From: Verrucomicrobiia bacterium
GTDB taxonomy: Bacteria; Verrucomicrobiota; Verrucomicrobiia; Limisphaerales; DASXHY01
DNA length: 64,000 bases
Reading direction: 5' to 3'
NCBI GenBank assembly: GCA_035629175.1
Contig: DASPIL010000103.1
Location: 1 to 64,000 of the forward strand
In this document: positions 1 to 64,000 of the stretch, piece after piece
How positions within the stretch are numbered: position 1 is the first letter of the stretch
Layout: the number at the start of each line of letters is the position of its first letter
The notes under the pieces: model-generated
Database searches by the model: none
The model's input: the letters and a program-made list of their open reading frames with translations, nothing else
What the model was told of the DNA's origin: nothing
Translations under genes and position numbers: made by a program

Positions 1-57
1 GCCTGCGAGACGGGCGTCGAGAACCAGGGCGTCAGAAACTTTGACTGGTTGACTCAT
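1..57 (-). CDS. ParD-like antitoxin, N-terminal fragment at window edge
   Basis: The first 19 codons of a minus-strand gene read MSQPVKVSDALVLDARLAG and continue off the left edge. This start matches the ParD-like antitoxin family, whose members begin M-S-x-P-V-K-[LV]-S-D-x-L-V-x-D-A-R and are small ribbon-helix-helix type DNA-binding antitoxins. A partner toxin, if any, would lie outside the window. A perfect inverted repeat lies 7 bp upstream of the start codon, as expected if the protein represses its own promoter. The identification rests on 19 residues only. Confidence 0.6.
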   Translation of the reverse strand, partial: MSQPVKVSDALVLDARLAG

Positions 58-64
58 AGGTAAA

Positions 65-83
65 CGGTAGCAAAACGCTACCG
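65..83. promoter_or_regulatory. Perfect 7-bp inverted repeat upstream of the ParD-like gene
   Basis: CGGTAGC and GCTACCG are separated by AAAAC. The repeat lies just upstream of the minus-strand antitoxin start. Toxin-antitoxin operons are usually autorepressed through such palindromes, so this is a candidate operator. A similar half-site (ACGCTACC) recurs at about 204-211. Binding is inferred. Confidence 0.4.
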
Positions 84-650
84 ACCTGTCAAAAGACCAA
101 CAGTCCCTTGAAGATGGTCGCCGTCTCCGGCCCGCCCGCCATGGCGACATCAGCGACGGTGGGTGCCGCCCCGGAACACGACGAGCTTATGGAACTCATC
201 TGAACGCTACCCGACTGCGGTCCTGCGGACGGCCGCTAAATTGGAGCCCTCACTCGGAGTTGCGCCCGCCCACGCTCAAGTACGACGGAGCGGGCCGAGT
301 TGAATTCGCTTTCCGAGCGAATGCATCGCTGCCAACGCTTTGAGGCAATTGAAAATGGTCCGCGTGCCGGGTAATGCTTCCGGGCTCGGCACTCATCTTG
401 TGCGAATCGCTTTATAAGACGGACGGTTCTCTTCGAACAGAAGGCAGGCACTCGTTAGCACCGAGGCCCGGCACGCTTGACCGGCGGGCATTCGAAAGTG
501 GTCCGTGTGACAGGATTGCATCTGCACTCTCGAAGGTTTGGATTTCGCGCCTCTGCATTGGGCTACACGCGGCAAGAGGAAATCGGACCGAAATTCATGG
601 AATCGCCAAGCGATCTGTCACAACCTCATCCGAGAACGGTCTAAACACTC
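84..650. other. Intergenic, no convincing gene
   Basis: Several short open frames are present on both strands, but none has a recognisable domain or a convincing start. The region probably holds the promoter of the sigma factor gene at 651 and the leader of the leftward antitoxin gene. I see no clear -35/-10 pair. Confidence 0.4.
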
Positions 651-1502
651 ATGGGAACCGCAGAATCCCAATCGGACGATTATCTTGTCGCCAAAGCGAT
701 GGCCGGCGGTTTGGATGAATTGGATGCGCTTGTGCGCAGACACCAATCCTGGGTTTTCAACCTCGCCCTGCGGATGTGCTGGCGGCGCGAAGTGGCGGAA
801 GATGCGACTCAGGAAATTTTCACCAAAGCGGTGACCCGGCTGAATACGTTTTCCGGGAAAAGCGCCTTCCGCACCTGGTTGTATCGCGTGGCGGTCAACC
901 ACCTCCTGAACGTCCGCAAATCCGAGATGGAGGAAAAAGCGATGACGTTCACCGACATGGGCGCTTCTCTCGACGGCGTGCCAGACCAGGAATTGCCCGA
1001 CTCGGGCGCCTCGCCCGTCGAGACTGCACTCTTCGTGGAAGAAGCCAAGCTCGGCTGCGTTACCGCGATGCTGATGTGTCTTGATCGCCGTCAACGGCTC
1101 GCCTTCATCCTGGGCGAGGTGTTTGGGGAGACCAGCAAAGCGGCGGCAGATGCCATGGAAGTCACTCCCGAGAACTTTCGTCAGTTATTGTCTCGCGCGC
1201 GGCACGATCTCTACCAATTCATGAACAACAAGTGCGGCCTGGTCAACCAGTCCAATCCTTGTCGGTGCGCACGCAAGGCCACCGGTTTCATGCGCAACGG
1301 CTGGCTCGATCCCAACCACAGGCATTTTTCCAAAGACCGGATCGCCGCAATCAAGGACGTTGCGCCCGACCACTTGCACGAACTTCAAGACCTCGACCGG
1401 CAACACGCTGAACTCTACCGGCTGCAGCCGTTTCTGGCCGGCCCGCACCTGGCGAATCGATTGCGGGAAATCCTGCTGCAATCCGGCTTCGCGAAGTACT
1501 GA
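651..1502 (+). CDS. ECF-type RNA polymerase sigma factor with C-terminal extension
   Basis: The 283-residue protein starts with an ECF sigma region 2 at about residues 25-95, including a VAEDATQEIFTKA stretch and the FRTWLYRVAVNHLLN core-binding helix. Region 4 follows at about 140-190 (RRQRLAFILGEVFGETS, ending in LLSRARHDL). Beyond it is a C-terminal extension of about 90 residues starting NPCRCARKATGFM. This Cys-rich extension occurs in a subgroup of ECF factors and may sense or modulate activity. No anti-sigma gene is adjacent. The next gene is a DUF1398 protein 70-90 bp downstream on the same strand. The family call is firm; the target regulon is unknown. Confidence 0.9.
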   Translation: MGTAESQSDDYLVAKAMAGGLDELDALVRRHQSWVFNLALRMCWRREVAEDATQEIFTKAVTRLNTFSGKSAFRTWLYRVAVNHLLNVRKSEMEEKAMTFTDMGASLDGVPDQELPDSGASPVETALFVEEAKLGCVTAMLMCLDRRQRLAFILGEVFGETSKAAADAMEVTPENFRQLLSRARHDLYQFMNNKCGLVNQSNPCRCARKATGFMRNGWLDPNHRHFSKDRIAAIKDVAPDHLHELQDLDRQHAELYRLQPFLAGPHLANRLREILLQSGFAKY

Positions 1503-1589
1503 AAAATCTTCGGCGGAACTGTCACAGTGGCTTTTCGCGGAGGTCTAATTCATTGAAGCCCAAAAAGGGCGAAAGTGAACCAGATCAAA

Positions 1590-1991
1590 ATGAATACCGA
1601 AATCATCGCCAAAACAGCCCGTGCAACCCTCGACGGCAGCATCTCATTTCCCGAAGTCGTCAGCCGACTAATGACTGCCGGCGTCGAGTATTACCACGTG
1701 GATTACGTAACCCTGTGCAAGACGTTTTACATCGCCAATGACTCCACAGTAGTGACGCCGATCAATTTCGAAGGTTTGCCTCCCGTAGCTGCCGAGTTCG
1801 ATTCCGCTGCCCTTCGCGCTGACATTCTGGACAGCCAGCGGAACGGGCAGAAATACCGTGATTTCACCCGGCGCGCGATGGAGGCCGGCGTCCAAGGCTA
1901 CTTTGCGTTCCTCCGCGGAAAACGGGTGACCTACTTTGGCCGCCAGGGCGATCAACACACGGAATGGTTTCCTGGCGCGGCTCCGCGATGA
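1590..1991 (+). CDS. DUF1398 family protein (YbcV-like)
   Basis: A 133-residue cytoplasmic protein with the DUF1398 pattern: ATLDGSISFPEVVSRLMTAG followed by a VEYYHVD stretch, and a C-terminal VQGYFAFLRGKRVTYFGRQG. This family includes E. coli YbcV and has no established function. I chose ATG at 1590. A GTG at 1575 in the same frame, with AAAAGGG about 6 bp upstream, is an equally possible start. It follows the ECF sigma gene and may be co-transcribed with it. No signal peptide or membrane segment is seen. Confidence 0.8.
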   Translation: MNTEIIAKTARATLDGSISFPEVVSRLMTAGVEYYHVDYVTLCKTFYIANDSTVVTPINFEGLPPVAAEFDSAALRADILDSQRNGQKYRDFTRRAMEAGVQGYFAFLRGKRVTYFGRQGDQHTEWFPGAAPR

Positions 1992-2080
1992 ACGTTGCGC
2001 GCCGGAGAAAAAATTCCTTCCGGCTTGTGCGGATGCCTTGACGGCGAAAGTTGGTGCCCGCGTCCGGATTTGCATCGGCC

Positions 2081-2154
2081 TGGCGTGTGAAGGATTCGCA
2101 CCTTCAACCTTCCCGTTCTGAGCGGGACGCCTTGTCTGTTGGCGCTAACGCGCC
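2081..2154 (-). tRNA. Atypical class I tRNA-like sequence, anticodon loop CTCAGAA (CAG)
   Basis: Read on the minus strand, 74 nt fold as a cloverleaf. The acceptor is GGCGCGT/ACACGCC with one C-A mismatch. The anticodon arm is TCCCG-CTCAGAA-CGGGA, the variable loop is AGGTT, and the T arm is GAAGG-TGCGAAT-CCTTC. The D arm is odd, pairing GCGCC with GGCGT around a loop lacking GG. No CCA is encoded directly after the discriminator. The anticodon CAG would be leucine, yet leucine tRNAs have a long variable arm, which is absent here. It may be a degenerate tRNA, an unusual tRNA, or chance. Confidence 0.35.
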
Positions 2155-2505
2155 ATTCAAAGTGGTGCATCCGGCAGGAGGTGGCTTCCCAAGCCCTGCA
2201 ATATTGGGCCCCAATGGAATAGTTCGCTGTCGCGGAACTGCGCGTGGCTCGCCTCCTCGGGATCTGCTTCGGAAAAGGAATCAACATCCTGGATGAAGAA
2301 GTTCAAATCCACATGGATCGCTTCATGGAATTGAATCGCTTTGGAAACCAATGGGAATGCTCACGGTGGAAGTGGCGAAACACCAGCATCTGCGGGGTAA
2401 TTTCACTCTTTCGACGTTTTTCCATTCTCACATTTATTTTCATTCCGGTGACGAGTTCGCAGCGGGTTTGAGAAAAACGCGCAATTTGTTGCCCTTTTGA
2501 GAGAG
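2155..2505. other. Intergenic, no convincing gene
   Basis: The stretch between the tRNA-like element and tRNA-Gly has only short open frames with no recognisable domain. I see nothing I can name in it. Confidence 0.35.
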
Positions 2506-2579
2506 TGGAGCGGGTGAAGGGAATCGAACCCTCGTCTCAGCCTTGGGAAGGCCACATTCTACCATTGAACCACACCCGC
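2506..2579 (-). tRNA. tRNA-Gly (anticodon CCC)
   Basis: Read on the minus strand, the gene has acceptor stem GCGGGTG/CACCCGC, D arm GTTC...GAAT, anticodon loop TTCCCAA, a 4-nt variable loop, T arm GAGGG-TTCGATT-CCCTT and an encoded CCA. The anticodon is at positions 34-36 as CCC, reading GGG. The outer part of the anticodon stem uses two G-U pairs, so the exact frame of the loop should be confirmed by a tRNA folding program. The amino acid identity is clear from the overall glycine-type sequence. Confidence 0.9.
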
Positions 2580-2673
2580 GCTCACAACCTGTTTTCGTTT
2601 AGCAGATGGCCACAGCTCATGCAATCGCCGTTTTTTTCTTTTACCACCGAGGGCGCGATAAGCCGGCGATACA

Positions 2674-2691
2674 GCAGGTTTCGAAACCTGC
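2674..2691. repeat. Intergenic 18-bp perfect palindrome
   Basis: GCAGGTTTCGAAACCTGC is its own reverse complement and lies between tRNA-Gly and the next gene, preceded by AAGCCGGCGATACA. I recall similar palindromes scattered between genes in verrucomicrobial genomes. It may be a dispersed hairpin element or a terminator. Confidence 0.5.
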
Positions 2692-2822
2692 GCTGCACAT
2701 TCCTGCGGAAAACGTCACAGCCGCTTTCGCTGCATTGGGAACAACTTGCCAAAAGGTTGTGAGCATCTGTTTCTTGAGACCGCGTCGATCCGCGGTATGA
2801 TCATCCCGATTATTGCCAGGCT

Positions 2823-3053
2823 ATGACACTTGAAATCTTCAGCTCCTCCTGGGTCGTTTTTTACGACTGGTCCGAATGCGCCTATGACGTGATCACCGGT
2901 TCAGAATGGCTGAAGCGCGATCGTGAGCATTGGCTGCATCAACACATGCCAACGCGGGTGATGCTCGACATCGCCGAAAGCGAGGCCGACGCCCAGCAGC
3001 GATTGAAGGATCTTGCGCGGCTTCGAACCCTTCAGGCGATCCATGAATCCTGA
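2823..3053 (+). CDS. Small hypothetical protein (76 aa)
   Basis: The predicted product is 76 residues with a mixed, protein-like composition. The N-terminal half is rich in aromatic residues (SSSWVVFYDWSECAYD) and the C-terminal half is charged and helical (AESEADAQQRLKDLARLRTL). I do not recognise a domain. Codon choice resembles the neighbouring genes, which supports it being real. It precedes the nucleotidyltransferase gene by about 190 bp on the same strand. There is no signal peptide. Confidence 0.45.
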   Translation: MTLEIFSSSWVVFYDWSECAYDVITGSEWLKRDREHWLHQHMPTRVMLDIAESEADAQQRLKDLARLRTLQAIHES

Positions 3054-3107
3054 TAATGAGCCCACTGGGTCGCGTGAAATAATTGCCCTGCGGATTCGCC
3101 AACGCTG

Positions 3108-3129
3108 AAGCGGCGCGAGCGCCGCGCTT
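3108..3129. repeat. GC-rich intergenic hairpin
   Basis: GCGGCGC and GCGCCGC face each other across GA, with further AAG/CTT pairing outside. It lies in the gap before the nucleotidyltransferase gene. It could be a terminator for the small upstream gene or another dispersed palindrome. Confidence 0.4.
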
Positions 3130-3243
3130 CTCCGGCCCCAAGCAGCAGTTGATCGCGCGCTTGCGAAACGGATCGAAATCCGAAACGTTGCAGCGGACGC
3201 ACTCTGGCATTTCGGACCGACGGCCGCAGGCGACGCGATCCGC

Positions 3244-4614
3244 ATGAACATACCCGATGAACTGAAGCGCCTGTTGGGCAAAGTCCCGGCATTGGCTCGC
3301 GCTTATCTCGTGGGCGGGTTTGTAAGAGATGCGTTGCTCGGAATTCCGCACCACGATTTTGATATCGAGGTCTATGGCGTTGATTATGAAAGCCTGGCAC
3401 GGGAATTGGCCGCTCATGGGCGCGTGGATCGGGTCGGCAAATCGTTCGGGGTGGTGAAGTTTGCGGGGCGAAACGGCGCGCAATGGGACTTCAGTGTGCC
3501 GCGGCGGGATTCAAAAACATCCGCGGGACACAAGGGGTTTCAGATCGAATTCGATCCGAACATTGAACCGCGCGAAGCCGCCAGGCGCCGGGATTTCACG
3601 ATCAACGCGCTGATGTTTGATCCGCGTACGGGGGAATATCTCGATTTCTTTGGTGGACGCGATGATCTGCAGCGGCGGGTGCTTCGCCACACAAGCGCGG
3701 CGTTCGTGGAGGATCCATTGCGTGTGCTTCGCGGAATGCAATTTGCCGCGCGTTTCGACCTTGAGCCCGCGGGTGACACCATCGAGTTGTGTCGTTCCAT
3801 CGTCCATACGTTTCCTGAGCTTGCGGTCGAACGGGTCGGCGCGGAGTGGTTTAAGTGGGCGGAGTTGAGCAAGCGTCCATCTGCCGGGCTGCGGTTCCTG
3901 AAGGAGACGGGCTGGTTGCAGCATTTCCCGGAAATCGCCGCGCTGGATGGGACCCCGCAGGATCCTGAATGGCATCCGGAAGGGGATGTGTTCACGCACG
4001 TGTGCCATTGTTGCGACGCGTTGGCGGAATTGCTGGAACGCCAGCCGCTGGATTCCACCGCGCGTCAGGTGCTGATGTTTGCCGTCCTCGCGCATGACTT
4101 CGCCAAGCCGCAGACAACTCACACAGCCGAGCGCGAGGGGCGCCTCCGCATTGTTTCCCCTGGGCACGAGGAACAGGGAGGCCCGCTCGCGGAATCTTTC
4201 CTGACGCGGATCAATGCACCCAATGAATTGAAAGAGCGGGTGGTGCCACTCGTTACGCATCATCTCGCGCATCTTCAAACGGCGACGGATCGGTCGGTTC
4301 GCAGGCTCGCGAATCATCTCAAACCCGCCACCATTGAGGAACTTTGCCTCGTGATGACGGCGGATCATTTTGGCCGTCCTCCCAAGCCGCGGGTGCTGCA
4401 CGAGGGGATTACCGCGCTGCGGAACAAGGCACACGCACTGCGCCTGCAGGAATCCGCGCCGAAGCCGATTCTGCAGGGCCGTCATCTGATCGCGCGCGGG
4501 ATGCAGCCGGGACGGCAGTTCGGCACCCTGCTGGACGCCGCGTTCGAGGCGCAGCTGGAGGGCTGCTTTGCCGACCTGGACGGCGCGTTGAAGTGGCTGG
4601 ACGAACGCGTGTGA
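3244..4614 (+). CDS. cca: CCA tRNA nucleotidyltransferase with HD domain
   Basis: The 456-residue protein begins with the class II nucleotidyltransferase fold: YLVGGFVRDALLG at about 21-33, the catalytic DFDIEVYG at about 39-46 and RRRDFTINALMFD near 116-128. The RNA-binding part has HTSAAFVEDPLRVLRGMQFA. A C-terminal HD phosphohydrolase module follows (VLAHDFAKPQTTH near 280). This layout fits E. coli-type bifunctional CCA-adding enzymes, which add or repair the tRNA 3' CCA. A poly(A) polymerase role cannot be excluded by eye. Both confident tRNA genes in this window encode CCA, so repair would be the likely use. The gene converges on xfp with a 26-bp gap. Confidence 0.82.
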   Translation: MNIPDELKRLLGKVPALARAYLVGGFVRDALLGIPHHDFDIEVYGVDYESLARELAAHGRVDRVGKSFGVVKFAGRNGAQWDFSVPRRDSKTSAGHKGFQIEFDPNIEPREAARRRDFTINALMFDPRTGEYLDFFGGRDDLQRRVLRHTSAAFVEDPLRVLRGMQFAARFDLEPAGDTIELCRSIVHTFPELAVERVGAEWFKWAELSKRPSAGLRFLKETGWLQHFPEIAALDGTPQDPEWHPEGDVFTHVCHCCDALAELLERQPLDSTARQVLMFAVLAHDFAKPQTTHTAEREGRLRIVSPGHEEQGGPLAESFLTRINAPNELKERVVPLVTHHLAHLQTATDRSVRRLANHLKPATIEELCLVMTADHFGRPPKPRVLHEGITALRNKAHALRLQESAPKPILQGRHLIARGMQPGRQFGTLLDAAFEAQLEGCFADLDGALKWLDERV

Positions 4615-4640
4615 TCATCAGCAGCCTTCGTGATAGGGCA

Positions 4641-7070
4641 CTATGCGTTGTCTGCTTCCGTGGAGCTTTTCTTGGACGACACCGTCCATTTCCACCCCCA
4701 CTTCCAGCCAAGGACTTCAGGAAGATCTTCGCCGTGCTCGCGGATGTAGGCACGATGATCGATCAACCTGTTGTCAATTTCCTGCCGCACATAAGCCGCG
4801 CGTGATCCGAGCTGCGGCAGTCGATCGATCACGTCGCGCACGAGGTGAAAGCGATCCAGATCGTTGAGCACGCACATGTCGAATGGCGTCGTCGTGGTGC
4901 CTTCCTCCTTGAAACCACGCACGTGGAGATTGCGATGATTTGCGCGGCGATAGGCGAGACGATGGATGAGCCACGGATATCCGTGAAAGGCGAAGATGGT
5001 CGGCTTATCGGTCGTGAAGAGCGCGTCGAATTCCTTGTCGCTCAATCCGTGCGGATGCTCGCTCGGCGGCTGCAGCTTCATGAGATCGACGACGTTGATC
5101 ACGCGAATTTTCAGCTTCGGCAGGTAATGCCGCAGCAGGTCAACAGCCGCAAGGGTTTCCAGAGTGGGAACGTCGCCGCAACATGCCATCACGACATCGG
5201 GTTCACTGTTCTGGTCATTGCTCGCCCAATTCCAAATGCTCACGCCAGCAGTGCAATGCTTGATAGCTTCATCCATCGTCAGCCACACAGGCGCGGGTTG
5301 TTTGCCCGCGACAATGACGTTCACGTAATCGCGGCTGCGCAGGCAATGATCGGTCACGCTGAGCAGCGTGTTCGCATCGGGCGGCAGGTAAATGCGGATA
5401 ACGTCGGGCTTCTTGTTCGCAACATGGCCAATGAAACCGGGATCCTGGTGGCTGAATCCGTTGTGATCCTGCCGCCAGACATGCGAGCTGAGGAGGTAGT
5501 TCAACGATGCGATGGAACGGCGCCACGGAATTCCATTGCACACCTTCAGCCACTTTGCGTGCTGGTTGAACATGGAATCGATGATGTGAATAAACGCTTC
5601 GTAGCAACTGAAGAATCCGTGCCGGCCAGTCAGCAGGTAACCTTCAAGCCAGCCCTGGCATTGATGCTCGCTTAATACTTCCATCACGCGTCCGTCGGGC
5701 GAAAGGTGATCGTCTTCGGGCAGTGTTTCTGCAACGTGACAGCGATTGGTAACTTCCAGGACATCCTGCCAGCGGTTTGAATTATTTTCGTCGGGACTGA
5801 ACAGCCGGAAGTTTTTTGTTTCCAGGTTGAGCTTCATGACATCGCGCAGGAACTTGCCCATGACGCGTGTGGCCTCGGCCGGAGTTCCACCTGGCGAGGA
5901 AATCTTCACAGCGTAGTCGCGGAAATCTGACAGCTTCAAATCGCGCAACAACAAGCCGCCGTTTGTGTGCGGATTGTCGCTCATCCGGCGATGGCCTTTT
6001 GGGGCAAGCTCCGCAAGTTCAGGAATCAGCCGGCCGTTGTCGTCGAACAATTCGTGAGGCCGATAACTCTTCATCCAATTCTCCAGAACCTTGACGTGGC
6101 CTGCTTTTTCCATGTCGCCCATCGGGACCTGGTGCGCGCGCCAATAATCCTCGCACTTCTTGCCATCGATGGCCGCGGGACAGGTCCAGCCTTTAGGCGA
6201 GCGCAGAACGATCATTGGCCACGCTGGGCGGCCGTGGAATCCACGCTTCCGCGCCGTTTTCCAGATCGTGTGAATGTCATCGATGACAACGTCGAGAACG
6301 GAAGCCATGCGCTTGTGCGTTTGCAGCGGGTCACGGCCCTCCACGAAGTGAGGTGTGTATCCGTAGCCTTCGAGGAGCTTTGTAAGTTCGTCTTCCGGAA
6401 TGCGCGCGAGGATGCAGGGGTTTGCAATTTTGTATCCATTCAGATGCAGGATTGGCAGAACAGCTCCATCCCGCACGGGATTCAGAAACTTGTTTCCATG
6501 CCAGCCTGTTGCAAGCGGGCCCGTTTCGGCTTCGCCGTCGCCAATCACGGTCGCAACGATCAAATCCGGATTATCGAACGCCGCACCGAATGCATGTGAC
6601 AGCGAGTATCCCAACTCCCCGCCTTCATGAATTGAGCCTGGAGTTTCAGGAGCCACGTGGCTGGGGATGCCGCCGGGAAACGAGAACTGCTTGAAGAGGC
6701 GCTTCATGCCGGTTTCGTCCTGCGACACATTGGGATAAACCTCGCTGTAGGTGCCCTCGAGATAGGCGTTCGCCACAATGCCAGGCCCTCCATGCCCTGG
6801 GCCCGTGATGTAGATCATGTTGAGGTCGTGCGACCTGATCACGCGGTTCAGATGAACGTAGATGAAGTTCAATCCTGGCGTGGTTCCCCAATGTCCCAGC
6901 AGTCGCGGCTTAATGTGCGCCGGCTTCAGCGGCTTCTTCAGGAGCGGATTGTCGTAAAGGTAGATCTGTCCGACCGACAGGTAATTGGCAGCTCGCCAAT
7001 ACGCATCCATCCGCCGCAACTCGTCCTTCGAGCGCCGCTTCGTTCCGTGATTATTGCGTTTCGATTTCAT
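4641..7070 (-). CDS. xfp: Xylulose-5-phosphate/fructose-6-phosphate phosphoketolase
   Basis: The 809-residue thiamine-diphosphate enzyme splits xylulose 5-phosphate (or fructose 6-phosphate) with phosphate into acetyl phosphate and glyceraldehyde 3-phosphate (or erythrose 4-phosphate). It has the family length and signatures: [10 protein letters not shown] near 90, [20 protein letters not shown] near 133-152, the ThDP-binding [19 protein letters not shown] near 178-196, and a [14 protein letters not shown] stretch in the C-terminal half. Its start overlaps the end of ackA by 20 bp, so the two are translated from one transcript. The product acetyl phosphate is the substrate of the upstream kinase. 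Confidence 0.95.
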
Positions 7071-8286
7071 GATAGCTGGCCTCTACCGGCATTCCGAGGA
7101 CCTCACAAACGCTGCGCGCGATCATCCATTCCTCATCGGTCGGAATCACCCGAATGGTGACACGGCTCGCGTTGCTTGAAATGACAGGTGCGTTTTGTTG
7201 ATTGCGCGGCAGATCGACTTCCATTCCGAGAAAACCCATGCCCTCACAGATGCGCGCCCGCACTGGATGGGAATTTTCGCCGATACCGCCCGTGAATACG
7301 ATGGTATCCAAGCCGCCGAGAGCGGCTGCGAGCGCGCCGATCGCTTTCCTGATTGAATAGCAGAAGACTTGAACCGCCTCCGCCGCGCGATGATCCGACG
7401 ATTCGCGTTCAAGCAATTCGCGCATGTCAGAGCTGGTCTCGGAAATGCCGAGCAACCCGGATTCAGAATTCACCATTTTGTTCCAGCGGCTGGCGCTCAT
7501 CCGTTCGGTGCGTGACAGAAACCACGGCAAGCCTGGGTCCAGGTCCCCCGACCGGGTGCTCATCGGAACGCCCGCCGCTGGAGTGAATCCCATCGTGGTA
7601 TCGATTGCCCGTCCATTGTGCACTGCGGCCAGGCTCGCGCCGTTTCCCAGGTGGGCAAGGATCGACCTGCCTTCAGCCGCGGCAGGACCCGCAACCCGCC
7701 CCAGTTGTTCAACGATGAACGCATAGGAAAGGCCGTGAAACCCATAACGTTGAATTCCGCGATCATGGAATCGGCGGGGTATCGGCAGCATCCGCGCGCG
7801 CAATGGGAGATCGCGATGAAACGCCGTATCGAAGCAGGCCACCTGCGGAAGATTTGGATGCCGCGAATGGAAAGCTTCGGTCAGCCGAATCTCGTCGGGT
7901 AAATGTTCGGGATCGAACGGTTCGAGGCTCCGAAGTGCCTTGACGAGTTGAGGAGAGATTCGCTGGTGCGCGCGGTATTCAGGACCGCCATGCACCACGC
8001 GATGGCCAGCCGCCACCAGGCGGTCCGATGCAATGTTTTCATCGATCCATTGCATCAGAATTTCGACGGCTGCCTTATGATCGGGCGCAGTTACGGACTG
8101 CGTCCGCTGCGGTACACCTGGCTGCCGAAGCACCAGTTGGGAGTTGGCCTGGCCGATCCGCTCAATCTTGCCCATCAGCAGGCGCTGCAAATTACCTGCG
8201 ATGGAAAACGCAGCGAACTTGATGCTTGAGGACCCTCCATTGATGGTCAACAAGCACGGCGATGTGATGCCATTCCCGTTGTGCAT
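7051..8286 (-). CDS. ackA: Acetate kinase
   Basis: The 411-residue protein interconverts acetyl phosphate plus ADP with acetate plus ATP. The N-terminal phosphate-binding signature is [14 protein letters not shown] at about 12-25. The second signature, [10 protein letters not shown], is near 91-100. The ASKHA core continues with [37 protein letters not shown] and FTGGIGENS. The gene is first in a two-gene operon with xfp, forming a phosphoketolase shunt that makes ATP from pentose or hexose phosphates without loss of carbon as CO2. The upstream 230 bp hold its promoter, not resolved here. Confidence 0.93.
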
Positions 8287-8514
8287 TGAAGTGTCGCGCC
8301 CTGTTGAACAGTTCCCTACCGCGAATTGGCAAATGTCACAAGGGGGAACCTCGCTTGTGCCGGCGAGAATTGGCAGCTAAGACACGCAGGGTGGCCCTCA
8401 CGCCGCTTGCGTGTCCCCAAGCGTGACAGTTCGGAATGCGCCCACCCGTGCCCAATCTTTCAGCCTGAACCGGCCTGAAGGCACGCGCTTCTGCGGCAGG
8501 AGCGCTCGACTTTG

Positions 8515-8934
8515 TCAGGCTTTCGAAGAGGCGCGTCGAACGGCCGCGAGCAGGAGTCCGCCGATCCCCATCAAGCTGAGAACGGTCGGCTCAGGAACTT
8601 GCACGGTAAAGAATTGTTCGCCTGGAAGAGTGTTCATGTCGATGGCGCCTTCGCCTGTGAAATTGCCAAGACCGTCACCGCCAAGGTTTCCTTGCGGCGC
8701 GGCCAGTCCGCCCAGGAACTGGTTCGACCAAAAATCGTGGCCGCCGCCATTCTGCCCAACCATGATGCGAATGTCGCCAGTCGCTCCGAGGTCCGACAGC
8801 GCGATTGAAAGCTCCAAGCCCGTCATCACGGCGAGAGCCGCAGCCTGGTCTGCAGCGCCAGTGCCGCCGGTGACACCCGCGACGTTGCTGCCATCGTATC
8901 CGACTTCGATCGGGGACCCGTTGATGGATGTATG
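8515..8934 (-). pseudogene. 5'-truncated PEP-CTERM protein remnant
   Basis: An open frame of 139 codons ends in a PEP-CTERM sorting signal (VPEPTVLSLMGIGG, then a hydrophobic stretch and ARRASSKA-like basic tail ending RRASSKA). The frame begins right after a stop codon and only 4 bp from the stop of the neighbouring methyltransferase gene, with no signal peptide and no upstream room for one. The internal methionine at 8829 would give a 104-residue protein with no export signal. PEP-CTERM proteins need an N-terminal signal peptide, so I read this as the 3' end of a gene whose front was lost. Stretches rich in Gly, Asn and Asp (VGQNGGGHDFWSNQFLGG) fit a secreted lectin-like domain. Confidence 0.65.
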
Positions 8935-8938
8935 TCAA

Positions 8939-10231
8939 CTACCTGCCCATCCAGCGGAAAATTCCGTGCCGCCGGATGTAATCCTGGTATTCGACGTAAG
9001 CGGGATCCTGGCTGAGGTGAGCCTCCTCCGTTCTGGCGCGAACCCAGTAAATCCAATTCACAAGCAGGAGCAGAACGGTTCGACGAATGGAATCCGCCAC
9101 AGAGCTCGACACAATGAACGGCACGAAGGTCATCCAATACGCCAGGTTCTTCGCAATATACGCCGGGTGTTTGGTCCAACGGTAAGGTCCGTTCGTAATG
9201 ATTCCCCGATGCGTGAGGTTGGAGAAGCGGCAGCCGAACACGATGGTTGCCCAAAGATAAATTCCGTAGAGCAGGATGATCGCCGCGCCCCACACGCAAT
9301 AAATCGTTGGATGATTCTGCAGCCACGGTCCCCAGGCGAAATTGCTCGAGTAATCGAAATAGAGGCGGCCCAGCAGTGACCAGAATGGCTGGTAACAGGC
9401 GAGCGCCGCCAGCCAGCCTGCGGCCGTGGGTTCCGCCCAACGCAGGTGTGTGTCGCAAATCCGCAACGACAAAAGATATCCGACGCAACCGAGCGCGACG
9501 TCGGCCAGGAAGATGTAGAAATAGCTGAACTCAAAGAAGGTGCGGAAGTTTTTGACGGTCGAAAAGTCGTAATTGATGAATCCGCGGAGGTCCGTCACGA
9601 GATAGGTGAACATCAGCGCCATGAAGAAGATCTTCACCAGCCATCCGAGCGCGTGTTGTCGAAGAACTTTGAAATCCACCTTTCGGAACTGAAATTTAGC
9701 CAGTAGACCCGCGTGGTAATAACCGTCCTCCGGTTCTGCCTGGTGGCTGTCGACCAGGTAGAAATAGGGGATCGCAAGTCCGATCCACCACGGCAGGATC
9801 TTTCGCATGAGTTCCCAGAACGGATTGTAAAACTCGCCATGGTATTCGGGGAACAGTCCGTACAGCGCGGCGCCCGCGCTCAGTGAAGCGAGCAAGCCGA
9901 GAAACTTTGTGAACACCCGGTTCCATGAAGGTGATCGGTTATTCCAATCGATGCCTGTCGACGCGCGGCGATGCACCTTGAGGAGAAGGAGATCGGGCAG
10001 GAAATTTGCCAGTGCAACGGCGCCCATGCAGATCATGGCGGCATTGACCGTGTTCTGAATCTTCATCCAACGAACGAACCAGAGGGAAACCACCAATGCG
10101 GCAAAGCCAGCGAGTACGATCCATGTGTTTGTGGCCGACGCAGGCGGAACGTTGGATGCGGATGAGGGCGTGACGGAGGCAGTGCCTGCCGCTGAAGATG
10201 GCTTTTTCTTGTGAGCCGCCGCCGGTTTCAT
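8939..10231 (-). CDS. ICMT/PEMT-like integral membrane methyltransferase
   Basis: A polytopic membrane protein of 430 residues from the chosen start. Its C-terminal region carries the isoprenylcysteine carboxyl methyltransferase/phospholipid methyltransferase pattern: GIITNGPYRWTKHPAYIAKN, a hydrophobic segment, then RARTEEAHLSQDPAYVEY. These residues bind SAM in the family. The front part has a Pro/Ala/Ser/Lys-rich start and several membrane spans of unknown role. The substrate (lipid or prenylated protein) cannot be told. The frame is open to 10357, but the extra N-terminal 42 residues are low in membrane or domain character, so I prefer the ATG at 10231. Confidence 0.8.
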   Translation of the reverse strand: MKPAAAHKKKPSSAAGTASVTPSSASNVPPASATNTWIVLAGFAALVVSLWFVRWMKIQNTVNAAMICMGAVALANFLPDLLLLKVHRRASTGIDWNNRSPSWNRVFTKFLGLLASLSAGAALYGLFPEYHGEFYNPFWELMRKILPWWIGLAIPYFYLVDSHQAEPEDGYYHAGLLAKFQFRKVDFKVLRQHALGWLVKIFFMALMFTYLVTDLRGFINYDFSTVKNFRTFFEFSYFYIFLADVALGCVGYLLSLRICDTHLRWAEPTAAGWLAALACYQPFWSLLGRLYFDYSSNFAWGPWLQNHPTIYCVWGAAIILLYGIYLWATIVFGCRFSNLTHRGIITNGPYRWTKHPAYIAKNLAYWMTFVPFIVSSSVADSIRRTVLLLLVNWIYWVRARTEEAHLSQDPAYVEYQDYIRRHGIFRWMGR

Positions 10232-10398
10232 TCGCGGCCATGTTGGACAAGACTCGCCGATCGGGCAAACGGGATCGCACCGGCTCACGGCGATCGGGTT
10301 CGCCTCGCCGCTGTTTTCGATGCTGTTGACAACGCAAAGCGTGAGATGTTGACTCATCCGGACCGCGACGATGAAACGCCGCCGTGGCTCTTCTCCGC

Positions 10399-11553
10399 AT
10401 GAAAAATCTGGTTACAGCTGCCGTGTTCGCCGTCCTGCTCGCATGGACAACAGGTTGTGCGCGCATCGACTCTGTCTGGTCGGGCAAGACTCTCGATGGG
10501 GTCGCAACAGTGGCCCAGTCGAACACTGTTCCAACAGGTGTAACGACCCTCGAAGTCGAAAATAAGTTTGGTGCTTTACATGTGGTTGGAGTGGATTCCG
10601 ATGCCCGATGGACCTGGACACTTGCGGCTCGCGCGGAAACCGACGTCCTTGCAGGTGAGGCGGCGGCCATGGCGGCATGCACTGCCGTTCAGGACGGAAA
10701 CCGATTTAAGCTGCAGGTTGCGCTGCCGCCGCAAACTTCGGCTCGCAGCTATCGATCCGATCTGGTGGTGCATGTGCCGCGCGCCGTCAATGTGGTGGCG
10801 CGCAATGGTTTTGGGGAGACGCTGGTCAGCGGCGTGAACGGGAAAGTAGACACGTCGTCGGCTCATGGACGCATGACACTGGAAAATATAGGAGGCGAAG
10901 TTCGTGCGCGAAATTCATTCGGGACCCTGGGTGTCACGGATGCTGGCCCGGCCAATCTGTCCAACAGTCACGGCGACTTGAGGGCCGCACGCATCAAAGG
11001 CCGGCTCGACGCCGAGAGCAGCTTCGGCACGATTGAAGTGTCTGACGTCGACGGAGAGGTCAAATTGCGGAACCAGCATGGACGCCTTGATGTTCACGAC
11101 GTCCAGGGCGGCGCTGATTTGCGTACCACTTTTGGATCGCTGAACGTGACGAGAATTGCCGGAGACACCTTGTTGAACAACCACCACGGGAGCGTGGATG
11201 CAACCGACATAACAGGATCAGTCACCGCGACCACCTCATTCTCGAGGCTGAACATCGCAGGAAGTGGCGCGAGTTATGTCTGTCGAAATCAGCACGGCTC
11301 CATTCAATTGAACGCAGCATCACCTGGTGTGACCAACGTGGATGTGGAGACGAGCTTCGGTTCGATCGACGTCCGTCTGCGAAAGGAACTCAAGCCAGTG
11401 GTGGTGGCTCGCACCAGCTTTGGGGAAGTGGAGTCTGATTTTCCGGTGATGCTGAAGCCTCGTGGCGCGGATGCGTTTGAACACGCTGATTCCACGGCCG
11501 CTCGTGTGTCGCTCGGAAACAGACATGGCAGCATCAAGCTTTTGAAGGAGTGA
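10399..11553 (+). CDS. DUF4097-type beta-helical lipoprotein
   Basis: The 384-residue protein has a signal peptide ending in a lipobox-like TTGC with Cys20. The rest is a DUF4097-like beta-helix of short strands. Its rungs are unusually regular: Phe-Gly and His-Gly dipeptides alternate every 17-18 residues from F138 through H156, F174, H191, F209, H227, F245, H263, F281 to H299. Less regular rungs follow at F320, F341 and H376. The repeats would stack Phe and His in a ladder along one face. Function in this family is unknown; it is probably periplasmic and lipid-anchored. It is followed after 18 bp by a GH53 remnant. Confidence 0.8.
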   Translation: MKNLVTAAVFAVLLAWTTGCARIDSVWSGKTLDGVATVAQSNTVPTGVTTLEVENKFGALHVVGVDSDARWTWTLAARAETDVLAGEAAAMAACTAVQDGNRFKLQVALPPQTSARSYRSDLVVHVPRAVNVVARNGFGETLVSGVNGKVDTSSAHGRMTLENIGGEVRARNSFGTLGVTDAGPANLSNSHGDLRAARIKGRLDAESSFGTIEVSDVDGEVKLRNQHGRLDVHDVQGGADLRTTFGSLNVTRIAGDTLLNNHHGSVDATDITGSVTATTSFSRLNIAGSGASYVCRNQHGSIQLNAASPGVTNVDVETSFGSIDVRLRKELKPVVVARTSFGEVESDFPVMLKPRGADAFEHADSTAARVSLGNRHGSIKLLKE

Positions 11554-11571
11554 GGTTTTGATAGGCCTTTG

Positions 11572-11787
11572 ATGAAATCATTCGCCCCACTTTTCGTCTT
11601 CCTTTCAATCCTCACGATTCTTGGCGCGTTCGCTGCCACGAATGAGGGGAGAATCGATGAGCGGCGTCCCAATCACGACTTTGCATTCGGCGCCGACCTC
11701 TCTTTCCTGAAGCAGACGGAGGATCCGGGGCGTGTGTTCAAGGACGGGTTGCGTCGCTCTTTACGGTTGGTCGTGAATTTGATTTGA
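11572..11787 (+). pseudogene. N-terminal remnant of a GH53 endo-beta-1,4-galactanase
   Basis: The 71-residue frame has a signal peptide (MKSFAPLFVFLSILTILGAF) followed by FAFGADLSFLKQTEDPGRVF and KDG. This is the opening of GH53 arabinogalactan endo-1,4-beta-galactosidases, where the strand-1 motif is GAD[LI]SFLKQ-E-x-G-x-x-F-K-D. After KDG the sequence no longer resembles GH53 and stops 12 codons later. A full enzyme is about 340-400 residues and its catalytic glutamates are missing, so the gene is inactive. The break near position 11745 suggests a deletion joining it to unrelated sequence upstream of the CotH gene. Confidence 0.7.
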
Positions 11788-11878
11788 GGTAAGTTCGCCG
11801 CATCCGGCATGGCCCACCGACTGGACGATTCGTTGCATGTAGTCGACTGTGGGCATGTCACCCGAACCTGGTTTGAAC

Positions 11879-14800
11879 ATGACCTTCCGTTATCCCGCCA
11901 TCCTGGTCGCCCTGACGTCCTGCATATCGCTTTTTGCCCAGATGGGCACCATCGTCATCAACGAAATCAACTACGCACCCAACGGGGATGGGAATCCTGC
12001 TGAATTCATCGAGCTCTACAATCCCGGAACAAACAGTGTCGACTTGTCAGGCTGGCGTTTCGATTCAGGTATCACCTACACGTTCCCTGCCGGATCGTTG
12101 ATCAGCTCGAATGGGTTTGTTGTGATTTCCGGAGATCCCGCGCGGTTCGCTGCGCGATGGGGATTCACTCCGCTGGGACCCTGGAGCGGGAGGCTTGCGA
12201 ATGAGGGCGAGCAGGTGCGGTTGCGTGATGCTGGAAATGGCACGTTGGACAGCGTGACGTACGGAATTGGGTTCCCGTGGCCGACGGCCGCCAGGAAAGG
12301 ATCGTCCATGGAGTTGATTCACCCGCTCTTGAATAACGCGCTTCCCGGATCTTGGCGCTCGTCAGGACAGGCTTCGAGCGCAGCTGAACCGCAGTCCTAT
12401 ATTCCGGCGAATGATGTTTCGTGGCGGTATCGAAAGGGAACGAGCGAAGCTTCGTCTCCGATTTCTTCCTGGCGCGAACTGGGTTTCGTCGAGAATGCCA
12501 CCTGGGCAACCGGCCGAACATCCATCGGTTATGGCGATTCCGATGACCACACAATCCTCAGCGACATGCGAAACGGATACCGCAGTTTGTTTCTGCGCCG
12601 CGTTTTCGTGATCGAAGAAGGTCAGATTCCGGCAGCACTAAAGCTCAAGGCGCGAGTGGATGATGGCTGCATCGTCTGGATCAATGGAACCGAGGTGGCG
12701 CGGTTCCACGTCTCTCCGGGCCTTGTTCCCACGTTCGATTCAGAGGCCGACAACCACGATGCTGATGTGGTTGCCTTCGAGGAGACCAACCTGCTGAACG
12801 CAGCGGCGTTCCTGAATGCCGGGTCGAACATTGTCGCAGTTCAAGCATTCAACTCCTCAATTGGCAGCACGGATTTTTCCATCGACGTCGCCCTCGAAGA
12901 ATGGGTGGGCGACGCGAGCACGGCCCCCACACCCGGCCTCGTGAATTCCTGCTTTTCGAGCAACGCTCCACCATCGATCGACCAGGTCGAGCACTCACCC
13001 GCGCAACCGGCGAGCGGGGAGGAAGTGATTGTTACAGCATGGATCAGTGACCCCGACGGCGTTGCCTCGGCCACGCTCAGGTACCAGGCTGTTAATCCTG
13101 GCAGCTACCTGCGAAAGACGGATCCGAGTTACAGCACGTCATGGCTAAGCGTTGCCATGAATGATGCTGGCGCGGACGGCGATGTTGTTGCGGGGGACAT
13201 GATTTTTACGGGCAGAATTCCCGCGGTGACACAAACCAATCGGCGGCTGGTCCGTTACACCATAGAGGCGGCGGACAGTTCAGAGCAACTCGTGCGAGTG
13301 CCCTACGCGGACGATGGCAGTCCCAATTTCGGTTACTTTGTTTATGATGGAATTCCTGAATGGCGCGGTGCATTCAAGCCGGGCGTCACGCCCGTCAACA
13401 CCTATCCCCCGAGCGTAATCGGCTCGTTGCCTGCCTACCATTTGATCGCGAATCGAACCGACGTCATCAACAGCCAATACGAGAGCTCCTATAACGGCCA
13501 GCGTTTTTACGGAACCCTGGTTTATGACGGGCAGGTCTATGATCACGTGCAATTCAACAACCGTGGTGAAGGCTCCACGTACGTGACAGGAAAGAATAAA
13601 TGGCGCATCCACTTCAATACGGCCCGCGAGTTTCAGGCGCGGGACAATTGGGGGCAGCCGTACGGGATTCCCTGGGACGAATTGAACCTGAACGCAGGGG
13701 CCAGTCCATGGTGCGCGGTGCATCGCGGAATGGCGGGCGTGGAGGAGGCGGTCTCGTTCAGGCTTTACGAATTGCTCGGCCTGGCTTCGTCGCGAACGCA
13801 CTTCGTTCATTTCCGCGTGATCGACGATGCATCTGAAACCGGCACGTCACAGTTCCAGGGCGGCGATGCCTCGGGTGTGAATGGCGGTGATCTTTGGGGT
13901 GTCTATCTCGCGATCGAGCAACCCGATGGCTCGTTCCTGGACGAACGCGGCTTGGAGGACGGCAACGTTTACAAGATCGAGGGGAACAATGGAGACCAGA
14001 AGCATCAGGGAGACGATCAACCCTCTGACGGTTCAGACTGGGCGGCATTCCGCAACGCCAGCGGGTCTGGCCAAAGCGAGGCCTGGTGGCGGCAGAACAT
14101 GAACCTCGAGGCGTTCTACAACTTCCACGCTGGCAACCGGTTCCTTGGCAACGTCGATCTGCGGACTGGTTTCAACCATTACTTTTATCACGCTCCCGAC
14201 AACCGGTGGCAGGTGATTCCGTGGGACCTGGATATGATGTTCATCCCCAAAGAGCATCAAGGCGGGACGATTGTGCAAAACAATTGCCTTAACGTGGCGG
14301 CGATCCGCCTGGAGTTTCGGAATCGCGCGCGCGAACTGCTGGACCTTATTGGATCGGACGCCGGCACGAACGGCGGACAGATCGGGCAGTTGATTCACGA
14401 ATACGCGAGCATCGTCGCGCCGCCCGGAACCAAAACAAACTGGGTGACCCTGGACGCCGCAATGTGGAATTTGAATCCGCGCACAAGGGGTGATGAGAAC
14501 GTGCACAGCGGCCAGACGAGTCACCGCGGGAATTTTTTCTGGACGCCCTTCACCGACGATCGCATTGGCGGCACTTGGGTGCGCACGCTCGCCACGCCGG
14601 ATTTCGCGGGTTCGATGCGCTACCTGCTCGACTACACCACTGATAAATTCCCGGCTGGCAACACTTGGTCCGTGAATAACGGGGACCCGCGTGGTTACGG
14701 GTATAGGTTTCTTCAACTGGAAGGACTCGACGGTTTGGCTCCCTCGAGACCCTCGGCAAGCCATGTCGGCGCCGCGGGTTTTCAGGTGGACGATCTGCGT

Positions 14801-16018
14801 TTCCAGGCAAGTGCGTATGCGGGACCGCAGCCCTTTATGGCGTCACAGTGGCGTGTGGGGGAAATCTCGGCGCCCGGAATACCCCTCCACAATCCCAACC
14901 TGCCGTGGATTTACGAAGTGACGGATGTCTGGCGTTCGGCGGAGATTCTCTCGAACGGCGTTGCATCGATTCCGGCTGGAGTTCTGGAGTTGGGCCGTAC
15001 CTATCGTGTTCGCGTGCGGCACAAGGACATCACGGGCCGGTGGAGCCGATGGTCTCAACCTGTGCAGTTCGTCCCGGTGCCGGGTGCATCGACTGTGACG
15101 CGCAGCAACCTCGTGATCAGCGAATTCATGTATAATCCGTCGGCTGCGAGCGCTGGGGAAGCTGCAGCCGGCTACAGTGACAAGCAGCTTTTCGAGTATG
15201 TCGAGTTGCTGAATGTCAGCACGAACGAACTGGAACTGGAGGGACTCGAGTTCACAACGGGAATCACTTTCGAGTTTTCGGCGGGCGCAAAGCTTTCGCC
15301 CGGTGCCCGCACTCTCGTGGTGAACGACACGAACGCGTTTGCCATGAGGTATGGCGATGCGCTGCCCGTTGCAGGCATCTTTTCCGGAAACCTGAACAAC
15401 TCAGGCGAGCAGTTGGTGCTGGCATTCAATGGAGACGTCATTCACGACTTCTTGTATTCCGATGGCAGCCATCCCGAAGGTTCGGATCCATGGCCGGCCG
15501 CGGCGGACGGTTCCGGTTCGAGCCTTGTCCTGATGAATCCAGAGACGGCGCCAGAACACAACGTGCCGGGAAACTGGCGGTCGAGCACGAGCACCAACGG
15601 AAGTCCCAATCGTCCCGACCTCATTAACTACGAGGAATGGAAGCGTCGATACCCGGCATTGGGATCGGCTCAGGCCGATGATGATGATGACGGATGGTCG
15701 AATGAATCCGAGTATGTGTTTGGCACTTCACCCACGGACTTCACCGAGATCCCGGAAACGCTGAGCGCGCGGGTGCAAACGTTGAATGTAAATGGGAGCG
15801 AGGAGGAATTTCTCGTCGTGGAAAGCTTTCGATCGGCCGAGAGCGGCGATGTTGTTTTTGGGGTGGAGTTTTCGTCGGATTTATTCAGCTGGCCGTTTTC
15901 CGGAATCTTTCTGGATGTGACCACGAACAGCCACATGCTGATCGAGCGCTGGCGTTTTCCGGTTCCCGCGAGCGACGCGGGAAAAGCCTTCGGCCGCGCG
16001 CGAGCTTACGTCCGGTAG
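11879..16018 (+). CDS. Large secreted CotH-kinase protein with two lamin-tail domains
   Basis: A 1379-residue exported protein. The signal peptide (TFRYPAILVALTSCISLF) is followed by a lamin-tail domain at about 25-125 (GTIVINEINYAPNGDG, EFIELYNPGTNSVDLSGW). A CotH kinase-like domain lies at about 500-820, with NRGEGSTYVTGKNKWRIHF and the metal-binding PWDLDMMF motif. A second lamin-tail domain is near 1075-1210 (NLVISEFMYNPSA). CotH kinases phosphorylate spore coat or other proteins in other bacteria. In Verrucomicrobiota and Planctomycetes these large versions are common and uncharacterised. A GC-rich hairpin follows the stop. Confidence 0.85.
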   Translation: MTFRYPAILVALTSCISLFAQMGTIVINEINYAPNGDGNPAEFIELYNPGTNSVDLSGWRFDSGITYTFPAGSLISSNGFVVISGDPARFAARWGFTPLGPWSGRLANEGEQVRLRDAGNGTLDSVTYGIGFPWPTAARKGSSMELIHPLLNNALPGSWRSSGQASSAAEPQSYIPANDVSWRYRKGTSEASSPISSWRELGFVENATWATGRTSIGYGDSDDHTILSDMRNGYRSLFLRRVFVIEEGQIPAALKLKARVDDGCIVWINGTEVARFHVSPGLVPTFDSEADNHDADVVAFEETNLLNAAAFLNAGSNIVAVQAFNSSIGSTDFSIDVALEEWVGDASTAPTPGLVNSCFSSNAPPSIDQVEHSPAQPASGEEVIVTAWISDPDGVASATLRYQAVNPGSYLRKTDPSYSTSWLSVAMNDAGADGDVVAGDMIFTGRIPAVTQTNRRLVRYTIEAADSSEQLVRVPYADDGSPNFGYFVYDGIPEWRGAFKPGVTPVNTYPPSVIGSLPAYHLIANRTDVINSQYESSYNGQRFYGTLVYDGQVYDHVQFNNRGEGSTYVTGKNKWRIHFNTAREFQARDNWGQPYGIPWDELNLNAGASPWCAVHRGMAGVEEAVSFRLYELLGLASSRTHFVHFRVIDDASETGTSQFQGGDASGVNGGDLWGVYLAIEQPDGSFLDERGLEDGNVYKIEGNNGDQKHQGDDQPSDGSDWAAFRNASGSGQSEAWWRQNMNLEAFYNFHAGNRFLGNVDLRTGFNHYFYHAPDNRWQVIPWDLDMMFIPKEHQGGTIVQNNCLNVAAIRLEFRNRARELLDLIGSDAGTNGGQIGQLIHEYASIVAPPGTKTNWVTLDAAMWNLNPRTRGDENVHSGQTSHRGNFFWTPFTDDRIGGTWVRTLATPDFAGSMRYLLDYTTDKFPAGNTWSVNNGDPRGYGYRFLQLEGLDGLAPSRPSASHVGAAGFQVDDLRFQASAYAGPQPFMASQWRVGEISAPGIPLHNPNLPWIYEVTDVWRSAEILSNGVASIPAGVLELGRTYRVRVRHKDITGRWSRWSQPVQFVPVPGASTVTRSNLVISEFMYNPSAASAGEAAAGYSDKQLFEYVELLNVSTNELELEGLEFTTGITFEFSAGAKLSPGARTLVVNDTNAFAMRYGDALPVAGIFSGNLNNSGEQLVLAFNGDVIHDFLYSDGSHPEGSDPWPAAADGSGSSLVLMNPETAPEHNVPGNWRSSTSTNGSPNRPDLINYEEWKRRYPALGSAQADDDDDGWSNESEYVFGTSPTDFTEIPETLSARVQTLNVNGSEEEFLVVESFRSAESGDVVFGVEFSSDLFSWPFSGIFLDVTTNSHMLIERWRFPVPASDAGKAFGRARAYVR

Positions 16019-16063
16019 CGCCGGTTGCCCCCGTGGCGGCGGGCATCCTTGCCTGCCGTGGAG

Positions 16064-16080
16064 CCGGGCTTCCAGCCCGG
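16064..16080 (+). terminator. GC-rich hairpin downstream of the CotH gene
   Basis: CCGGGCT and AGCCCGG pair across TCC, 45 bp after the CotH stop codon. There is no T-run, so a Rho-independent role is only possible. Similar palindromes fill the rest of this intergenic gap. Confidence 0.4.
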
Positions 16081-16174
16081 TGGAAAGAACATCAAACGAG
16101 GCGAGCGCATCGAGAGGATCTGAGTGTCTCTCGTGCTTAACGGATTTTCCGGACGGCAAGGATGCCGCCCTCTA

Positions 16175-16195
16175 CGTCAGGCAAGATGCCTGACG
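16175..16195. repeat. Intergenic palindromic repeat
   Basis: CGTCAGGCA and TGCCTGACG are perfectly complementary across AGA. Just upstream, CGGCA-AGGA-TGCCG forms another small hairpin, and near 16040 GGCATCCTTGCC is the same motif inverted. The gap between the CotH gene and tRNA-Ile2 is thus largely made of short palindromic elements. Confidence 0.6.
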
Positions 16196-16364
16196 CCACC
16201 CTCATGCGGCTTCTTTGCGGGCGGCTTAGAGTTTCGGGAACTTCTCCTTCGGCTTCCCCCGAAAGAGGGAGTTTGCATGAAACAAGTTTGTCCACCGAAT
16301 CGCTGGGGGTATCCAATCCATGATTGCGGTGCGGTGTGGGCGCGGGATAGATTCCTGACGTTCT

Positions 16365-16440
16365 GGGCCCGTAGCTCAGCGGTTAGAGCAGGCGACTCAT
16401 AATCGCTTGGTCCCCGGTTCAAATCCGGGCGGGCCCACCA
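16365..16440 (+). tRNA. tRNA-Ile2 (anticodon CAT, expected lysidine-modified)
   Basis: A 76-nt cloverleaf with acceptor GGGCCCG/CGGGCCC, anticodon stem-loop GCGA-CTCATAA-TCGC, T arm CCCGG-TTCAAAT-CCGGG and encoded CCA. The anticodon CAT could mean methionine. However, the D arm to variable region (GGTTAGAGCAGGCGACTCAT and then AATCGCTTGGTC) matches E. coli minor tRNA-Ile2 as I remember it, rather than either methionine tRNA. In that case TilS would convert C34 to lysidine so that it reads ATA. It ends 31 bp before the rtcB start, on the same strand. Confidence 0.85.
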
Positions 16441-16471
16441 CTTTCCCGCGGGCGATCACATCAATTTGGAT

Positions 16472-17866
16472 ATGAACACGAAAGAATTGATCCGGCTCGG
16501 AGTGCCGCCTGGGGAAGCCACGCGGCGTGGAATGGAATACATTTCGAAATACATCCTGAAGGGGCTTGATCGATCGAGGCTCAGCGAGGATGTGGAGGCG
16601 GTCGTGCGCAATCCCGCATTGTTCAAGGATGATGAACTGCGCGGCGAGTTTGCAAAGGTGTTGCTGCGAACCGATCGCGCCATTCGCGAAGCTCCCGCTG
16701 CATGGCGTCAGTGGGGAGAAGGACTCGAATCGGAGGCCATTAACCAAATGGGCCGCGCCTGCCAATTGCCCGTCGCGGTGGCAGGAGCGCTCATGCCGGA
16801 TGCGCACGTCGGTTACGGTCTGCCCATTGGAGGCGTGCTTGCGACTGACGGAGCCGTGATTCCCTACGCAGTCGGCGTGGATATCGCCTGCCGCATGAAG
16901 CTGACCGTGCTCGATCGGCCGTTGCGCGAACTGGATCGGCAGCGCGAGAAACTCACCAAAGCGATCGAAGCGGAGACGCGCTTTGGCGTTGGCGCCACAT
17001 TCAAACAGCGGCGTCACCATGAAGTGATGGATGCAGATTGGTCCGTCAGCAAAATCACGAAACAGAACAAGGATCGCGCGTGGTCACAGCTGGGAACGAG
17101 CGGAAGTGGAAACCATTTCGTGGAGTTCGGGGTGTTCACGGCGGAGCAGCCGATCCAAAATCTTCCCCCGGGTGAATATGTCGCGCTCCTGAGCCATAGC
17201 GGAAGCCGGGGCACGGGTGCATCCGTATGCGATTATTACAGCAAGCTCGCCATGACGCAGCACCCGGACCTCCCGAAGGAGCACAAGCATCTTGCGTGGT
17301 TGTCGCTCGATTCACCCGAAGGCCGCGAGTATTGGGATGCAATGGATCTGATGGGCCGTTACGCAGCTGCCAATCATTCGCTGATTCATCAGCACATCGC
17401 GCGGCATCTCGGTTTGGACGTGCTTCTCGACGTCGAGAACCACCACAATTTCGCGTGGAAGGAACGGCACGTCATTGATGGTGTCGAGCGCGACGTGGTG
17501 GTGCATCGCAAAGGCGCGACGCCAGCTGGCAAGGGTGTGTTCGGAGTGATTCCGGGTTCGATGGCATCACCTGGATTTCTCGTGCGTGGAAAAGGAAATG
17601 AAGCATCGTTGAAATCGGCATCGCACGGCGCGGGCCGGGTGATGAGCCGGACGAAGGCGATGGAAACGTTCGAATGGGAGAAGGTCAATCGCGTGTTGAA
17701 AGAACGCGGTGTGAAGCTGATTTCGGCAGGGCTGGATGAAGTGCCAGGTGTTTACAAAGACATCCATCAGGTGATGGCGGCGCAGGCGGACCTGGTTGAG
17801 GTGCTCGGCCGCTTCGATCCGAAGCTTGTGAAGATGGCGCCGCATGGGGAGCGCCCGGAAGATTGA
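16472..17866 (+). CDS. rtcB: RtcB family RNA-splicing ligase
   Basis: The 464-residue protein joins RNA 2',3'-cyclic phosphate or 3'-phosphate ends to 5'-OH ends using GTP and Mn2+. Family motifs are all present: MPDAHVGYGLPIGGVLAT near 109, VGVDIACRM near 135, GTSGSGNHFVEF near 210, the metal-binding HSGSRGTG, NHHNFAW, and KSASHGAGRVMSR, whose His is the guanylylated residue. Length fits the family. I chose ATG at 16472; an in-frame TTG lies 6 bp earlier. It sits between tRNA-Ile2 and an RtcA remnant, so the usual rtcBA pairing is broken here. Confidence 0.93.
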   Translation: MNTKELIRLGVPPGEATRRGMEYISKYILKGLDRSRLSEDVEAVVRNPALFKDDELRGEFAKVLLRTDRAIREAPAAWRQWGEGLESEAINQMGRACQLPVAVAGALMPDAHVGYGLPIGGVLATDGAVIPYAVGVDIACRMKLTVLDRPLRELDRQREKLTKAIEAETRFGVGATFKQRRHHEVMDADWSVSKITKQNKDRAWSQLGTSGSGNHFVEFGVFTAEQPIQNLPPGEYVALLSHSGSRGTGASVCDYYSKLAMTQHPDLPKEHKHLAWLSLDSPEGREYWDAMDLMGRYAAANHSLIHQHIARHLGLDVLLDVENHHNFAWKERHVIDGVERDVVVHRKGATPAGKGVFGVIPGSMASPGFLVRGKGNEASLKSASHGAGRVMSRTKAMETFEWEKVNRVLKERGVKLISAGLDEVPGVYKDIHQVMAAQADLVEVLGRFDPKLVKMAPHGERPED

Positions 17867-18190
<324 letters not shown>

Positions 18191-18329
18191 CCCATTTTGT
18201 TCTTTTGGGACCGTCGGCAGAACGGACACCAACGTGTCACGGTATTCCTGCGATGGTTTTGGCCACGCGGATGCGCGGGACAACGGAGGCGCTCCTGTTC
18301 GTTCCGAAACGCTGTCACGGTTCGGCAAT

Positions 18330-18348
18330 GTCGCCACTTCATGCGACT
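18330..18348. repeat. 19-bp palindromic element, copy 1
   Basis: GTCGCCACTTCATGCGACT, with GTCGC and GCGAC as inverted arms around CACTTCAT, 177 bp before the first GH71/99-like gene. Two further copies lie at 24709 and 25709. The rest of the gap 18191-18524 holds no gene I can support. Confidence 0.7.
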
Positions 18349-18524
18349 GTCTCGAAATTCGCGCGGCCGTATTCTTCAATCATGAGATTACTGCGGTCGT
18401 GGGGCCGCTTGCGGCTGCTGTCTTCTGACATGCGAAGTGCGCTTTTGCGCGGGTTCGCAAAAGCTGGCGGCAACCAACAAGTATCCAACGGCTTCAATCG
18501 TGGATCGCATCGCTTCTCGCCTGA

Positions 18525-20000
18525 ATGAAGCTCCCAGCCGCGATCACTCTCATGCTGCGGGTCTTTGGCCTTGCTATTGCAGTCACCGTTTCCGGGGTTC
18601 CGACACCCACCCAGGGCGCGCCCAAGCCAATCATGGTTCACTACATGCCGTGGTATGTGGCGAAACCTTACAGCCAGGTGTGGGGATGGCATTGGACCAT
18701 GAATCACTTCAATCCCGAGCAGGTCGATGCCGCCGGGCAACGATCCGTCGCTTCGCACTATTACCCGAGCATCGGCCCCTACGATTCGGCTGATCCCGTC
18801 GTGCTTGAGTACCATGTGCTGCTGATGAAGCTGGGCGGCATCGACGGCGTGATTGTCGACTGGTATGGAATCGACAACTTCGCTGACTACCCATTGATTA
18901 ATCAGCGGACACGGGCGCTGTTCCATTGGGTCCGCAAGGCCGGCCTCAAGTTTTCGTTGTGTTATGAAGATCGCACCATCCAGGCGGAGGTGTCGGGAGG
19001 CTACATCACTTCGGCCAATGCGATTGCTCACGCGCAGGGTGCCATGCGTTATGCTCAGACGAATTTCTTCACGGATTCCAGCTACCTTCAATGGAGCAAC
19101 AAACCGGTCCTGCTGAACTTTGGGCCTCAATACTTCAAGCAGAACTCCCAATGGCAGGCGATCTTCTCGGTGCTGCCGGAGGTTCCAGCATTTTTCGCTG
19201 AGGACAACAAACTTCCGATTTGCTCGGGTGCGTTCAACTGGCCGCCAATGTGGTTAAGCCAGACCAACAAAGGTGTGTTGACCGTTTCGGCGCTCAACAG
19301 CTATTCCACGAGTTTCGAAACCAAGGGTGGTTCCTGGCCTGCCTATATCAGCAGCGTGTTCCCGCGTTTTCACGACATTTACGAGCAGGCCAATGTCGGA
19401 TCCTCCTACGGATTTCTTGATGATGACGGTGGCGCGCAGTTTCAAAGCCTCCTGCGCCGTGCACTGACGAACGATTCAATCATGGTGCAGTTGGTGACAT
19501 GGAACGACTACGGCGAAGGCACGGTCATTGAACCGACCGTTCAGTATGGTTTCCGCGATCTCGCAGTCGTCCAGAATTTCAGGAGGCTGCATGTTGATCC
19601 TCAGTTCGCATTTCATACGAACGATCTCACGCTCGCGAGGCGGGTTTATGACTCGCGACGGCGACACGCTGGAAACCTTGAGATTGCGGCGGAGTTGGAT
19701 CGGGTGTTCACGAATATCGTGTCGGGCCAGGTGTCGATCGCTGATCTCCAATTGAAAGGAATCGAGAGCAGCCGCCCCGTCATTTACGAGACCTCGATCA
19801 CGAACGGATTGTTGAAGTTTGCCGTCGGGGGATTCGTGTTTCCAGGCGGAACAGAAATTCAGCGCACCTCGAACATCGCGTCGATTGATTGGGAGACCGT
19901 TGCGTCTTATCCGGCCACCACCAACCGGATCCTGTTCACAATCCCCATTCCGCACAATGGTGAAGGGCAGTTTTTCAAGGCGCGCAGTTCGAGTCCCTGA
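18525..20000 (+). CDS. Secreted GH71/GH99-like glycoside hydrolase, paralogue 1
   Basis: The 491-residue protein has a signal peptide (LMLRVFGLAIAVTVSGV) and a GH71/99-like barrel from about residue 33: PIMVHYMPWYVAKP, GPYDSADPVVLEYHVLLMKL, GGIDGVIVDWYG, FNWPPMWLS and VTWNDYGEGTVIEPT. Such proteins act on mannan or alpha-glucan type linkages in characterised members, but the substrate here is unknown. A C-terminal extension of about 75 residues beyond the second paralogue looks beta-rich. Its close paralogue lies at 28104-29375. The 19-bp repeat lies upstream. Confidence 0.8.
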   Translation: MKLPAAITLMLRVFGLAIAVTVSGVPTPTQGAPKPIMVHYMPWYVAKPYSQVWGWHWTMNHFNPEQVDAAGQRSVASHYYPSIGPYDSADPVVLEYHVLLMKLGGIDGVIVDWYGIDNFADYPLINQRTRALFHWVRKAGLKFSLCYEDRTIQAEVSGGYITSANAIAHAQGAMRYAQTNFFTDSSYLQWSNKPVLLNFGPQYFKQNSQWQAIFSVLPEVPAFFAEDNKLPICSGAFNWPPMWLSQTNKGVLTVSALNSYSTSFETKGGSWPAYISSVFPRFHDIYEQANVGSSYGFLDDDGGAQFQSLLRRALTNDSIMVQLVTWNDYGEGTVIEPTVQYGFRDLAVVQNFRRLHVDPQFAFHTNDLTLARRVYDSRRRHAGNLEIAAELDRVFTNIVSGQVSIADLQLKGIESSRPVIYETSITNGLLKFAVGGFVFPGGTEIQRTSNIASIDWETVASYPATTNRILFTIPIPHNGEGQFFKARSSSP

Positions 20001-20086
20001 GTGGTGCTGTGAGGATCGAAGAGGGCTCGCGCGATGCAGAGTCCGCTTGTATGAAATCGAAGTGAAGTCCTAAACTGCGCAGTCAC

Positions 20087-22873
20087 ATGTGCTCTCAGGC
20101 AGTCGTCTCCCGCTCGTCTGGTGTTTCGCCGTTGCTGCGAGGCTGCCTCGTTTGGGTGGCTCGATTTCTGGTCCTCTTCTGCTGTGTTCCATGTGTGGTT
20201 CAAGGCGTTGTTCTTTGGAGTGACGCGGGTGGAACCTTGGTTCACGACGCAGGCCGCGGGCGCGATATTCTTGAAAACGCCGTGAAGCGCGACGATCTCT
20301 CGAACGACACGCTCTACTTTAAGTTTCATGTCGATCCGCTCTCGGACTCCACGACAGAGGAGTATTTCGCGGCGTTCGCGCTTTTTGACGGCGACGCCGA
20401 GCGGGTCGGCATCGGCAATGCCCTGAAAGCCTGGGCCTACAGCGCCTACCTCAATGAAGGCGAGGCTGGCCCGGGCTCCGTGGGCGGGTACATCGACCTG
20501 CACTCCGCGCGCGCGGAACCTGCTCCCGGCGGGGTTCCGTCGCGATACGAACTACCGCGGCGCGGCAGCCAAAAAACCATCGTGTTCAAGGTGCAATTTG
20601 TCGCGGGAGGCGATGACTTGATTACGGTGTGGCTGGACCCGGACCTGGGGCCAGGAGCCAATGAGATTTACCAGCAGGAAGCGCTCATCACCCGTTTCAG
20701 TGGAAATGCCGCCTTTGATGAGATCCGGCTGCGGCACGGTGGCGGCGGAACAGGCTGGCGTTTCAGCGAGATGGCGATCGCGACAAAGTTCAGCGATTTC
20801 GTCGATGCCAGCAGCGCCAAGCCGGACGGCGGAAATGGAACGGGCCTGGACGCAACGCCGGTTCATTTTCGGTCGTGGCAGCGTGAACACGGGATTCCTC
20901 ATGGCTCAATTCGCGCGTTGGCCCAGACCCGCGATGGCTACATCTGGATTGGCAGCGATGAAGGTCTCGTGCGTTTCGATGGGGTCCGCTTTTCTCCCGT
21001 TCATCCCCGTGACAGCGGATCCGCAATCGCCGTGGCAGCGCTCTTCGGCGATAGCAAGGGCGCGCTTTGGGTGGGCTCCTCGGTTGCGGGCGCGATGAGG
21101 TTTGAGCAGGGTCAATGGATCACACTGTCCGCACGCGAGGGATTGCCGTCGGATTCAATCACATCGTTCGTTGAGAGCAACGACTCAATCGTGATCGGCA
21201 CTGAAACCGGATTGGCAGTGTGGGACGGCGAGCGGGTTGCGATCCCGGCGGAGTTCAATCGATTCAAGGGATCTCACGTAACGGCGCTGTTCAAGGACCG
21301 ATCGGGCACGCTCTGGGTGGGCATCCGGGGAACAGGAGTTTTCAAGGTGTTCGAAAGCAGGGTTGATCAGGTCGCTGGAGATTCTGTTGCGCCGCTGCTT
21401 CGGCAACCGAACTGCCTTCTCCACGATCAAAGCGGGCGCCTTTGGGTCGGGGCTGGAGAGGATTCCGTGCTTTGCCTGGAAAGCGGCCAGTGGCGGCGGT
21501 ACAGAATTCCGCGCCATTCTGCAAACACGTCTGTGATGTCGCTCGCCGAGCAGCCCGATGGGACAATCTGGGCCGGGTCAGTGACGGAAGGTTTGTTTCA
21601 GTTCAAGGGAGGGAAGCTGACTTCGATCGGAGCCCGCGGCGGACTTTCGGATAACCTGGTGGGCGCGCTCCTGGTTGATCGCGAAGGAAAGCTCTGGGTG
21701 GGAACGGACGCGGCCCTGAACCGGATTCATCACAAGAACATAAAGGTCTACAGCCAGGACGAGGGGCTTGGTCTCGGCGCTGTGCAAGGTCTTGCCGAAG
21801 TTTCGCCCGGTGTCATATGGGCTGTTCGGGAGTCAGACGGACTCTATCGATGGGAAGGCGGAACCTTCAACCGCCTCAAGGTTGCTGGCCTTCCGGCGAG
21901 GGATTTCCATCTCGGCCCATTGCTCGCCGCGCGGAACGGTGTTTGTTGGCTCGCTTGCCGCGAAGGATTGTTGCAGGTGAAGGATCCCCAGGCCGTGGCC
22001 GATGAAACGCGACTCTGGAAAACTCCCAGACTGGAAATCACTGCCCTTGCGGAAGATCACGAAGGAAACATTTGGGCTGGGATGCGCGAAGGAACAGTGT
22101 GGAGACTGAGTGCGGGAAAGTGGGGCGAGTTGGTCGAGCTAAGCCAGGCCAGTCCCATCACCTCAATCGTGGTGCAGACAAACGGGGAGACATGGATCGG
22201 AACCGATGGCGCAGGATTGGTGAAAGTGCGGTCGGGAATCAAAACGCACTACGGGAGGCGCAACGGGCTTGGCAGCGATTCCATTCGGGTTCTGCTTGCG
22301 GCCAATGGCGCAGTGTGGATTGGAACCACGGGAGGTGGACTCAGTTGCTGGAGGGACGGGAAGATCTTCACGGTGACCGCTGCGCAGGGCCTGCCCGACA
22401 ATACCATCGTGCAAATTGTTGACGATGCGTTTGGGCGGGTTTGGATCGGCAGCATGCACGGAATTGCGTGCATGACGAAGGAGGACGTCGAACAGGCGGC
22501 CGCTGCACCGAATGCGCGAATATACCCGCACGTGTTTGGCCGCTCCGCAGGCTTGATTTCCGAGGAGTGCACGACGGGATTCTCCCCCGCGGGATTGAAG
22601 ACACGATCAGGATCGTTGTGGTTTGCCACCACCAGGGGCGTTGTCGCGATTGATGCGCGGCATCCGCCGATCGAACTTCCTATGCCGCAAGCCGTCCTTG
22701 AAGAGGTGCTCGTGGATGGCGTGCCGGTCAGAGATTTGCTGCCCCCCAAAAGAGCGGGCGGCGGAACAAACGATTCGCAAAATGCTTCCATCCGAATTGA
22801 TCCCGGCCGGCATCGTTTGGAGGGTTCAATACACGGCATTAAGCTTCGACCAGGCGGACCAATTGCGCTTTAG
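20087..22873 (+). CDS. Propeller sensor portion of a frameshifted two-component kinase
   Basis: This 928-residue frame holds the extracellular input half of a sensor kinase. After a hydrophobic N-terminus it has a domain of about 230 residues, then repeated Reg_prop blades (TRDGYIWIGSDEGLVRFDGV, KGALWVGSSVAG, REGKLWVGTDAALNRI, FGRVWIGSMHGIA) from about 265 to 800. A Y_Y_Y domain begins near 860, where the frame breaks: after GRHRLEG the normal continuation is in the next frame. Such sensors usually detect oligosaccharides outside the cell, which fits the flanking glycoside hydrolases. The kinase half follows at 22824. Confidence 0.8.
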   Translation: MCSQAVVSRSSGVSPLLRGCLVWVARFLVLFCCVPCVVQGVVLWSDAGGTLVHDAGRGRDILENAVKRDDLSNDTLYFKFHVDPLSDSTTEEYFAAFALFDGDAERVGIGNALKAWAYSAYLNEGEAGPGSVGGYIDLHSARAEPAPGGVPSRYELPRRGSQKTIVFKVQFVAGGDDLITVWLDPDLGPGANEIYQQEALITRFSGNAAFDEIRLRHGGGGTGWRFSEMAIATKFSDFVDASSAKPDGGNGTGLDATPVHFRSWQREHGIPHGSIRALAQTRDGYIWIGSDEGLVRFDGVRFSPVHPRDSGSAIAVAALFGDSKGALWVGSSVAGAMRFEQGQWITLSAREGLPSDSITSFVESNDSIVIGTETGLAVWDGERVAIPAEFNRFKGSHVTALFKDRSGTLWVGIRGTGVFKVFESRVDQVAGDSVAPLLRQPNCLLHDQSGRLWVGAGEDSVLCLESGQWRRYRIPRHSANTSVMSLAEQPDGTIWAGSVTEGLFQFKGGKLTSIGARGGLSDNLVGALLVDREGKLWVGTDAALNRIHHKNIKVYSQDEGLGLGAVQGLAEVSPGVIWAVRESDGLYRWEGGTFNRLKVAGLPARDFHLGPLLAARNGVCWLACREGLLQVKDPQAVADETRLWKTPRLEITALAEDHEGNIWAGMREGTVWRLSAGKWGELVELSQASPITSIVVQTNGETWIGTDGAGLVKVRSGIKTHYGRRNGLGSDSIRVLLAANGAVWIGTTGGGLSCWRDGKIFTVTAAQGLPDNTIVQIVDDAFGRVWIGSMHGIACMTKEDVEQAAAAPNARIYPHVFGRSAGLISEECTTGFSPAGLKTRSGSLWFATTRGVVAIDARHPPIELPMPQAVLEEVLVDGVPVRDLLPPKRAGGGTNDSQNASIRIDPGRHRLEGSIHGIKLRPGGPIAL

Positions 22874-23828
22874 GTATCGGCTGGAAGGATTGGATTCCGG
22901 CTGGGTGGAGGCGGGGGCAAGAAGGACCGCGTTCTACAATTATGTTCCACCCGGCGAATACCGGTTCCATGTGATTGCCTGCAACAGCAGCGGCGTCTGG
23001 AGCGAATCGGGTGCAACCCTGGACGTCGTGGTCTCCCACTACTTCTGGCAATCGTGGTGGGTGCTTGCGGCGGGAGCGTCGGGGATTCTTATGGTGGTTG
23101 CGGGAGGTGTCCGGATGGTCGAGAAACGAAAGCTGCGCCAGCGGATGAAACGCCTCGAGCAGGAACGGGCGCTCGAGCGGGAGCGAACTCGCATTGCGCA
23201 GGATCTTCACGATGAAATGGGCGCGAAGCTCTGTCGTATCTCGTTTCTCAGCGAACACGCCCGCAGGAACGACAGCGCACCCGACGAGCTGCATCGCCAG
23301 ATCGTTTCGATCTCGGAAGCCTCGCGCGAAGTCTTGCAGTCGCTCGATGAAATCGTTTGGGCGGTGAATCCGAAGAACGACACACTGGAGCACGTTGCGT
23401 CGTATATCGGGCAGTATGCGCAGGAGTATTTTCAGATGACGGGCCTCGAGTGCGAAGCCGACGTCTCGACACAGGTGCCGCCCGAGCCAATGTCGTCCCA
23501 GGCCCGGCATCACTTGTTTCTCGCGGTCCACGAGGCGTTTACGAACGTGCTCAAGCACGCACGGGCGAGCCGTTGCTGCCTCGTCATCAATTGTGACGGC
23601 AACGTTTTTGAAATTATCGTGTCGGACAACGGCGCTGGCATCAGCGAATTCCTCCTTTGTGAAAGCCCAAACGATTCGCCATCTGCGGCGGGCGAGGGTC
23701 TGAGGAACATGCGGCGCAGGATGACGGCCATTGGCGGCACGTGTGAGATAACCTCCACCCCAGGATCGGGGACGAACGTTCGCTTTACGTTCCCTGTTCA
23801 CTCAAGATTCAACGCGATCAGCCCATGA
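22824..23828 (+). CDS. Kinase portion of the same sensor (Y_Y_Y, TM, HisKA_3, HATPase)
   Basis: This frame continues the Y_Y_Y domain (VQYTALSF, RFRYRLEGLDSGWVEAG, PPGEYRFHVIACN), then a membrane span (WWVLAAGASGILMVVAGGV), a coiled segment, the HisKA_3 dimerisation domain with its phosphoacceptor in RIAQDLHDEMGAKL, and an ATPase with VHEAFTNVLKHA, DNGAGI and GEGLRNMRRR. Removing one G from the run at 22822-22824 joins it to the upstream frame. There is no start codon near the junction. ATG at 23091 could give a short protein with the kinase core only. It overlaps the regulator gene by 4 bp. Confidence 0.8.
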   Translation, partial: VQYTALSFDQADQLRFRYRLEGLDSGWVEAGARRTAFYNYVPPGEYRFHVIACNSSGVWSESGATLDVVVSHYFWQSWWVLAAGASGILMVVAGGVRMVEKRKLRQRMKRLEQERALERERTRIAQDLHDEMGAKLCRISFLSEHARRNDSAPDELHRQIVSISEASREVLQSLDEIVWAVNPKNDTLEHVASYIGQYAQEYFQMTGLECEADVSTQVPPEPMSSQARHHLFLAVHEAFTNVLKHARASRCCLVINCDGNVFEIIVSDNGAGISEFLLCESPNDSPSAAGEGLRNMRRRMTAIGGTCEITSTPGSGTNVRFTFPVHSRFNAISP

Positions 23829-24451
23829 TCTCGGTTTCCATCATTGATGACGAGAAGGAGCTGCGCGAGTCGATCACCACGTTTGTGAACGGGTCCGCGG
23901 GTTTCAAATGCGTGAGCGCGTATGGCAGCGCCGAAGCCGGCTTGCAGCAATTGCCGGAGGATAAACCTGATGTTGTACTGATGGACATCAACATGGCCGG
24001 CATGGATGGAATTGAATGCGTTGGAAGGTTGAAGAAAATCATGCCGGCTGTGCAGGTCGTGATGCTCACGGTCTATGAGGATACGGATAAGATTTATCGC
24101 GCACTTGCTGCGGGCGCGACGGGTTATCTCCTGAAACGTTCGAGTCCGGGCGCATTGCTGCAGGCGATCCAGGAAGTCCGAGAGGGGGGATCGCCGATGT
24201 CGAGCTCGATTGCCCGCAAGGTGGTGGCTTCATTTCAAAAGGCTAATACCGCTGCGGATGAGAAGCAGGTTCACCTTTCGCCAAGGGAGGAAGGCGTGTT
24301 GGAACTGCTTGCGAAAGGGCTGACCTACAAGCAAATCGCCGGCCAGTTGAACATCAGCATCGACACCATACGGACGCATCTTCGGCGGGTTTATGAGAAG
24401 CTGCACGTCCAGTCGCGGACGGAGGCCGTGGCGAAATATTTGAGGCGGTGA
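23825..24451 (+). CDS. NarL/FixJ-family response regulator
   Basis: The 208-residue protein has a receiver domain at about 1-120 with the acidic pair in SIIDDEKE, the phosphoacceptor Asp in VVLMDINMAGMDG, and TVYE and GYLLKR. A LuxR-type HTH follows at about 145-205 (LSPREEGVLELLAKGLTYKQ, DTIRTHLRRVYEKL). Its ATG overlaps the kinase stop codon (ATGA), so the pair is translationally coupled. It should be the output of the propeller sensor and may control the surrounding glycan genes. A MITE is inserted 15 bp after its stop, including the duplicated target. Confidence 0.93.
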   Translation: MISVSIIDDEKELRESITTFVNGSAGFKCVSAYGSAEAGLQQLPEDKPDVVLMDINMAGMDGIECVGRLKKIMPAVQVVMLTVYEDTDKIYRALAAGATGYLLKRSSPGALLQAIQEVREGGSPMSSSIARKVVASFQKANTAADEKQVHLSPREEGVLELLAKGLTYKQIAGQLNISIDTIRTHLRRVYEKLHVQSRTEAVAKYLRR

Positions 24452-24466
24452 ACATGCTGGAACAAC

Positions 24467-24698
24467 CGGGCTTATATATTTAGCAAACGCTTGGACCGCG
24501 GATGTCCGAGGGTGCTGCATAGGCTCGGTGGCATGGAAACCTCAAAGAATAAGGCTGAAGCCTGCGTACTGGCGGATTCATTTCACCGGGGTGCTCGTCT
24601 GTATTCACCCACCCGCCTGAAAGGGTTTGGCCAGTTGATCGAAAACAAACGGCTCACCTACCGCCAGGTTTCCTGCGTTTGCTAAATATATAAGCCCG
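24467..24698. mobile_element. 232-bp MITE with 24-bp terminal inverted repeats and 9-bp target duplication
   Basis: The left end (24467-24490) begins CGGGCTTATATATTTAGCAA and the right end (24675-24698) is its perfect 24-bp inverse. Both ends are flanked by the same 9 bp, TGGAACAAC (24458-24466 and 24699-24707). This is the signature of transposition. The interior of about 184 bp holds no transposase; a short frame inside (24491-24685) has no recognisable domain. It would need a transposase in trans, perhaps from an IS making 9-bp duplications. I saw no second copy in the window. Confidence 0.9.
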
Positions 24699-24708
24699 TG
24701 GAACAACT

Positions 24709-24727
24709 GTCGCCACTTCATGCGACT
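24709..24727. repeat. 19-bp palindromic element, copy 2
   Basis: GTCGCCACTTCATGCGACT, identical to copy 1, lies 1 bp beyond the right target duplication of the MITE and 74 bp before the prepilin-like gene. Confidence 0.75.
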
Positions 24728-24800
24728 ACCGGGGGCCGCGGGTGAAATGTAGTGTCGCGCATCGTAACCTGTTGCCTGCGTTTCCTGTGAAGGACGAACG

Positions 24801-25706
24801 ATGAATCTGAAACAAGAACCTTCCCGCCCCAAGCCTTTCGGGTTCACTTTGATTGAACTGCTGGTGGTGATCGCCATCATCGCAATTCTTGCCGCAATGC
24901 TGCTTCCGGCCTTGAGCAAGGCGAAGGACAAGGCGCTTGGGACTGCCTGCCTCAACAACACGCGGCAGATGGTGCTGGGAGTGACCATGTATGCCGGGGA
25001 CAATCGTGATTATTTTCCATCGCCGCCGAATTGGTGGACGCCAGGTCCGTACAAGAACGCACAAGGACTGATGTGCGGCGGTGAATGGCTCCTGCGGGAC
25101 CAGGTGACTCCCAATACTCCAGCGCCGATGGTCGGGCCGTTTGTTCCAAACAACAAAACGTGGATTTGCCCCAAGCGAAAACGAGGCCTGACGTACACAA
25201 CGGCTGCCGGCGATTGGGACCCGAGCATCACCGGTTTTCTGTCATACGGCTTTAATTGCATTGGTGTCTTTGGTGCAGTGCAGGCGGATGGAAACATGAT
25301 CAACGCCAAGCCGTTTCGCGCATCGAGCGCCGCGCGTCCGTCGGAAATGGTGGTGATCTCTGACACGAGCGGTTCAAACAATCCGAACAATACACCCGCT
25401 GCGGCATGGCTGGATTCCTGGTGGGCAGGTTCCTCGGGACCTTCGCTTCCAGTGACGGGCAATGAAAACGCACGCCTTCAGACGGCATATGCCAAGCACA
25501 ATGCAAAGGTCAACGTGGTGTATGTGGATGGCCATTGCGCTCCATCGAAACCAAGCCAGCTCACATGGGGGCAATTCTGGGGCGTCTTCACTCCAGGCGT
25601 GGTTCTCAAGACGTCGCCTTCGGCACAGATTTCAAGTGTCATGTCTGACGCGTTCATCAGTTCGCCGGCTTACGACAGCCAGCAGTGGACATCGGTTCCG
25701 CCCTGA
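24801..25706 (+). CDS. Prepilin-like secreted protein with H-x9-DG motif
   Basis: The 301-residue protein starts with a short basic leader and the type IV prepilin/pseudopilin signal ([18 protein letters not shown], then [11 protein letters not shown]). A prepilin peptidase would cut after the first Gly and methylate Phe. The C-terminal half has [13 protein letters not shown], the H-x9-DG motif of DUF1559-like proteins common in Verrucomicrobiota and Planctomycetes. Two Cys-containing stretches ([16 protein letters not shown]) are seen. Function of this abundant family is unknown; it may be surface-displayed through a type II secretion-like route. A second member lies at 30854-31660. Confidence 0.88.
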
Positions 25707-25708
25707 GC

Positions 25709-25727
25709 GTCCCCACTTCATGCGACT
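25709..25727. repeat. 19-bp palindromic element, copy 3 (one mismatch)
   Basis: GTCCCCACTTCATGCGACT differs from copies 1 and 2 at one base. It begins 3 bp after the stop of the prepilin-like gene and 101 bp before the PEP-CTERM gene start. Confidence 0.7.
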
Positions 25728-25827
25728 ATGAGGAATCGCAAAGAAAATTAGAGTCGCACCCGGGCACGAAAGCAGCGGCCCCTAGATTTCAGTGCCAGTC
25801 AGTTCAACCCTAAACGCAACGAAAGTT

Positions 25828-26541
25828 ATGAAACAACAAACCCGATCCTCGGTAACCGCACTCGCAGTGCTTGCTGGCCTCGCGATGGCGTCCAGCGTTC
25901 ACGCGCAAACCGCAGTGCTCAGCGACTTCGACAACTTCAGTTTCACCATCACCTACGCCAACTGGAATGCGGATGGATCGCAGATCATCAACGGCGGATC
26001 GGGCTATACGCCCACGCTGACCTCAGGCCCGACCGCTTTCACGGTGAACGCAAGGGGATTTGGGAGCGGCCACTATTCCATCCCGCTCGCCGGCCAGCAG
26101 TTGCTCGATGTGGCACCCAGCCAGGTGAATCTGAGCCTCACGCTGAACAACATCAACAGCACCGACTCCTGGCTCGGCGTGAAGTTTCTCCTCAGTGACA
26201 ACCAGGGAAACTCGGATGTGTTCTATGGCACCTATACGGGAATGTTCGGCACGGACAATGGCGCTTGGGAAAACGGAAACGTGGGCACCGCCACATGGCA
26301 GGGCAACACCCTGACAATGTCCGTTCCGCTTACCGCTGCGATGCAGGCAGGCGTCAACACTGGTACCAGCCAGATCACGGGGTTCAACCTGTTGATCGAT
26401 CCTGCCGTCGTTCCGGGCGGGGGCGTTTACGATATTACATTTAACAGCCTGACCATATCGGCAATTCCCGAGCCGACGTCGTTTGCGCTGGCCAGTATTG
26501 GTTTCGTCGGGTTCGTCTTCGCCCGTCGCGCGAAGGCCTGA
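25828..26541 (+). CDS. PEP-CTERM sorting-domain protein
   Basis: The 237-residue exported protein has a signal peptide (KQQTRSSVTALAVLAGLAMA, then SSVHAQ) and a typical PEP-CTERM tail (IPEPTSFALASIGFVGFVFA, then RRAKA). The middle is a beta-rich domain full of Asn, Ser, Thr and Gly (VNLSLTLNNINSTDSWLGVK), plausibly carbohydrate-binding or structural. PEP-CTERM tails are recognised and cleaved by exosortase, whose gene is not in this window. I chose ATG at 25828 because the signal peptide starts there. A strong hairpin follows the stop. Confidence 0.85.
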   Translation: MKQQTRSSVTALAVLAGLAMASSVHAQTAVLSDFDNFSFTITYANWNADGSQIINGGSGYTPTLTSGPTAFTVNARGFGSGHYSIPLAGQQLLDVAPSQVNLSLTLNNINSTDSWLGVKFLLSDNQGNSDVFYGTYTGMFGTDNGAWENGNVGTATWQGNTLTMSVPLTAAMQAGVNTGTSQITGFNLLIDPAVVPGGGVYDITFNSLTISAIPEPTSFALASIGFVGFVFARRAKA

Positions 26542-26553
26542 GCCTTTAAGGAT

Positions 26554-26580
26554 GGAAGCCGCCCCGTACGGGCGGCTTCC
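26554..26580 (+). terminator. Strong hairpin after the PEP-CTERM gene
   Basis: GGAAGCCGCCC and GGGCGGCTTCC form an 11-bp perfect stem around CGTAC, 13 bp past the stop. No clear T-run follows, but stem strength makes it a likely terminator. Confidence 0.6.
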
Positions 26581-26630
26581 GCCGATATCGAACTCCAACC
26601 GTTCAGCCGTTGATTCGAACTTCCCGCTTC

Positions 26631-28034
26631 ATGAAATCCAATCGTCTCGTTTTTGTCGGTCTGTGCGCCCTTGCATGTTCCATGTTCTCCAGTCCCGCGG
26701 ACGACATTACTGCTTCTGGCAGCGGAGAATGGGGTTCGACGGTGCCCGACGCACCATGGCCGAACGGGATTGTTCCCGGCACCAACGACAGTGTGGACGT
26801 GGAAGCGCCTTTCGTTGTGACGATCACGACGAACGCGACGGCTGGATATGTTTATGGCAGCGGCACGATTACGCTCGCGCCGGATGCGACGTTGACGTTG
26901 CGGGGGGATGAATTTGGGGCGCAAGGAGCGCAATCTCTATCGACACTCAACGCCACTGCGCCGGGTTCGACGGTCATTTATGAAGGAAATGCATTCTGGG
27001 CAAAGCGAACCGACTACTTCCACCTGATCATTCGGAATCTTTCCACCAATCAGTACGATTTCTTCAACGGAGCCATTCCCGGTTCGGGACCAGTGCCAAT
27101 GAATATTGCAGGCGATCTGTCAGTGCTCGGAAGGATCAAGGTGCAGCAGGGAGCCGACATTTTCGTGGGTGGTGATTTGATCATGGGAACCAACAGCAGT
27201 TGGGATGTGTCGTCGTTCAACCTGACGGTTACCAGCAATACGACCATGAGAGGTCTGCTCCTCGACCTGGATGGCGCCAGCGGATCGAATTATTTCGGCG
27301 GCAACATGCTCATTGGGAGCGACTCCATCGGCTGGAACATATCCGACGTGATCCAGTGGGGAGTTGGCGGAAGCCTCACGAACGACAACCTCATTGTGGG
27401 ACGGGGTTATGGCAGCATCACGTTCGCGGGAAGCGGGGTGATTACCGGCAAGCCAATCCGAATTCCGACCATGACCGTAAGCGGAAGCTACCTCATTGGA
27501 ACCACGATCACGCTGACCACGAACACGCCCACTCTGACTGGCACCTTGATCTTCGATCTGGCGAATACCAATCAACTCATTCTTCAGTCGTATCCGACGA
27601 ATCCTCTGACGTTGTATTACGATGGAAATCTTAACGTCATCAACACCGGCGCGGTTCCGACTCCGGGAACAACGTACAAGTTTTTTTCGGCAACCAATTA
27701 CGACGGCGCGTTTGACTTGCAAACCTTTCCACCGCTTCCGGTGGGCCTGGCGTGGGAAGACAACTTGCTGACCTCGGGTTCCATCACGGTGTCCGGTTCT
27801 GTTGCAACGCCGCCGATGATCACGTCGACGCAGTATGATCGAGCAACTCGCGCACTCACGCTGGTTTGGACCTCGAGCCCCGCGATGACTTATTCCGTCA
27901 TTTACTCCGCAACCCTGCCAGGTTCTTTCGGCACTGTCCTTGCGTCGGGGATTCCGTCTGGGGGCGCGCAGACATCCACCGCCGTCACGCTTCCTGCTGG
28001 CGACACTGGTTTTGTTCGCGTGCTGCAGGAGTAG
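26631..28034 (+). CDS. Secreted beta-rich protein, unknown function
   Basis: The 467-residue protein has a signal peptide (KSNRLVFVGLCALACSMFSS). The rest is made of short repeated beta segments rich in Thr, Ser, Gly and Asn (SGTITLAPDATLTLRG, AGDLSVLGRIKVQQGADIFV, GGDLIMGTNSSWDV), as in autotransporter-like or beta-helix passenger domains. A C-terminal stretch of about 80 residues (TSTQYDRATRALTLVWTSSP) looks like a fibronectin/Ig-like module. I see no catalytic motif. It lies between the PEP-CTERM gene and the second GH71/99-like gene, suggesting a surface role. Confidence 0.75.
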   Translation: MKSNRLVFVGLCALACSMFSSPADDITASGSGEWGSTVPDAPWPNGIVPGTNDSVDVEAPFVVTITTNATAGYVYGSGTITLAPDATLTLRGDEFGAQGAQSLSTLNATAPGSTVIYEGNAFWAKRTDYFHLIIRNLSTNQYDFFNGAIPGSGPVPMNIAGDLSVLGRIKVQQGADIFVGGDLIMGTNSSWDVSSFNLTVTSNTTMRGLLLDLDGASGSNYFGGNMLIGSDSIGWNISDVIQWGVGGSLTNDNLIVGRGYGSITFAGSGVITGKPIRIPTMTVSGSYLIGTTITLTTNTPTLTGTLIFDLANTNQLILQSYPTNPLTLYYDGNLNVINTGAVPTPGTTYKFFSATNYDGAFDLQTFPPLPVGLAWEDNLLTSGSITVSGSVATPPMITSTQYDRATRALTLVWTSSPAMTYSVIYSATLPGSFGTVLASGIPSGGAQTSTAVTLPAGDTGFVRVLQE

Positions 28035-28103
28035 TCGCACGACGGGAACGTTCTACTCCAGCGTTGACACAGGCCGCCGGGTTCCTGACAACAGGTCATC
28101 GTA

Positions 28104-29375
28104 ATGCGCGCGCCTTTCTTTCAGCGAAACAGCCTCGTCTGCTGGCTGTTGTTTCTGACGCTCGCGCTTTCCGCGCATGCCGCACCCAAGGCGATCATGG
28201 CCTATTACATGCCGTGGTACGTGGCGAAACCACACAGCGCTGCGTGGGGCTGGCATTGGACGATGGATCATTTCGATCCTGACCGGATCACTGCGTCGGG
28301 GGAACGGGAGATTGCGTCATGGTATTATCCATCCATCGGTCCGTACGACTCCGCCGATCCTGCCGTGCTTGAATACCACGTTCTGTTGATGAAGCTGGCG
28401 GGGATTGATGGCGTGATCGTCGATTGGTATGGACCGGATGATTTCCTCGATTATGGCATCAACAACCAGCGGACGGCTGCGTTGTTCGAGGTCACCCGCC
28501 GTGCAGGATTGAAGTTCTGCATCTGCTTTGAAGATCAAACGGTGCAGCAGAAAATAAAAGGCGGATTCATCAAGGCGGAAGATGCCATTCCACACACGCA
28601 GTCGATGATGCGGTATTTGGAGACGAACTATTTCGGAGACGAAACTTACCTCCGATGGAACGGCCGGCCGGTTCTTCTCAACTTCGGTCCGCAGTACTTT
28701 CACGCTGACGCAGAATGGGTGCAGATTTTGTCGGTTTTCAAAACCGAGCCAGCACTCTTCACGGAGGACAACCGACTGCCCGTTGGTGTCGGGGCTTTCA
28801 ACTGGCCGCCGATGTGGTTGAGCCGCGCACCTGGAACCAGGGGCGTGCTATCGGAGTCGGCACTGGAGGGCTACCTCACGGGCTTCCAGCAGAATGGGAG
28901 GTCCTGGCCTGCATACATCAGCAGCGCCTTTCCCCGGTTCCACGACGTCTATCGCAAGGCTGGCATGCGCGACTACTGGGGATACCTGGGTGATCGCGGC
29001 GGAGAAACGTTTCGCGACACGCTGACGCGCGCGCTTACGAACGATTCCTTCATTGCGCAGATTGTGACATGGAATGATTACGGCGAGGGCACGATCGTCG
29101 AACCGACTTTGGAGTACGGTTACCGCGACCTTGAAATCGTGCAGGAATTGCGGCGTAAACATTTGCAGCCCGCGTTCAGCCATGAATCCAGGCACTTGAG
29201 GCTGGCCCGAAGATTATACGACCTGCGACGGGTGGGAAAGGCGGCTCGCGGTGAACTGGACTTGATCTTCAATGCGATCATCGCAGGCGACCTAAGCAAG
29301 GCGGAAAGCAGACTCAGCGCGCTGGAGAGACTGCAACCCGCAAGCGAAGAGCCGCAGGCAAAAGCTTCGAAGTAG
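28104..29375 (+). CDS. Secreted GH71/GH99-like glycoside hydrolase, paralogue 2
   Basis: The 423-residue paralogue of the protein at 18525-20000. It has a signal peptide (NSLVCWLLFLTLALSAHA) and shares near-identical motifs: IMAYYMPWYVAKP, GPYDSADPAVLEYHVLLMKL, AGIDGVIVDWYG, FNWPPMWLS and VTWNDYGEGTIVEPT. It lacks the C-terminal extension of paralogue 1. Paralogues 9.5 kb apart, flanking a sensor system and a GH10 gene, suggest duplication and divergence for related substrates. The substrate is unknown; family members act on alpha-linked mannan or glucan. Confidence 0.8.
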   Translation: MRAPFFQRNSLVCWLLFLTLALSAHAAPKAIMAYYMPWYVAKPHSAAWGWHWTMDHFDPDRITASGEREIASWYYPSIGPYDSADPAVLEYHVLLMKLAGIDGVIVDWYGPDDFLDYGINNQRTAALFEVTRRAGLKFCICFEDQTVQQKIKGGFIKAEDAIPHTQSMMRYLETNYFGDETYLRWNGRPVLLNFGPQYFHADAEWVQILSVFKTEPALFTEDNRLPVGVGAFNWPPMWLSRAPGTRGVLSESALEGYLTGFQQNGRSWPAYISSAFPRFHDVYRKAGMRDYWGYLGDRGGETFRDTLTRALTNDSFIAQIVTWNDYGEGTIVEPTLEYGYRDLEIVQELRRKHLQPAFSHESRHLRLARRLYDLRRVGKAARGELDLIFNAIIAGDLSKAESRLSALERLQPASEEPQAKASK

Positions 29376-29414
29376 CGCTTCGATGGTCGATTCAAATTCT
29401 CGACAAAGGGCACG

Positions 29415-30656
29415 ATGTCCTGCATGACAGGGCGCATGCACCTCTTCCATTCTCGCGACAAAGTGCTTCGTCAAAATTTGATTGCCGCACTGGTTCTGGC
29501 CGGAGCGGCAGCCTGCGTTTCCGCCGCGGAACCTGGTCCTTCACTGAAGAATGCCTACAAGGACGCCTTTCTCATGGGAACAGCCGTAAATGAGGCGATT
29601 GTTTCGGGCGCGGATGCAGCATCCGGGCGGATTGTTCTAACGCACTTCAATAGCATCACCGCGGAGAACGTCATGAAGGCTGAGCCAATCAATCCGCGGC
29701 CCGGCGTTTACAACTTTGCACCTGCGGATGCGTTCGTCGCGTTCGGGGAAACCAATGGCATGTTTATCGTCGGGCACACGCTCGTATGGCATAACCAGAC
29801 ACCCGCCTGGTTTTTCCTGGACGAACAGGGACAGCGCAATACCCGGGAAGCCCAGATCGAACGCATGCGGCGGCATATCGAAATTGTGGCCGGCCGTTAC
29901 GCTGGCCGCGTGCATGCCTGGGATGTGGTTAACGAGGTGATCGACAATGACGGATCGTATCGTCCCACTACCTGGGTCAATGCCGTCGGGAGTGGGGATG
30001 AGTTGGTCAAACACGCGTTCCGATTTGCCAGCCAATACGCCACCAACGCTGAACTTTATTACAACGATTTCAATGCCTGGCGTCCCGCAAAGCGCGATGG
30101 GATCGTTCGCATGGTAAAGATGCTGCAGAAGGAAGGCATCAGGATTGATGGCGTGGGCATGCAGGCACATTGGGGGCTGAACTACCCCAAGTCGGAATAC
30201 ATAGAGGCAGCCATCGATGCGTATGCTGCGCTGGGGATCAAGGTAATGATCACTGAACTGGATGTGGATGTCCTGCCGCTGACGAAGGAAGGGCAGGTTA
30301 TTGGCACCGTGATGAGCCACGCACAATTCCAGGAGGAGGAATTCAAAAGCTTTCTCGATCCGTATTCAGCCGGTCTGCCCGACGACATGCAGGATCAACT
30401 GGCCGCGCGCTACAGGGAATTGTTCGAGATCTTCCATCGCAAACGCCACGCCATCGCGCGGGTGACGCTTTGGGGAATCCATGACGGCATGTCCTGGAAG
30501 AACGACTATCCAGTTCCTCGTCGAACGAATTACCCATTGTTGTTCGACAGAAAAAAGCAGCCGAAGCCTGCCTTTGATGCGGTCATTCGACTGCCATCCC
30601 AGCAGTCTTCGAACAGCAACCCTGCCGAGGGCCCGGGGGTGCAAAAGGGACGCTGA
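29415..30656 (+). CDS. GH10 endo-1,4-beta-xylanase
   Basis: The predicted protein has a signal peptide (NLIAALVLAGAAACVSAA) and a complete GH10 barrel. Substrate-site residues appear in ITAENVMKAEPINP and VGHTLVWHNQTPAWFF. The acid/base glutamate is in AWDVVNEVIDN and the nucleophile glutamate in VMITELDVDVLP. TLWGIHDGMSW closes the barrel. It would cut the xylan backbone in the periplasm or outside the cell. ATG at 29436 is an equally good start and places the signal peptide closer to the N-terminus. It follows the second GH71/99-like gene by 39 bp and may be co-transcribed. Confidence 0.93.
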   Translation: MSCMTGRMHLFHSRDKVLRQNLIAALVLAGAAACVSAAEPGPSLKNAYKDAFLMGTAVNEAIVSGADAASGRIVLTHFNSITAENVMKAEPINPRPGVYNFAPADAFVAFGETNGMFIVGHTLVWHNQTPAWFFLDEQGQRNTREAQIERMRRHIEIVAGRYAGRVHAWDVVNEVIDNDGSYRPTTWVNAVGSGDELVKHAFRFASQYATNAELYYNDFNAWRPAKRDGIVRMVKMLQKEGIRIDGVGMQAHWGLNYPKSEYIEAAIDAYAALGIKVMITELDVDVLPLTKEGQVIGTVMSHAQFQEEEFKSFLDPYSAGLPDDMQDQLAARYRELFEIFHRKRHAIARVTLWGIHDGMSWKNDYPVPRRTNYPLLFDRKKQPKPAFDAVIRLPSQQSSNSNPAEGPGVQKGR

Positions 30657-30853
30657 AACGGAAAAACATTGAACAGGAGCCCGCAGACGAAACGGAGGTT
30701 GAGCAAGCCGCCCATATATCCTCCGGGGATGAATTCTGGAAAATTCGTGCCCTGTTGGTTAGGTATCTGTATCGCCACCGCAAGTATCAAAGCCTTGTTT
30801 CAACTCTCGCCTTAACGCCCGGTAGACGCGAACCGATTGCCTTCGTGTTCAAT

Positions 30854-31660
30854 TCAATAAAACCAGCCGCTTCCGCTATCCCCAGTGTAGACGCCTCTCA
30901 GCTGCGCCCGCGAATGAGATTCAACGTGGCCGTCGGCGAACGTGAGATTCACACTGATCGATCCCACCCCGCTGGGGGCGTGCCCGGACGACTTTTTAGC
31001 GGGAATGATGCTCGCTGCGTTGTTGGCGCCTTTGACGTTGATATTTGCCGAATTCAGGCCAGCGGGGGATCCATACCCGGAAAAGCACGAATCGCTAAGG
31101 AATGGAACGTGCGCGCTTGCGCGGTCGGTAGTCTTCTTTGGGAAGCCGTACCTCCCGGGGTCAGTATTCTGAGCAATCCCTGCGGGTGCGGGAAATCCGC
31201 CGCGCTGGATCCAAAGGTTGTGGTTCATGATAACGAAGCCGCCACCAAAAAAACTCGCCAGATAGCTGTTCAGGTCTGTAATGGTCCTCATTTCCCGGCC
31301 CAGATGTGTTTTGGCCGCGGTGTATTGCGCCAGGGTTTCCGCATCGCGGGCGGGACAAAACCACATCGGCACAGTCAGCCCGTACGCAGCCACGGCTGGC
31401 GTGAACCCGACGCCGATGTCCCAAGGATTGCCACCCGCACCGACCGCAGGAAACGACGCGCCTGGCAGGTTGTCTTTTGAGTCCCCCGCATACATGTTTG
31501 CCATGATTCCCCACTGCTTATAGTTGGAAGTGCAGTTTGTGACCTTGGCTCGATACTTCGCTTTTGACAGCGCGGGTAGAAGCATGGCAGCGAGGATTGC
31601 GATAATGGCGATCACGACCAGCAGTTCGATCAGCGTAAAGGCACGTGAGCCGTTTCGCAT
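30854..31660 (-). CDS. Prepilin-like secreted protein with C-terminal DG motif
   Basis: The 268-residue protein opens [20 protein letters not shown], a prepilin signal nearly identical to that of the protein at 24801-25706. The C-terminal region has [16 protein letters not shown], the end motif of these DUF1559-like proteins, and CPARD and SDSCF cysteines in between. It is transcribed opposite to and converges with the GH10 gene. Role unknown; it is probably exported through a pseudopilin-type route. A gap of about 570 bp lies upstream. Confidence 0.88.
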
Positions 31661-31844
31661 CTAGGGTTTCATTTTCATGGTTTGAAGCACGGGTTGGTGA
31701 TGTGGTTCACAAGAAAAGAGGCGCAAGGCGTCCATGCCTGCACCCCGAGCGTGTACGCGGGATGCGCGATGCTCTTTGAGACAGGAATCATTGAGAGGAG
31801 CCATTGTAGAACCAAAATTGATCCCTTTTTCAATATGACAAACG

Positions 31845-32063
31845 TTACAGACGCGAGCTTCTCTTTCTCGCCGTGTCCCAACCCCCCTTCCAGTCTGGCA
31901 ATGCAGGTTCCCGGCGAGAAACTGCCAACGAACTATAACAAAAAATCCTCTCTGGTCTCGCCACGGTGGAGTCACCGCTCGGCACGTTGCGAGCCGTTTC
32001 GCTCCTGGAAAGCCCAGCGGCTTTCCGTGCGCGCAACCTCTTTGTTAGTGCGGTGAAATTCAT
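31845..32063 (-). CDS. Possible small ORF with an unusually strong ribosome-binding site
   Basis: A 72-codon minus-strand frame (MNFTALTKRLRARKAAGLSR start) is preceded by AAAAGGAGGAGGCC directly before the ATG. This is a far better Shine-Dalgarno match than any other gene here. The predicted peptide is basic and has no recognisable domain. Upstream is a CACGAAACACACCAACCACA stretch that looks like a dispersed repeat, so the whole block may be a repeat rather than a gene. The rest of the gap 31661-32233 shows no other gene. Confidence 0.25.
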   Translation of the reverse strand: MNFTALTKRLRARKAAGLSRSETARNVPSGDSTVARPERIFCYSSLAVSRREPALPDWKGGWDTARKRSSRL

Positions 32064-32233
32064 GGCCTCCTCCTTTTCGTGTGGTTGGTGTGTTTCGTGG
32101 TTTCCTCGCCTCTTCGCATGCGCGATGAAAGCCCTCAAACCACGGAGAGATCCGACCTAGCTAGCAACCCAGAATGTTGCCAAAAAAACAAAAAGTTGTT
32201 GGATAGCCGCACGGAGAGGCGGTCCGGAAATCC

Positions 32234-32848
32234 TCAAAAACGCGGGGGAATGAGCCGCGGGTCGCGGGCAGTGCGAAATGTGATGGAAACCCGCCGCGCG
32301 CGACGCCGTCGTTCGCCGTTGATCACGTCGTTCAGCCGCGGCGCGATTCCGTGCTCCCATTCGGTTCGGGCGGGTCCTGAGATCACCCAAAGGCTGCGCA
32401 CAGGCAAAAACACGGGCACCCGAAGATTTCGGGCAGGATGTTTGAAGTCCATCACAATGTCGGAACCCAGGCTGACGCACGCGATCGTGGGTCCGAAACT
32501 ACCGTAGTCCTTGTGCGGCGCGATCCCTTGGGGAGGAATGTATTCGTTGATGACGCAATTCTCCCGAAGTCGCTCCATGTGGGCATCGAGGCCAACCCGC
32601 CGCGCGAGCGGCATCAACCATTCAGGGAAGTCGTGCACCCAAACTGGTGTACCGCCGTGCTGGCCTGCGTAGCCCAACCCGTACTGCTGGATCCGTCTCC
32701 GCCAATCCGTCTCCCAGGGGCCATCGTTCACGTTCGCCAGCAGTTCACTTTCCTCGCGAGCGTCGACGTAATCCTCGCGAATCACGAAGCCTGGAATCTC
32801 CACGGGTCTCGGCTTTGGCGCTGCACCGAACAATTCTGCCTGTTGCAT
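32234..32848 (-). CDS. AlkB-like 2-oxoglutarate/Fe(II) dioxygenase
   Basis: The 204-residue protein has the AlkB fold signature NEYIPPQGIAPHKDYGSFGP, with the HxD iron ligands in HKD. The distal iron-binding His is in WEHGIAPR, and the 2-oxoglutarate-binding arginines are in RRRARRVSITFR. AlkB enzymes remove alkyl groups from DNA or RNA bases by oxidation; some family members act on protein or other substrates. Nucleotide specificity cannot be told by eye. The frame extends 19 codons upstream to 32905, but the domain starts after the ATG at 32848. It is divergent from the DUF6916 gene at 32961. Confidence 0.82.
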   Translation of the reverse strand: MQQAELFGAAPKPRPVEIPGFVIREDYVDAREESELLANVNDGPWETDWRRRIQQYGLGYAGQHGGTPVWVHDFPEWLMPLARRVGLDAHMERLRENCVINEYIPPQGIAPHKDYGSFGPTIACVSLGSDIVMDFKHPARNLRVPVFLPVRSLWVISGPARTEWEHGIAPRLNDVINGERRRRARRVSITFRTARDPRLIPPRF

Positions 32849-32960
32849 GCTGTAACATAGCACTGCCGGATCGAACCGGATGTGCGCGCGGCCGCGCGGA
32901 TTCAAGAAAGCGTTTCAGCGGCGGCTGATAAGGCCGATGAGAGACGCACCACGTGCTACT

Positions 32961-33356
32961 ATGAAAACGCGACGACAATTTCTTGCAATGGGTTCATTGA
33001 CGGCGCTCTTTGCCGCGGTCATCTCTCCAGCCCTGTTGCTAAAGCGCGCTGGAGTGAACCGCTTGGCTGATTTGCACGTGGGACGATTCACGCCCCTTGT
33101 GAACAGCGACTTCATCGTCAGCGGCGCAACCGCAGATGCGATGGCGCTTAAATTGATCTCGGCAGAGCGAATTAACGCGGACCCACAAGGACGAAGTTTT
33201 TCCCTGCGATTCACTGGTCCTGCGAACCAGGTGCTGCCACAGGGAATCCACGAACTGAAACACGACGAGGTTGGTGCGATCGCGGTCTTCATGGTACCGC
33301 AGCACGAGGGGCGGAACGGCCGATATTACGAAGTGCTCTTCAATCGAGCTGCTTGA
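32961..33356 (+). CDS. DUF6916-like protein with Tat-type signal peptide
   Basis: The 131-residue protein starts MKTRRQFLAMGSLTALFAAV, a twin-arginine-like signal. The mature part resembles the DUF6916 protein of the neighbouring operon (35440-35742): RSFSLRFTGP, then HELKHDEVGAIAVFMVP and GRNGRYYEVLFN. The family occurs beside tail-collar genes in other bacteria as far as I recall, without known function. It is convergent with, and overlaps by 17 bp, the acetyltransferase at the end of that operon. A Tat signal implies it is folded before export. Confidence 0.7.
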   Translation: MKTRRQFLAMGSLTALFAAVISPALLLKRAGVNRLADLHVGRFTPLVNSDFIVSGATADAMALKLISAERINADPQGRSFSLRFTGPANQVLPQGIHELKHDEVGAIAVFMVPQHEGRNGRYYEVLFNRAA

Positions 33357-33834
33357 CCTGAGAATCGGGGAACCACTGATAAAAGTGGTAGACACCTTTG
33401 TCGGCCATCTTCCGAAATCCAAGTCGTTGGTAGAGTCGGACAGCCGGGTTGAAGATTTCGACGTGAATTCCAACTGACTTTCCACTCGATCGACCTTCCG
33501 CGAACAGTTGGTTCAGTAAGAGAGTTCCAATGCCTTTTCCGCGAAATTCCGGGAGCAGCGCGATATCCATGACGCGGATTTCCTCCTGGGTGCGATGAAC
33601 ATACAATCTCCCGCCCGGGCGCTGGTCACAAAGCACAATCAGGTATTCAGCACCCTCGTAATTTTCCTGGTAGAATTGCGTTTGCGCGCTGAATTGCATC
33701 TGCACAAACGCGCTCTTTTCCTCCACGCTCCAATTCGTTTGTGCCAGTTCCTCTGCCCGGGTGGAACCATATACTCTCAGGAGGAAGGGTTCGTCGGCCG
33801 GTTCGGCAGGACGCAGCCCAATCGCGTCAGGCAT
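33340..33834 (-). CDS. GNAT family N-acetyltransferase
   Basis: The 164-residue protein has the GNAT fold with the acetyl-CoA-binding motif DIALLPEFRGKGIGTLLLNQ near 90-110 and VEIFNPAVRLYQRLGFRKM near the C-terminus. It is the last gene of the six-gene minus-strand operon, starting 5 bp after the third tail-collar gene. The position suggests it modifies a component of that system, for example the collar proteins or an adhesin, but the substrate is not known. Confidence 0.88.
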   Translation of the reverse strand: MPDAIGLRPAEPADEPFLLRVYGSTRAEELAQTNWSVEEKSAFVQMQFSAQTQFYQENYEGAEYLIVLCDQRPGGRLYVHRTQEEIRVMDIALLPEFRGKGIGTLLLNQLFAEGRSSGKSVGIHVEIFNPAVRLYQRLGFRKMADKGVYHFYQWFPDSQVKQLD

Positions 33835-33839
33835 GTGAT

Positions 33840-34373
33840 TTAAGGGCGCTGCGGGAAGACTCCCTGCATCGCAATGCAGAAGTTCAGCGTCAGGTAAGGT
33901 TGCATGTTGTTGTGCGGCAAACCTCCTCCCGCAGGGGGCAGCGTCTGATACGCCATGGGGGTCAGTGTCGGACCGGAACCGCTGGTGGCGTAAAGCACGC
34001 CGCCTGTCGGCACGCCCAAACTCATCTGTGGCTCGGGAACCAATGCGTTGGCAGGATCGAGGTTGTTGGCGGAAATCGCGTGGGTATGAAACGGAATTTC
34101 CGAGACTAGGAGTGTGATCGATTCCACTCCGCTCATTTCGCCGAGATCACGCAGCGATAGGCCCTGTCCCTGGCCAGGCTGCATCGCGGCATTCCCCTGA
34201 AGGTCGGGCAGGGCGAAGGTGGATTTTCCGTCGCCGCCATAAACCGTTCCGAGCAGCGAAAAAAGGGCCGTGTTCTGGCTGATCGGCATGAGCTGTCCAT
34301 CGCAGAAAGCCCAGCCCGTCGGAGGGAAATTGAAAGGAAAGATACGAATTTCAGCAACGAATGGGTCGGACAT
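33840..34373 (-). CDS. Tail-collar domain (Mdp-like) protein 1
   Basis: The 177-residue protein has the tail-collar pattern: FNFPPTGWAFCDGQLMPISQ near 14-33, LLGTVYGGDGKSTFALPDLQ, HTHAISANN, and the terminal NMQPYLTLNFCIAMQGVFPQ. In phages this fold forms a trimeric collar at tail fibre bases. In non-phage bacteria such genes (microcystin-dependent protein relatives) occur in tandem and are unexplained. There is no signal peptide. It is 6 bp downstream of collar 2 and 5 bp upstream of the acetyltransferase gene. Confidence 0.85.
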   Translation of the reverse strand: MSDPFVAEIRIFPFNFPPTGWAFCDGQLMPISQNTALFSLLGTVYGGDGKSTFALPDLQGNAAMQPGQGQGLSLRDLGEMSGVESITLLVSEIPFHTHAISANNLDPANALVPEPQMSLGVPTGGVLYATSGSGPTLTPMAYQTLPPAGGGLPHNNMQPYLTLNFCIAMQGVFPQRP

Positions 34374-34379
34374 AGGGAT

Positions 34380-34901
34380 TCAGGTTTGTTGCGGGAAAAC
34401 TCCAAACAACGAGATGATGTAGTTGATGCAGAGAAATGGCTGCGTGTTTTCGTGCGGCTGACTTCCGCCAGCCGGGGAGGCCATTGCCGCGTTCATCTGC
34501 GTGGAGGGCGCATCCAGGATGTAAGGCTTGACGGATGAAGTGCTGCCGGCAATCACGTTGCCTTGCGGATTCGTCGCGGTTCCGTTCGCGGTGCTGGCAG
34601 TGAACGGGTGGGTGTGATTCGGAATCTGTTGGACCGCGAGTGTCTCCTGTTCGGTCCCGAACATTTCGCCGATTTGGTAAGTCGTGCCGTCGGGGCCCGT
34701 TCCCATGTGAACCGGGATGCGGCTGGCGAGGTTTGGCAGGTTGAACGTTTCCTCGCCGTCGCCGCCGTATGTGGTTCCGATCAATTGAAAAAGGACCTCG
34801 TTTTCCGAGATGGGAAGCGACTGGCCTTCGCAAAACATCCATCCATTCGGCGCGAAATTCCCGGCGAACATCCTGATTTCTCCAACCATTGGTTCTGGCA
34901 T
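34380..34901 (-). CDS. Tail-collar domain (Mdp-like) protein 2
   Basis: The 173-residue paralogue of the flanking collar genes: GEIRMFAGNFAPNGWMFCEG at the N-terminus, LIGTTYGGDGEETFNLPNLA, IPNHTHPFTAST, and QPFLCINYIISLFGVFPQ at the C-terminus. The centre (residues 115-150) is the variable region, which in this fold faces the ligand or partner. It starts 22 bp after collar 3 in the same operon. Confidence 0.85.
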   Translation of the reverse strand: MPEPMVGEIRMFAGNFAPNGWMFCEGQSLPISENEVLFQLIGTTYGGDGEETFNLPNLASRIPVHMGTGPDGTTYQIGEMFGTEQETLAVQQIPNHTHPFTASTANGTATNPQGNVIAGSTSSVKPYILDAPSTQMNAAMASPAGGSQPHENTQPFLCINYIISLFGVFPQQT

Positions 34902-34923
34902 AAAAATTTACGATTTAGGGGGT

Positions 34924-35424
34924 TCAGTTTTGCGACGGGAAAATGCCCTGCAATGCGATGCAGAAGTTCAGCACGAGCGTCGGCATCATGTTGTTGTGCG
35001 GCTGGCTTCCGCCGACACTCGATACCGTTCCAGGGTGGAGCGTCACCAACTGCGTGGGCGCCGAATAGAGATTGTTCACCGGGCCGAGATAGTTGCCGGC
35101 CGGATTGGCGGATTGGTCGGACGGATTGTCGGCGGCCATTGCCGCATGCAGATGCGTTGGCAATTGCTGGATGTTCACCGTCACGGATGTGCTGCCCGCC
35201 TGTTCGCCGAGGGTGTGGCCATTTCCCATATGGATGGGCACGCGGCCGCGAAGATTGGGGAGGGCGAATGTCGTCTGACCATTGCCGCCATAGGTCGTTC
35301 CAAGCAGCGCGAACAATGCCTGGTTTTGGTTGATCGGCAAAAACTGGCCATTGCACAGGGCCCAGCCCTTGGGCGGGAAGTTGAACGAGAAGATTTTGAT
35401 TTCGGAAAGGAATGGTTCGGACAT
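34924..35424 (-). CDS. Tail-collar domain (Mdp-like) protein 3
   Basis: The 166-residue paralogue, first of the three in transcription order: SEIKIFSFNFPPKGWALCNG, LLGTTYGGNGQTTFALPNLR, LPTHLHAAMAAD and a C-terminal LVLNFCIALQGIFPSQ. The three proteins share N- and C-terminal blocks and differ in the middle, as expected for subunits of a mixed trimer or a set with different targets. It starts 15 bp after the DUF6916 gene. No other phage structural genes are near. Confidence 0.85.
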   Translation of the reverse strand: MSEPFLSEIKIFSFNFPPKGWALCNGQFLPINQNQALFALLGTTYGGNGQTTFALPNLRGRVPIHMGNGHTLGEQAGSTSVTVNIQQLPTHLHAAMAADNPSDQSANPAGNYLGPVNNLYSAPTQLVTLHPGTVSSVGGSQPHNNMMPTLVLNFCIALQGIFPSQN

Positions 35425-35439
35425 GGATGGACTCCTGGT

Positions 35440-35742
35440 TCAGGTGAACACGGCTTCGTATTGCATGTGGCTCCCGCTCAATCCGAGGGGAACGAGGAAA
35501 ATATCGACCTCGCCGAGGGTTTCATTCTCCAGGCGGTAGGTGTGCTGTCGTGCCCACGGAGTCACCGGGCCGTGGAACATCAGCGAAAACGGCTCGTCGC
35601 GAATCGGACCTTTTTCGACGGGATGCAGCGTCAGGTGAGTGACGGCCACGAGCGACAGTTCAAGCGTCTGTTCGCCGCCTGTTCGCAGGATGAACTTCTG
35701 CTGCAGCGCCTGCGCGAAATCTTCTTTGCTCAGGTTTTTCAA
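35440..35742 (-). CDS. DUF6916-like protein (cytoplasmic paralogue)
   Basis: A 100-residue protein when started at TTG 35742: LKNLSKEDFAQALQQKFILR, LELSLVAVTHL, then EPFSLMFHGPVTPWARQHTY and GEVDIFLVPLGLSGSHMQYE. It matches the exported protein at 32961-33356 in its C-terminal half but lacks its signal peptide. The frame is open to 35868, but that part overlaps the phosphoribosyltransferase gene and has no domain. The TTG start fits the conserved domain, though no clear ribosome-binding site is seen. It heads the collar genes in the operon. Confidence 0.72.
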   Translation of the reverse strand: MKNLSKEDFAQALQQKFILRTGGEQTLELSLVAVTHLTLHPVEKGPIRDEPFSLMFHGPVTPWARQHTYRLENETLGEVDIFLVPLGLSGSHMQYEAVFT

Positions 35743-35788
35743 CGCGAATATAAAGCAACGGCCGTTTTTTGTTGTTCGGACAAAGTGT

Positions 35789-36547
35789 TCACGCCTTATC
35801 GGCGGATCCGATCTCCGCTGAAGTGTTTCTCCCCGAATTGCGCTCGACAGCAAGGGCGCGTGGCACACTGTTCGTCAGGCGCTGGATTTCTTCAAGCGCT
35901 GGAACGTCGTAGCGCGCGTACCACATCCCCACGTGGCCGAAGCGATCGTGCCAGGCCGGGCAGATCAGTTCGTCAGCGGTGTTCTTGAGCATCGCGCGGC
36001 ATTCTACGGAACCAACGGGAATGGCCACAACGATCTTCGCTGGGGCAAGCTGGCGCATCGCATCAACACTCGCACGTATGGTTCCGCCGGTCCGCGCGCC
36101 ATTGTCGATCAGGAGCACCGTTCGATTTCGAATGTCCAGCGGCGGGCAATCGCCGCGACACAGTTGGGTTCGGTCCGCGAGCGATGCCAAGGCGTCCTCA
36201 ACGAACTGTTTGATTCCCGGCTTGGGCTTTTCGGCGAGAGTCGGCAAGCGGCGATCGAGCACCGTGCGGCCGCCGACAGATGCAGCGCAGACGGGCAGGT
36301 ACGGGCCGTCGGGTGCAAACAGTTTTCGCACGAGGACAACGTCGATTGGAAGGCGCAAGCTGCTGGCGATCGCGATTGCGGCCGGGACGCCGCCGCGAAC
36401 AAGCGCCAGAACGATTGTGTTCGGATCTGACGAATAGTGTGCCAGATGCGGCGCGAGGAAATGTCCCCCGCTTTCCAGGTCAGGCAGGAGCAAGGCCAGA
36501 TCGCGCACGCATGCGCCGCGATTCCGGCTGGCTGGCAGTTCTGGCAT
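35789..36547 (-). CDS. Phosphoribosyltransferase-domain protein
   Basis: From ATG 36547 the protein has 252 residues and resembles the COG1926 type I phosphoribosyltransferases: VLALVRGGVPAAIAIASSLR near 45-64, VVLVRKLFAPDG, and the PRPP loop in VLLIDNGARTGGTIRAS. The loop has DNG where most relatives have DDG, so one acidic residue is lost. Members are often linked to salvage or stress operons and their substrate is usually unknown. It lies at the head of the collar operon, 46 bp before the DUF6916 start, and is divergent from the adhesin gene. Confidence 0.8.
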   Translation of the reverse strand: MPELPASRNRGACVRDLALLLPDLESGGHFLAPHLAHYSSDPNTIVLALVRGGVPAAIAIASSLRLPIDVVLVRKLFAPDGPYLPVCAASVGGRTVLDRRLPTLAEKPKPGIKQFVEDALASLADRTQLCRGDCPPLDIRNRTVLLIDNGARTGGTIRASVDAMRQLAPAKIVVAIPVGSVECRAMLKNTADELICPAWHDRFGHVGMWYARYDVPALEEIQRLTNSVPRALAVERNSGRNTSAEIGSADKA

Positions 36548-36674
36548 GGATGAAGACTGCCGGACGGCGCGCGTCAATTGAAGTTCTTTCGTCGTCCGGC
36601 AACTCTTTCTCCAACACTCTCCTAAAGTTTCCTGCCGGATCGCCAATACAGAACCTCACGTCGAGTTAACAATA

Positions 36675-39600
36675 ATGAAACTGGCTTTCTTTTTGCGCAC
36701 TGTTGCGGTCGTCCTTTGTTTTTTGGCCGCGTCCAGCGGTTCGGCGCAATCGGGAGGTCCCGGCCAGGCGCTGAACTTTGATGGCTCCAGCCAATACGTA
36801 AGCGTGGCCAACCCGCCGACCCTCGGCACGAACTTCACCATCGAGGCCTGGATCCTCCCGCAACCGGTCGATGATTTGTATCACGGAATCCTTGGATTCC
36901 AGCCAGGCGATTCCGCGCAGCGTGCGCCGAGCCTTTGGATCCATGGTCAAAGCGGGCTGCATGCCGGCTTCGGCGACGGGACAAACTGGATTTCTGCGAC
37001 AACGCCGGCCGGCCTGCTTCGCACGAATGATTGGAATCACGTGGCGGCATCGTACGACGGCGCCACTTATAGACTCCTTCTGAACGGAGCCGTTGTGTTT
37101 TCCACAAACGTGGTGGCAGTTCCTTATGCAACGCCCCTCGGCAATATCGGACGGGTTGACAATTATTTCCCCGGCAGCATTGACGAAGTCCGCGTCTGGA
37201 ACACGCCGCGATCGACCGAACACATCCAGCTGTTGATGCACCACCGCGTGAACGGCTCGGAACCTGGATTGGTCGTCTATTACCATTTCGATGAAGGTTC
37301 GGGCGCGTCGACCGCGGATGCTGCGGCCGCAGCCGGAGCGAGCACGGGAACCCTCGTTGGGAATCCCAACTGGATCTCGTCGAGCGCGCCGATCGGGCTC
37401 AGCGCCGTCATGCGGGATGAATTGGTGCTCGACGCCGACAATGACGGCAAAATAAGCCCGGGCGACCGGATTCGCTATACGGTTGTTTTGACGAACAGCT
37501 CGGGAACTGATTTGCAAGGGCTGCAATTTGGCAGTGATCTCGGAACGAATGTTTCGGTTGTGTCGGTCAACACGTCGCCTGTGGCGCGTCCTGATTCGTA
37601 CAACGCGATAGGCAATACGCTCCTCACGGTGAACGCGGCGGCAGGTGTTCTTGCGAATGACAGCGACGCCGATGGAAACGCAGTCATGGTTGACCTGTTT
37701 GACACAACAACCGCAAACGGCGGCACGGTCGTAGTGAACAATGCCGATGGCAGCTTCACGTATCTGCCCGCGGCGGGCTTTACCGGGACTGACACGTTTT
37801 CCTATCGCATCACGGATTCGGGAGGCGCAAAGAGCGCCGGCCTGGTGACTGTGACCGTGGCCGAGATGGTTTGGTATGTGGATGCAAACGCGGCACCGGG
37901 TGGCGACGGCCGCTCGACGCAGCCGTTCCAGAACTTCACCAGCTTGAATGGAAATGGCGGCGCGGGCGATGTGGATGGGACTGGTCATTACATCTACGTC
38001 CGCACCGGAACCTATGATTCCTCGCTGCGGCTGGAAGCGGAACAAAAGCTGACCGGGCAGGGCGTCGACCTCGTGGTCGCAGGCCAGACCCTGGAAACGG
38101 CTGTCGCAAGGCCAAAAATTTCTCCTGCATCGGGGACTGCAATTGTTTTGTCCACCAACAACGTCGTTCGCGGGCTGGATGTGAACCCGTTGAACGGCAA
38201 GGGCATTGCTGGAACGAACTTCGCAAGCGTCCAGTTAAGCACTGTGTCAGTCACCGCAAATGGCGGGGCGGCTCTGGATCTCAGCAGCGGCTCCGTATCG
38301 GCGACGATTTCAATCCTTGGCTCAACCAACAGCCCGGGAGAGGGCATGCGACTGGTGAATCTCAGCGGCACGTTGACAGTGACCAACGGACTTATCCGCG
38401 GTGCGAGCGGAACAGACATCCACGTCGATCAAGGCGCGCCCACGATTACCTATGCGGGTTCAATCACAAACACTGGCGGACGATCGATCGTTGTTCAGAA
38501 TCTCAGCGGCGGGAGCGTCTCGCTGCCAGGGGTGATTGTGGATTCTGGCACGGGGATCCTGCTGCAAAATAACGTCTCGGGTTCATCCACCATCACCTTT
38601 GCGGGAACGCTGAAACAGCTGAACACCGGCTCGAATACGGCAATGACGATCGCCAACAATGCAGGCGCAACAATTCAATTCCTGAATGGCGGTCTCGACA
38701 TCGACACCACAACAGGCATTGCGGCAAGTCTGAGCGGGGACGGTGCCGTGACGATTTCTGGGGGAAACAACTCGATCAACAGCACCTCTGGAACGGCGTT
38801 CGCCGTTTCGGGCGGCAACGGAACGATCGCTTGTGATGCAAACATCACGAACACGACAGGCCGCGTTGTAGAGATTCAAAACCGAACAGGTGGGACGATC
38901 ACGCTGTCGGGCACGTTGCACAACAGCGGCACGGGCATCCTGGTCCAAAACAATAACACTGGCTCCACGAAGACAATCCAGTTCACGGGTTCCGCAGTGA
39001 ACCTGAATACCGGCGCCAATGCGGCGGCGACGCTTGCAAACAACAGCGGCACGACCATTGACTTCACTGGCGGGGCGCTGAACATCGACGCCACGTCCGG
39101 TGCGGGGTTCAGCGTGACGGGTGGCGCGGCCGCGATCAACGTTACAGGTTCGGCAAACACGATCGATGTCACCACTGGAACTGCGCTCAATGTGGCGAAT
39201 TCCACGATTGGATCGAGCGGTCTGACTTTTCGGCGCATCACATCCAACGGCGGGTCCAACACAGGGATCATTCTCGACAACACGGGAAGCAGCGGAGGAC
39301 TCACCGTCACTGGAACGGGGAGCGCGGGTTCCGGCGGAACCATTGCCAACAAGAGCGGCAGCGATGGTTCAACGGGGCAGGGAACGGGTGTTTACCTGAA
39401 CAATTGCGTGGGCGTTTCACTGTCCCACCTGCAAATGAACGACTTCCAAAATCGGGCGATCTACGGTTCCAGCGTGTCGGGATTCACGCTCGCAAATTCC
39501 ATCATCAACGGGGTCAACGGCAACAGCGCTGCGGACGCGCTTGGAGACGGCGACGCGGCGAATGACGACGCGTGCGTGAGCTTCAGGAATCTCACGGGCA

Positions 39601-40595
39601 CCGCGACGATTTTGAACTGCACAATCTCGGGTGGATTTGAAGATAATGTGCGCGTGATCAATTCAACCGGGACGTTGAACCGGCTGAACGTTGCGAACGT
39701 GACTTTTGGATTGAACGGCACAGCTTCGGGCGACAATTCGCTGCTGATCCAGGCGCAGAACTTCGCGGTGCTGAACGCAAGCATTGTGAATAGCACGTTC
39801 AATGGCGCACGCGGTGATGTGTTCCAGTTCGACCTCGGCAATTCCTCAACGGGCGACCTGGTGTTCAGCAACAACCTGTGCATCAACACCCATTCAGCGA
39901 TTGCAGTGGGCGGCGGCGGCATCACGGTTTCCGGCGGCGGGGTTGTTGGGGCGAATCCGCAGCTCACCTACGACATCAATGCCAATACGTTCCGCGGCGC
40001 TCGCGGCGATGCCATTCTTGTGGCGCTGCAAACGGGCTCGGGAACATTCACGGGCCGGATTCGCAACAACACAATCGGTCTCGCTGCAACCGACAGCTCC
40101 GGATCGCGAGAGGCGAGTGGAATTGAGGTGCGGGTGGTCAATGGAACAGGCACGCAAAACGTTACCATCGATAACAACCAGATCCGGCAATACAGCAACT
40201 TCGGAATTTACCTCGCGACCGCGCAAGGCAGCTTCAACGGAACTATCAATGCGTCTGTTATCAACAACACCGTCGCAAATCCCTCCACGTTCGATGTTCT
40301 CGGCTTCAAGCGCGGTATCTATCTCGAGATGGGCGCCTCGACGGGTGACGCCTACTCCGCGTGCGTGGACATCAGAAACAACACGACCGCAGGATCGGGT
40401 GACGGCGGGCCAGGCGGGCCGGATATCCGGCTGAGGCGCGTGGTATCCACCTGCACGATCCGGCTGCCAGGATACGGTGGCGGTGACGTCGATACGACGG
40501 CGGTGGCGAACTTCATCGCCGCGCAGAACATCGGTGCGGAAACCGTAACGGCAAGCGGGAGCTTCCTCGGCGGGGTTGCATGTCCCACTCCGTAA
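36675..40595 (+). CDS. Giant secreted protein: LamG, cadherin-like and beta-helix domains
   Basis: A 1306-residue exported protein. Its signal peptide (KLAFFLRTVAVVLCFLAASS) is followed by a LamG/concanavalin-like domain at about 30-200 (ALNFDGSSQYVSVANPPTLG, FTIEAWILPQ, IDEVRVWN). Next come a DUF11-like segment near 250-295 and a bacterial cadherin/Ig-like domain near 305-395 (GVLANDSDADGNAV, GSFTYLPAAGFTGTDTFSYR). The remaining 900 residues form a Ser/Thr/Asn/Gly-rich right-handed beta-helix. It ends abruptly at GGVACPTP with no anchor. The layout is that of an adhesin. It diverges from the collar operon and heads a set of three exported proteins. Confidence 0.82.
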   Translation: MKLAFFLRTVAVVLCFLAASSGSAQSGGPGQALNFDGSSQYVSVANPPTLGTNFTIEAWILPQPVDDLYHGILGFQPGDSAQRAPSLWIHGQSGLHAGFGDGTNWISATTPAGLLRTNDWNHVAASYDGATYRLLLNGAVVFSTNVVAVPYATPLGNIGRVDNYFPGSIDEVRVWNTPRSTEHIQLLMHHRVNGSEPGLVVYYHFDEGSGASTADAAAAAGASTGTLVGNPNWISSSAPIGLSAVMRDELVLDADNDGKISPGDRIRYTVVLTNSSGTDLQGLQFGSDLGTNVSVVSVNTSPVARPDSYNAIGNTLLTVNAAAGVLANDSDADGNAVMVDLFDTTTANGGTVVVNNADGSFTYLPAAGFTGTDTFSYRITDSGGAKSAGLVTVTVAEMVWYVDANAAPGGDGRSTQPFQNFTSLNGNGGAGDVDGTGHYIYVRTGTYDSSLRLEAEQKLTGQGVDLVVAGQTLETAVARPKISPASGTAIVLSTNNVVRGLDVNPLNGKGIAGTNFASVQLSTVSVTANGGAALDLSSGSVSATISILGSTNSPGEGMRLVNLSGTLTVTNGLIRGASGTDIHVDQGAPTITYAGSITNTGGRSIVVQNLSGGSVSLPGVIVDSGTGILLQNNVSGSSTITFAGTLKQLNTGSNTAMTIANNAGATIQFLNGGLDIDTTTGIAASLSGDGAVTISGGNNSINSTSGTAFAVSGGNGTIACDANITNTTGRVVEIQNRTGGTITLSGTLHNSGTGILVQNNNTGSTKTIQFTGSAVNLNTGANAAATLANNSGTTIDFTGGALNIDATSGAGFSVTGGAAAINVTGSANTIDVTTGTALNVANSTIGSSGLTFRRITSNGGSNTGIILDNTGSSGGLTVTGTGSAGSGGTIANKSGSDGSTGQGTGVYLNNCVGVSLSHLQMNDFQNRAIYGSSVSGFTLANSIINGVNGNSAADALGDGDAANDDACVSFRNLTGTATILNCTISGGFEDNVRVINSTGTLNRLNVANVTFGLNGTASGDNSLLIQAQNFAVLNASIVNSTFNGARGDVFQFDLGNSSTGDLVFSNNLCINTHSAIAVGGGGITVSGGGVVGANPQLTYDINANTFRGARGDAILVALQTGSGTFTGRIRNNTIGLAATDSSGSREASGIEVRVVNGTGTQNVTIDNNQIRQYSNFGIYLATAQGSFNGTINASVINNTVANPSTFDVLGFKRGIYLEMGASTGDAYSACVDIRNNTTAGSGDGGPGGPDIRLRRVVSTCTIRLPGYGGGDVDTTAVANFIAAQNIGAETVTASGSFLGGVACPTP

Positions 40596-40626
40596 CCGCA
40601 ACACCGCAACCCGAAAAACAATTTCC

Positions 40627-43600
40627 ATGATACGCTTCAGCCAACTCCTCTCGCTCATCGCGCTCACCCTCGCGTCAGCTCTCTCACCTGCGGCAGGACA
40701 GATCGCATTGAACATCGGAGACCTTCCCAGCGGACAGGTGGTGACGATCGTCTGCGAAGTCACGATCAATGATCCGCTTCCTCCGGGTGTTTTTGCGATC
40801 ACCAACCAAGGGACATTCACCGCGAACAATCTTGCGGCGAAGGTGACGGACGATCCTGATTCGTTTCCGCTGAATGATGCCACGGTCACGTCTGTTGATG
40901 CAGAACTGGATTTCGGCGACGCTCCTGCGACATATCCCGTGCTGCTTGTTAACGATGGCGCGCGACATGTGCTGCCTTTCGGTGGCGTGACGCTGTTCCT
41001 CGGGGAGGTTCCGCCTGACATTGAGACTGACGGTGCACCGGCGGCCCCGGCCGACGGCGACCAGGATGAGGATGGAGTGCTTTTGCCGGTGGTCTTCAAC
41101 GGAAACACAATCACCGATGTGCGTGTCACATCCAGCGCAAGCGGACTGCTTAATGCATGGTTTGACTGGAACGCGGACGGGGATTGGGACGATGCCGCGG
41201 AGCAGGTCGCGACGAATCTTTCAGTTTCGGCGGGAACCAACGTTGTCGCTGTTGCAGTGCCCAACCTACTGGCGGGCGGCCGCTCGTATGCGCGTTTCCG
41301 GCTGAGCAGTGACTCTGACTTGACCCCGCGCGGCCTGGCTTCGAATGGAGAAGTGGAGGACTACGAAATACTGTTGAACGCTGCCCCCGCAATCGCAGGA
41401 GTGGGCATGGCACAACCTGTGACTGACAACTCGTGGCTGGCCCCGTTCAGCAGCGCAACCATTACAGATTTACATTCACCCACGCAGACTGTTTCCGCGG
41501 TGATTCTGATCGACGAACCCGCGAGGGGACAGTTGAGCAACCTGGGGGACTTTGTCGAAGGTTCTGCGGGCATTTACGAAATGAGCGGGACGCCGGGGGA
41601 TATTAACCTTGTAATTCAAGGAATCACATTCATTCCGGCGCCGAATCGTGTCGCCGCCGGTTCGACGGAAACGGTCACCTTTGCGCTCTTGCTGGATGAC
41701 GGTTACGTGACCACGACCAATGTCGGTGGTTCGGTGGTATCGACATCCGTGAACGACGCGCCCTCCATCACCAACCAGCTTTTCACCGTGAGCGAGAACA
41801 GCGTCGGGGGAGCACTTGTTGGAGTTGTGTCAGCAGTCGATCCGGATCCTGCCACCACGTTGACCTTCGCAGTTGTGTCGGGCGATGCGGCAGACGCATT
41901 CGCATTGGACGTTGCTTCGGGCGAACTGACCGTTGCCAACCCCGCAGCGCTTGATTTTGAAGTCACCACCAACTACGTGCTCACGGTTCAAGTGACCGAC
42001 GATGGTCCCGGCGAATTGTTCAACACAGCCACTATGACGATCCAGGTGACAGACGCGAACGATGCTCCCACTGACATTGTGTTTTCTGGCGCACCGGTGA
42101 ACCAGAGCGCAGGTGTAAACGCAATGGTTGGCGAACTATCGTGTTCCGATGTTGACAGTTCGTCGTTCGTGTATTCGCTGGTTGCAGGGGGCGGGGACGC
42201 AGACAACGCGCTGTTTAGTATTTCTGACTCCAGCCTCCGCGCAAATGACGCGTCTGCCATGGCCGCGGGAACGTATTCGGTTCGAATCCAGGCCGATGAC
42301 AACAGCGGTGGAACTTTGGAGAAGCCCTTTCAGATCACCGTTGTGGATACGACGCCGCCTTCCATCAGCATTGGTGCTCCGTCCATTGCGGAAACGAGCG
42401 CCGGACCGGTTGAATTTGTCATTACTTACGGAGGTGCCGATGCCATCACCCTGGCGGCGCAGGATGTGACTGTCGGACAGACGGGGTCCGCAGCGGGTTC
42501 CGTTTTGGTGACGGGTTCCGGACTCAATACCCGGAGCGTGATCATCACGAATATTTCGGGAAGCGGTTCATTGACCATCAGCGTCGCTGCGGGAACTGCG
42601 AGTGATCTGGCAACGAACACCGCGGCGGGTGCGGGGCCGAGCGCTGCTGTTGTTGTCAATGCGGCGCCCTCGATTGCAGCAAACATTGCTTCATTCGAAA
42701 TCGGCGAAGGAGATTGGGTGACCAATTCGGGCACCTTCGCCGATGTGGAAGGCAACGCAAACGTCTCCGTTTCGGCATCTGCCGGAAACGTCAGCAGTGA
42801 CGTGGCGGGCACGTGGACGTGGTATTTGAATGCCGCCGATGGTCCCGATGAAAGCCAGACAGTCGTGATTCACGCAGGCGACGGCGTCAGCACGAACGCG
42901 GCATCCTTCTCTCTTGTTGTCACAAACCTTGCGCCCGTGGCGATTTCACAAACTGTCACGAACCTCGAGGACGTTGTTGCGAACCTGACCCTGACTGCCA
43001 GCGATGCGGGCAACGATTCCATAACGAACTGGGTGATCATTGCGGGTCCCACCAACGGCGTGATCAGCGGCACCTTGCCCGCTGTGATCTACACGCCTGC
43101 CACGAATTATTTCGGAAGCGATTCGTTCACGTTTGCAGCGACCGATAGCGACGGGGCTGAAAGCCTGCCTGCGACGGTATTGATTTCCATCATAGCCGAG
43201 AACGATCTTCCGCTGGTGGGTGCGGACAACATGACTCGTCCGAAAACGACCCGTATTGCGAAGGCAACCACTGCCTCTCTCATGGAGAACGATACTGATG
43301 TGGAAGGTGATGCCTTGGTCATCGATTCGGTCGGAAACGCATTGCCCCTCGGAGCGACGGTTGCGATTGCGGGCAACTTCATCGTCTACACGGCCCCGGC
43401 CAACAACGCGGGGAATGGGAGCTTCGCTTACACGGTGACCGATGGTTCCGGATTTGCGACGAATGTCGTGTCCGTTGTGGAGGTGAACGGATTCCCGTCA
43501 GGGGCCAATCCCAACTCTGCGGACATTGCCGTGAGCGGACAGGATTTCCGATTGTCGTTTATTGGAGTGCCGGGTCACAGTTATCGCGTGCAGTTCACGA

Positions 43601-43740
43601 CCAATTCCGGCGTGCCCTACGTCTGGAACGAGTTTGATCCGCTGGCGGTTTACACGGCGTCGACCAACGGCCTGTTCCTCCACACCGATGTGAACCCGCA
43701 GAGTCCCTGGCGCCTCTATCGCGCTGTGAGAAATCCCTGA
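40627..43740 (+). CDS. Giant secreted protein: GEVED and cadherin-like repeats
   Basis: A 1037-residue exported protein with signal peptide (IRFSQLLSLIALTLASALSP). A short DUF11-like part (IALNIGDLPSGQVVTIVCEV) is followed by a GEVED domain at about 100-260 (LDFGDAPATYPVLLVNDGAR, WFDWNADGDWDD, NGEVEDYEILL). Several cadherin-like and Ig-like repeats follow (FTVSENSVGGALVGVVSAVD, YVLTVQVTDDGPG, YFGSDSFTFAATDSDGAESL). Such Asp-rich repeats usually bind calcium. It starts 31 bp after the previous adhesin and is likely co-transcribed. In some relatives, as I recall, the beta-helix and this GEVED part lie in one polypeptide. Confidence 0.82.
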   Translation: MIRFSQLLSLIALTLASALSPAAGQIALNIGDLPSGQVVTIVCEVTINDPLPPGVFAITNQGTFTANNLAAKVTDDPDSFPLNDATVTSVDAELDFGDAPATYPVLLVNDGARHVLPFGGVTLFLGEVPPDIETDGAPAAPADGDQDEDGVLLPVVFNGNTITDVRVTSSASGLLNAWFDWNADGDWDDAAEQVATNLSVSAGTNVVAVAVPNLLAGGRSYARFRLSSDSDLTPRGLASNGEVEDYEILLNAAPAIAGVGMAQPVTDNSWLAPFSSATITDLHSPTQTVSAVILIDEPARGQLSNLGDFVEGSAGIYEMSGTPGDINLVIQGITFIPAPNRVAAGSTETVTFALLLDDGYVTTTNVGGSVVSTSVNDAPSITNQLFTVSENSVGGALVGVVSAVDPDPATTLTFAVVSGDAADAFALDVASGELTVANPAALDFEVTTNYVLTVQVTDDGPGELFNTATMTIQVTDANDAPTDIVFSGAPVNQSAGVNAMVGELSCSDVDSSSFVYSLVAGGGDADNALFSISDSSLRANDASAMAAGTYSVRIQADDNSGGTLEKPFQITVVDTTPPSISIGAPSIAETSAGPVEFVITYGGADAITLAAQDVTVGQTGSAAGSVLVTGSGLNTRSVIITNISGSGSLTISVAAGTASDLATNTAAGAGPSAAVVVNAAPSIAANIASFEIGEGDWVTNSGTFADVEGNANVSVSASAGNVSSDVAGTWTWYLNAADGPDESQTVVIHAGDGVSTNAASFSLVVTNLAPVAISQTVTNLEDVVANLTLTASDAGNDSITNWVIIAGPTNGVISGTLPAVIYTPATNYFGSDSFTFAATDSDGAESLPATVLISIIAENDLPLVGADNMTRPKTTRIAKATTASLMENDTDVEGDALVIDSVGNALPLGATVAIAGNFIVYTAPANNAGNGSFAYTVTDGSGFATNVVSVVEVNGFPSGANPNSADIAVSGQDFRLSFIGVPGHSYRVQFTTNSGVPYVWNEFDPLAVYTASTNGLFLHTDVNPQSPWRLYRAVRNP

Positions 43741-43764
43741 TCTGCATTCGTCATGAACTGTTTT

Positions 43765-44427
43765 ATGAAGCCCATTTTTTTCAGCTGCGTCGCGGCCCTG
43801 ATTTGCTCTGCCGGCGCATGCTCCGCCCAGAACATAACCGAAGCGACCCGGACCTTCACTGTGAACACGGCCATCGAGGATCCGTCCGATCCGCCGATGG
43901 TGTTTACGGCGACGGTCAGCGATTCATCCATTCTTTCGCTGACGCGCGTTGAAGTCGGGCTGCGCCTGGTGGGAGCTCCCGCAGACAACGGTTTTGCGAG
44001 CGACATTTTTCTTTCGCTCAATCTCGACCTGGGGCCTACGAGTGTCCTGCTGAATCGCGTTGGCGTCACAGATTCAAATCCGTTCGGTTTCTTCTACGAC
44101 GGCTGGGACGTGACGTTTAGCGATGGCGCGCCGAATGGCGACATTCACCTGTTTGATCCAGGCACAGGCGTGTTGACGGGAACCTACGAACCCGACGGCC
44201 GGACGAATCCGATCGAAACGATGCGCACCAGCCTCTTGGACGTGTTTAATGGCCGGCCGGGCAATGGCGATTGGCGGCTAGCTGTCGCGGATTTGTCAGA
44301 AGGCGGAGAGATGCAGCTCGTGGAATGGTCGATCACCCTGTCGGGAACGGTTGTTCCGGAACCTTCATCCTTCGCGTTCGTCGCAATGGGATTCGGTCTT
44401 CTCATCGTGACCAAGATGCGGCGCTAG
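43765..44427 (+). CDS. Secreted P-domain protein with PEP-CTERM tail
   Basis: The 220-residue protein has a signal peptide (KPIFFSCVAALICSAGACSA), a proprotein convertase P-domain-like beta-sandwich (ILSLTRVEVGLRLVG, GNGDWRLAVADLSEGGEMQL, then VEWSITLSG) and a C-terminal VPEPSSFAFVAMGFGLLIVT followed by KMRR, a PEP-CTERM sorting signal. The tail links the adhesin cluster to exosortase-type sorting. It starts 24 bp after the GEVED protein. P-domains usually bind or stabilise protein partners. Confidence 0.82.
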   Translation: MKPIFFSCVAALICSAGACSAQNITEATRTFTVNTAIEDPSDPPMVFTATVSDSSILSLTRVEVGLRLVGAPADNGFASDIFLSLNLDLGPTSVLLNRVGVTDSNPFGFFYDGWDVTFSDGAPNGDIHLFDPGTGVLTGTYEPDGRTNPIETMRTSLLDVFNGRPGNGDWRLAVADLSEGGEMQLVEWSITLSGTVVPEPSSFAFVAMGFGLLIVTKMRR

Positions 44428-44578
44428 CACGCTGGCGCGCCTTCGTCTCCGAGCGCCGACGTGCAATCGGCTTGCCGCTTCCAGTTTTGCATTGCGCCGC
44501 TGAGTTTAGACAGGCGTGCGTCCTGTCCGAATGGGATGCAACCATCACCGTGCGCGATCGGTTCCTTCAACGTCATAA

Positions 44579-44607
44579 GCCGACCGAAAGTCGGCGCTCC
44601 TGCGGAG
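44579..44607. repeat. Tandem intergenic hairpins ending GGCGCTCC
   Basis: GCCGAC and GTCGGC pair across CGAAA, then CTCC and GGAG pair across TGC. The GGCGCTCC tail recurs after another hairpin at 62907-62928. It lies between two convergent genes. Confidence 0.5.
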
Positions 44608-44642
44608 GCAAACGTGCCGTTGCGGCCGAATGTCGATCGCAG

Positions 44643-45215
44643 TTATCTCAGCCGCGCCAGGAACTCGTTCCGGAGGTTTTGATCCTTCTGGAAGGCGCCG
44701 TGCATCACGTTGACCTTCATCACGGAATGTGTGTCGCGCACCCCGCGAGCCATTGCGCACATGTGCTTGCCGTCGATCAACACGGCAACGCCGAGCGGTT
44801 CGACAATCTGTTCGACAAATGCCGCAATCAGATGCGCAGTCCGCTCCTGGTTCTGGAGACGTCTCGCAAAGTAGCCCGCGATCCTCGCAAGCTTGGAAAG
44901 GCCGAGAATCTTCTGGTCGGGGACATAGGCAATGGTGATGTCCATCAGGATTGGAAGAAGGTGATGCTCGCACAAACCCACTTCCTTGATGCCGTCCACG
45001 ATCACCATGTCGTGGCAAACCGCAGCTTTGCACTCGGCCTTGAACATCTTCGTGAGCTGCTCGGTTCCCATGCGTGACCCTTCCGTCATTTCGATCAGGG
45101 CCTTTGCGGCGCGCAGCGGGGTTTCCCTTAACCCCTCCGATTCAACGTCCGCGCCAAGCTCCTGGAGGATTCCGCGATAGTGCTCCGCAATTTTTTCCGG
45201 ATTGGGCTGTGACAT
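44643..45215 (-). CDS. folE: GTP cyclohydrolase I
   Basis: The 190-residue protein catalyses GTP to 7,8-dihydroneopterin triphosphate, the first step of tetrahydrofolate (and queuosine) synthesis. It has the family length and motifs: GLRETPLRAAKAL near the N-terminus, the zinc-binding CEHHLLPI, IAYVPDQKILGLSKLARI, and LIDGKHMCAMARGVR with the second zinc cysteine. It is divergent from the epimerase gene at 45364, with 148 bp between the start codons for both promoters. queG at the right end of the window uses a product of the same pathway. Confidence 0.95.
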   Translation of the reverse strand: MSQPNPEKIAEHYRGILQELGADVESEGLRETPLRAAKALIEMTEGSRMGTEQLTKMFKAECKAAVCHDMVIVDGIKEVGLCEHHLLPILMDITIAYVPDQKILGLSKLARIAGYFARRLQNQERTAHLIAAFVEQIVEPLGVAVLIDGKHMCAMARGVRDTHSVMKVNVMHGAFQKDQNLRNEFLARLR

Positions 45216-45363
45216 ATCGCATTACAGTATGGCCATTGCGCGCCAGCGCAAGGGCAGCGCACGGGTTCAATTCGAGGAAGTTGTGGGTGCCCAAGAAGAT
45301 GGGCGGAACCGAGGATTTCCCTTTTCACCTGTTCGCGCGCGATTAGTCTGCACCGCGTCGCGT

Positions 45364-46209
45364 ATGAAATTTGGCATCAATACCTATCTCTTCACTTCAC
45401 CCTTCACGAACGCCAGCACGAAACTATTTCGGCAATTTCGGGAATGGGGCTTCGACTCGGTTGAGATGGCCATTGAGCATCCAAGCCACATTGATCCTGC
45501 ATTCGTGCGGCGCGAACTGGATCGACACGGCCTTGCGTGCACATCGTTGTGCGCGTGCTTTGGGCCCGATCGCGACCTTCGCGGCACGCCGAGACAGCAG
45601 AAGGCGTCGGTGAAATACATCGAGGCGCTTCTCGATCACATGGTCGTGCTGGGATCCACATCGCTAATCGGCCCAGTGTATTCGTCCGTGGGACGCGCCG
45701 ATGCCGTTCCAGGCCCCGAATACCGGAAGCAATGGAAAACAGTGGTGCAACATCTGAAGCACCTCGCAGCCTACGCCGAGGATCGGAATTGCCGGATTTG
45801 CGTTGAACCGTTGAATCGGTTCGAGACCGATTTCATCAATACATGCGACCAGGTCCTCGCATTGCTCAAAGCCGTCGGCAGTCCAGCCCTTAAGATCCTT
45901 CTCGACACATTTCACATGAACATTGAGGAGAAGGATCCGTGCGCCGCCATTCGCAAGGCGGGAAAACATTTGGGCCATGTGCATGCGTGCGGCAACGACC
46001 GCGGCACACCGGGCAATGATCACACGGACTGGCAAGCGATCGGCATCGCGCTCAAGGATGCCGGATACAACGACCTCATTGTCATTGAATCATTCACACC
46101 CGACGTGAAAGTCATTGCCCGCGCTGCTGCGATCTGGCGCAGGATCGAGCCGACACGCGATGAGATTGCTGTGGACGGCCTGAAGTTCTTGAAGCGCGCG
46201 TTCAAGTGA
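45364..46209 (+). CDS. Sugar 3-epimerase (D-tagatose/D-psicose 3-epimerase-like)
   Basis: The 281-residue TIM-barrel protein belongs to the xylose-isomerase-like superfamily. It starts MKFGINTYLFTSPFTNASTK. Predicted Mn2+ ligands are Glu in CRICVEPLNRFETD, Asp in ILLDTFHMNIEE, His in LGHVHACGNDRG and Glu in IVIESFTPD. That set matches ketohexose 3-epimerases, which interconvert fructose with psicose. The next gene is a GH32 fructanase 14 bp downstream on the same strand, so fructose released from fructan is a plausible substrate. Substrate choice within the family is not certain. Confidence 0.82.
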   Translation: MKFGINTYLFTSPFTNASTKLFRQFREWGFDSVEMAIEHPSHIDPAFVRRELDRHGLACTSLCACFGPDRDLRGTPRQQKASVKYIEALLDHMVVLGSTSLIGPVYSSVGRADAVPGPEYRKQWKTVVQHLKHLAAYAEDRNCRICVEPLNRFETDFINTCDQVLALLKAVGSPALKILLDTFHMNIEEKDPCAAIRKAGKHLGHVHACGNDRGTPGNDHTDWQAIGIALKDAGYNDLIVIESFTPDVKVIARAAAIWRRIEPTRDEIAVDGLKFLKRAFK

Positions 46210-46223
46210 TGCTGGCCGCAAAC

Positions 46224-48431
46224 ATGTTCTCGAAGTTGACCTTCAAACTTCAATTGTCTGGAGCGGCTTCCACCGCCAGTGCAGCACGATGGCTCCTTAC
46301 GCTTTTCGTGTTCCTCGCGGCGCCTGCTTATTCTTCAGCGCAACCCGCCGACATCGTCATTGATGATTTTGAGGGTGACTCGTATGCGCCCTGGCGGGCG
46401 GTGGGCAGTGCCTTTGGGGCCGGGCCGGCGCGGGGAATGTTGCCCAATCAAATGCCGGTTGAAGGATTCCTCGGCAAGGGTTTCGTGAATTCCTTCCACA
46501 AAGGCGATGACTCTGTCGGAACGCTGACTTCTCCAGAGTTCAGGATCGAACGACGGTTTCTGCAGTTCCTGATTGGGGGTGGAGGTTGGCCGGGCAAGAC
46601 ATGCCTGAACCTGGTTGTTGACGGCAAAGTCGTGCGAAGCGCAACGGGACCGAACGTGCATTCGGGGGGCAGCGAACGCCTGGCTCCGCAGCAATTGGAG
46701 GTCGTTGAGTTCTTGGGCCGGACCGCTCGCATTCAAATTGTCGATGAGGCTGCCGGGACATGGGGGCACATTAACGTGGATCAGATTGTCCTGACAGATC
46801 GCGAGGTGCCTGCATGGCTGCCGCCTCAGGACGTGGAGCGGACGATGTTGATTGAGAAGCGCTACCTGCACTTGCCGGTAAAAAGCCGCGCTCCGACGCG
46901 CCGCGTGTCACTGATCGTCGCGGGCACAGTCGAGCGGGAATTCGACCTGGAGATTGCCGACAGCACGCCTGACTGGTGGGCATTCGTGGACATAAGCCAT
47001 TTGAAAGGGAAGATGATCACTGTGCGCGCAGCGAAACTTCGGCGGGATTCCGTGGGGCTTAACGCGTTGGATCAGTCGGACGAAATCAAGGGCAGCGACA
47101 GCCTGTATGACGAGGCGCAGCGCCCGCAGTTTCACTTCACCTCGCGGCGGGGCTGGCTGAATGATCCCAACGGTCTCGTCTTCTATAAGGGCGAGTATCA
47201 CCTGTTCTACCAGCATAATCCGTATGGCTGGAACTGGGGAAATATGCATTGGGGCCACGCGGTGAGCACCAACCTGGTGCATTGGCGCGAGTTGCCGATT
47301 GCGCTGCATCCCGACAAACATGGCACCATGTTTTCAGGATCGGCGGTGGTCGACTGGAACAACACGGCGGGTTTCCAAGCGGGGAACGAACCGCCACTCG
47401 TTGCAATGTTCACCGCGGCTGGCCGTCCTTTCACGCAGGGCCTTGCCTACAGCAACAACCGCGGGCGCACGTGGACCAAATACGAGAAGAACCCTGTGGT
47501 CAGGCACATTATTCGTGAGAATCGCGATCCCAAAGCATTCTGGTTTGAGCCGGAAAAAAAGTGGGTCATGGCGCTGTATCTTGATCAGAGCGATTTCGGC
47601 TTGTTCGAATCGCGCGACCTGAAGCAGTGGAGCAAGCTGAGCCAGTTGACGATTCCCGGCGATTCCGAGTGTCCCGAGTTTTTCGAAGTGGCCGTCGATG
47701 GAGATCCGAAGCAAACGCGCTGGATTTTCCACGGTGCAAACGGCCGGTACTTTGTGGGCAGCTTCGACGGCTGCCGGTTCGCTCCCGAATCGGGGCCGCA
47801 CACGCTGCAACACGGCAATGCGTGGTATGCGTCGCAAACGTTCAACGACGTCCCGGGTGACCGTCGCATCCTCATTCCTTGGGCGCGGATGACCGAACGC
47901 GATGTTCCATTTCACCAGCAGATGCCCTTCAACCAAATGATGGGACTGCCTGTGGAACTCACGCTTGTTTCCACGGCCCATGGCATACGCCTGAGGGCCA
48001 ATCCCGTTTCTGAGTTGGCGGTGCTGCGCGGCCGCACCCACGCGATCGAATCGGGCGCGGTTCAACCCGGCGACAATCCGCTGTCTGCTGTCACTGGCGA
48101 ACTGTTCGAGCTGGTTGCCGATATCGCGCCGCGTGACGCCAGGTTGCTGACCTTCAATCTCCGCGGCGAGCACGTGACTTATGATGTTAAAAAACAGGAG
48201 CTGTCCTGTGCCCGCAGCGTGGCATCATTAAAACCGCGCAATGGCAGGATTGAATTGCGCCTGTTTGTCGATCGAACGGCAATCGACATCTTTGGCAATC
48301 AAGGCGAAGTGTACATGCCGATCGGGCGGGCTCTTCCATCCGGGAATCGGACCATCGGATTGTCGGTGGAAGGCGGCCGTGCAACCATTCACTCATTGCG
48401 CGTCTTTGAGCTGCAATCGTCATGGAAATGA
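46224..48431 (+). CDS. GH32 fructan beta-fructosidase (levanase/inulinase-like)
   Basis: The 735-residue exported enzyme has a signal peptide, an N-terminal beta-sandwich at about 30-200, and a GH32 five-blade propeller from about 300. The nucleophile is in GWLNDPNGLVFYKGEYHLFY, the transition-state stabiliser in ENRDPKAFW, and the acid/base Glu in GDSECPEFFEV. A C-terminal beta-sandwich (RIELRLFVDRTAIDIFGNQG) completes the family layout. It would release fructose from levan, inulin or sucrose outside the cytoplasm. I used ATG at 46224; an upstream ATG overlaps the epimerase stop. Confidence 0.9.
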   Translation: MFSKLTFKLQLSGAASTASAARWLLTLFVFLAAPAYSSAQPADIVIDDFEGDSYAPWRAVGSAFGAGPARGMLPNQMPVEGFLGKGFVNSFHKGDDSVGTLTSPEFRIERRFLQFLIGGGGWPGKTCLNLVVDGKVVRSATGPNVHSGGSERLAPQQLEVVEFLGRTARIQIVDEAAGTWGHINVDQIVLTDREVPAWLPPQDVERTMLIEKRYLHLPVKSRAPTRRVSLIVAGTVEREFDLEIADSTPDWWAFVDISHLKGKMITVRAAKLRRDSVGLNALDQSDEIKGSDSLYDEAQRPQFHFTSRRGWLNDPNGLVFYKGEYHLFYQHNPYGWNWGNMHWGHAVSTNLVHWRELPIALHPDKHGTMFSGSAVVDWNNTAGFQAGNEPPLVAMFTAAGRPFTQGLAYSNNRGRTWTKYEKNPVVRHIIRENRDPKAFWFEPEKKWVMALYLDQSDFGLFESRDLKQWSKLSQLTIPGDSECPEFFEVAVDGDPKQTRWIFHGANGRYFVGSFDGCRFAPESGPHTLQHGNAWYASQTFNDVPGDRRILIPWARMTERDVPFHQQMPFNQMMGLPVELTLVSTAHGIRLRANPVSELAVLRGRTHAIESGAVQPGDNPLSAVTGELFELVADIAPRDARLLTFNLRGEHVTYDVKKQELSCARSVASLKPRNGRIELRLFVDRTAIDIFGNQGEVYMPIGRALPSGNRTIGLSVEGGRATIHSLRVFELQSSWK

Positions 48432-48509
48432 CGAGTCGGTGAACCGGCGAATGTGTTGAAATATCCGCACCGCCGTGCCGTGACGAGTCAACGGCGCGGC
48501 GCTGAATAT

Positions 48510-50069
48510 TCAGATGCTGCCTCGGATGATTCGGAATGATGGCAGATTGGTGGGCCCGATGACCGGCACGTTGTTCGTGGTTGGGATCACACCAAAGGCG
48601 GCCTGGCTGAAATAGTGATGCCATTCAACCGTTGCCCCCGTGTTGGTGACAGTATGGACGGAAGTCCAGTCCAGCTGATTGGTTGAGATCTGCAATGTGG
48701 CAACGGCGCCTCGCAGCATGTTGGTTTTAAGCCAGGCATCCTGCGCAGGAACATAGGAACTTGCGCCGGGTTCGCTCGGGGCGTAAGTGCGGACATAAAC
48801 CGACAGCTGACCGCGTTTGGTCGCAGCGGGGTAAGTGACTGGCGCGTTTGGCGCTTGAGTGAAGGTTCCCCACCGCAAAACATCGAATTGTGGAAAGCCG
48901 AATTGCGGGGAATCTGCGGTCTGCAGGCGGGGACCCATGCGGTTGAAGGTGATCTTCACAGGTCCGTTGATAATTCCCGGCCCGGCGCCTCCAGTATTCC
49001 CATTCGTATCCGCGCAATTCAACCACGCGCCTGTTTGTGACCGCTCGATCACGGACGCCCAGCCATTCGTTGCAATGTTATCCGCGACCGAAAAAAGAAC
49101 GTCCGGACGCGTTACGCGCCGAATCGTGAGTTGTTGGCGCCTTACTCCATTTGTTACGAGAAACGTGGGATAGGAAAATGTCTGCGCGACAAAACGCGAT
49201 CCTCGTTTTTTGTGCCGGACAAACCGGATTTTTTCAACACCTTCCCGGGGGGCGATCGCCGGGCCGCTGCGGCGAAGGCGTGCTCCGGGGGGCAGGGCTT
49301 CCACGTTCACGTTTGTCCTGCTGAGCAGGTAACGGAGGCCGCCGGCGTCGTCACGCGAGAGCCCGGTGAAGAACAAGCCCGGGCTCAGTTTTCCGTCGGC
49401 CACCGGTGACGCATCACCAATCGGGTTTGCCCGCAATTCGCCTGCATCCGCAAACAGTTCACCCATCCAGACGTTCCAATACACCACGCCTGTGTAGAGC
49501 ACACCATTGACGGTTCGGCTCGCGCCGCGTGTTTCGGGATCGAAGTTGCGGAGCAGAATGAGGTTTTCGTAAACCGAGTTGTCCCATTGAGCTTCGTCGG
49601 CATGCTGGCCAAAGTAAGGATCCCAGCGCCGCAGCGTAAATATGTGCGAGGAAGGGGCGGCGAGGCCCATCTGTTCAAGCAGGCAGAAGAGCGTTGCGGA
49701 CTTCAGGTCGAACAATCCCGCGCTGGCCGCCTGGGCATTCATGCGGCGCACGTCGAGCGCGAAGCTGTCCAGGGACACGTTTGAGGAGCGAGGCACGGCG
49801 TTCAAAGTTTGAATCGCCATCTCCACGGCGCGAACGCCTTTCTTTCCGAAATATTGAACGAACGCATCATCAAAGCCGTACGTCACAATAGGAACGTTCC
49901 AGCGATATTCCTCGTCGAGTGCCATTGGCCCCCCGATCCCGCCGTCTTCCCGGTAACCGTTGGTTTCTGTCATCCAATCCGCATGGGGACCGAGCAGGGA
50001 GAAGGCGCGCGCCTGGGTGCAGGCCAGCGCGAGGACGAGTGCAATGAGTGAGCAGTGAGTGGGGTTCAT
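48510..50069 (-). CDS. Secreted protein of unknown function
   Basis: The 519-residue protein has a signal peptide (NPTHCSLIALVLALACTQAR, then AFS). The mature part begins with a domain rich in aromatic residues (EEYRWNVPIVTYGFDDAFVQ; VRAVEMAIQTLNAVP; SATLFCLLEQMGL) and ends in beta-rich sequence (ITFNRMGPRLQTADSPQFGF; WKTNMLRG-like repeats). I do not recognise a family, although the feel is of the large secreted proteins common in Pedosphaera-type genomes. It has no membrane anchor or sorting tail. Its neighbours on both sides are carbohydrate-active enzymes. Confidence 0.7.
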   Translation of the reverse strand: MNPTHCSLIALVLALACTQARAFSLLGPHADWMTETNGYREDGGIGGPMALDEEYRWNVPIVTYGFDDAFVQYFGKKGVRAVEMAIQTLNAVPRSSNVSLDSFALDVRRMNAQAASAGLFDLKSATLFCLLEQMGLAAPSSHIFTLRRWDPYFGQHADEAQWDNSVYENLILLRNFDPETRGASRTVNGVLYTGVVYWNVWMGELFADAGELRANPIGDASPVADGKLSPGLFFTGLSRDDAGGLRYLLSRTNVNVEALPPGARLRRSGPAIAPREGVEKIRFVRHKKRGSRFVAQTFSYPTFLVTNGVRRQQLTIRRVTRPDVLFSVADNIATNGWASVIERSQTGAWLNCADTNGNTGGAGPGIINGPVKITFNRMGPRLQTADSPQFGFPQFDVLRWGTFTQAPNAPVTYPAATKRGQLSVYVRTYAPSEPGASSYVPAQDAWLKTNMLRGAVATLQISTNQLDWTSVHTVTNTGATVEWHHYFSQAAFGVIPTTNNVPVIGPTNLPSFRIIRGSI

Positions 50070-50313
50070 AACCGCGACCTTTTCATAGGACGAGGATAAG
50101 ACCCATGGTCCCGGTAACAAGGATGGGGACTTCGGACAAGCGGCCGTATTATTCCGTATTCAAATGATACGGACATCCCGCTGCGGAATCCTCAGGGCAG
50201 AGGCGTTGAACGCGTGGGATGCTTGCGAAGGAGAGCCGAAGTGGGTGCGGATGCGATTGAATTGCCCCGAGCTGATGCGCAGCGCGGCACCTCTGCCTGG
50301 CGAGTGCAAGACG

Positions 50314-50982
50314 CTACTGCACAGCCGGGCGAACCCGTTCGGTCAGCAGGCGATAACCCTCTGCGCTGAAGTGGAGCTTGTCTGCGACGAACAGTTCAGG
50401 CCGTGGCTGGCCATCAGTGCCGAGCACCATGTCGTAGGTTTCGACATAACGAACCCCGTCGATCTGGTGCGCCCATTCCTTGACGAGATTATTGAACTTC
50501 TTTTCCCGAGCGGCGTTGTTCCATCGGGCAATGGTTGGGTTCCACGAGATAAACACAATTTCAACGCGAGGCAGCCGCTGGCGAACGAGGCGCACGAACT
50601 CCTTGAAATCGGCGAACACGGTTTCTGGAGATTTGCCATTGGCGAGATCGTTTCCACCACAACGCATGACGATCTTTTTCGGCTTGTAGGGAAAGATGAT
50701 TCGATCCGCGTAATAGGTGCAATCGACGATCTCGCAGCCACCCACGCCACGGTTGATCGCGGGCGTATCCGGAAAATCCTGGGCGAGTGTCTTCCAGAGC
50801 CGAATTCCTGACGAGCCGACAAAGAGGACGGCATTGGCGGGCGGCGGACTCGTTCGATCCTGCGCCTCGTACGCGCGGACTTCCGGTTCCCACACGGCAA
50901 AATTGTGGTTCGTGTCTGCAGCCTGCAGCAGCGTCGGAACGATCAGCGCGAGAAGCACCAGGCGATGGGCAATGCGATTCAT
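50314..50982 (-). CDS. Secreted SGNH/GDSL hydrolase
   Basis: The 222-residue protein has a signal peptide (NRIAHRLVLLALIVPTLLQA) and the SGNH blocks: the catalytic Ser in VLFVGSSGIRLW, Gly in INRGVGGCEI, Asn in RCGGNDLANG, and the Asp/His pair in ADKLHFSAEGYRLL. Such esterases often deacetylate polysaccharides, which fits the nearby GH32 and GH10 enzymes. The chosen ATG is where the signal peptide starts; the frame extends 25 codons further upstream without support. Confidence 0.85.
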   Translation of the reverse strand: MNRIAHRLVLLALIVPTLLQAADTNHNFAVWEPEVRAYEAQDRTSPPPANAVLFVGSSGIRLWKTLAQDFPDTPAINRGVGGCEIVDCTYYADRIIFPYKPKKIVMRCGGNDLANGKSPETVFADFKEFVRLVRQRLPRVEIVFISWNPTIARWNNAAREKKFNNLVKEWAHQIDGVRYVETYDMVLGTDGQPRPELFVADKLHFSAEGYRLLTERVRPAVQ

Positions 50983-51400
50983 GTCGCTACTGTGTGATCC
51001 CGCGCGGGGTTTTCGCAATCCGATTTCGAGGTCCAGCTTGGATCCGCATTCGTGCAACCGTGATGCATTGCGAACCCGCGGCAGCTCCAGGACTCCTCGT
51101 CAAATGGAGAGCCGAAGCGGGCATGGTTCGATAGCACCATCCCTTATTCACCCCATTAATGGCAAAAAAATCGTGAGATCTTTCCCAAACTTTGCTTGCG
51201 CGGGTTTGGACGGCTGTTAAGAATTCGCGCCATCATCAAGCGACAGTCGCGTGTTAGCCTTGGCAGAATGCGCGATATGGGCGGCTCTTTTTTGCTTTCA
51301 GGAAAAGCAACAGAGGGCTTGCAAGCGCAGTGATGATGCCTGGCCCAGCGCGATGGTTCAGGAGTGGAAGCGGTGGAATGTTCGGACTGAAACGAAAATA
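50983..51400. other. Intergenic upstream of the respiratory operon
   Basis: This 418-bp gap must hold the promoter of the ten-gene act operon and that of the divergent SGNH gene. An A-rich run (GGCAAAAAAATCG near 51161) and AT-rich patches are present, but I see no clear -35/-10 pair or operator. No gene is supported. Confidence 0.4.
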
Positions 51401-52054
51401 ATGTCAGCGATTTTCCCAAAATGGACCAACAGGTTGCCGTTGTACTTCATCATCGGCCTGCTGTTGGTGGGGTCTGCCGTGACGGCAGGCGTCTGGTATT
51501 ACTGCACTCCGAAGTACTCGCGTGTCGGATATCAGCCGATCCAGCCGGTTCCGTTCTCCCACGCCACGCACGCGGGACAGCTCGGAATGGATTGCCGCTA
51601 TTGCCATAACAACGTCGAACAATCCTGGTTTTCGAACATCCCGGCGGCCTCCACGTGCATGAACTGTCACAACCAGGTGCTGAAGGATGACCCGCGGCTT
51701 GCGCCCGTGCGGGAGAGCGCCGCGAGCGGGAAGCCGATCCCATGGGTGCAGATCCACAAGCTCCCCGACTTCGCTTACTTCAATCACTCCGTCCATGTGA
51801 ATCGTGGAATCAGCTGTGTGGAATGCCATGGGCGCATCGATCAGATGGAGGAAGTTTACCATGCGAAGCCGTTTTCAATGGCTTTCTGCCTGGAATGTCA
51901 TCGGCAGCCGGAAACGCGTTTGCGTCCCGTCGACAAAGTCACAGACCTTGCGTGGCAGCCGGAATCGCCCGCCAAGCAGCTGGAGTTCGGACAGCGCGCG
52001 ATGAGGGATTGGAAAGTCGAATCGCTGCAAACCTGCTCAGCCTGTCACCGCTGA
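51401..52054 (+). CDS. actA: Alternative Complex III subunit ActA, pentahaem cytochrome c
   Basis: The 217-residue protein has an N-terminal membrane anchor (LYFIIGLLLVGSAVTAGVWY) and five CxxCH haem sites: CRYCH, CMNCH, CVECH, CLECH and CSACH. It takes electrons from the iron-sulfur subunit of ACIII and relays them across the complex. It is first in the operon, 107 bp before actB. An upstream frame to 51251 has no signal or haem sites, so I chose ATG at 51401, where the membrane anchor begins. Confidence 0.92.
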   Translation: MSAIFPKWTNRLPLYFIIGLLLVGSAVTAGVWYYCTPKYSRVGYQPIQPVPFSHATHAGQLGMDCRYCHNNVEQSWFSNIPAASTCMNCHNQVLKDDPRLAPVRESAASGKPIPWVQIHKLPDFAYFNHSVHVNRGISCVECHGRIDQMEEVYHAKPFSMAFCLECHRQPETRLRPVDKVTDLAWQPESPAKQLEFGQRAMRDWKVESLQTCSACHR

Positions 52055-52061
52055 ACCCTTT

Positions 52062-52085
52062 AATTTACGATTTATGATTTACGAT
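52062..52085. repeat. Direct repeat ATTTACGAT x2
   Basis: ATTTACGAT occurs at 52063-52071 and 52077-52085, between actA and actB. The 13-mer AATTTACGATTTA at 52062 also occurs exactly at 34905-34917, between two tail-collar genes. This may be a dispersed AT-rich element. Confidence 0.5.
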
Positions 52086-52161
52086 CTTCAATCGGTGTCC
52101 CTGACGTGGCGGCGTGGAGCCGTCCTGGGTGGCAGCCTTTGAAAATCGTCATCGGCCGGCA

Positions 52162-55100
52162 ATGAGCAAAACCATTCCCCCAGTTTGTCCTGAACCGGAA
52201 ACGGGCCGTCGTTATTGGCGCAGCCTGGATCAATTGGCCGAGACGCCGGAGTTTCGCCAGTGGCTCGAACGCGAGTTCCCCCAGGGCGCCAGCGAGTTCA
52301 CCGACGAGGTTTCCAGGCGGCACTTCGTCAAGATCATGTCCGCCTCGTTCCTGCTCGCCGGCCTTGGATTGGGCGCGACTGGATGCCGACGGCCTGTGGA
52401 GCGGCTTGAACCGTTCGGCAAGCAGCCCGAAGGCTACGTTCACGGCGTCCCGCAATTCTTTGCAACGGCAATGCCCACGCGCAGTGGCGCGGTTCCGCTG
52501 GTGGCAAAGTCCTACGAAGGACGCCCGATCAAGGTCGAAGGCAATCCGCTGCACCCCGACAGCAACGGCGGAACTGACCGCTGGTCGCAGGCATCGATTC
52601 TCAACCTTTACGATCCGGATCGGTCACGCCGCTTCACGAAGGGTGGAACGAACGTCGCGCCCGAAGCGGCGTTTGATTTCCTGAAGGAACTGTCTGCGAG
52701 TGCCCAGCGTAACGGAGGCCAGGGCCTCGTGTTTCTCCTGGAACGCAATACATCGCCCTCGCGCCAGCGCTTGCAGCAGGTCGTTGCCCGCAAATTCCCT
52801 CAGGCGAAATGGTTCGTCCACGAAGCCATCGACACCGACATCCATCGCCGCGCCGCATCGGAGGCTTTTGGCGCGTCGGTGAAGCCTTATTTCCACTACG
52901 ACAAGGCGAAGGTCATCCTCTCGCTCGACTGCGATTTCATTGGGGCGGAAGAAGATGTTCATAACAACATCCGCAAGTTTGTGGATGGGCGCCGCATCGA
53001 AACGCCGAAGAGCGAGATGAATCGCCTCTACGTCGTCGAAGCGTTGATGACGCTGACTGGCGTCAATGCGGATCATCGGTTGCGCACGGCATCCAGCAAG
53101 GTCGGCGCGATTGCCGCGGCGATTCTCACCCAACTCAATGGCGGCCAGGCGCAGGTTCCGGCAGGTGTAAACAACTCGTGGATCACTGAATGCGCGGCCG
53201 ACCTGAAGGCACACGCGGGGCGCTCGCTCGTTGTTGCCGGTTATCGGCAACCGCTCGAAGTTCACCTTCTCGCGCATGCGATCAATGCGGCCCTGAACAA
53301 CATTGGCCAGACCGTGGTGCTGCACGAGACTCCTGCATTCAATGCGGGCAGCCTCGCTGAGCTGGCTCAAGCGCTGAACGCAGGCCAGATCGAAACGTTG
53401 GTGATGCTTGGCGGCAATCCCGCCTACACGGCCCCTGCGGATCTTGATTGGCTGAACGCGCAGGCGAAGGCAAAAAGCGTGGTGCGTCTCGGCTACTACG
53501 AGGACGAATCGTTCCAGATCACCAAGCGCGCCAACGATTGGCATTTTCCCGCAGCGCACTATTTGGAAAGTTGGGGCGATGTTCGCACCAGCGACGGCAC
53601 GCTCGTTCCGATCCAACCGCTGATTGCGCCTTTGTTCGGCGGTGTCACTGAAATCGAAATCCTTGCGCGCATCGCGGGCGAGGAAGTGGTCAAGCCGTAT
53701 GACATCGTGCGCCAGACCTTCGCTCAAGCCGGCGGATCGGCCGATGACCTCGCGTGGACTCGCTTCCTCCACGACGGTTTCCTGCAAGGGTCTGCGGCAA
53801 AGCCCGCCAGCGCGCGCGCAAACGCAGGCGCGCTTTCACAGGCTGCTTCCCGCATTCAGGCAGGCAATCCATCCAGGGACAGCCTCGAGGTGGTCTTTCA
53901 TCGCGATTACAGCCTGGATGACGGGCGGTTCACGAACAACGGATGGCTCCAGGAACTTCCTGATCCCATCACAAAATTCGTTTGGGACAACGCGGTTCTC
54001 ATCAGCCGCAAAACAGCCCGCGAACTTGGCGTCAAGAATTCGGATGTCGTCGAGGTGAAACTCGGCAATCGTTCCCTTCGCGGACCGATCTGGATTCAGC
54101 CTGGAATGGCTGATTACACGATCGGCCTCGCGCTCGGTTACGGCCGCGAGCTTGCCGGCCGCGTTGGCAGCAAGGTCGGATTCAACGCCTACGCGATCCG
54201 CAGTGCAACGGCCGGCGATATTGTGGTTGGGGCAACGGTTGCCAAGACTTCCGACACGTATCCGATTGCCTGCACGCAGGATCATTGGTCGATGGAAGGG
54301 CGCCCGCTGGTTCGCGAAGGCACCCTCCAGCAATACAGCGAGAATTCACATTTCGTGAAGAACATGGACGGGCACCAGCCGCCGGGCGGCAACCGTTCGT
54401 TGTATCCGAATCCTTTCGACAAGGATAAGGAACGCGCGCATCACCAGTGGGGTATGGCAATCGACCTTGGCGCGTGCGTCGGCTGCGCCACCTGCACGAT
54501 CGCGTGCCAGAGCGAGAACAACATCCCGATCGTTGGCAAGGACCTGGTTTCTCGCGGCCGCGAAATGCACTGGCTCCGCATCGACCGTTATTATGCGGGC
54601 CCGGCGGCGATGCATCGTTGGGAGTCGATGTTCACCGCAGACACTTACAAGAACGAAGACCAGCAGCAGTTCGAGGAATGGATTGACGATCCGCAGGTGG
54701 TGACGCAGCCGATGCTTTGCCAGCATTGCGAATCGGCGCCGTGCGAGAACGTTTGTCCCGTCAACGCGACCGTGCACGACCAGGAAGGCCTGAACGTGAT
54801 GGTTTACAACCGTTGCGTCGGCACGCGTTATTGCTCGAACAACTGCCCGTATAAGGTTCGCCGCTTCAATTATCTCGATTACAACAAGCGCCCGCTGAAG
54901 GACCTGAAGGGGCCGTTCTATCCGCCGTCGTTTGCGAATGGAGCGTTTTCAAAGTGGGTCAAGGATCCGACCGATCCGACAGCAGGCATGCGCGAAGAGG
55001 ACGAATGGGATCTCATCAAGATGATGAAGAATCCGGACGTCACGGTCCGCATGCGCGGAGTGATGGAGAAGTGCACGTTCTGCGTTCAGCGCATCGAAGG

Positions 55101-55491
55101 TGCGAAGATCGCGCAGAAGGTCAAAGCTGGAGCTTCAGGCGATGTCATCGTTCCTGACGGCACCTTCACGACAGCGTGCGCCCAGGCTTGCCCTGCGGGA
55201 GCCATTGTATTTGGCGACATCAACGACGCGAACAGCAAGGTTTCAAAACTGAAGGCGCAGGAGCGGAATTATTCCGTATTGGACTTCCTGCTGACGAAGC
55301 CGCGGACGACCTATCTGGCGCGCTTGCGCAACCCGAATCCGCGCATGCCCGATTACGCCGATCCCGCGACGGAATACCCGTTGAGCCTGGATGAGTACAA
55401 GATGAGAAATGGAGACCCGTTTGGACATCATGGCGAACATGGCGCAGCGGAAGCCGGAACAGGCGCCAGTGTTGAGAAAGGACATCACTAA
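52162..55491 (+). CDS. actB: Alternative Complex III subunit ActB, molybdopterin-oxidoreductase-like iron-sulfur protein
   Basis: The 1109-residue protein begins with a Tat-type signal ([20 protein letters not shown], with a Cys at about 75 that may be lipidated). It continues with a molybdopterin-oxidoreductase-like region of about 650 residues, which in ACIII lacks the cofactor. The C-terminal third has iron-sulfur ligands: [18 protein letters not shown] near 770, [47 protein letters not shown] and [12 protein letters not shown]. These would carry electrons from quinol to ActA. It shares one base with actC (TAATG). Confidence 0.93.
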
Positions 55492-56942
55492 TGTCTGCCA
55501 AGGTGAATAACGCTGCGTTGCCGACGGTTCCCGCGGAGCTCGCGCGAATTCCTCTGGTTCAGAACCAGCGCGACATTGGCTGGATTTCTGATCGGGTGGT
55601 ATCCATCACTGAAGGCCGGCCCCCGCTCTGGTGGTGGGCCTGTTTCATCCCGAGCGTGCTCTGCCTGGGAATGCTTGGCTTCATGCTGGCTTACCAGATC
55701 ACGACCGGCGTTGGCGTCTGGGGAAACATGCACCCGGTCATGTGGGGCTGGGACATCATCAATTTCGTCTGGTGGATCGGTATCGGCCATGCAGGAACGT
55801 TGATTTCAGCGATTCTCTTCCTGTTGCGGCAGCGCTGGCGCACGGCGGTGAACCGCGCCGCCGAAGCCATGACGATCTTTGCCGTCATGTGCGCCGGCAT
55901 TTATCCGGCACTGCACGTGGGCCGCGTTTGGTTCGACTGGTGGCTGTTCCCAATCCCGAACTCGAACGGCCCGATCTGGCCGCAGTTTCGTTCGCCCCTC
56001 ATGTGGGATGTGTTCGCGGTTTCGACCTACTTCACCGTATCCGTGTTGTTCTGGTACATGGGATTGATCCCCGACCTCGCGGTAATGCGCGATCGCGCGA
56101 CGAGCAAGATTCGCCAGTTCCTTTACGGACTGTTCTCGCTCGGCTGGACGGGATCGAATCGCCACTGGAGCAACTACGAAAAAGCCTATTTGCTGCTCGC
56201 GGGCCTCTCGACACCCCTCGTGTTGTCCGTGCACTCGATCGTGTCATTGGACTTTTCCGTGTCGCAGTTGCCTGGCTGGCACACGACGATTTTCCCGCCC
56301 TACTTCGTGGCAGGCGCGATCTTTTCAGGATTCGGCATGGTTCTGACGCTGTTGATTCCGCTGCGCAAGTTGTGCCACCTCGAGGACATCATCACGATGC
56401 GGCACATCGACATCATGTGCAAAGTGACGCTCGCGACTGGCTCAATTGTCGGTTACGCCTACGCGATGGAGTTCTTCATTGCCTGGTACAGCGGCAGTGC
56501 GGCAGAGCAGTTCCACTTCATGAACCGCGCGCTCGGCCCTTATCAATGGGGCTGGATTCCGATGATCGCATGCAACGTCATCATCCCGCAATTATTCTGG
56601 TTCAAATGGTTCAGGCAGAACCTGATTGCCGTGTTCATCCTTTCAATCATCGTCAACGTGGGAATGTGGTTCGAGCGATTCGTGATCATCGTGATCGGCT
56701 TGCATCGTGATTTCCTGCCGAGCAGCTGGGGATACTTCCGTCCGACGTGGGTCGACATCTGCACGTATCTGGGAACGTTCGGCTTGTTCTTCACCATGTT
56801 CCTGCTGTTCATGCGTTTCCTGCCGATGATCGCGATTTCCGAGGTGAAGGGCGTGACGCCGCAGTCGGATCCGCATCATCCCATGGGTGGAGCCAAGCAT
56901 GAGGAAAGAATTCCTGAGTCTGAAGGAGGTTTGACGCCATGA
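55491..56942 (+). CDS. actC: Alternative Complex III subunit ActC, NrfD/PsrC-like membrane protein
   Basis: The 483-residue polytopic protein has about ten membrane spans and the NrfD/PsrC pattern, starting with [37 protein letters not shown]-like helices and [20 protein letters not shown]. In ACIII this subunit binds quinol near the outer face. It follows actB with a 1-bp overlap and overlaps actD by ATGA, so all are translated in step. The C-terminal tail is cytoplasmic-type and charged. Confidence 0.93.
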
Positions 56943-57475
56943 TTACCGCCAGACCGTACGGTATCATTGCCGAGTTCACGAATCCCGCGGCGATCATGCA
57001 CGCGGCCGAGAAAGTCCGCGACGCAGGGTTCTCGCGCTGGGATGTTTACACGCCATTTCCCGTGCATGGAATGGACCGTGCGATGGGATTGAAGAATTCG
57101 AAGGTCGGATGGTTCTCCTTTCTCGGAGGGGTGGCCGGTTACACCACCGGAATGCTGATGATCTGGTGGATGAACGCGGTGGACTATCCTCTGGTCGTCG
57201 GCGGCAAGCCGATGTTCAGCCCGTTCGCGGCGTTTCCGCCGTCCTACGAACTCACGATTCTGTTCGGCGCGTTTGGCGCGTTGGGTGGCATGCTGTTCTT
57301 GAATCGCCTGCCGCGGTTGCATCATCCGCTTCTCAAGAATCGCCGTTTTGCCAAGGTGACTCACGATCGCTACTTCCTCGTGATTGAGACGAGTGATCCG
57401 AAATATTCCGAAACCGGCACGGTGAAGCTGTTGAAGGATGCCGGCAGCAATCACATTGAGGTGGTGGAGGAGTAA
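56939..57475 (+). CDS. actD: Alternative Complex III subunit ActD (DUF3341)
   Basis: The 178-residue protein has the DUF3341 pattern: [40 protein letters not shown] and [20 protein letters not shown], with two membrane spans (about 57-80 and 96-120) and a C-terminal soluble part ending [13 protein letters not shown]. It is a structural membrane subunit of ACIII with no cofactor. It overlaps its neighbours on both sides (4 bp and 1 bp). Confidence 0.93.
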
Positions 57476-58134
57476 TGCGCTATTTCCTTTTAATCTTTGG
57501 TATCACAGTGGTCGCAATCATGGCGATCGCGGGCCGTCGATTTGATGACGGCGGCGCCATGTCGCGCAAACCGCCGCTGTATATTTTTCCCGACATGGAC
57601 CGCCAGCTGAAGCTGCGTCCGCAGGAACCCAACGCGTTCTTCGCCAATGGCCGCAGTTCCCAGCTGCCCGTTCCAGGAACCGTCGCCCAGGTGAAACCGA
57701 AAATGGTTTCGGGGCAGCCTGTGTTTCCGTTCGAAGACGTTCCCGTGAACACGGGGCACATCGCTGGAACCACCAATTTTGTTGAAGTCAATCCACTGCC
57801 GATCAACGCGGAACTCCTCAAGCGCGGCCGGCAGCGCTTTGCCATTTCGTGCGCACCCTGCCATGGTGCAACCGCGGATGGAAATGGAATCACCAAGAAG
57901 ATTGGTGCGATGGCGGTTGTTGCAAATCTGCACGACCGGCGAATTGTGGAAATGACCGACGGGGAGCTGTTCCATGTCATCACCCATGGCCGCAACCTGA
58001 TGGGGCCGTATGGACCAACAGTTCCGACGGAAGATCGCTGGGCGATCATAGCGTATCTGCGCGCGCTGCAGTTGAGCCGGTTGGGAACGATCGACGACGT
58101 GCCGCAGGAGCTGCGGGGCACTTTGACTAGGTAA
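57475..58134 (+). CDS. actE: Alternative Complex III subunit ActE, monohaem cytochrome c
   Basis: The 219-residue membrane-anchored cytochrome has an N-terminal span (YFLLIFGITVVAIMAIAG), a conserved IFPDMDRQLKLRPQEPN segment, and one CAPCH site with FAISCAPCHGATADGNGITK. A distal Met in GRNLMGPYG likely completes the haem. It is the outlet of ACIII toward soluble or downstream cytochromes. It starts at the last base of actD. Confidence 0.92.
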   Translation: MRYFLLIFGITVVAIMAIAGRRFDDGGAMSRKPPLYIFPDMDRQLKLRPQEPNAFFANGRSSQLPVPGTVAQVKPKMVSGQPVFPFEDVPVNTGHIAGTTNFVEVNPLPINAELLKRGRQRFAISCAPCHGATADGNGITKKIGAMAVVANLHDRRIVEMTDGELFHVITHGRNLMGPYGPTVPTEDRWAIIAYLRALQLSRLGTIDDVPQELRGTLTR

Positions 58135-58137
58135 ACT

Positions 58138-59424
58138 ATGAGTTCGCATTCCAAATCTGCCAAACAGACGCCGTTCGATCTTTCGCGCTGGCGGAATGTG
58201 CCGGCGTTATTGATGTTCGGCGGCGGCGCGGTGACGCTGATCGGCGCGCTCGTGAGTTTCCTGGTGCTGAAGGACGGAGGAAAGAACTTCGCGTTTTCCT
58301 GGCTGGTCGCCTACATGTTCTGTCTCAGCATTTGCCTTGGCGCACTGTTCCTCGTGCTGGTCCATCATTTATTTGATGCAGGCTGGTCTGTTCCCATCCG
58401 CCGGTTTAACGAGCATATCGCTTCGATGTTGTTTCCCTGGATGGCGATTCTCTGGATTCCCATCGCCCTGTTCTCAAAGCACCTTTACGCCTGGATGACG
58501 AAGAACCCGGAAATGGATCACGCGCTTCATGCCAAGGAGCCGCTGTTCACAATTCCTGGATTTTACATTGTTTCGGCTGTTTGCTTTTTGATCTGGTGGG
58601 TTCTCACCCGCGGCTTGCGTTCGTGGTCCTTGAAGCAGGACGACGTTGGCGGAGCGATTCCCACCCACAAAATGCGCGGCTATTCCTATTGGGGCATCTT
58701 CGCCTTCGCCGTCACGCTCACGCTGGCCGCCGTGATGTGGATGAAGGGCATGCAGCACGAGTGGTTCTCGACCATGTATGGCGTCGTGTATTTCGCAGGC
58801 AGTGTGTGGATGACCCTCGGTTTGGTTTACATCATCACGGCGTTGCTCGACCGGCAGGGAATCCTGACCGACGTGCTGCATGAGCATCAGTATTATTTCA
58901 TCGGCTCGCTGATGTTTGCGTTCACGGTGTTCTACGCCTACATCCATTTCGCGCAATACTTCATCATCTGGAACGGCAACATTCCGGAGGAGACCTTCTG
59001 GTATTTGATTCGCGAGAAAGGAACCTGGTTTTTCGTCGGGATGATTATCATCTTCGGTCATTTCTTCATGCCTTTCCTCGCCTTGCTGCGGATTGACCTG
59101 AAGAACGTGTTTCCATATATCGCGGCAATTGCTGGCTGGAACTGGCTGATGCATTACTTCGACATGGCGTTCCAGATCAAGCCTGTGCTCTATACGGAAG
59201 GATATCCCCTGCGCTGGCTGTGGCTGGATATCGGCATCCTGGCGTTCATGGTGGGATTGCTGGCCAAGGTGTTCATCGCCAAATTCGCGAGCGCCGCTCC
59301 GTTCCCGACAAAGGATCCCCGTTTGATCGAAGCGATGGGACATTATCATCCTGTCCCGACACAGATTTCCGGCGGCGAGCTGGATGAGTGCGATGACGGG
59401 CCGCAACCCGGACACGCGAAGTAA
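58138..59424 (+). CDS. actF: Alternative Complex III subunit ActF, membrane protein
   Basis: The 428-residue polytopic protein has about ten spans, starting LLMFGGGAVTLIGALVSFLV, and includes QYYFIGSLMFAFTVFYAYIH and FAQYFIIWNGNIPEETFWYL, a pattern of ACIII ActF and related ActC-like subunits. It is thought to form the membrane core beside ActC, with a possible proton path. It starts 3 bp after actE and is 4 bp from the next gene. Confidence 0.92.
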   Translation: MSSHSKSAKQTPFDLSRWRNVPALLMFGGGAVTLIGALVSFLVLKDGGKNFAFSWLVAYMFCLSICLGALFLVLVHHLFDAGWSVPIRRFNEHIASMLFPWMAILWIPIALFSKHLYAWMTKNPEMDHALHAKEPLFTIPGFYIVSAVCFLIWWVLTRGLRSWSLKQDDVGGAIPTHKMRGYSYWGIFAFAVTLTLAAVMWMKGMQHEWFSTMYGVVYFAGSVWMTLGLVYIITALLDRQGILTDVLHEHQYYFIGSLMFAFTVFYAYIHFAQYFIIWNGNIPEETFWYLIREKGTWFFVGMIIIFGHFFMPFLALLRIDLKNVFPYIAAIAGWNWLMHYFDMAFQIKPVLYTEGYPLRWLWLDIGILAFMVGLLAKVFIAKFASAAPFPTKDPRLIEAMGHYHPVPTQISGGELDECDDGPQPGHAK

Positions 59425-59428
59425 CGCC

Positions 59429-59815
59429 ATGAATTCTGAATCTCTCGAAACTCCGAGGAACGCTGCCACGACGGCGTACGTTGTTGCCATTGCCGGCGCG
59501 TTCCTGATCGTCGCTGGCCTGGTGTGGGCGCTCCGGCATTACAACCAGGTGGAACCTGTCAATGCAGCCCGTGCTGCGGAACGCGCCCTGGCGCTCCAGG
59601 AACTTCGGGCGGCTGAGACTGATGTGCTGACGAGCGTCGCCTGGCTGGACAAGGGCAAGGGGATTGTGCGTTTGCGAGTGGACGATGCCGTTCGCCTGGT
59701 AGAGCAACGCTGGGGCAGCGACCCGGTCGCTGCACGGAAGGATTTGATCGCGCGGGTCGAGAAAGCCACAGCGGTGCCTCCTGCCGCACCCGCGCAACCC
59801 AGCCCGTTCGAGTAA
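59429..59815 (+). CDS. Small membrane protein in the act operon, unknown
   Basis: The 128-residue protein has one membrane span at about 15-37 (AYVVAIAGAFLIVAGLVWAL) and a soluble region of Ala-rich helix (NAARAAERALALQELRAAET) and charged sequence, ending in a Pro/Ala-rich tail. I do not recognise the family. It lies between actF and the CcoN-like gene with 4-bp and 3-bp gaps, so it is likely an accessory or linker subunit. No haem or metal motif is seen. Confidence 0.75.
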   Translation: MNSESLETPRNAATTAYVVAIAGAFLIVAGLVWALRHYNQVEPVNAARAAERALALQELRAAETDVLTSVAWLDKGKGIVRLRVDDAVRLVEQRWGSDPVAARKDLIARVEKATAVPPAAPAQPSPFE

Positions 59816-59818
59816 GCC

Positions 59819-61282
59819 GTGGCCGCCTCGATGAATCCTTCGTGTTCCACCACCGTGGCCTTGGAGCCTGATCCGGCGTTGCGCCGCATCGATGCGTCCG
59901 TCTCGGCACCATTGATAGCGCTGTTTTATGGGAGCGCCATCTGGCTGGTGCTGGGTTCAATCTTCGGCCTGCTCGCATCCATCAAGTTTCACGGACCAAA
60001 CTTCCTGGCGAATTGCGAATGGCTGACCTACGGGAGGCTGTATCCCGCTGCAACGAACGCGCTGCTTTACGGATTTGCGATTCCAGCGGGGCTTGGGGTG
60101 GGTTTGTGGATCATCGCAAGGGTCGGCCGAATTTCTGCAGTGCAGCCCGCGGTCATGGTTTTGGGCGCCAAACTCTGGCACCTGGGTGTCCTGATTGGCT
60201 TAATCCAGATTTTTGCCGGGAACACCACCGGGTTTCAAAGTCTGGAAATGCCGAAATCAGCGGCGGTGCTTCTGTTCCTCGGGTATTCGCTGGTAGCCGT
60301 TTGGACGCTGCTCACGCTGCACGCGAGAACCGTCAGGGCCTTGACTCCAGCCCAATGGTTTCTGATTGCGGCGCTCTACTGGTTCCCGTGGATTTTCTCG
60401 ACCGCACACCTGTTGCTGACGATGTTCCCTGTTCGCGGAGTGACGCAGTCGGTGGTGGCGTGGTGGTTCGCCGCCAACCTGCATATTGTCTGGTTGGGAC
60501 TTGTCGGACTCGCTGCGATTTTCCACTTCATTCCAACATTGATGAATCGCGCCCTGCACAGCGATTACCTGGCGTACTTCACTTTCTGGACCATCATCCT
60601 GTTCGGTGGATGGTGTGGCATCCCGAGCACGGCTCCGCTGCCCGCATGGATGCCCGCGCTCAGCACCATAGCAACCGTTCTCACACTGGTCACAGTCCTG
60701 TCGGTGGTCGTGAATGTGTATCGCACGTGCGGACGCGGCTGTGCGCAAAGTGAGAATCCGGCTCCAGGCAAGTTCATTGCGTTTGGCGCAATGGCGTTCG
60801 TCGTTGCGTGGTTGATGAACGTTGCCGTGGCGCTGACTGAACTGACGCCGTTCCTGCACTTCACGTGGTTTACATTCGCACAGTCGCACCTCAACGTTTT
60901 CGGGTTCTTCAGCCTCACGATGATTGGCGCCATTTATTACATCGTGCCTCGTGCCACGGGCGTTGCCTGGCCATGCGCAAATCGAATCCGGGCAAATTAT
61001 TGGCTGGCGGCCATTGGAACGGTTCTATACGCCGGGCCGCTCGCGATCGGCGGGATCGTTCAGGGGGTCAAAATGAGCAATCCCGAAACCGGGTTCGGAG
61101 CTGTGAGCCGCGCCTACCTCATGCCGCTGCGCATCAGCTCGATCGGTGAAATCCTGATCCTCACCGCGAACGTGCTCCTCTTGTTTAATCTCACTTCCGT
61201 GCTCGTGCGCTTTGCAAGGCAGCAACTGCGGCCTGTGGAAACTTCCTCAACCTCGGCAACCGTTGCGGAGGTGAAATCATGA
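59819..61282 (+). CDS. CcoN-like (cbb3 oxidase subunit I) membrane protein lacking most metal ligands
   Basis: The 487-residue polytopic protein aligns with CcoN along its length (for example GRLYPAATNALLYGF, VVAWWFAANLHIVW, AQSHLNVFGFFSLTMIGAIY). But where CcoN has GRLRPLHTN, WWYGHN, HHLHY and GHVHAG, this protein has PAATN, WWFAAN, no HH and AQSH. By my alignment only one of six haem/copper histidines (H357) remains. It is thus unlikely to reduce oxygen at a haem-copper site by itself. The start is GTG at 59819, with ATG at 59831 as alternative. It overlaps the CcoO-like gene by ATGA. Confidence 0.8.
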   Translation: MAASMNPSCSTTVALEPDPALRRIDASVSAPLIALFYGSAIWLVLGSIFGLLASIKFHGPNFLANCEWLTYGRLYPAATNALLYGFAIPAGLGVGLWIIARVGRISAVQPAVMVLGAKLWHLGVLIGLIQIFAGNTTGFQSLEMPKSAAVLLFLGYSLVAVWTLLTLHARTVRALTPAQWFLIAALYWFPWIFSTAHLLLTMFPVRGVTQSVVAWWFAANLHIVWLGLVGLAAIFHFIPTLMNRALHSDYLAYFTFWTIILFGGWCGIPSTAPLPAWMPALSTIATVLTLVTVLSVVVNVYRTCGRGCAQSENPAPGKFIAFGAMAFVVAWLMNVAVALTELTPFLHFTWFTFAQSHLNVFGFFSLTMIGAIYYIVPRATGVAWPCANRIRANYWLAAIGTVLYAGPLAIGGIVQGVKMSNPETGFGAVSRAYLMPLRISSIGEILILTANVLLLFNLTSVLVRFARQQLRPVETSSTSATVAEVKS

Positions 61283-62202
61283 ATTACGGCGCCTTGATTT
61301 TTCTGGCTGCGTTCGTCGGCATTTCCGCTTCCTGGTTTGGGTTCGTCATGACGCCTCAACTCCAATTGGGCAACGCCCGGCAGGGAACGAACACCGTGAA
61401 CACGGCACAGCTCTATCCGCTCGCCCGCCCTGGACTCGCCCAGGAAGGCTTGCAGGTGTACCGCGAGAACGGCTGTGTCTACTGCCACAGCCAGCAGGTA
61501 GGGCAAACGGGAACCGAGGTGAATTACATCCTGACAGAGGCGGGAACAAACGCGGCCGCGGTGGCAGAGGCCCTCCTCAATGCGCGCCTCGGCCTGACCA
61601 ATGCCAACGCGGCAGGATTGGTTGCCGGCCTTCCAAAACCTGTCTTGCGAAATGTCAATATTGCCAGCGCGAAGAAAGCCGCAAAGGCGGCTCGTGAAGC
61701 GGGTGGACAGGGGCAGGTCGAAATTGTTCCCGTAGGCTCTGACATCGAACGGGGCTGGGGCAAACGGAGATCTGTCGCTCAGGATTATCTGTATGATTAT
61801 CCCGTGATGCTGGGTTCCCATCGGATTGGCCCTGACCTGGCCAATGTCGGGACGCGTTTGCCTGATCCCATGTGGCATTACAGGCATCTGTATGCTCCCC
61901 GAACGGTTGTTCCTGATTCCGCAATGCCTTCCTATCGCTTCCTGTTTGAACAGCGAAAGCTGAACCCGGGCCAGCCTATTCCTGAAGAATCCATCGCTTT
62001 GAATGCAGAAGGTGGATTGCATGACCCGGCGAAAGACAGTGCCGCGCCTGCGAGTGTATTGATTCCAAAACCAGAGGCCCGCGCACTGGTCGCTTACCTG
62101 ATCAGCCTGCAAGCTTCGGCGCCGCTGTTTGAAGTTCCGCTTTCTGCTGCCGAGGCGCCCGCCGCCCCGGTCGCGACCAACGCTCCTCCTCCCGCGCAAT
62201 GA
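61279..62202 (+). CDS. CcoO-like membrane-anchored monohaem cytochrome c
   Basis: The 307-residue protein has an N-terminal membrane anchor (ALIFLAAFVGISASWFGFVM) and a CcoO-like cytochrome: GCVYCHSQQVG at about 65-75, then DYPVMLGSHRIGPDLANVGT, WHYRHLYAPR and MPSYRFLF, whose Met likely binds haem. Between CHSQQVG and SVAQDYLYDYP it carries an insertion of about 65-80 residues, Ala-rich and helical, not usual in CcoO. It overlaps both neighbours by 4 bp. It would pass electrons between ACIII and a partner oxidase. Confidence 0.85.
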   Translation: MNYGALIFLAAFVGISASWFGFVMTPQLQLGNARQGTNTVNTAQLYPLARPGLAQEGLQVYRENGCVYCHSQQVGQTGTEVNYILTEAGTNAAAVAEALLNARLGLTNANAAGLVAGLPKPVLRNVNIASAKKAAKAAREAGGQGQVEIVPVGSDIERGWGKRRSVAQDYLYDYPVMLGSHRIGPDLANVGTRLPDPMWHYRHLYAPRTVVPDSAMPSYRFLFEQRKLNPGQPIPEESIALNAEGGLHDPAKDSAAPASVLIPKPEARALVAYLISLQASAPLFEVPLSAAEAPAAPVATNAPPPAQ

Positions 62203-62816
62203 GTTCCTTCGTGAAGCCAACTGAAACGACAGCGTCATCCGCGAACAAGACGCGCGGAGCTGTCGTGCCCATCTGGCTGTTTGTCCTGCTGTTCATGCTG
62301 CTCTATTGGGGAGCACTGTATTTCGATGCGAAGGGTGGATGGTTCAGCGCGAAGGTGTATGCGCCGTTCCACACTGAGGAGGAGGTTGCATCACTGCAGC
62401 CGGGCGGGGGAGGCAACGAGTTTTTCGATCTTGGAAAACAGGTTTACAACAGGCCGACATGTTCCGCGTGTCACATGCCTTCAGGCCAGGGATCGCCAGG
62501 ACAGTTTCCGCCGCTCACCGGTTCGGAATGGGTGTTGGAGGAACATCCCGGGCGTTTCATTCGCCTGGTTCTCTACGGTCTGCAGGGTCCGATCACCGTC
62601 AAAGGACAGCAATTCAACAGCAGCATGGTTCCCTGGAACATGTTGAGTGACGAGGAAGTTGCCGCTGTCATCACCTACGTTCGGCAGAACAAGGAATGGG
62701 GCAATAATGCTTCAGCCGTCACGCCCGAGCAGGTGAAGGCTGTTCGAGAAAAAGTCGGCAACCGCGCCCAGCCGTTCACGGCTGCGGAGCTTCTGCAGAT
62801 CGATCCCACTGAGTAA
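62199..62816 (+). CDS. Membrane-anchored monohaem cytochrome c
   Basis: The 205-residue protein has one N-terminal span (AVVPIWLFVLLFMLLYWGAL) and one CSACH site (CSACHMPSGQGSPGQFPPLT). The haem-binding Met is probably in SSMVPWNMLSDEEVAA. It is the last gene of the operon and may be a CcoP-like outlet or a small electron donor. The stop is followed by 115 bp before the convergent queG gene. Confidence 0.88.
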   Translation: MSSFVKPTETTASSANKTRGAVVPIWLFVLLFMLLYWGALYFDAKGGWFSAKVYAPFHTEEEVASLQPGGGGNEFFDLGKQVYNRPTCSACHMPSGQGSPGQFPPLTGSEWVLEEHPGRFIRLVLYGLQGPITVKGQQFNSSMVPWNMLSDEEVAAVITYVRQNKEWGNNASAVTPEQVKAVREKVGNRAQPFTAAELLQIDPTE

Positions 62817-62906
62817 GCTGGGAACGCGGGCATGATCACGGTGATTCCGGGTGCGACGGGGTATCGCGATGGAAATGCGCAATTTCCGAACCCCTTTAAC
62901 ATTGAG

Positions 62907-62928
62907 CGGGCTGAAGCCCGGCGCTCCG
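62907..62928. repeat. Intergenic hairpin ending GGCGCTCC
   Basis: CGGGCT and AGCCCG pair across GA, followed by GGCGCTCCG. The tail GGCGCTCC matches the element at 44579-44607. It lies just past queG and may serve as a terminator for both convergent genes. Confidence 0.5.
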
Positions 62929-62931
62929 TTG

Positions 62932-63999
62932 TCAGGCAGGGAACGTCCCATTCTTCTCGGAAGTTCTCGCTTCAATCTGATCAATCGCCCATTGGGCATG
63001 CTCCACAATCAGGGGCTCTGCATCTCGCGTTGCCTTTTTGAGAGCAGGCAACGCAGACGGATCACCGACGTTTCCAAGTGCGACGCACACGTTTCGCAAC
63101 AATCCCCTCCGCTTTGTTCGTAAGATTGGTGATCCCAAGAACCGTTGCTTGAATCCCGCATTATTCAATGCCAGCAATTCCAGCAGGGCGGGAGTCTCGA
63201 CCTCGGCTCGGCGATGCGGCTGCATCATGCGGCCTTGCTGTGCAAACCGATTCCACGGACACGCCGCCAGGCAATCGTCGCAACCATATATCCTGTTTCC
63301 AATTGCCGGGCGCAGTTCGATCGGGATGGAACCCTTCAGCTCGATCGTCAGATACGAAATGCAACGCCGCGCATCGAGTTTATAAGGCGCAAGGATCGCC
63401 TGCGTCGGACACGCCGTCAGGCATCGCGTACAGCTGCCGCAACGGGGTTGCTCAGGTGCATCGGGATCCAGTTTCAACGTGGTGATGATTTCCGAAAGGA
63501 AGATCCAGTTGCCGAGTTTGCGGCTGATGAGATTCGTGTGCTTGCCGGCAAATCCCAGGCCGGCCCGTTGCGCAAGGTCACGTTCCAGCAGTGGACCCGT
63601 ATCGACATACCAAAGCGAACGCGTGCCGGTGTCCAGTGAGTCGATGAACGCCACCAGACTCTTCAGCGGCTCCACGAGAACGTCGTGGTAATCGGCATAG
63701 CGCGCGTATCGCGCCACTGTTCCAGCTCCACCAATGGTTTCCGCAGCGTCCGCAGGGGAACTCGAATCGGGGGCGTAGCTGATTGCGAGGCACACGACGC
63801 TCAAGGCGCCGGGCAGCACGAGCTGGGGATCAACGCGCTTGTCGGCGTTGCGCTCGATCCATGCCATTTCGCCATGACGCTGCTCATCCAGCCACTGCTG
63901 AAATTCACGCGCGTGGATGGGAGATGCGGCCGTCGTAAACTGGCATGCATCAAATCCAAGTTCCCGCGCGCGATGTCGGATGGCGTCTTCGTGTGTCAC
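62932..63999 (-). CDS. queG: Epoxyqueuosine reductase (QueG)
   Basis: The 355-residue protein reduces epoxyqueuosine to queuosine in tRNA using cobalamin and two [4Fe-4S] clusters. The cobalamin-binding N-terminal domain has MAWIERNADKRVDPQLVLPG. The clusters are in CGSCTRCLTACPTQAILAPY and GCDDCLAACPWNRFA. A HEAT-like C-terminal region (NVCVALGNVGDPSALPALKK) follows. The first codon seen is GTG at 63999, at the very edge of the window, so an upstream start is possible. It links with folE, which supplies the queuosine precursor. Confidence 0.92.
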   Translation of the reverse strand: MTHEDAIRHRARELGFDACQFTTAASPIHAREFQQWLDEQRHGEMAWIERNADKRVDPQLVLPGALSVVCLAISYAPDSSSPADAAETIGGAGTVARYARYADYHDVLVEPLKSLVAFIDSLDTGTRSLWYVDTGPLLERDLAQRAGLGFAGKHTNLISRKLGNWIFLSEIITTLKLDPDAPEQPRCGSCTRCLTACPTQAILAPYKLDARRCISYLTIELKGSIPIELRPAIGNRIYGCDDCLAACPWNRFAQQGRMMQPHRRAEVETPALLELLALNNAGFKQRFLGSPILRTKRRGLLRNVCVALGNVGDPSALPALKKATRDAEPLIVEHAQWAIDQIEARTSEKNGTFPA

Positions 64000-64000
64000 G

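Follow-up and report, generated by a model that had tools for sequence, protein, structure and literature searches.

A single-copy 232-bp element in a Verrucomicrobiia genome, very probably derived by internal deletion from an IS1595-family insertion sequence of the same genome

We found that a 232-bp stretch in a genome of a Verrucomicrobiia bacterium is almost certainly an internal-deletion derivative of an insertion sequence (IS) of the IS1595 family that resides in the same genome. It lies in a 64,000-nucleotide stretch of contig DASPIL010000103.1 (assembly GCA_035629175.1), here called the window. This conclusion follows from arms (119 and 89 bp) that match those of sibling copies, from exact junctions, from an intact sibling IS, and from a shared type of target duplication. 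The survival of IS ends after loss of the enzyme gene is a familiar type of event in bacteria, and the 232-bp element is real, well explained, and ordinary, one more instance of a class already described. The parent survives beside its derivative, and their arms are identical, so that the pair captures cleanly how a nonautonomous element originates; the deletion junction, with its 25-bp inverted filler from the deleted gene, can be resolved to the single base. The element documents one route to MITE-like elements in bacteria and overturns nothing.

The first-pass annotation had described a 232-bp element with perfect 24-bp ends and a 9-bp target duplication, and its coordinates are exact (Table 1). 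The arms are 100% complementary with 184 nt between them, and TGGAACAAC abuts both outer ends. The inverted repeat stops exactly at 24 bp, where the left arm continues with TTGG and the right arm, read inward, with AGGA. As expected, the 24-bp end stem was present in the folded DNA strand of the element.

Table 1. Features of the 232-bp element and the other insertions in the same genome
Feature	Position	Strand	Target duplication	Basis
Left copy of target duplication, 9 bp	24458..24466	n/a	TGGAACAAC	sequence, flank pairing
232-bp stretch, almost certainly an internal-deletion derivative of the 1,027-bp IS1595-family IS	24467..24698	+		genome search, alignment
Left terminal inverted repeat, 24 bp	24467..24490	+		repeat search
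Left arm (IS 1-119)	24467..24585	+		genome search, alignment
In-frame transposase remnant, 50 codons	24533..24685	+		ORF 24491-24685 compared with P0001
Filler, 25 bp (reverse complement of IS 681-705)	24585..24609	-		alignment to parent
Right arm (IS 939-1027, 100% identical)	24610..24698	+		genome search, alignment
Right terminal inverted repeat, 24 bp	24675..24698	-		repeat search
Right copy of target duplication, 9 bp	24699..24707	n/a	TGGAACAAC	sequence, flank pairing
Insertion C95/C83			GACACACAT	
Insertion C55/C36-end			ACAGGTGA	
Insertion C36-start/C92			GCACGGCGT	
Insertion C52/C58 (terminal C to T at left tip)			GGCTGGGGC	
Insertion C101/C3			AGCTTCGCT	

A search of the bacterium's own genome (5.41 Mb in 108 contigs, about 96% complete) with the 232 bp as the query returned one full match, the window itself. 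The left arm (query 1-119 or 2-119) was matched at five other places and the right arm (query 144-232) at six, mostly contig ends. Contig-end halves were paired through their flanks or target duplications, which gave five insertions besides the one in the window. A scripted check found the same duplication on both sides at all six sites, with a length of 9 bp at five of them, including the window, and 8 bp at the sixth. The 24-bp tips of the element are those of the full-length copies, with the terminal change at C52 as the exception. Chance is ruled out as the origin of these tips, since they are found again at five other insertions, each with its own 8- or 9-bp duplication. From each end, the contigs of these insertions match the full-length IS for about 140 bp, past the arm lengths kept in the 232-bp form, and therefore they are not further short copies; C101 is the sole full-length sibling that is read through, and what lies inside the other four is deduced from these terminal stretches of roughly 140 bp. 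The left arm differs from the C101 copy at a single position (position 96) and from the remaining copies at none. That the arms match other copies letter for letter and that the duplication is intact indicate a recent insertion, as had been claimed.

It had also been proposed that the 24-bp ends be used to look for further copies and for an autonomous IS that carries them, and the genome holds both. The autonomous IS, on contig C101, is complete at 1,027 bp, with identical 24-bp ends and a single ORF that, counted from its METS start, is intact and encodes a 315-residue transposase (P0001). This protein matches DDE_Tnp_IS1595 (PF12762; E = 3.5e-32, above the cutoff), carries a zinc ribbon at its N terminus (PF12760, Zn_ribbon_IS1595; E = 3.7e-11), and passes the NCBIfam IS1595 model NF033547 (E = 2.6e-54, above the cutoff). 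With both the catalytic domain and the zinc ribbon present, the parent belongs to the IS1595 family. P0001 matched one complete place in the genome; its other matches were contig-end fragments and the short remnant of the window. The parent resembles other members of the family, which have ISXO2-like transposases, in these two domains, in its single transposase gene, and in its length and GGG-type terminal repeats. It differs in that its duplications are mostly 9 bp, whereas those of the family are described in PMC8101967 as usually 8 bp. For the IS1016 group, duplications of 7 to 9 bp are given in PMC12561309, and PMC8101967 describes this group as being without the N-terminal zinc ribbon.

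Alignment to the parent showed that IS 120-938, nearly the whole transposase gene, is missing, with ends of 119 and 89 bp kept. The filler shares one base with the left arm, and its source is the stretch coding for VNTDEHPG, within the deleted catalytic domain. Such an inverted insert where the two sides of a deletion meet suggests template switching in replication or repair, and the filler is the sole mildly unusual detail of the element. On balance, 819 bp were lost and 24 bp gained, so that the reading frame was kept. The resulting remnant consists of 17 N-terminal transposase residues, 9 junction residues, and 24 C-terminal residues; residues 291-315 of P0001 were matched at 24608-24682, and the catalytic residues are absent. 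Thus, the claim that no transposase is encoded was correct with respect to any transposase domain, and just this in-frame remnant is left.

We considered how the 232-bp form arose. A full-length copy would have supplied the transposase that recognized the 24-bp ends and inserted them at target cuts staggered by 9 bp. The core would have dropped out in a single event of faulty replication or repair that involved template switching, whether here after insertion of the full-length IS or elsewhere before the short copy moved here. On either course both ends are intact, and the short copy should therefore still be mobilizable in trans by the sibling transposase. The first course is somewhat the likelier: a full-length IS would have been inserted at this site and lost its core later, so that the short form would never have moved and would be a scar and not a MITE. 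This reading is slightly favored because it is one step shorter than the alternative, in which a deletion elsewhere precedes transposition. The arms are the same as those of the siblings, and no match to the element was found in the other 145 of 146 genomes searched, own genome included, which were of the same order or more distant among those listed, with none of the same genus or family. That the form is single-copy fits deletion in place as well as it fits transposition of a MITE. However, a parent short copy may have been lost, or may be absent from an assembly that is about 96% complete.

Alternatively, the 232-bp form could have been born elsewhere and moved in trans by a sibling transposase, creating its own 9-bp duplication, and it would then be a true MITE. 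We hold this as a serious possibility short of a probable one. Both 24-bp ends and the subterminal regions are intact, the duplication length matches that of the siblings, a sibling transposase that is likely active is present, and bacterial MITEs mobilized in trans are described in PMC3189936. What speaks against a true MITE is that a second copy was absent from the own genome, from the other 145 genomes, from viral contigs searched for a 21-bp part of the terminal repeat, and from 125 loci compared, where the left filler junction occurred only in three loci, all of them overlapping parts of the window. The name MITE, which the first-pass annotation had used, is apt in part. The element is short and nonautonomous, has the terminal inverted repeats of an IS, encodes no transposase, is flanked by a target duplication, and has an autonomous partner, but it stands as one copy in its genome, and no repeated family of it was seen in the other 145 genomes searched.

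It is very unlikely that the short copy acts as a self-limiting regulator of the parent IS, with its 50-residue in-frame remnant, or its bare ends as decoys, lowering the activity of the full-length siblings. An assembly or library artifact, with a full-length copy collapsed and then spanned by a chimeric read, is scarcely credible. The genome is a draft in which the other IS copies sit at contig ends, cut off about 140 bp inside the IS, but the arms of 119 and 89 bp fall short of that ~140-bp overlap, so that the short copy assembles unambiguously. In addition, a chimera that accounts for both exact junctions and for the unique inverted filler within a 208-kb contig would have to be well covered.

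The literature searched held no report of the 232-bp element itself. A MITE of Haloquadratum walsbyi linked to the IS1595 family through the putative IS ISHwa6 is listed in PMC3852290 with 165 bp, 7 copies, inverted repeats of 25, and direct repeats of 8. As listed there, it is likewise miniature, assigned to an IS1595-family IS, and similar in size and repeat length; in contrast, the 232-bp element is single-copy, lives in a bacterial host, has a 9-bp duplication, and has arms that are exact copies of the parent's. MITEPsy1, as described in PMC3189936, is also short and nonautonomous, has terminal inverted repeats, and is thought to be mobilized in trans by its parental IS. However, MITEPsy1 is multicopy with transposition shown, whereas the 232-bp element is single-copy and only potentially mobile.

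Close relatives of the IS were found outside this genome. A transposase scan of named genomes gave 107 relatives, of which 80 were retained; the nearest, at 69 to 81% identity, were from Verrucomicrobia, largely "subdivision 3" bins, which fits a verrucomicrobial host. A terminal-repeat search of 64 loci gave credible ends only in close relatives (L029 and L031-L034), and its low-scoring rows were attributed to chance and left unused. The ends of close relatives are of the type YGGGCTTGTRTACTT...CAAACGC, and paired insertions with this end type had a 9-bp duplication in 4/5 cases and an 8-bp duplication in 1/5. Another insertion in a relative (L034/L112) is without a target duplication. Six relatives' genomes contained full-length and partial IS copies, many at contig ends, and no short derivative was noticed on a general look through the matches. 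A plasmid protein search returned 341 records, all below 60% identity, and thus no recent plasmid source was seen. One locus (L101, CAMDWI010000002.1), in a bin labeled Klebsiella pneumoniae, encodes an IS1595-family transposase with 53% identity over query residues 23-164; this bin is possibly mislabeled.

We also looked at target-site choice. Across 30 ends (12 own and 18 from relatives, those of L034/L112 included), GGnGA was weakly preferred at positions -16 to -12 outside each end. The strongest column was -13, with G at 18/30 ends (P = 0.0005 from 2,000 simulated columns, uncorrected over the 26 columns tested). A GGnGA(CA) preference, likewise weak, was visible about 10 to 16 bp outside both ends, and some own sites adjoin GTCCCCAGTnnTGGGGAC hairpins. 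REP-like palindromes of the RAYT (Y1 transposase) kind, GGGGACA...TGTCCCC, were considered as IS targets, and the weak preference is all that remains of this idea: no intact copy of the exact palindrome GGGGACA-N2..9-TGTCCCC was found in the own genome, and GTCCCCA-N1..8-TGGGGAC occurred in only three places, two of them adjoining IS copies. Y1_Tnp had five matches. Four of the six own insertions (window 24458, C95/C83, C36/C92, and C52/C58) come after a credible gene, 6 to 12 bp from its stop codon, and two of these four follow similar 208-residue response-regulator-like genes; a crude gene caller gives 3/6, having chosen an antisense ORF at C95/C83. The same crude caller placed none of 11 insertions in relatives, L034/L112 left out, within 20 bp of a stop codon, and therefore we claim no general stop-codon preference.

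The neighbors of the insertion in the window are a LuxR-type response-regulator gene (23825-24451; Response_reg, GerE), whose stop codon it follows at 6 bp, and, on the other side, a gene at 24801-25706 that bears a prepilin-type methylation motif. The suggestion that the ends could change nearby transcription found no support. A promoter scan of 24380-24860 gave one weak promoter-like site, on the minus strand and reading inward from the right flank (shuffle mean, 0.4), and no promoter reading outward from the element. Upstream, two overlapping plus-strand ORFs (20087-22873 and 22623-23828) resemble one two-component sensor with a frameshift near 22.86 kb, carrying Reg_prop repeats followed by Y_Y_Y, HisKA_3, and HATPase_c. 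This split sensor is either a pseudogene or a sequencing error.

Follow-up and report, generated by a model that had tools for sequence, protein, structure and literature searches.

The locus described here raises a simple question: what is a CcoN-like gene doing in an ACIII operon if nearly all of the histidines that would make its product an oxidase are missing? The window, that is, the whole stretch of 64,000 nucleotides that was analysed, carries on its plus strand, at approximately 51.25-62.82 kb, an operon in which ActA-B-C-D-E-F are followed by a small protein ('x') and by CcoN-like, CcoO-like and CcoP-like subunits (Table 1). The ActA-ActF gene order of an ACIII operon is marked by the ActD Pfam family, NrfD and the c-type cytochromes, and both haem-c subunits of the cbb3 type, CcoO and CcoP, stand beside the CcoN-like gene, a setting already recognized in the preliminary description of this locus and borne out by open reading frames, Pfam matches and synteny. 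ActA probably starts near 51401, inside its open reading frame. A Pfam search returned no family over cut-off for ActF, and 'x' matched neither Pfam nor NCBIfam; kept between ActF and the CcoN-like subunit in many relatives, 'x' is a candidate accessory subunit. Stop and start codons overlap at the CcoN-like/CcoO-like and CcoO-like/CcoP-like joints, and, judged from these overlaps and the gene order, a supercomplex of ACIII with the N, O and P subunits is plausible.

Table 1. Genes of the ACIII operon, with positions in the window and the basis of each assignment.
Product	Position	Strand	Basis
ActA, multihaem cytochrome c of ACIII	51251..52054	+	cytochrome c7 / QrcA-like matches, synteny
ActB, molybdopterin-like + ferredoxin-like	52114..55491	+	FeS cysteine motifs, synteny
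ActC, NrfD-like membrane subunit	55491..56942	+	Pfam NrfD 1.3e-22
ActD	56939..57475	+	Pfam ActD 4.1e-66
ActE, mono-haem cytochrome c	57475..58134	+	Pfam Cytochrome_CBB3 1.9e-13; CxxCH in 91/91 relatives
ActF, membrane subunit	58138..59424	+	position and synteny
'x', small protein, one predicted N-terminal membrane helix	59384..59815	+	ORF, synteny
Dead CcoN-like subunit, 487 aa	59819..61282	+	Pfam COX1, PDB cbb3 CcoN, alignments
CcoO-like, mono-haem c (CVYCH; Met ligand SAMPSY)	61279..62202	+	Pfam FixO 3.2e-25; haem motif in 96/96 relatives
CcoP-like, mono-haem c (CSACH)	62199..62816	+	Pfam Cytochrom_C 8e-12; haem motif in 95/95 relatives

The CcoN-like frame has no internal stop, and chance homology was ruled out by its matches to Pfam COX1 (E 1.1e-35) and to the CcoN subunits of the cbb3 structures 8smr and 3mk7 in the PDB (E 1e-23 and 5e-22), which extend over residues 39-451, the whole membrane domain. 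Against the NCBIfam ccoN model (TIGR00780) it scores 94 bits and does not reach the curated cut-off of 583. Pairwise and family alignments agree on the ligand sites: the TM2 histidine is replaced by A78, the Cu-B histidine of TM6 by A219, the Cu-B pair of TM7 by P269-S270 and the haem b3 histidine of TM10 by Q355, which leaves one of the six haem and Cu-B ligands, H357, the TM10 histidine of low-spin haem b, whose TM2 partner site is A78. The loss of five of six histidines claimed in the preliminary description was therefore counted correctly, and four of its positions stand (A78, A219, Q355 and H357); its TM7 pair, C266-G267, was three residues off, for these residues align to the A-G that precedes the two histidines. 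TM7 has lost its catalytic Tyr too, with G263 at that position. Alignment, which had been proposed as a check, thus puts a histidine at none of the six ligand positions except H357, and with ligands and Tyr gone the protein has, as had been argued, no proper oxidase site. With some other partner, H357 might in principle still bind a haem. A contig scan for relatives gave one match (L007), and an AlphaFold model built from only these two sequences, the window protein and L007, had a mean pLDDT of 40, too low to be of use.

The protein belongs to a family spread over the class Verrucomicrobiia. A profile search found a homologue in 176 of 236 sampled genomes of the class, some of these matches being canonical CcoN, and a search at the level of the order found one in 52 of 58 genomes, a count obtained at a loose cut-off in which some weak canonical-CcoN matches, few in number, are included. 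Matches sampled outside the class score like canonical CcoN, and the two that were checked keep all six histidines and have no ACIII genes nearby. About 95 neighbourhoods from across the class show the order A-B-C-D-E-F-x-N-O-P with hardly any variation, the exceptions being contig ends and some operons in which 'x' went undetected. The ACIII-linked CcoN sequences are bimodal (n = 140): 41 have six ligand histidines, one has five, and 98 have 0-3. We refer to the first two groups together as intact (n = 42) and to the last as dead (n = 98); an early small sample had held three six-histidine members, and class-wide sampling brought them to 41 plus the one with five. The dead form is the majority among the sequences sampled. 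The catalytic Tyr follows the same division, being present in 42/42 intact and 1/98 dead proteins. Among the dead forms a histidine is still found at the six ligand sites in 15, 9, 8, 12, 3 and 17 of 98 sequences, respectively, so that the dead forms do not all share the loss of any one ligand; each site lacks its histidine in 80% of them or more, most sequences keep 0-1 ligands, and the replacing residues vary freely (A, S, Q, N, G, L, R, K and others). Since active versions of the subunit occupy the same operon in relatives, what we see is a decommissioned oxidase and not a new type of subunit.

Three loci from the same sampling are worth recording. The ACIII-linked CcoN of genome G159 (L188/L052) reads H-R-H-H-H-H and has the Tyr, with one Cu-B histidine replaced by Arg, which may show decay at its very beginning or may be a sequencing error. 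In G215 (L107) a mostly dead protein, Y-A-A-H-E-H, keeps the catalytic Tyr, the single such case among the 98. Genome G039 (L170/L023 and L169) has both states, an intact CcoN-O-P set whose ACIII part is cut by a contig end and a dead CcoN in a full ACIII operon.

Loss of the active site has not turned the gene into debris. A pseudogene or an assembly error was ruled out by purifying selection and by open frames in some 50 further genomes from the order-level search; frames are open in nearly all relatives, and dN/dS is not near 1. Close pairs of dead CcoN have dN/dS of 0.11-0.43 and intact pairs 0.08-0.15, and at equal ActC divergence the dead proteins show roughly half the similarity seen among intact ones, that is, they evolve faster relative to ActC. 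Selection on the dead form is relaxed, yet still purifying. In the comparison of 42 intact with 98 dead sequences, 31 scaffold positions rich in Gly, Pro and Trp stay conserved, in 85% or more of the dead and 95% or more of the intact relatives, in keeping with the earlier remark that the surrounding scaffold is retained. The columns lost in dead forms include the ligands, the Tyr (263), R75, R440, S252 and Y327; R75 and R440 are at what we take, from knowledge of the family, to be the positions of the propionate-contacting arginines, and S252 and Y327 are polar residues at K-channel-type positions. No column became newly conserved at the 85% level in the dead forms, and the only histidine column above 60% in them, H393, is retained in intact proteins as well. 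Alternative ligands at new positions were ruled out on these grounds, there being no newly conserved column and no conserved histidine specific to dead forms.

If the subunit does not reduce oxygen, other proteins might, and the search for the real oxidases that the preliminary description had recommended found them outside the operon: two A-type CtaD subunits (854 aa on contig C40 and 609 aa on C107) and a canonical CcoNO fusion with all six histidines (C19). These A-type cox genes do not adjoin the ACIII operon; in other genomes such genes can follow N-O-P directly (e.g., L224-L226). The 854-aa CtaD-type subunit I (L230, positions 2479-7219 for the locus) has a long C-terminal extension, perhaps a fused subunit III; after it comes a protein of 581 aa that carries three haem-c motifs. 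Another member of the COX1 superfamily, a 765-aa protein with HxH and HH motifs (L233 on C76, 3635-5929), had no NCBIfam match at 1e-10 and is, from its sequence, probably a quinol-dependent NO reductase. Across 80 genomes surveyed, an A-type-like COX1 was present in all 53 that have only dead forms (best PF00115 E < 1e-125 in each) and absent from five of the 26 that have only intact ones, a difference with a Fisher p of 0.003, not corrected for relatedness. In G060 and G064 the intact ACIII-linked CcoN is the sole haem-copper oxidase, which supports the intact form as a working enzyme.

The cytochrome partners tell a different story from the core. Every CcoO-like, CcoP-like and ActE sequence examined has its haem-c motif (totals in Table 1), in operons of both states, and the Met ligand of CcoP is retained in 71 of 73 dead operons. 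That of CcoO is retained in 58 of 73, with Cys in 11 and His in three, and these replacements were seen only in operons with a dead CcoN. Such a change is expected to lower the haem potential, and the CcoO of these 14 operons may have another redox role.

Taken together, the bimodal ligand pattern, the class-wide synteny, the intact haem-c motifs, the purifying selection and the co-occurrence with A-type oxidases lead us to regard as reasonably probable that the CcoN-like protein is a catalytically dead cbb3 core subunit, a pseudo-CcoN, kept as the membrane anchor and electron-output arm of ACIII. Alignment and synteny show that it descends from a functional oxidase encoded in an ACIII-cbb3 operon, and many relatives still have that operon intact. 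The cell would have come to rely on A-type oxidases before the site decayed; the sites for haem b, haem b3 and Cu-B were lost together with the Tyr and the K-channel-type residues, whereas purifying selection has preserved the fold in the membrane and the partner cytochromes of the c type. The pseudo-CcoN would anchor the mono-haem CcoO-like and CcoP-like cytochromes on ACIII, and electrons would pass from quinol through the ACIII haems (ActA/ActE) and the haem c of CcoO/CcoP to a separate A-type cytochrome c oxidase, encoded just downstream in many genomes, so that the module itself would no longer reduce O2. The Met replacement in 14 of 73 dead operons and the distance of the A-type cox genes from the operon in this genome count against an electron-output arm, and its main rival is pure structural ballast, in which pseudo-CcoN, CcoO and CcoP are kept for the assembly or stability of ACIII with no productive electron flow (constructive neutral retention). 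Conservation confined to the scaffold and the faster evolution after loss speak for ballast, as does the similar structural role proposed, according to the passage in PMC10715153, for a COX1-like protein of Acetobacter that lacks all metal-binding residues and is kept with ctaB; some decay of the CcoO and CcoP haem motifs would then be expected, however, and they are present in every sequence checked, which makes ballast rather unlikely in our judgement. We consider improbable a new catalytic or ion role, whether quinone or proton handling, as the preliminary description had suggested, or the binding of a different cofactor. The fold is strongly conserved and some charged or polar residues are retained (K56, R101, E143, R170, N299 and R378), but these are common to intact or canonical CcoN, the replacements at the ligand sites vary freely, and the dead forms have lost the K-channel-type residues as well as the propionate arginines and show no newly conserved site, polar or for a cofactor. 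An unusual O2 or NO reductase using other ligands is very improbable: H357 and H347 are present in the window protein and some relatives have 2-3 ligands, but most have 0-1, each site and the Tyr are lost as described above, and every genome tested has other oxidases.

How often the dead form arose was approached through trees, and since a regain of six histidines and the Tyr is not credible, we read changes of state as losses or replacement. The tree of the ACIII core (ActB+C+F) requires 18 changes, at least 14 of them on starred branches, and is consistent with the family codes. The CcoO tree requires 11 (at least four on starred branches) and the CcoO+CcoP tree 12 (at least six), with family f7, which has both states, forming one clade (99, starred); both trees mostly follow taxonomy and mix dead and intact operons. 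On the CcoN tree itself most of the dead forms fall together, as do most of the intact ones, and only 3-4 changes are needed; under the LG model the CcoN data reject the exact topology of the ACIII tree and also a joint constraint of five families as clades. This pattern would fit lateral exchange of a dead N-O-P module, in place of repeated independent decay, as the source of the scatter of dead and intact forms, an origin that we nevertheless find doubtful. The partner trees speak against it, as do two recent losses nested within intact clades even on the CcoN tree (the f67 clade and G218), the absence of any ligand loss common to the dead forms, and mixture-model trees that hold f7 or f73 together and outscore the free tree; the CcoN tree can also be explained by a convergent rate shift. 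A single intact/dead split of CcoN was rejected (AU p 0.022), and none of the mixed-state families f69, f66, f73 and f81 was rejected individually as a clade. A single origin of the dead form was thus weakly rejected by the CcoN data (p 0.02) and is contradicted by the partner-subunit trees. The losses look recurrent, and we read the pattern as repeated loss with convergence of the CcoN sequences afterwards; CcoN may also have been exchanged between operons in some lineages. We lean slightly towards the view that an active ACIII-cbb3 was converted many times independently, at least about six and perhaps 18 or more, to an ACIII with a dead CcoN as its electron-output arm, and that the majority form sampled, including the cbb3 reported for methanotrophs, is not an oxidase.

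The last point bears on published work. A cbb3 oxidase has been described directly beside ACIII in verrucomicrobial methanotrophs and Opitutaceae (passages in a review, PMC8498564, and a genome paper, PMC6688271), and the latter ties it to high oxygen affinity in Methylacidiphilum. AMO-family genes (PF02461) occur in genomes of family f65 (G069, G077, G101, G107, G112, G117, G122, G128, G143 and others), which we therefore take to be verrucomicrobial methanotrophs, and in 11 of 11 AMO/pmoA-bearing f65 genomes examined the ACIII-linked CcoN is dead, reading S-E-S-H-F-V or A-D-A-H-Q-x. In the one studied in detail (G101), two of the other haem-copper proteins look A-type and the rest B-like (561-568 aa) and NorB-like. 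By its position, the published methanotroph 'cbb3 oxidase' beside ACIII is probably this dead module, and genes now read as a high-affinity oxidase beside ACIII are probably only an electron-passing scaffold. A search of the main texts of openly available papers found no description of ligand loss in ACIII-linked CcoN. COX1 and ccoN matches of this kind have been read as high-affinity cbb3 and used to explain low-oxygen growth, as in the Methylacidiphilum passage of PMC6688271, and annotation needs correcting where the form is dead and has no oxygen-reducing site. The family also offers a repeated natural experiment in which an energy-converting enzyme becomes a scaffold: because one and the same operon has an active version of the subunit in some families and a dead one in their close relatives, the role that an oxidase subunit plays for ACIII apart from O2 becomes testable.

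Set against known systems, the window's module resembles the cbb3 oxidases (CcoN/CcoO/CcoP; PDB 3mk7, 8smr) in its CcoN fold, as judged from sequence, in its FixO-type and CcoP-like mono-haem subunits and in their order; it differs in lacking the haem b, b3 and Cu-B ligand set, the catalytic Tyr and the K-channel-type residues, in scoring far under the ccoN cut-off, and in having N, O and P as separate genes tied to ACIII. With the cluster of methanotrophs and Opitutaceae it shares the gene arrangement and probably the very genes, although the passages concerned (PMC8498564, PMC6688271) describe a genuine high-affinity cbb3 and do not mention ligand loss. In the ACIII-aa3 supercomplex of Flavobacterium johnsoniae (Sun et al. 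2018, as reported in PMC8361435), ACIII is likewise encoded with, and here too probably bound to, a membrane subunit of the haem-copper oxidase type, but the partner there is an active A-type oxidase, whereas here it is C-type and dead in most lineages. A parallel to the decay itself is the Acetobacter protein cited in PMC10715153, a 'deranged' COX1-like protein that is also a COX1 homologue without metal-binding residues that is retained in a respiratory gene cluster, with the difference that its cluster is that of ctaB, while the pseudo-CcoN is retained in an ACIII operon together with CcoO and CcoP.
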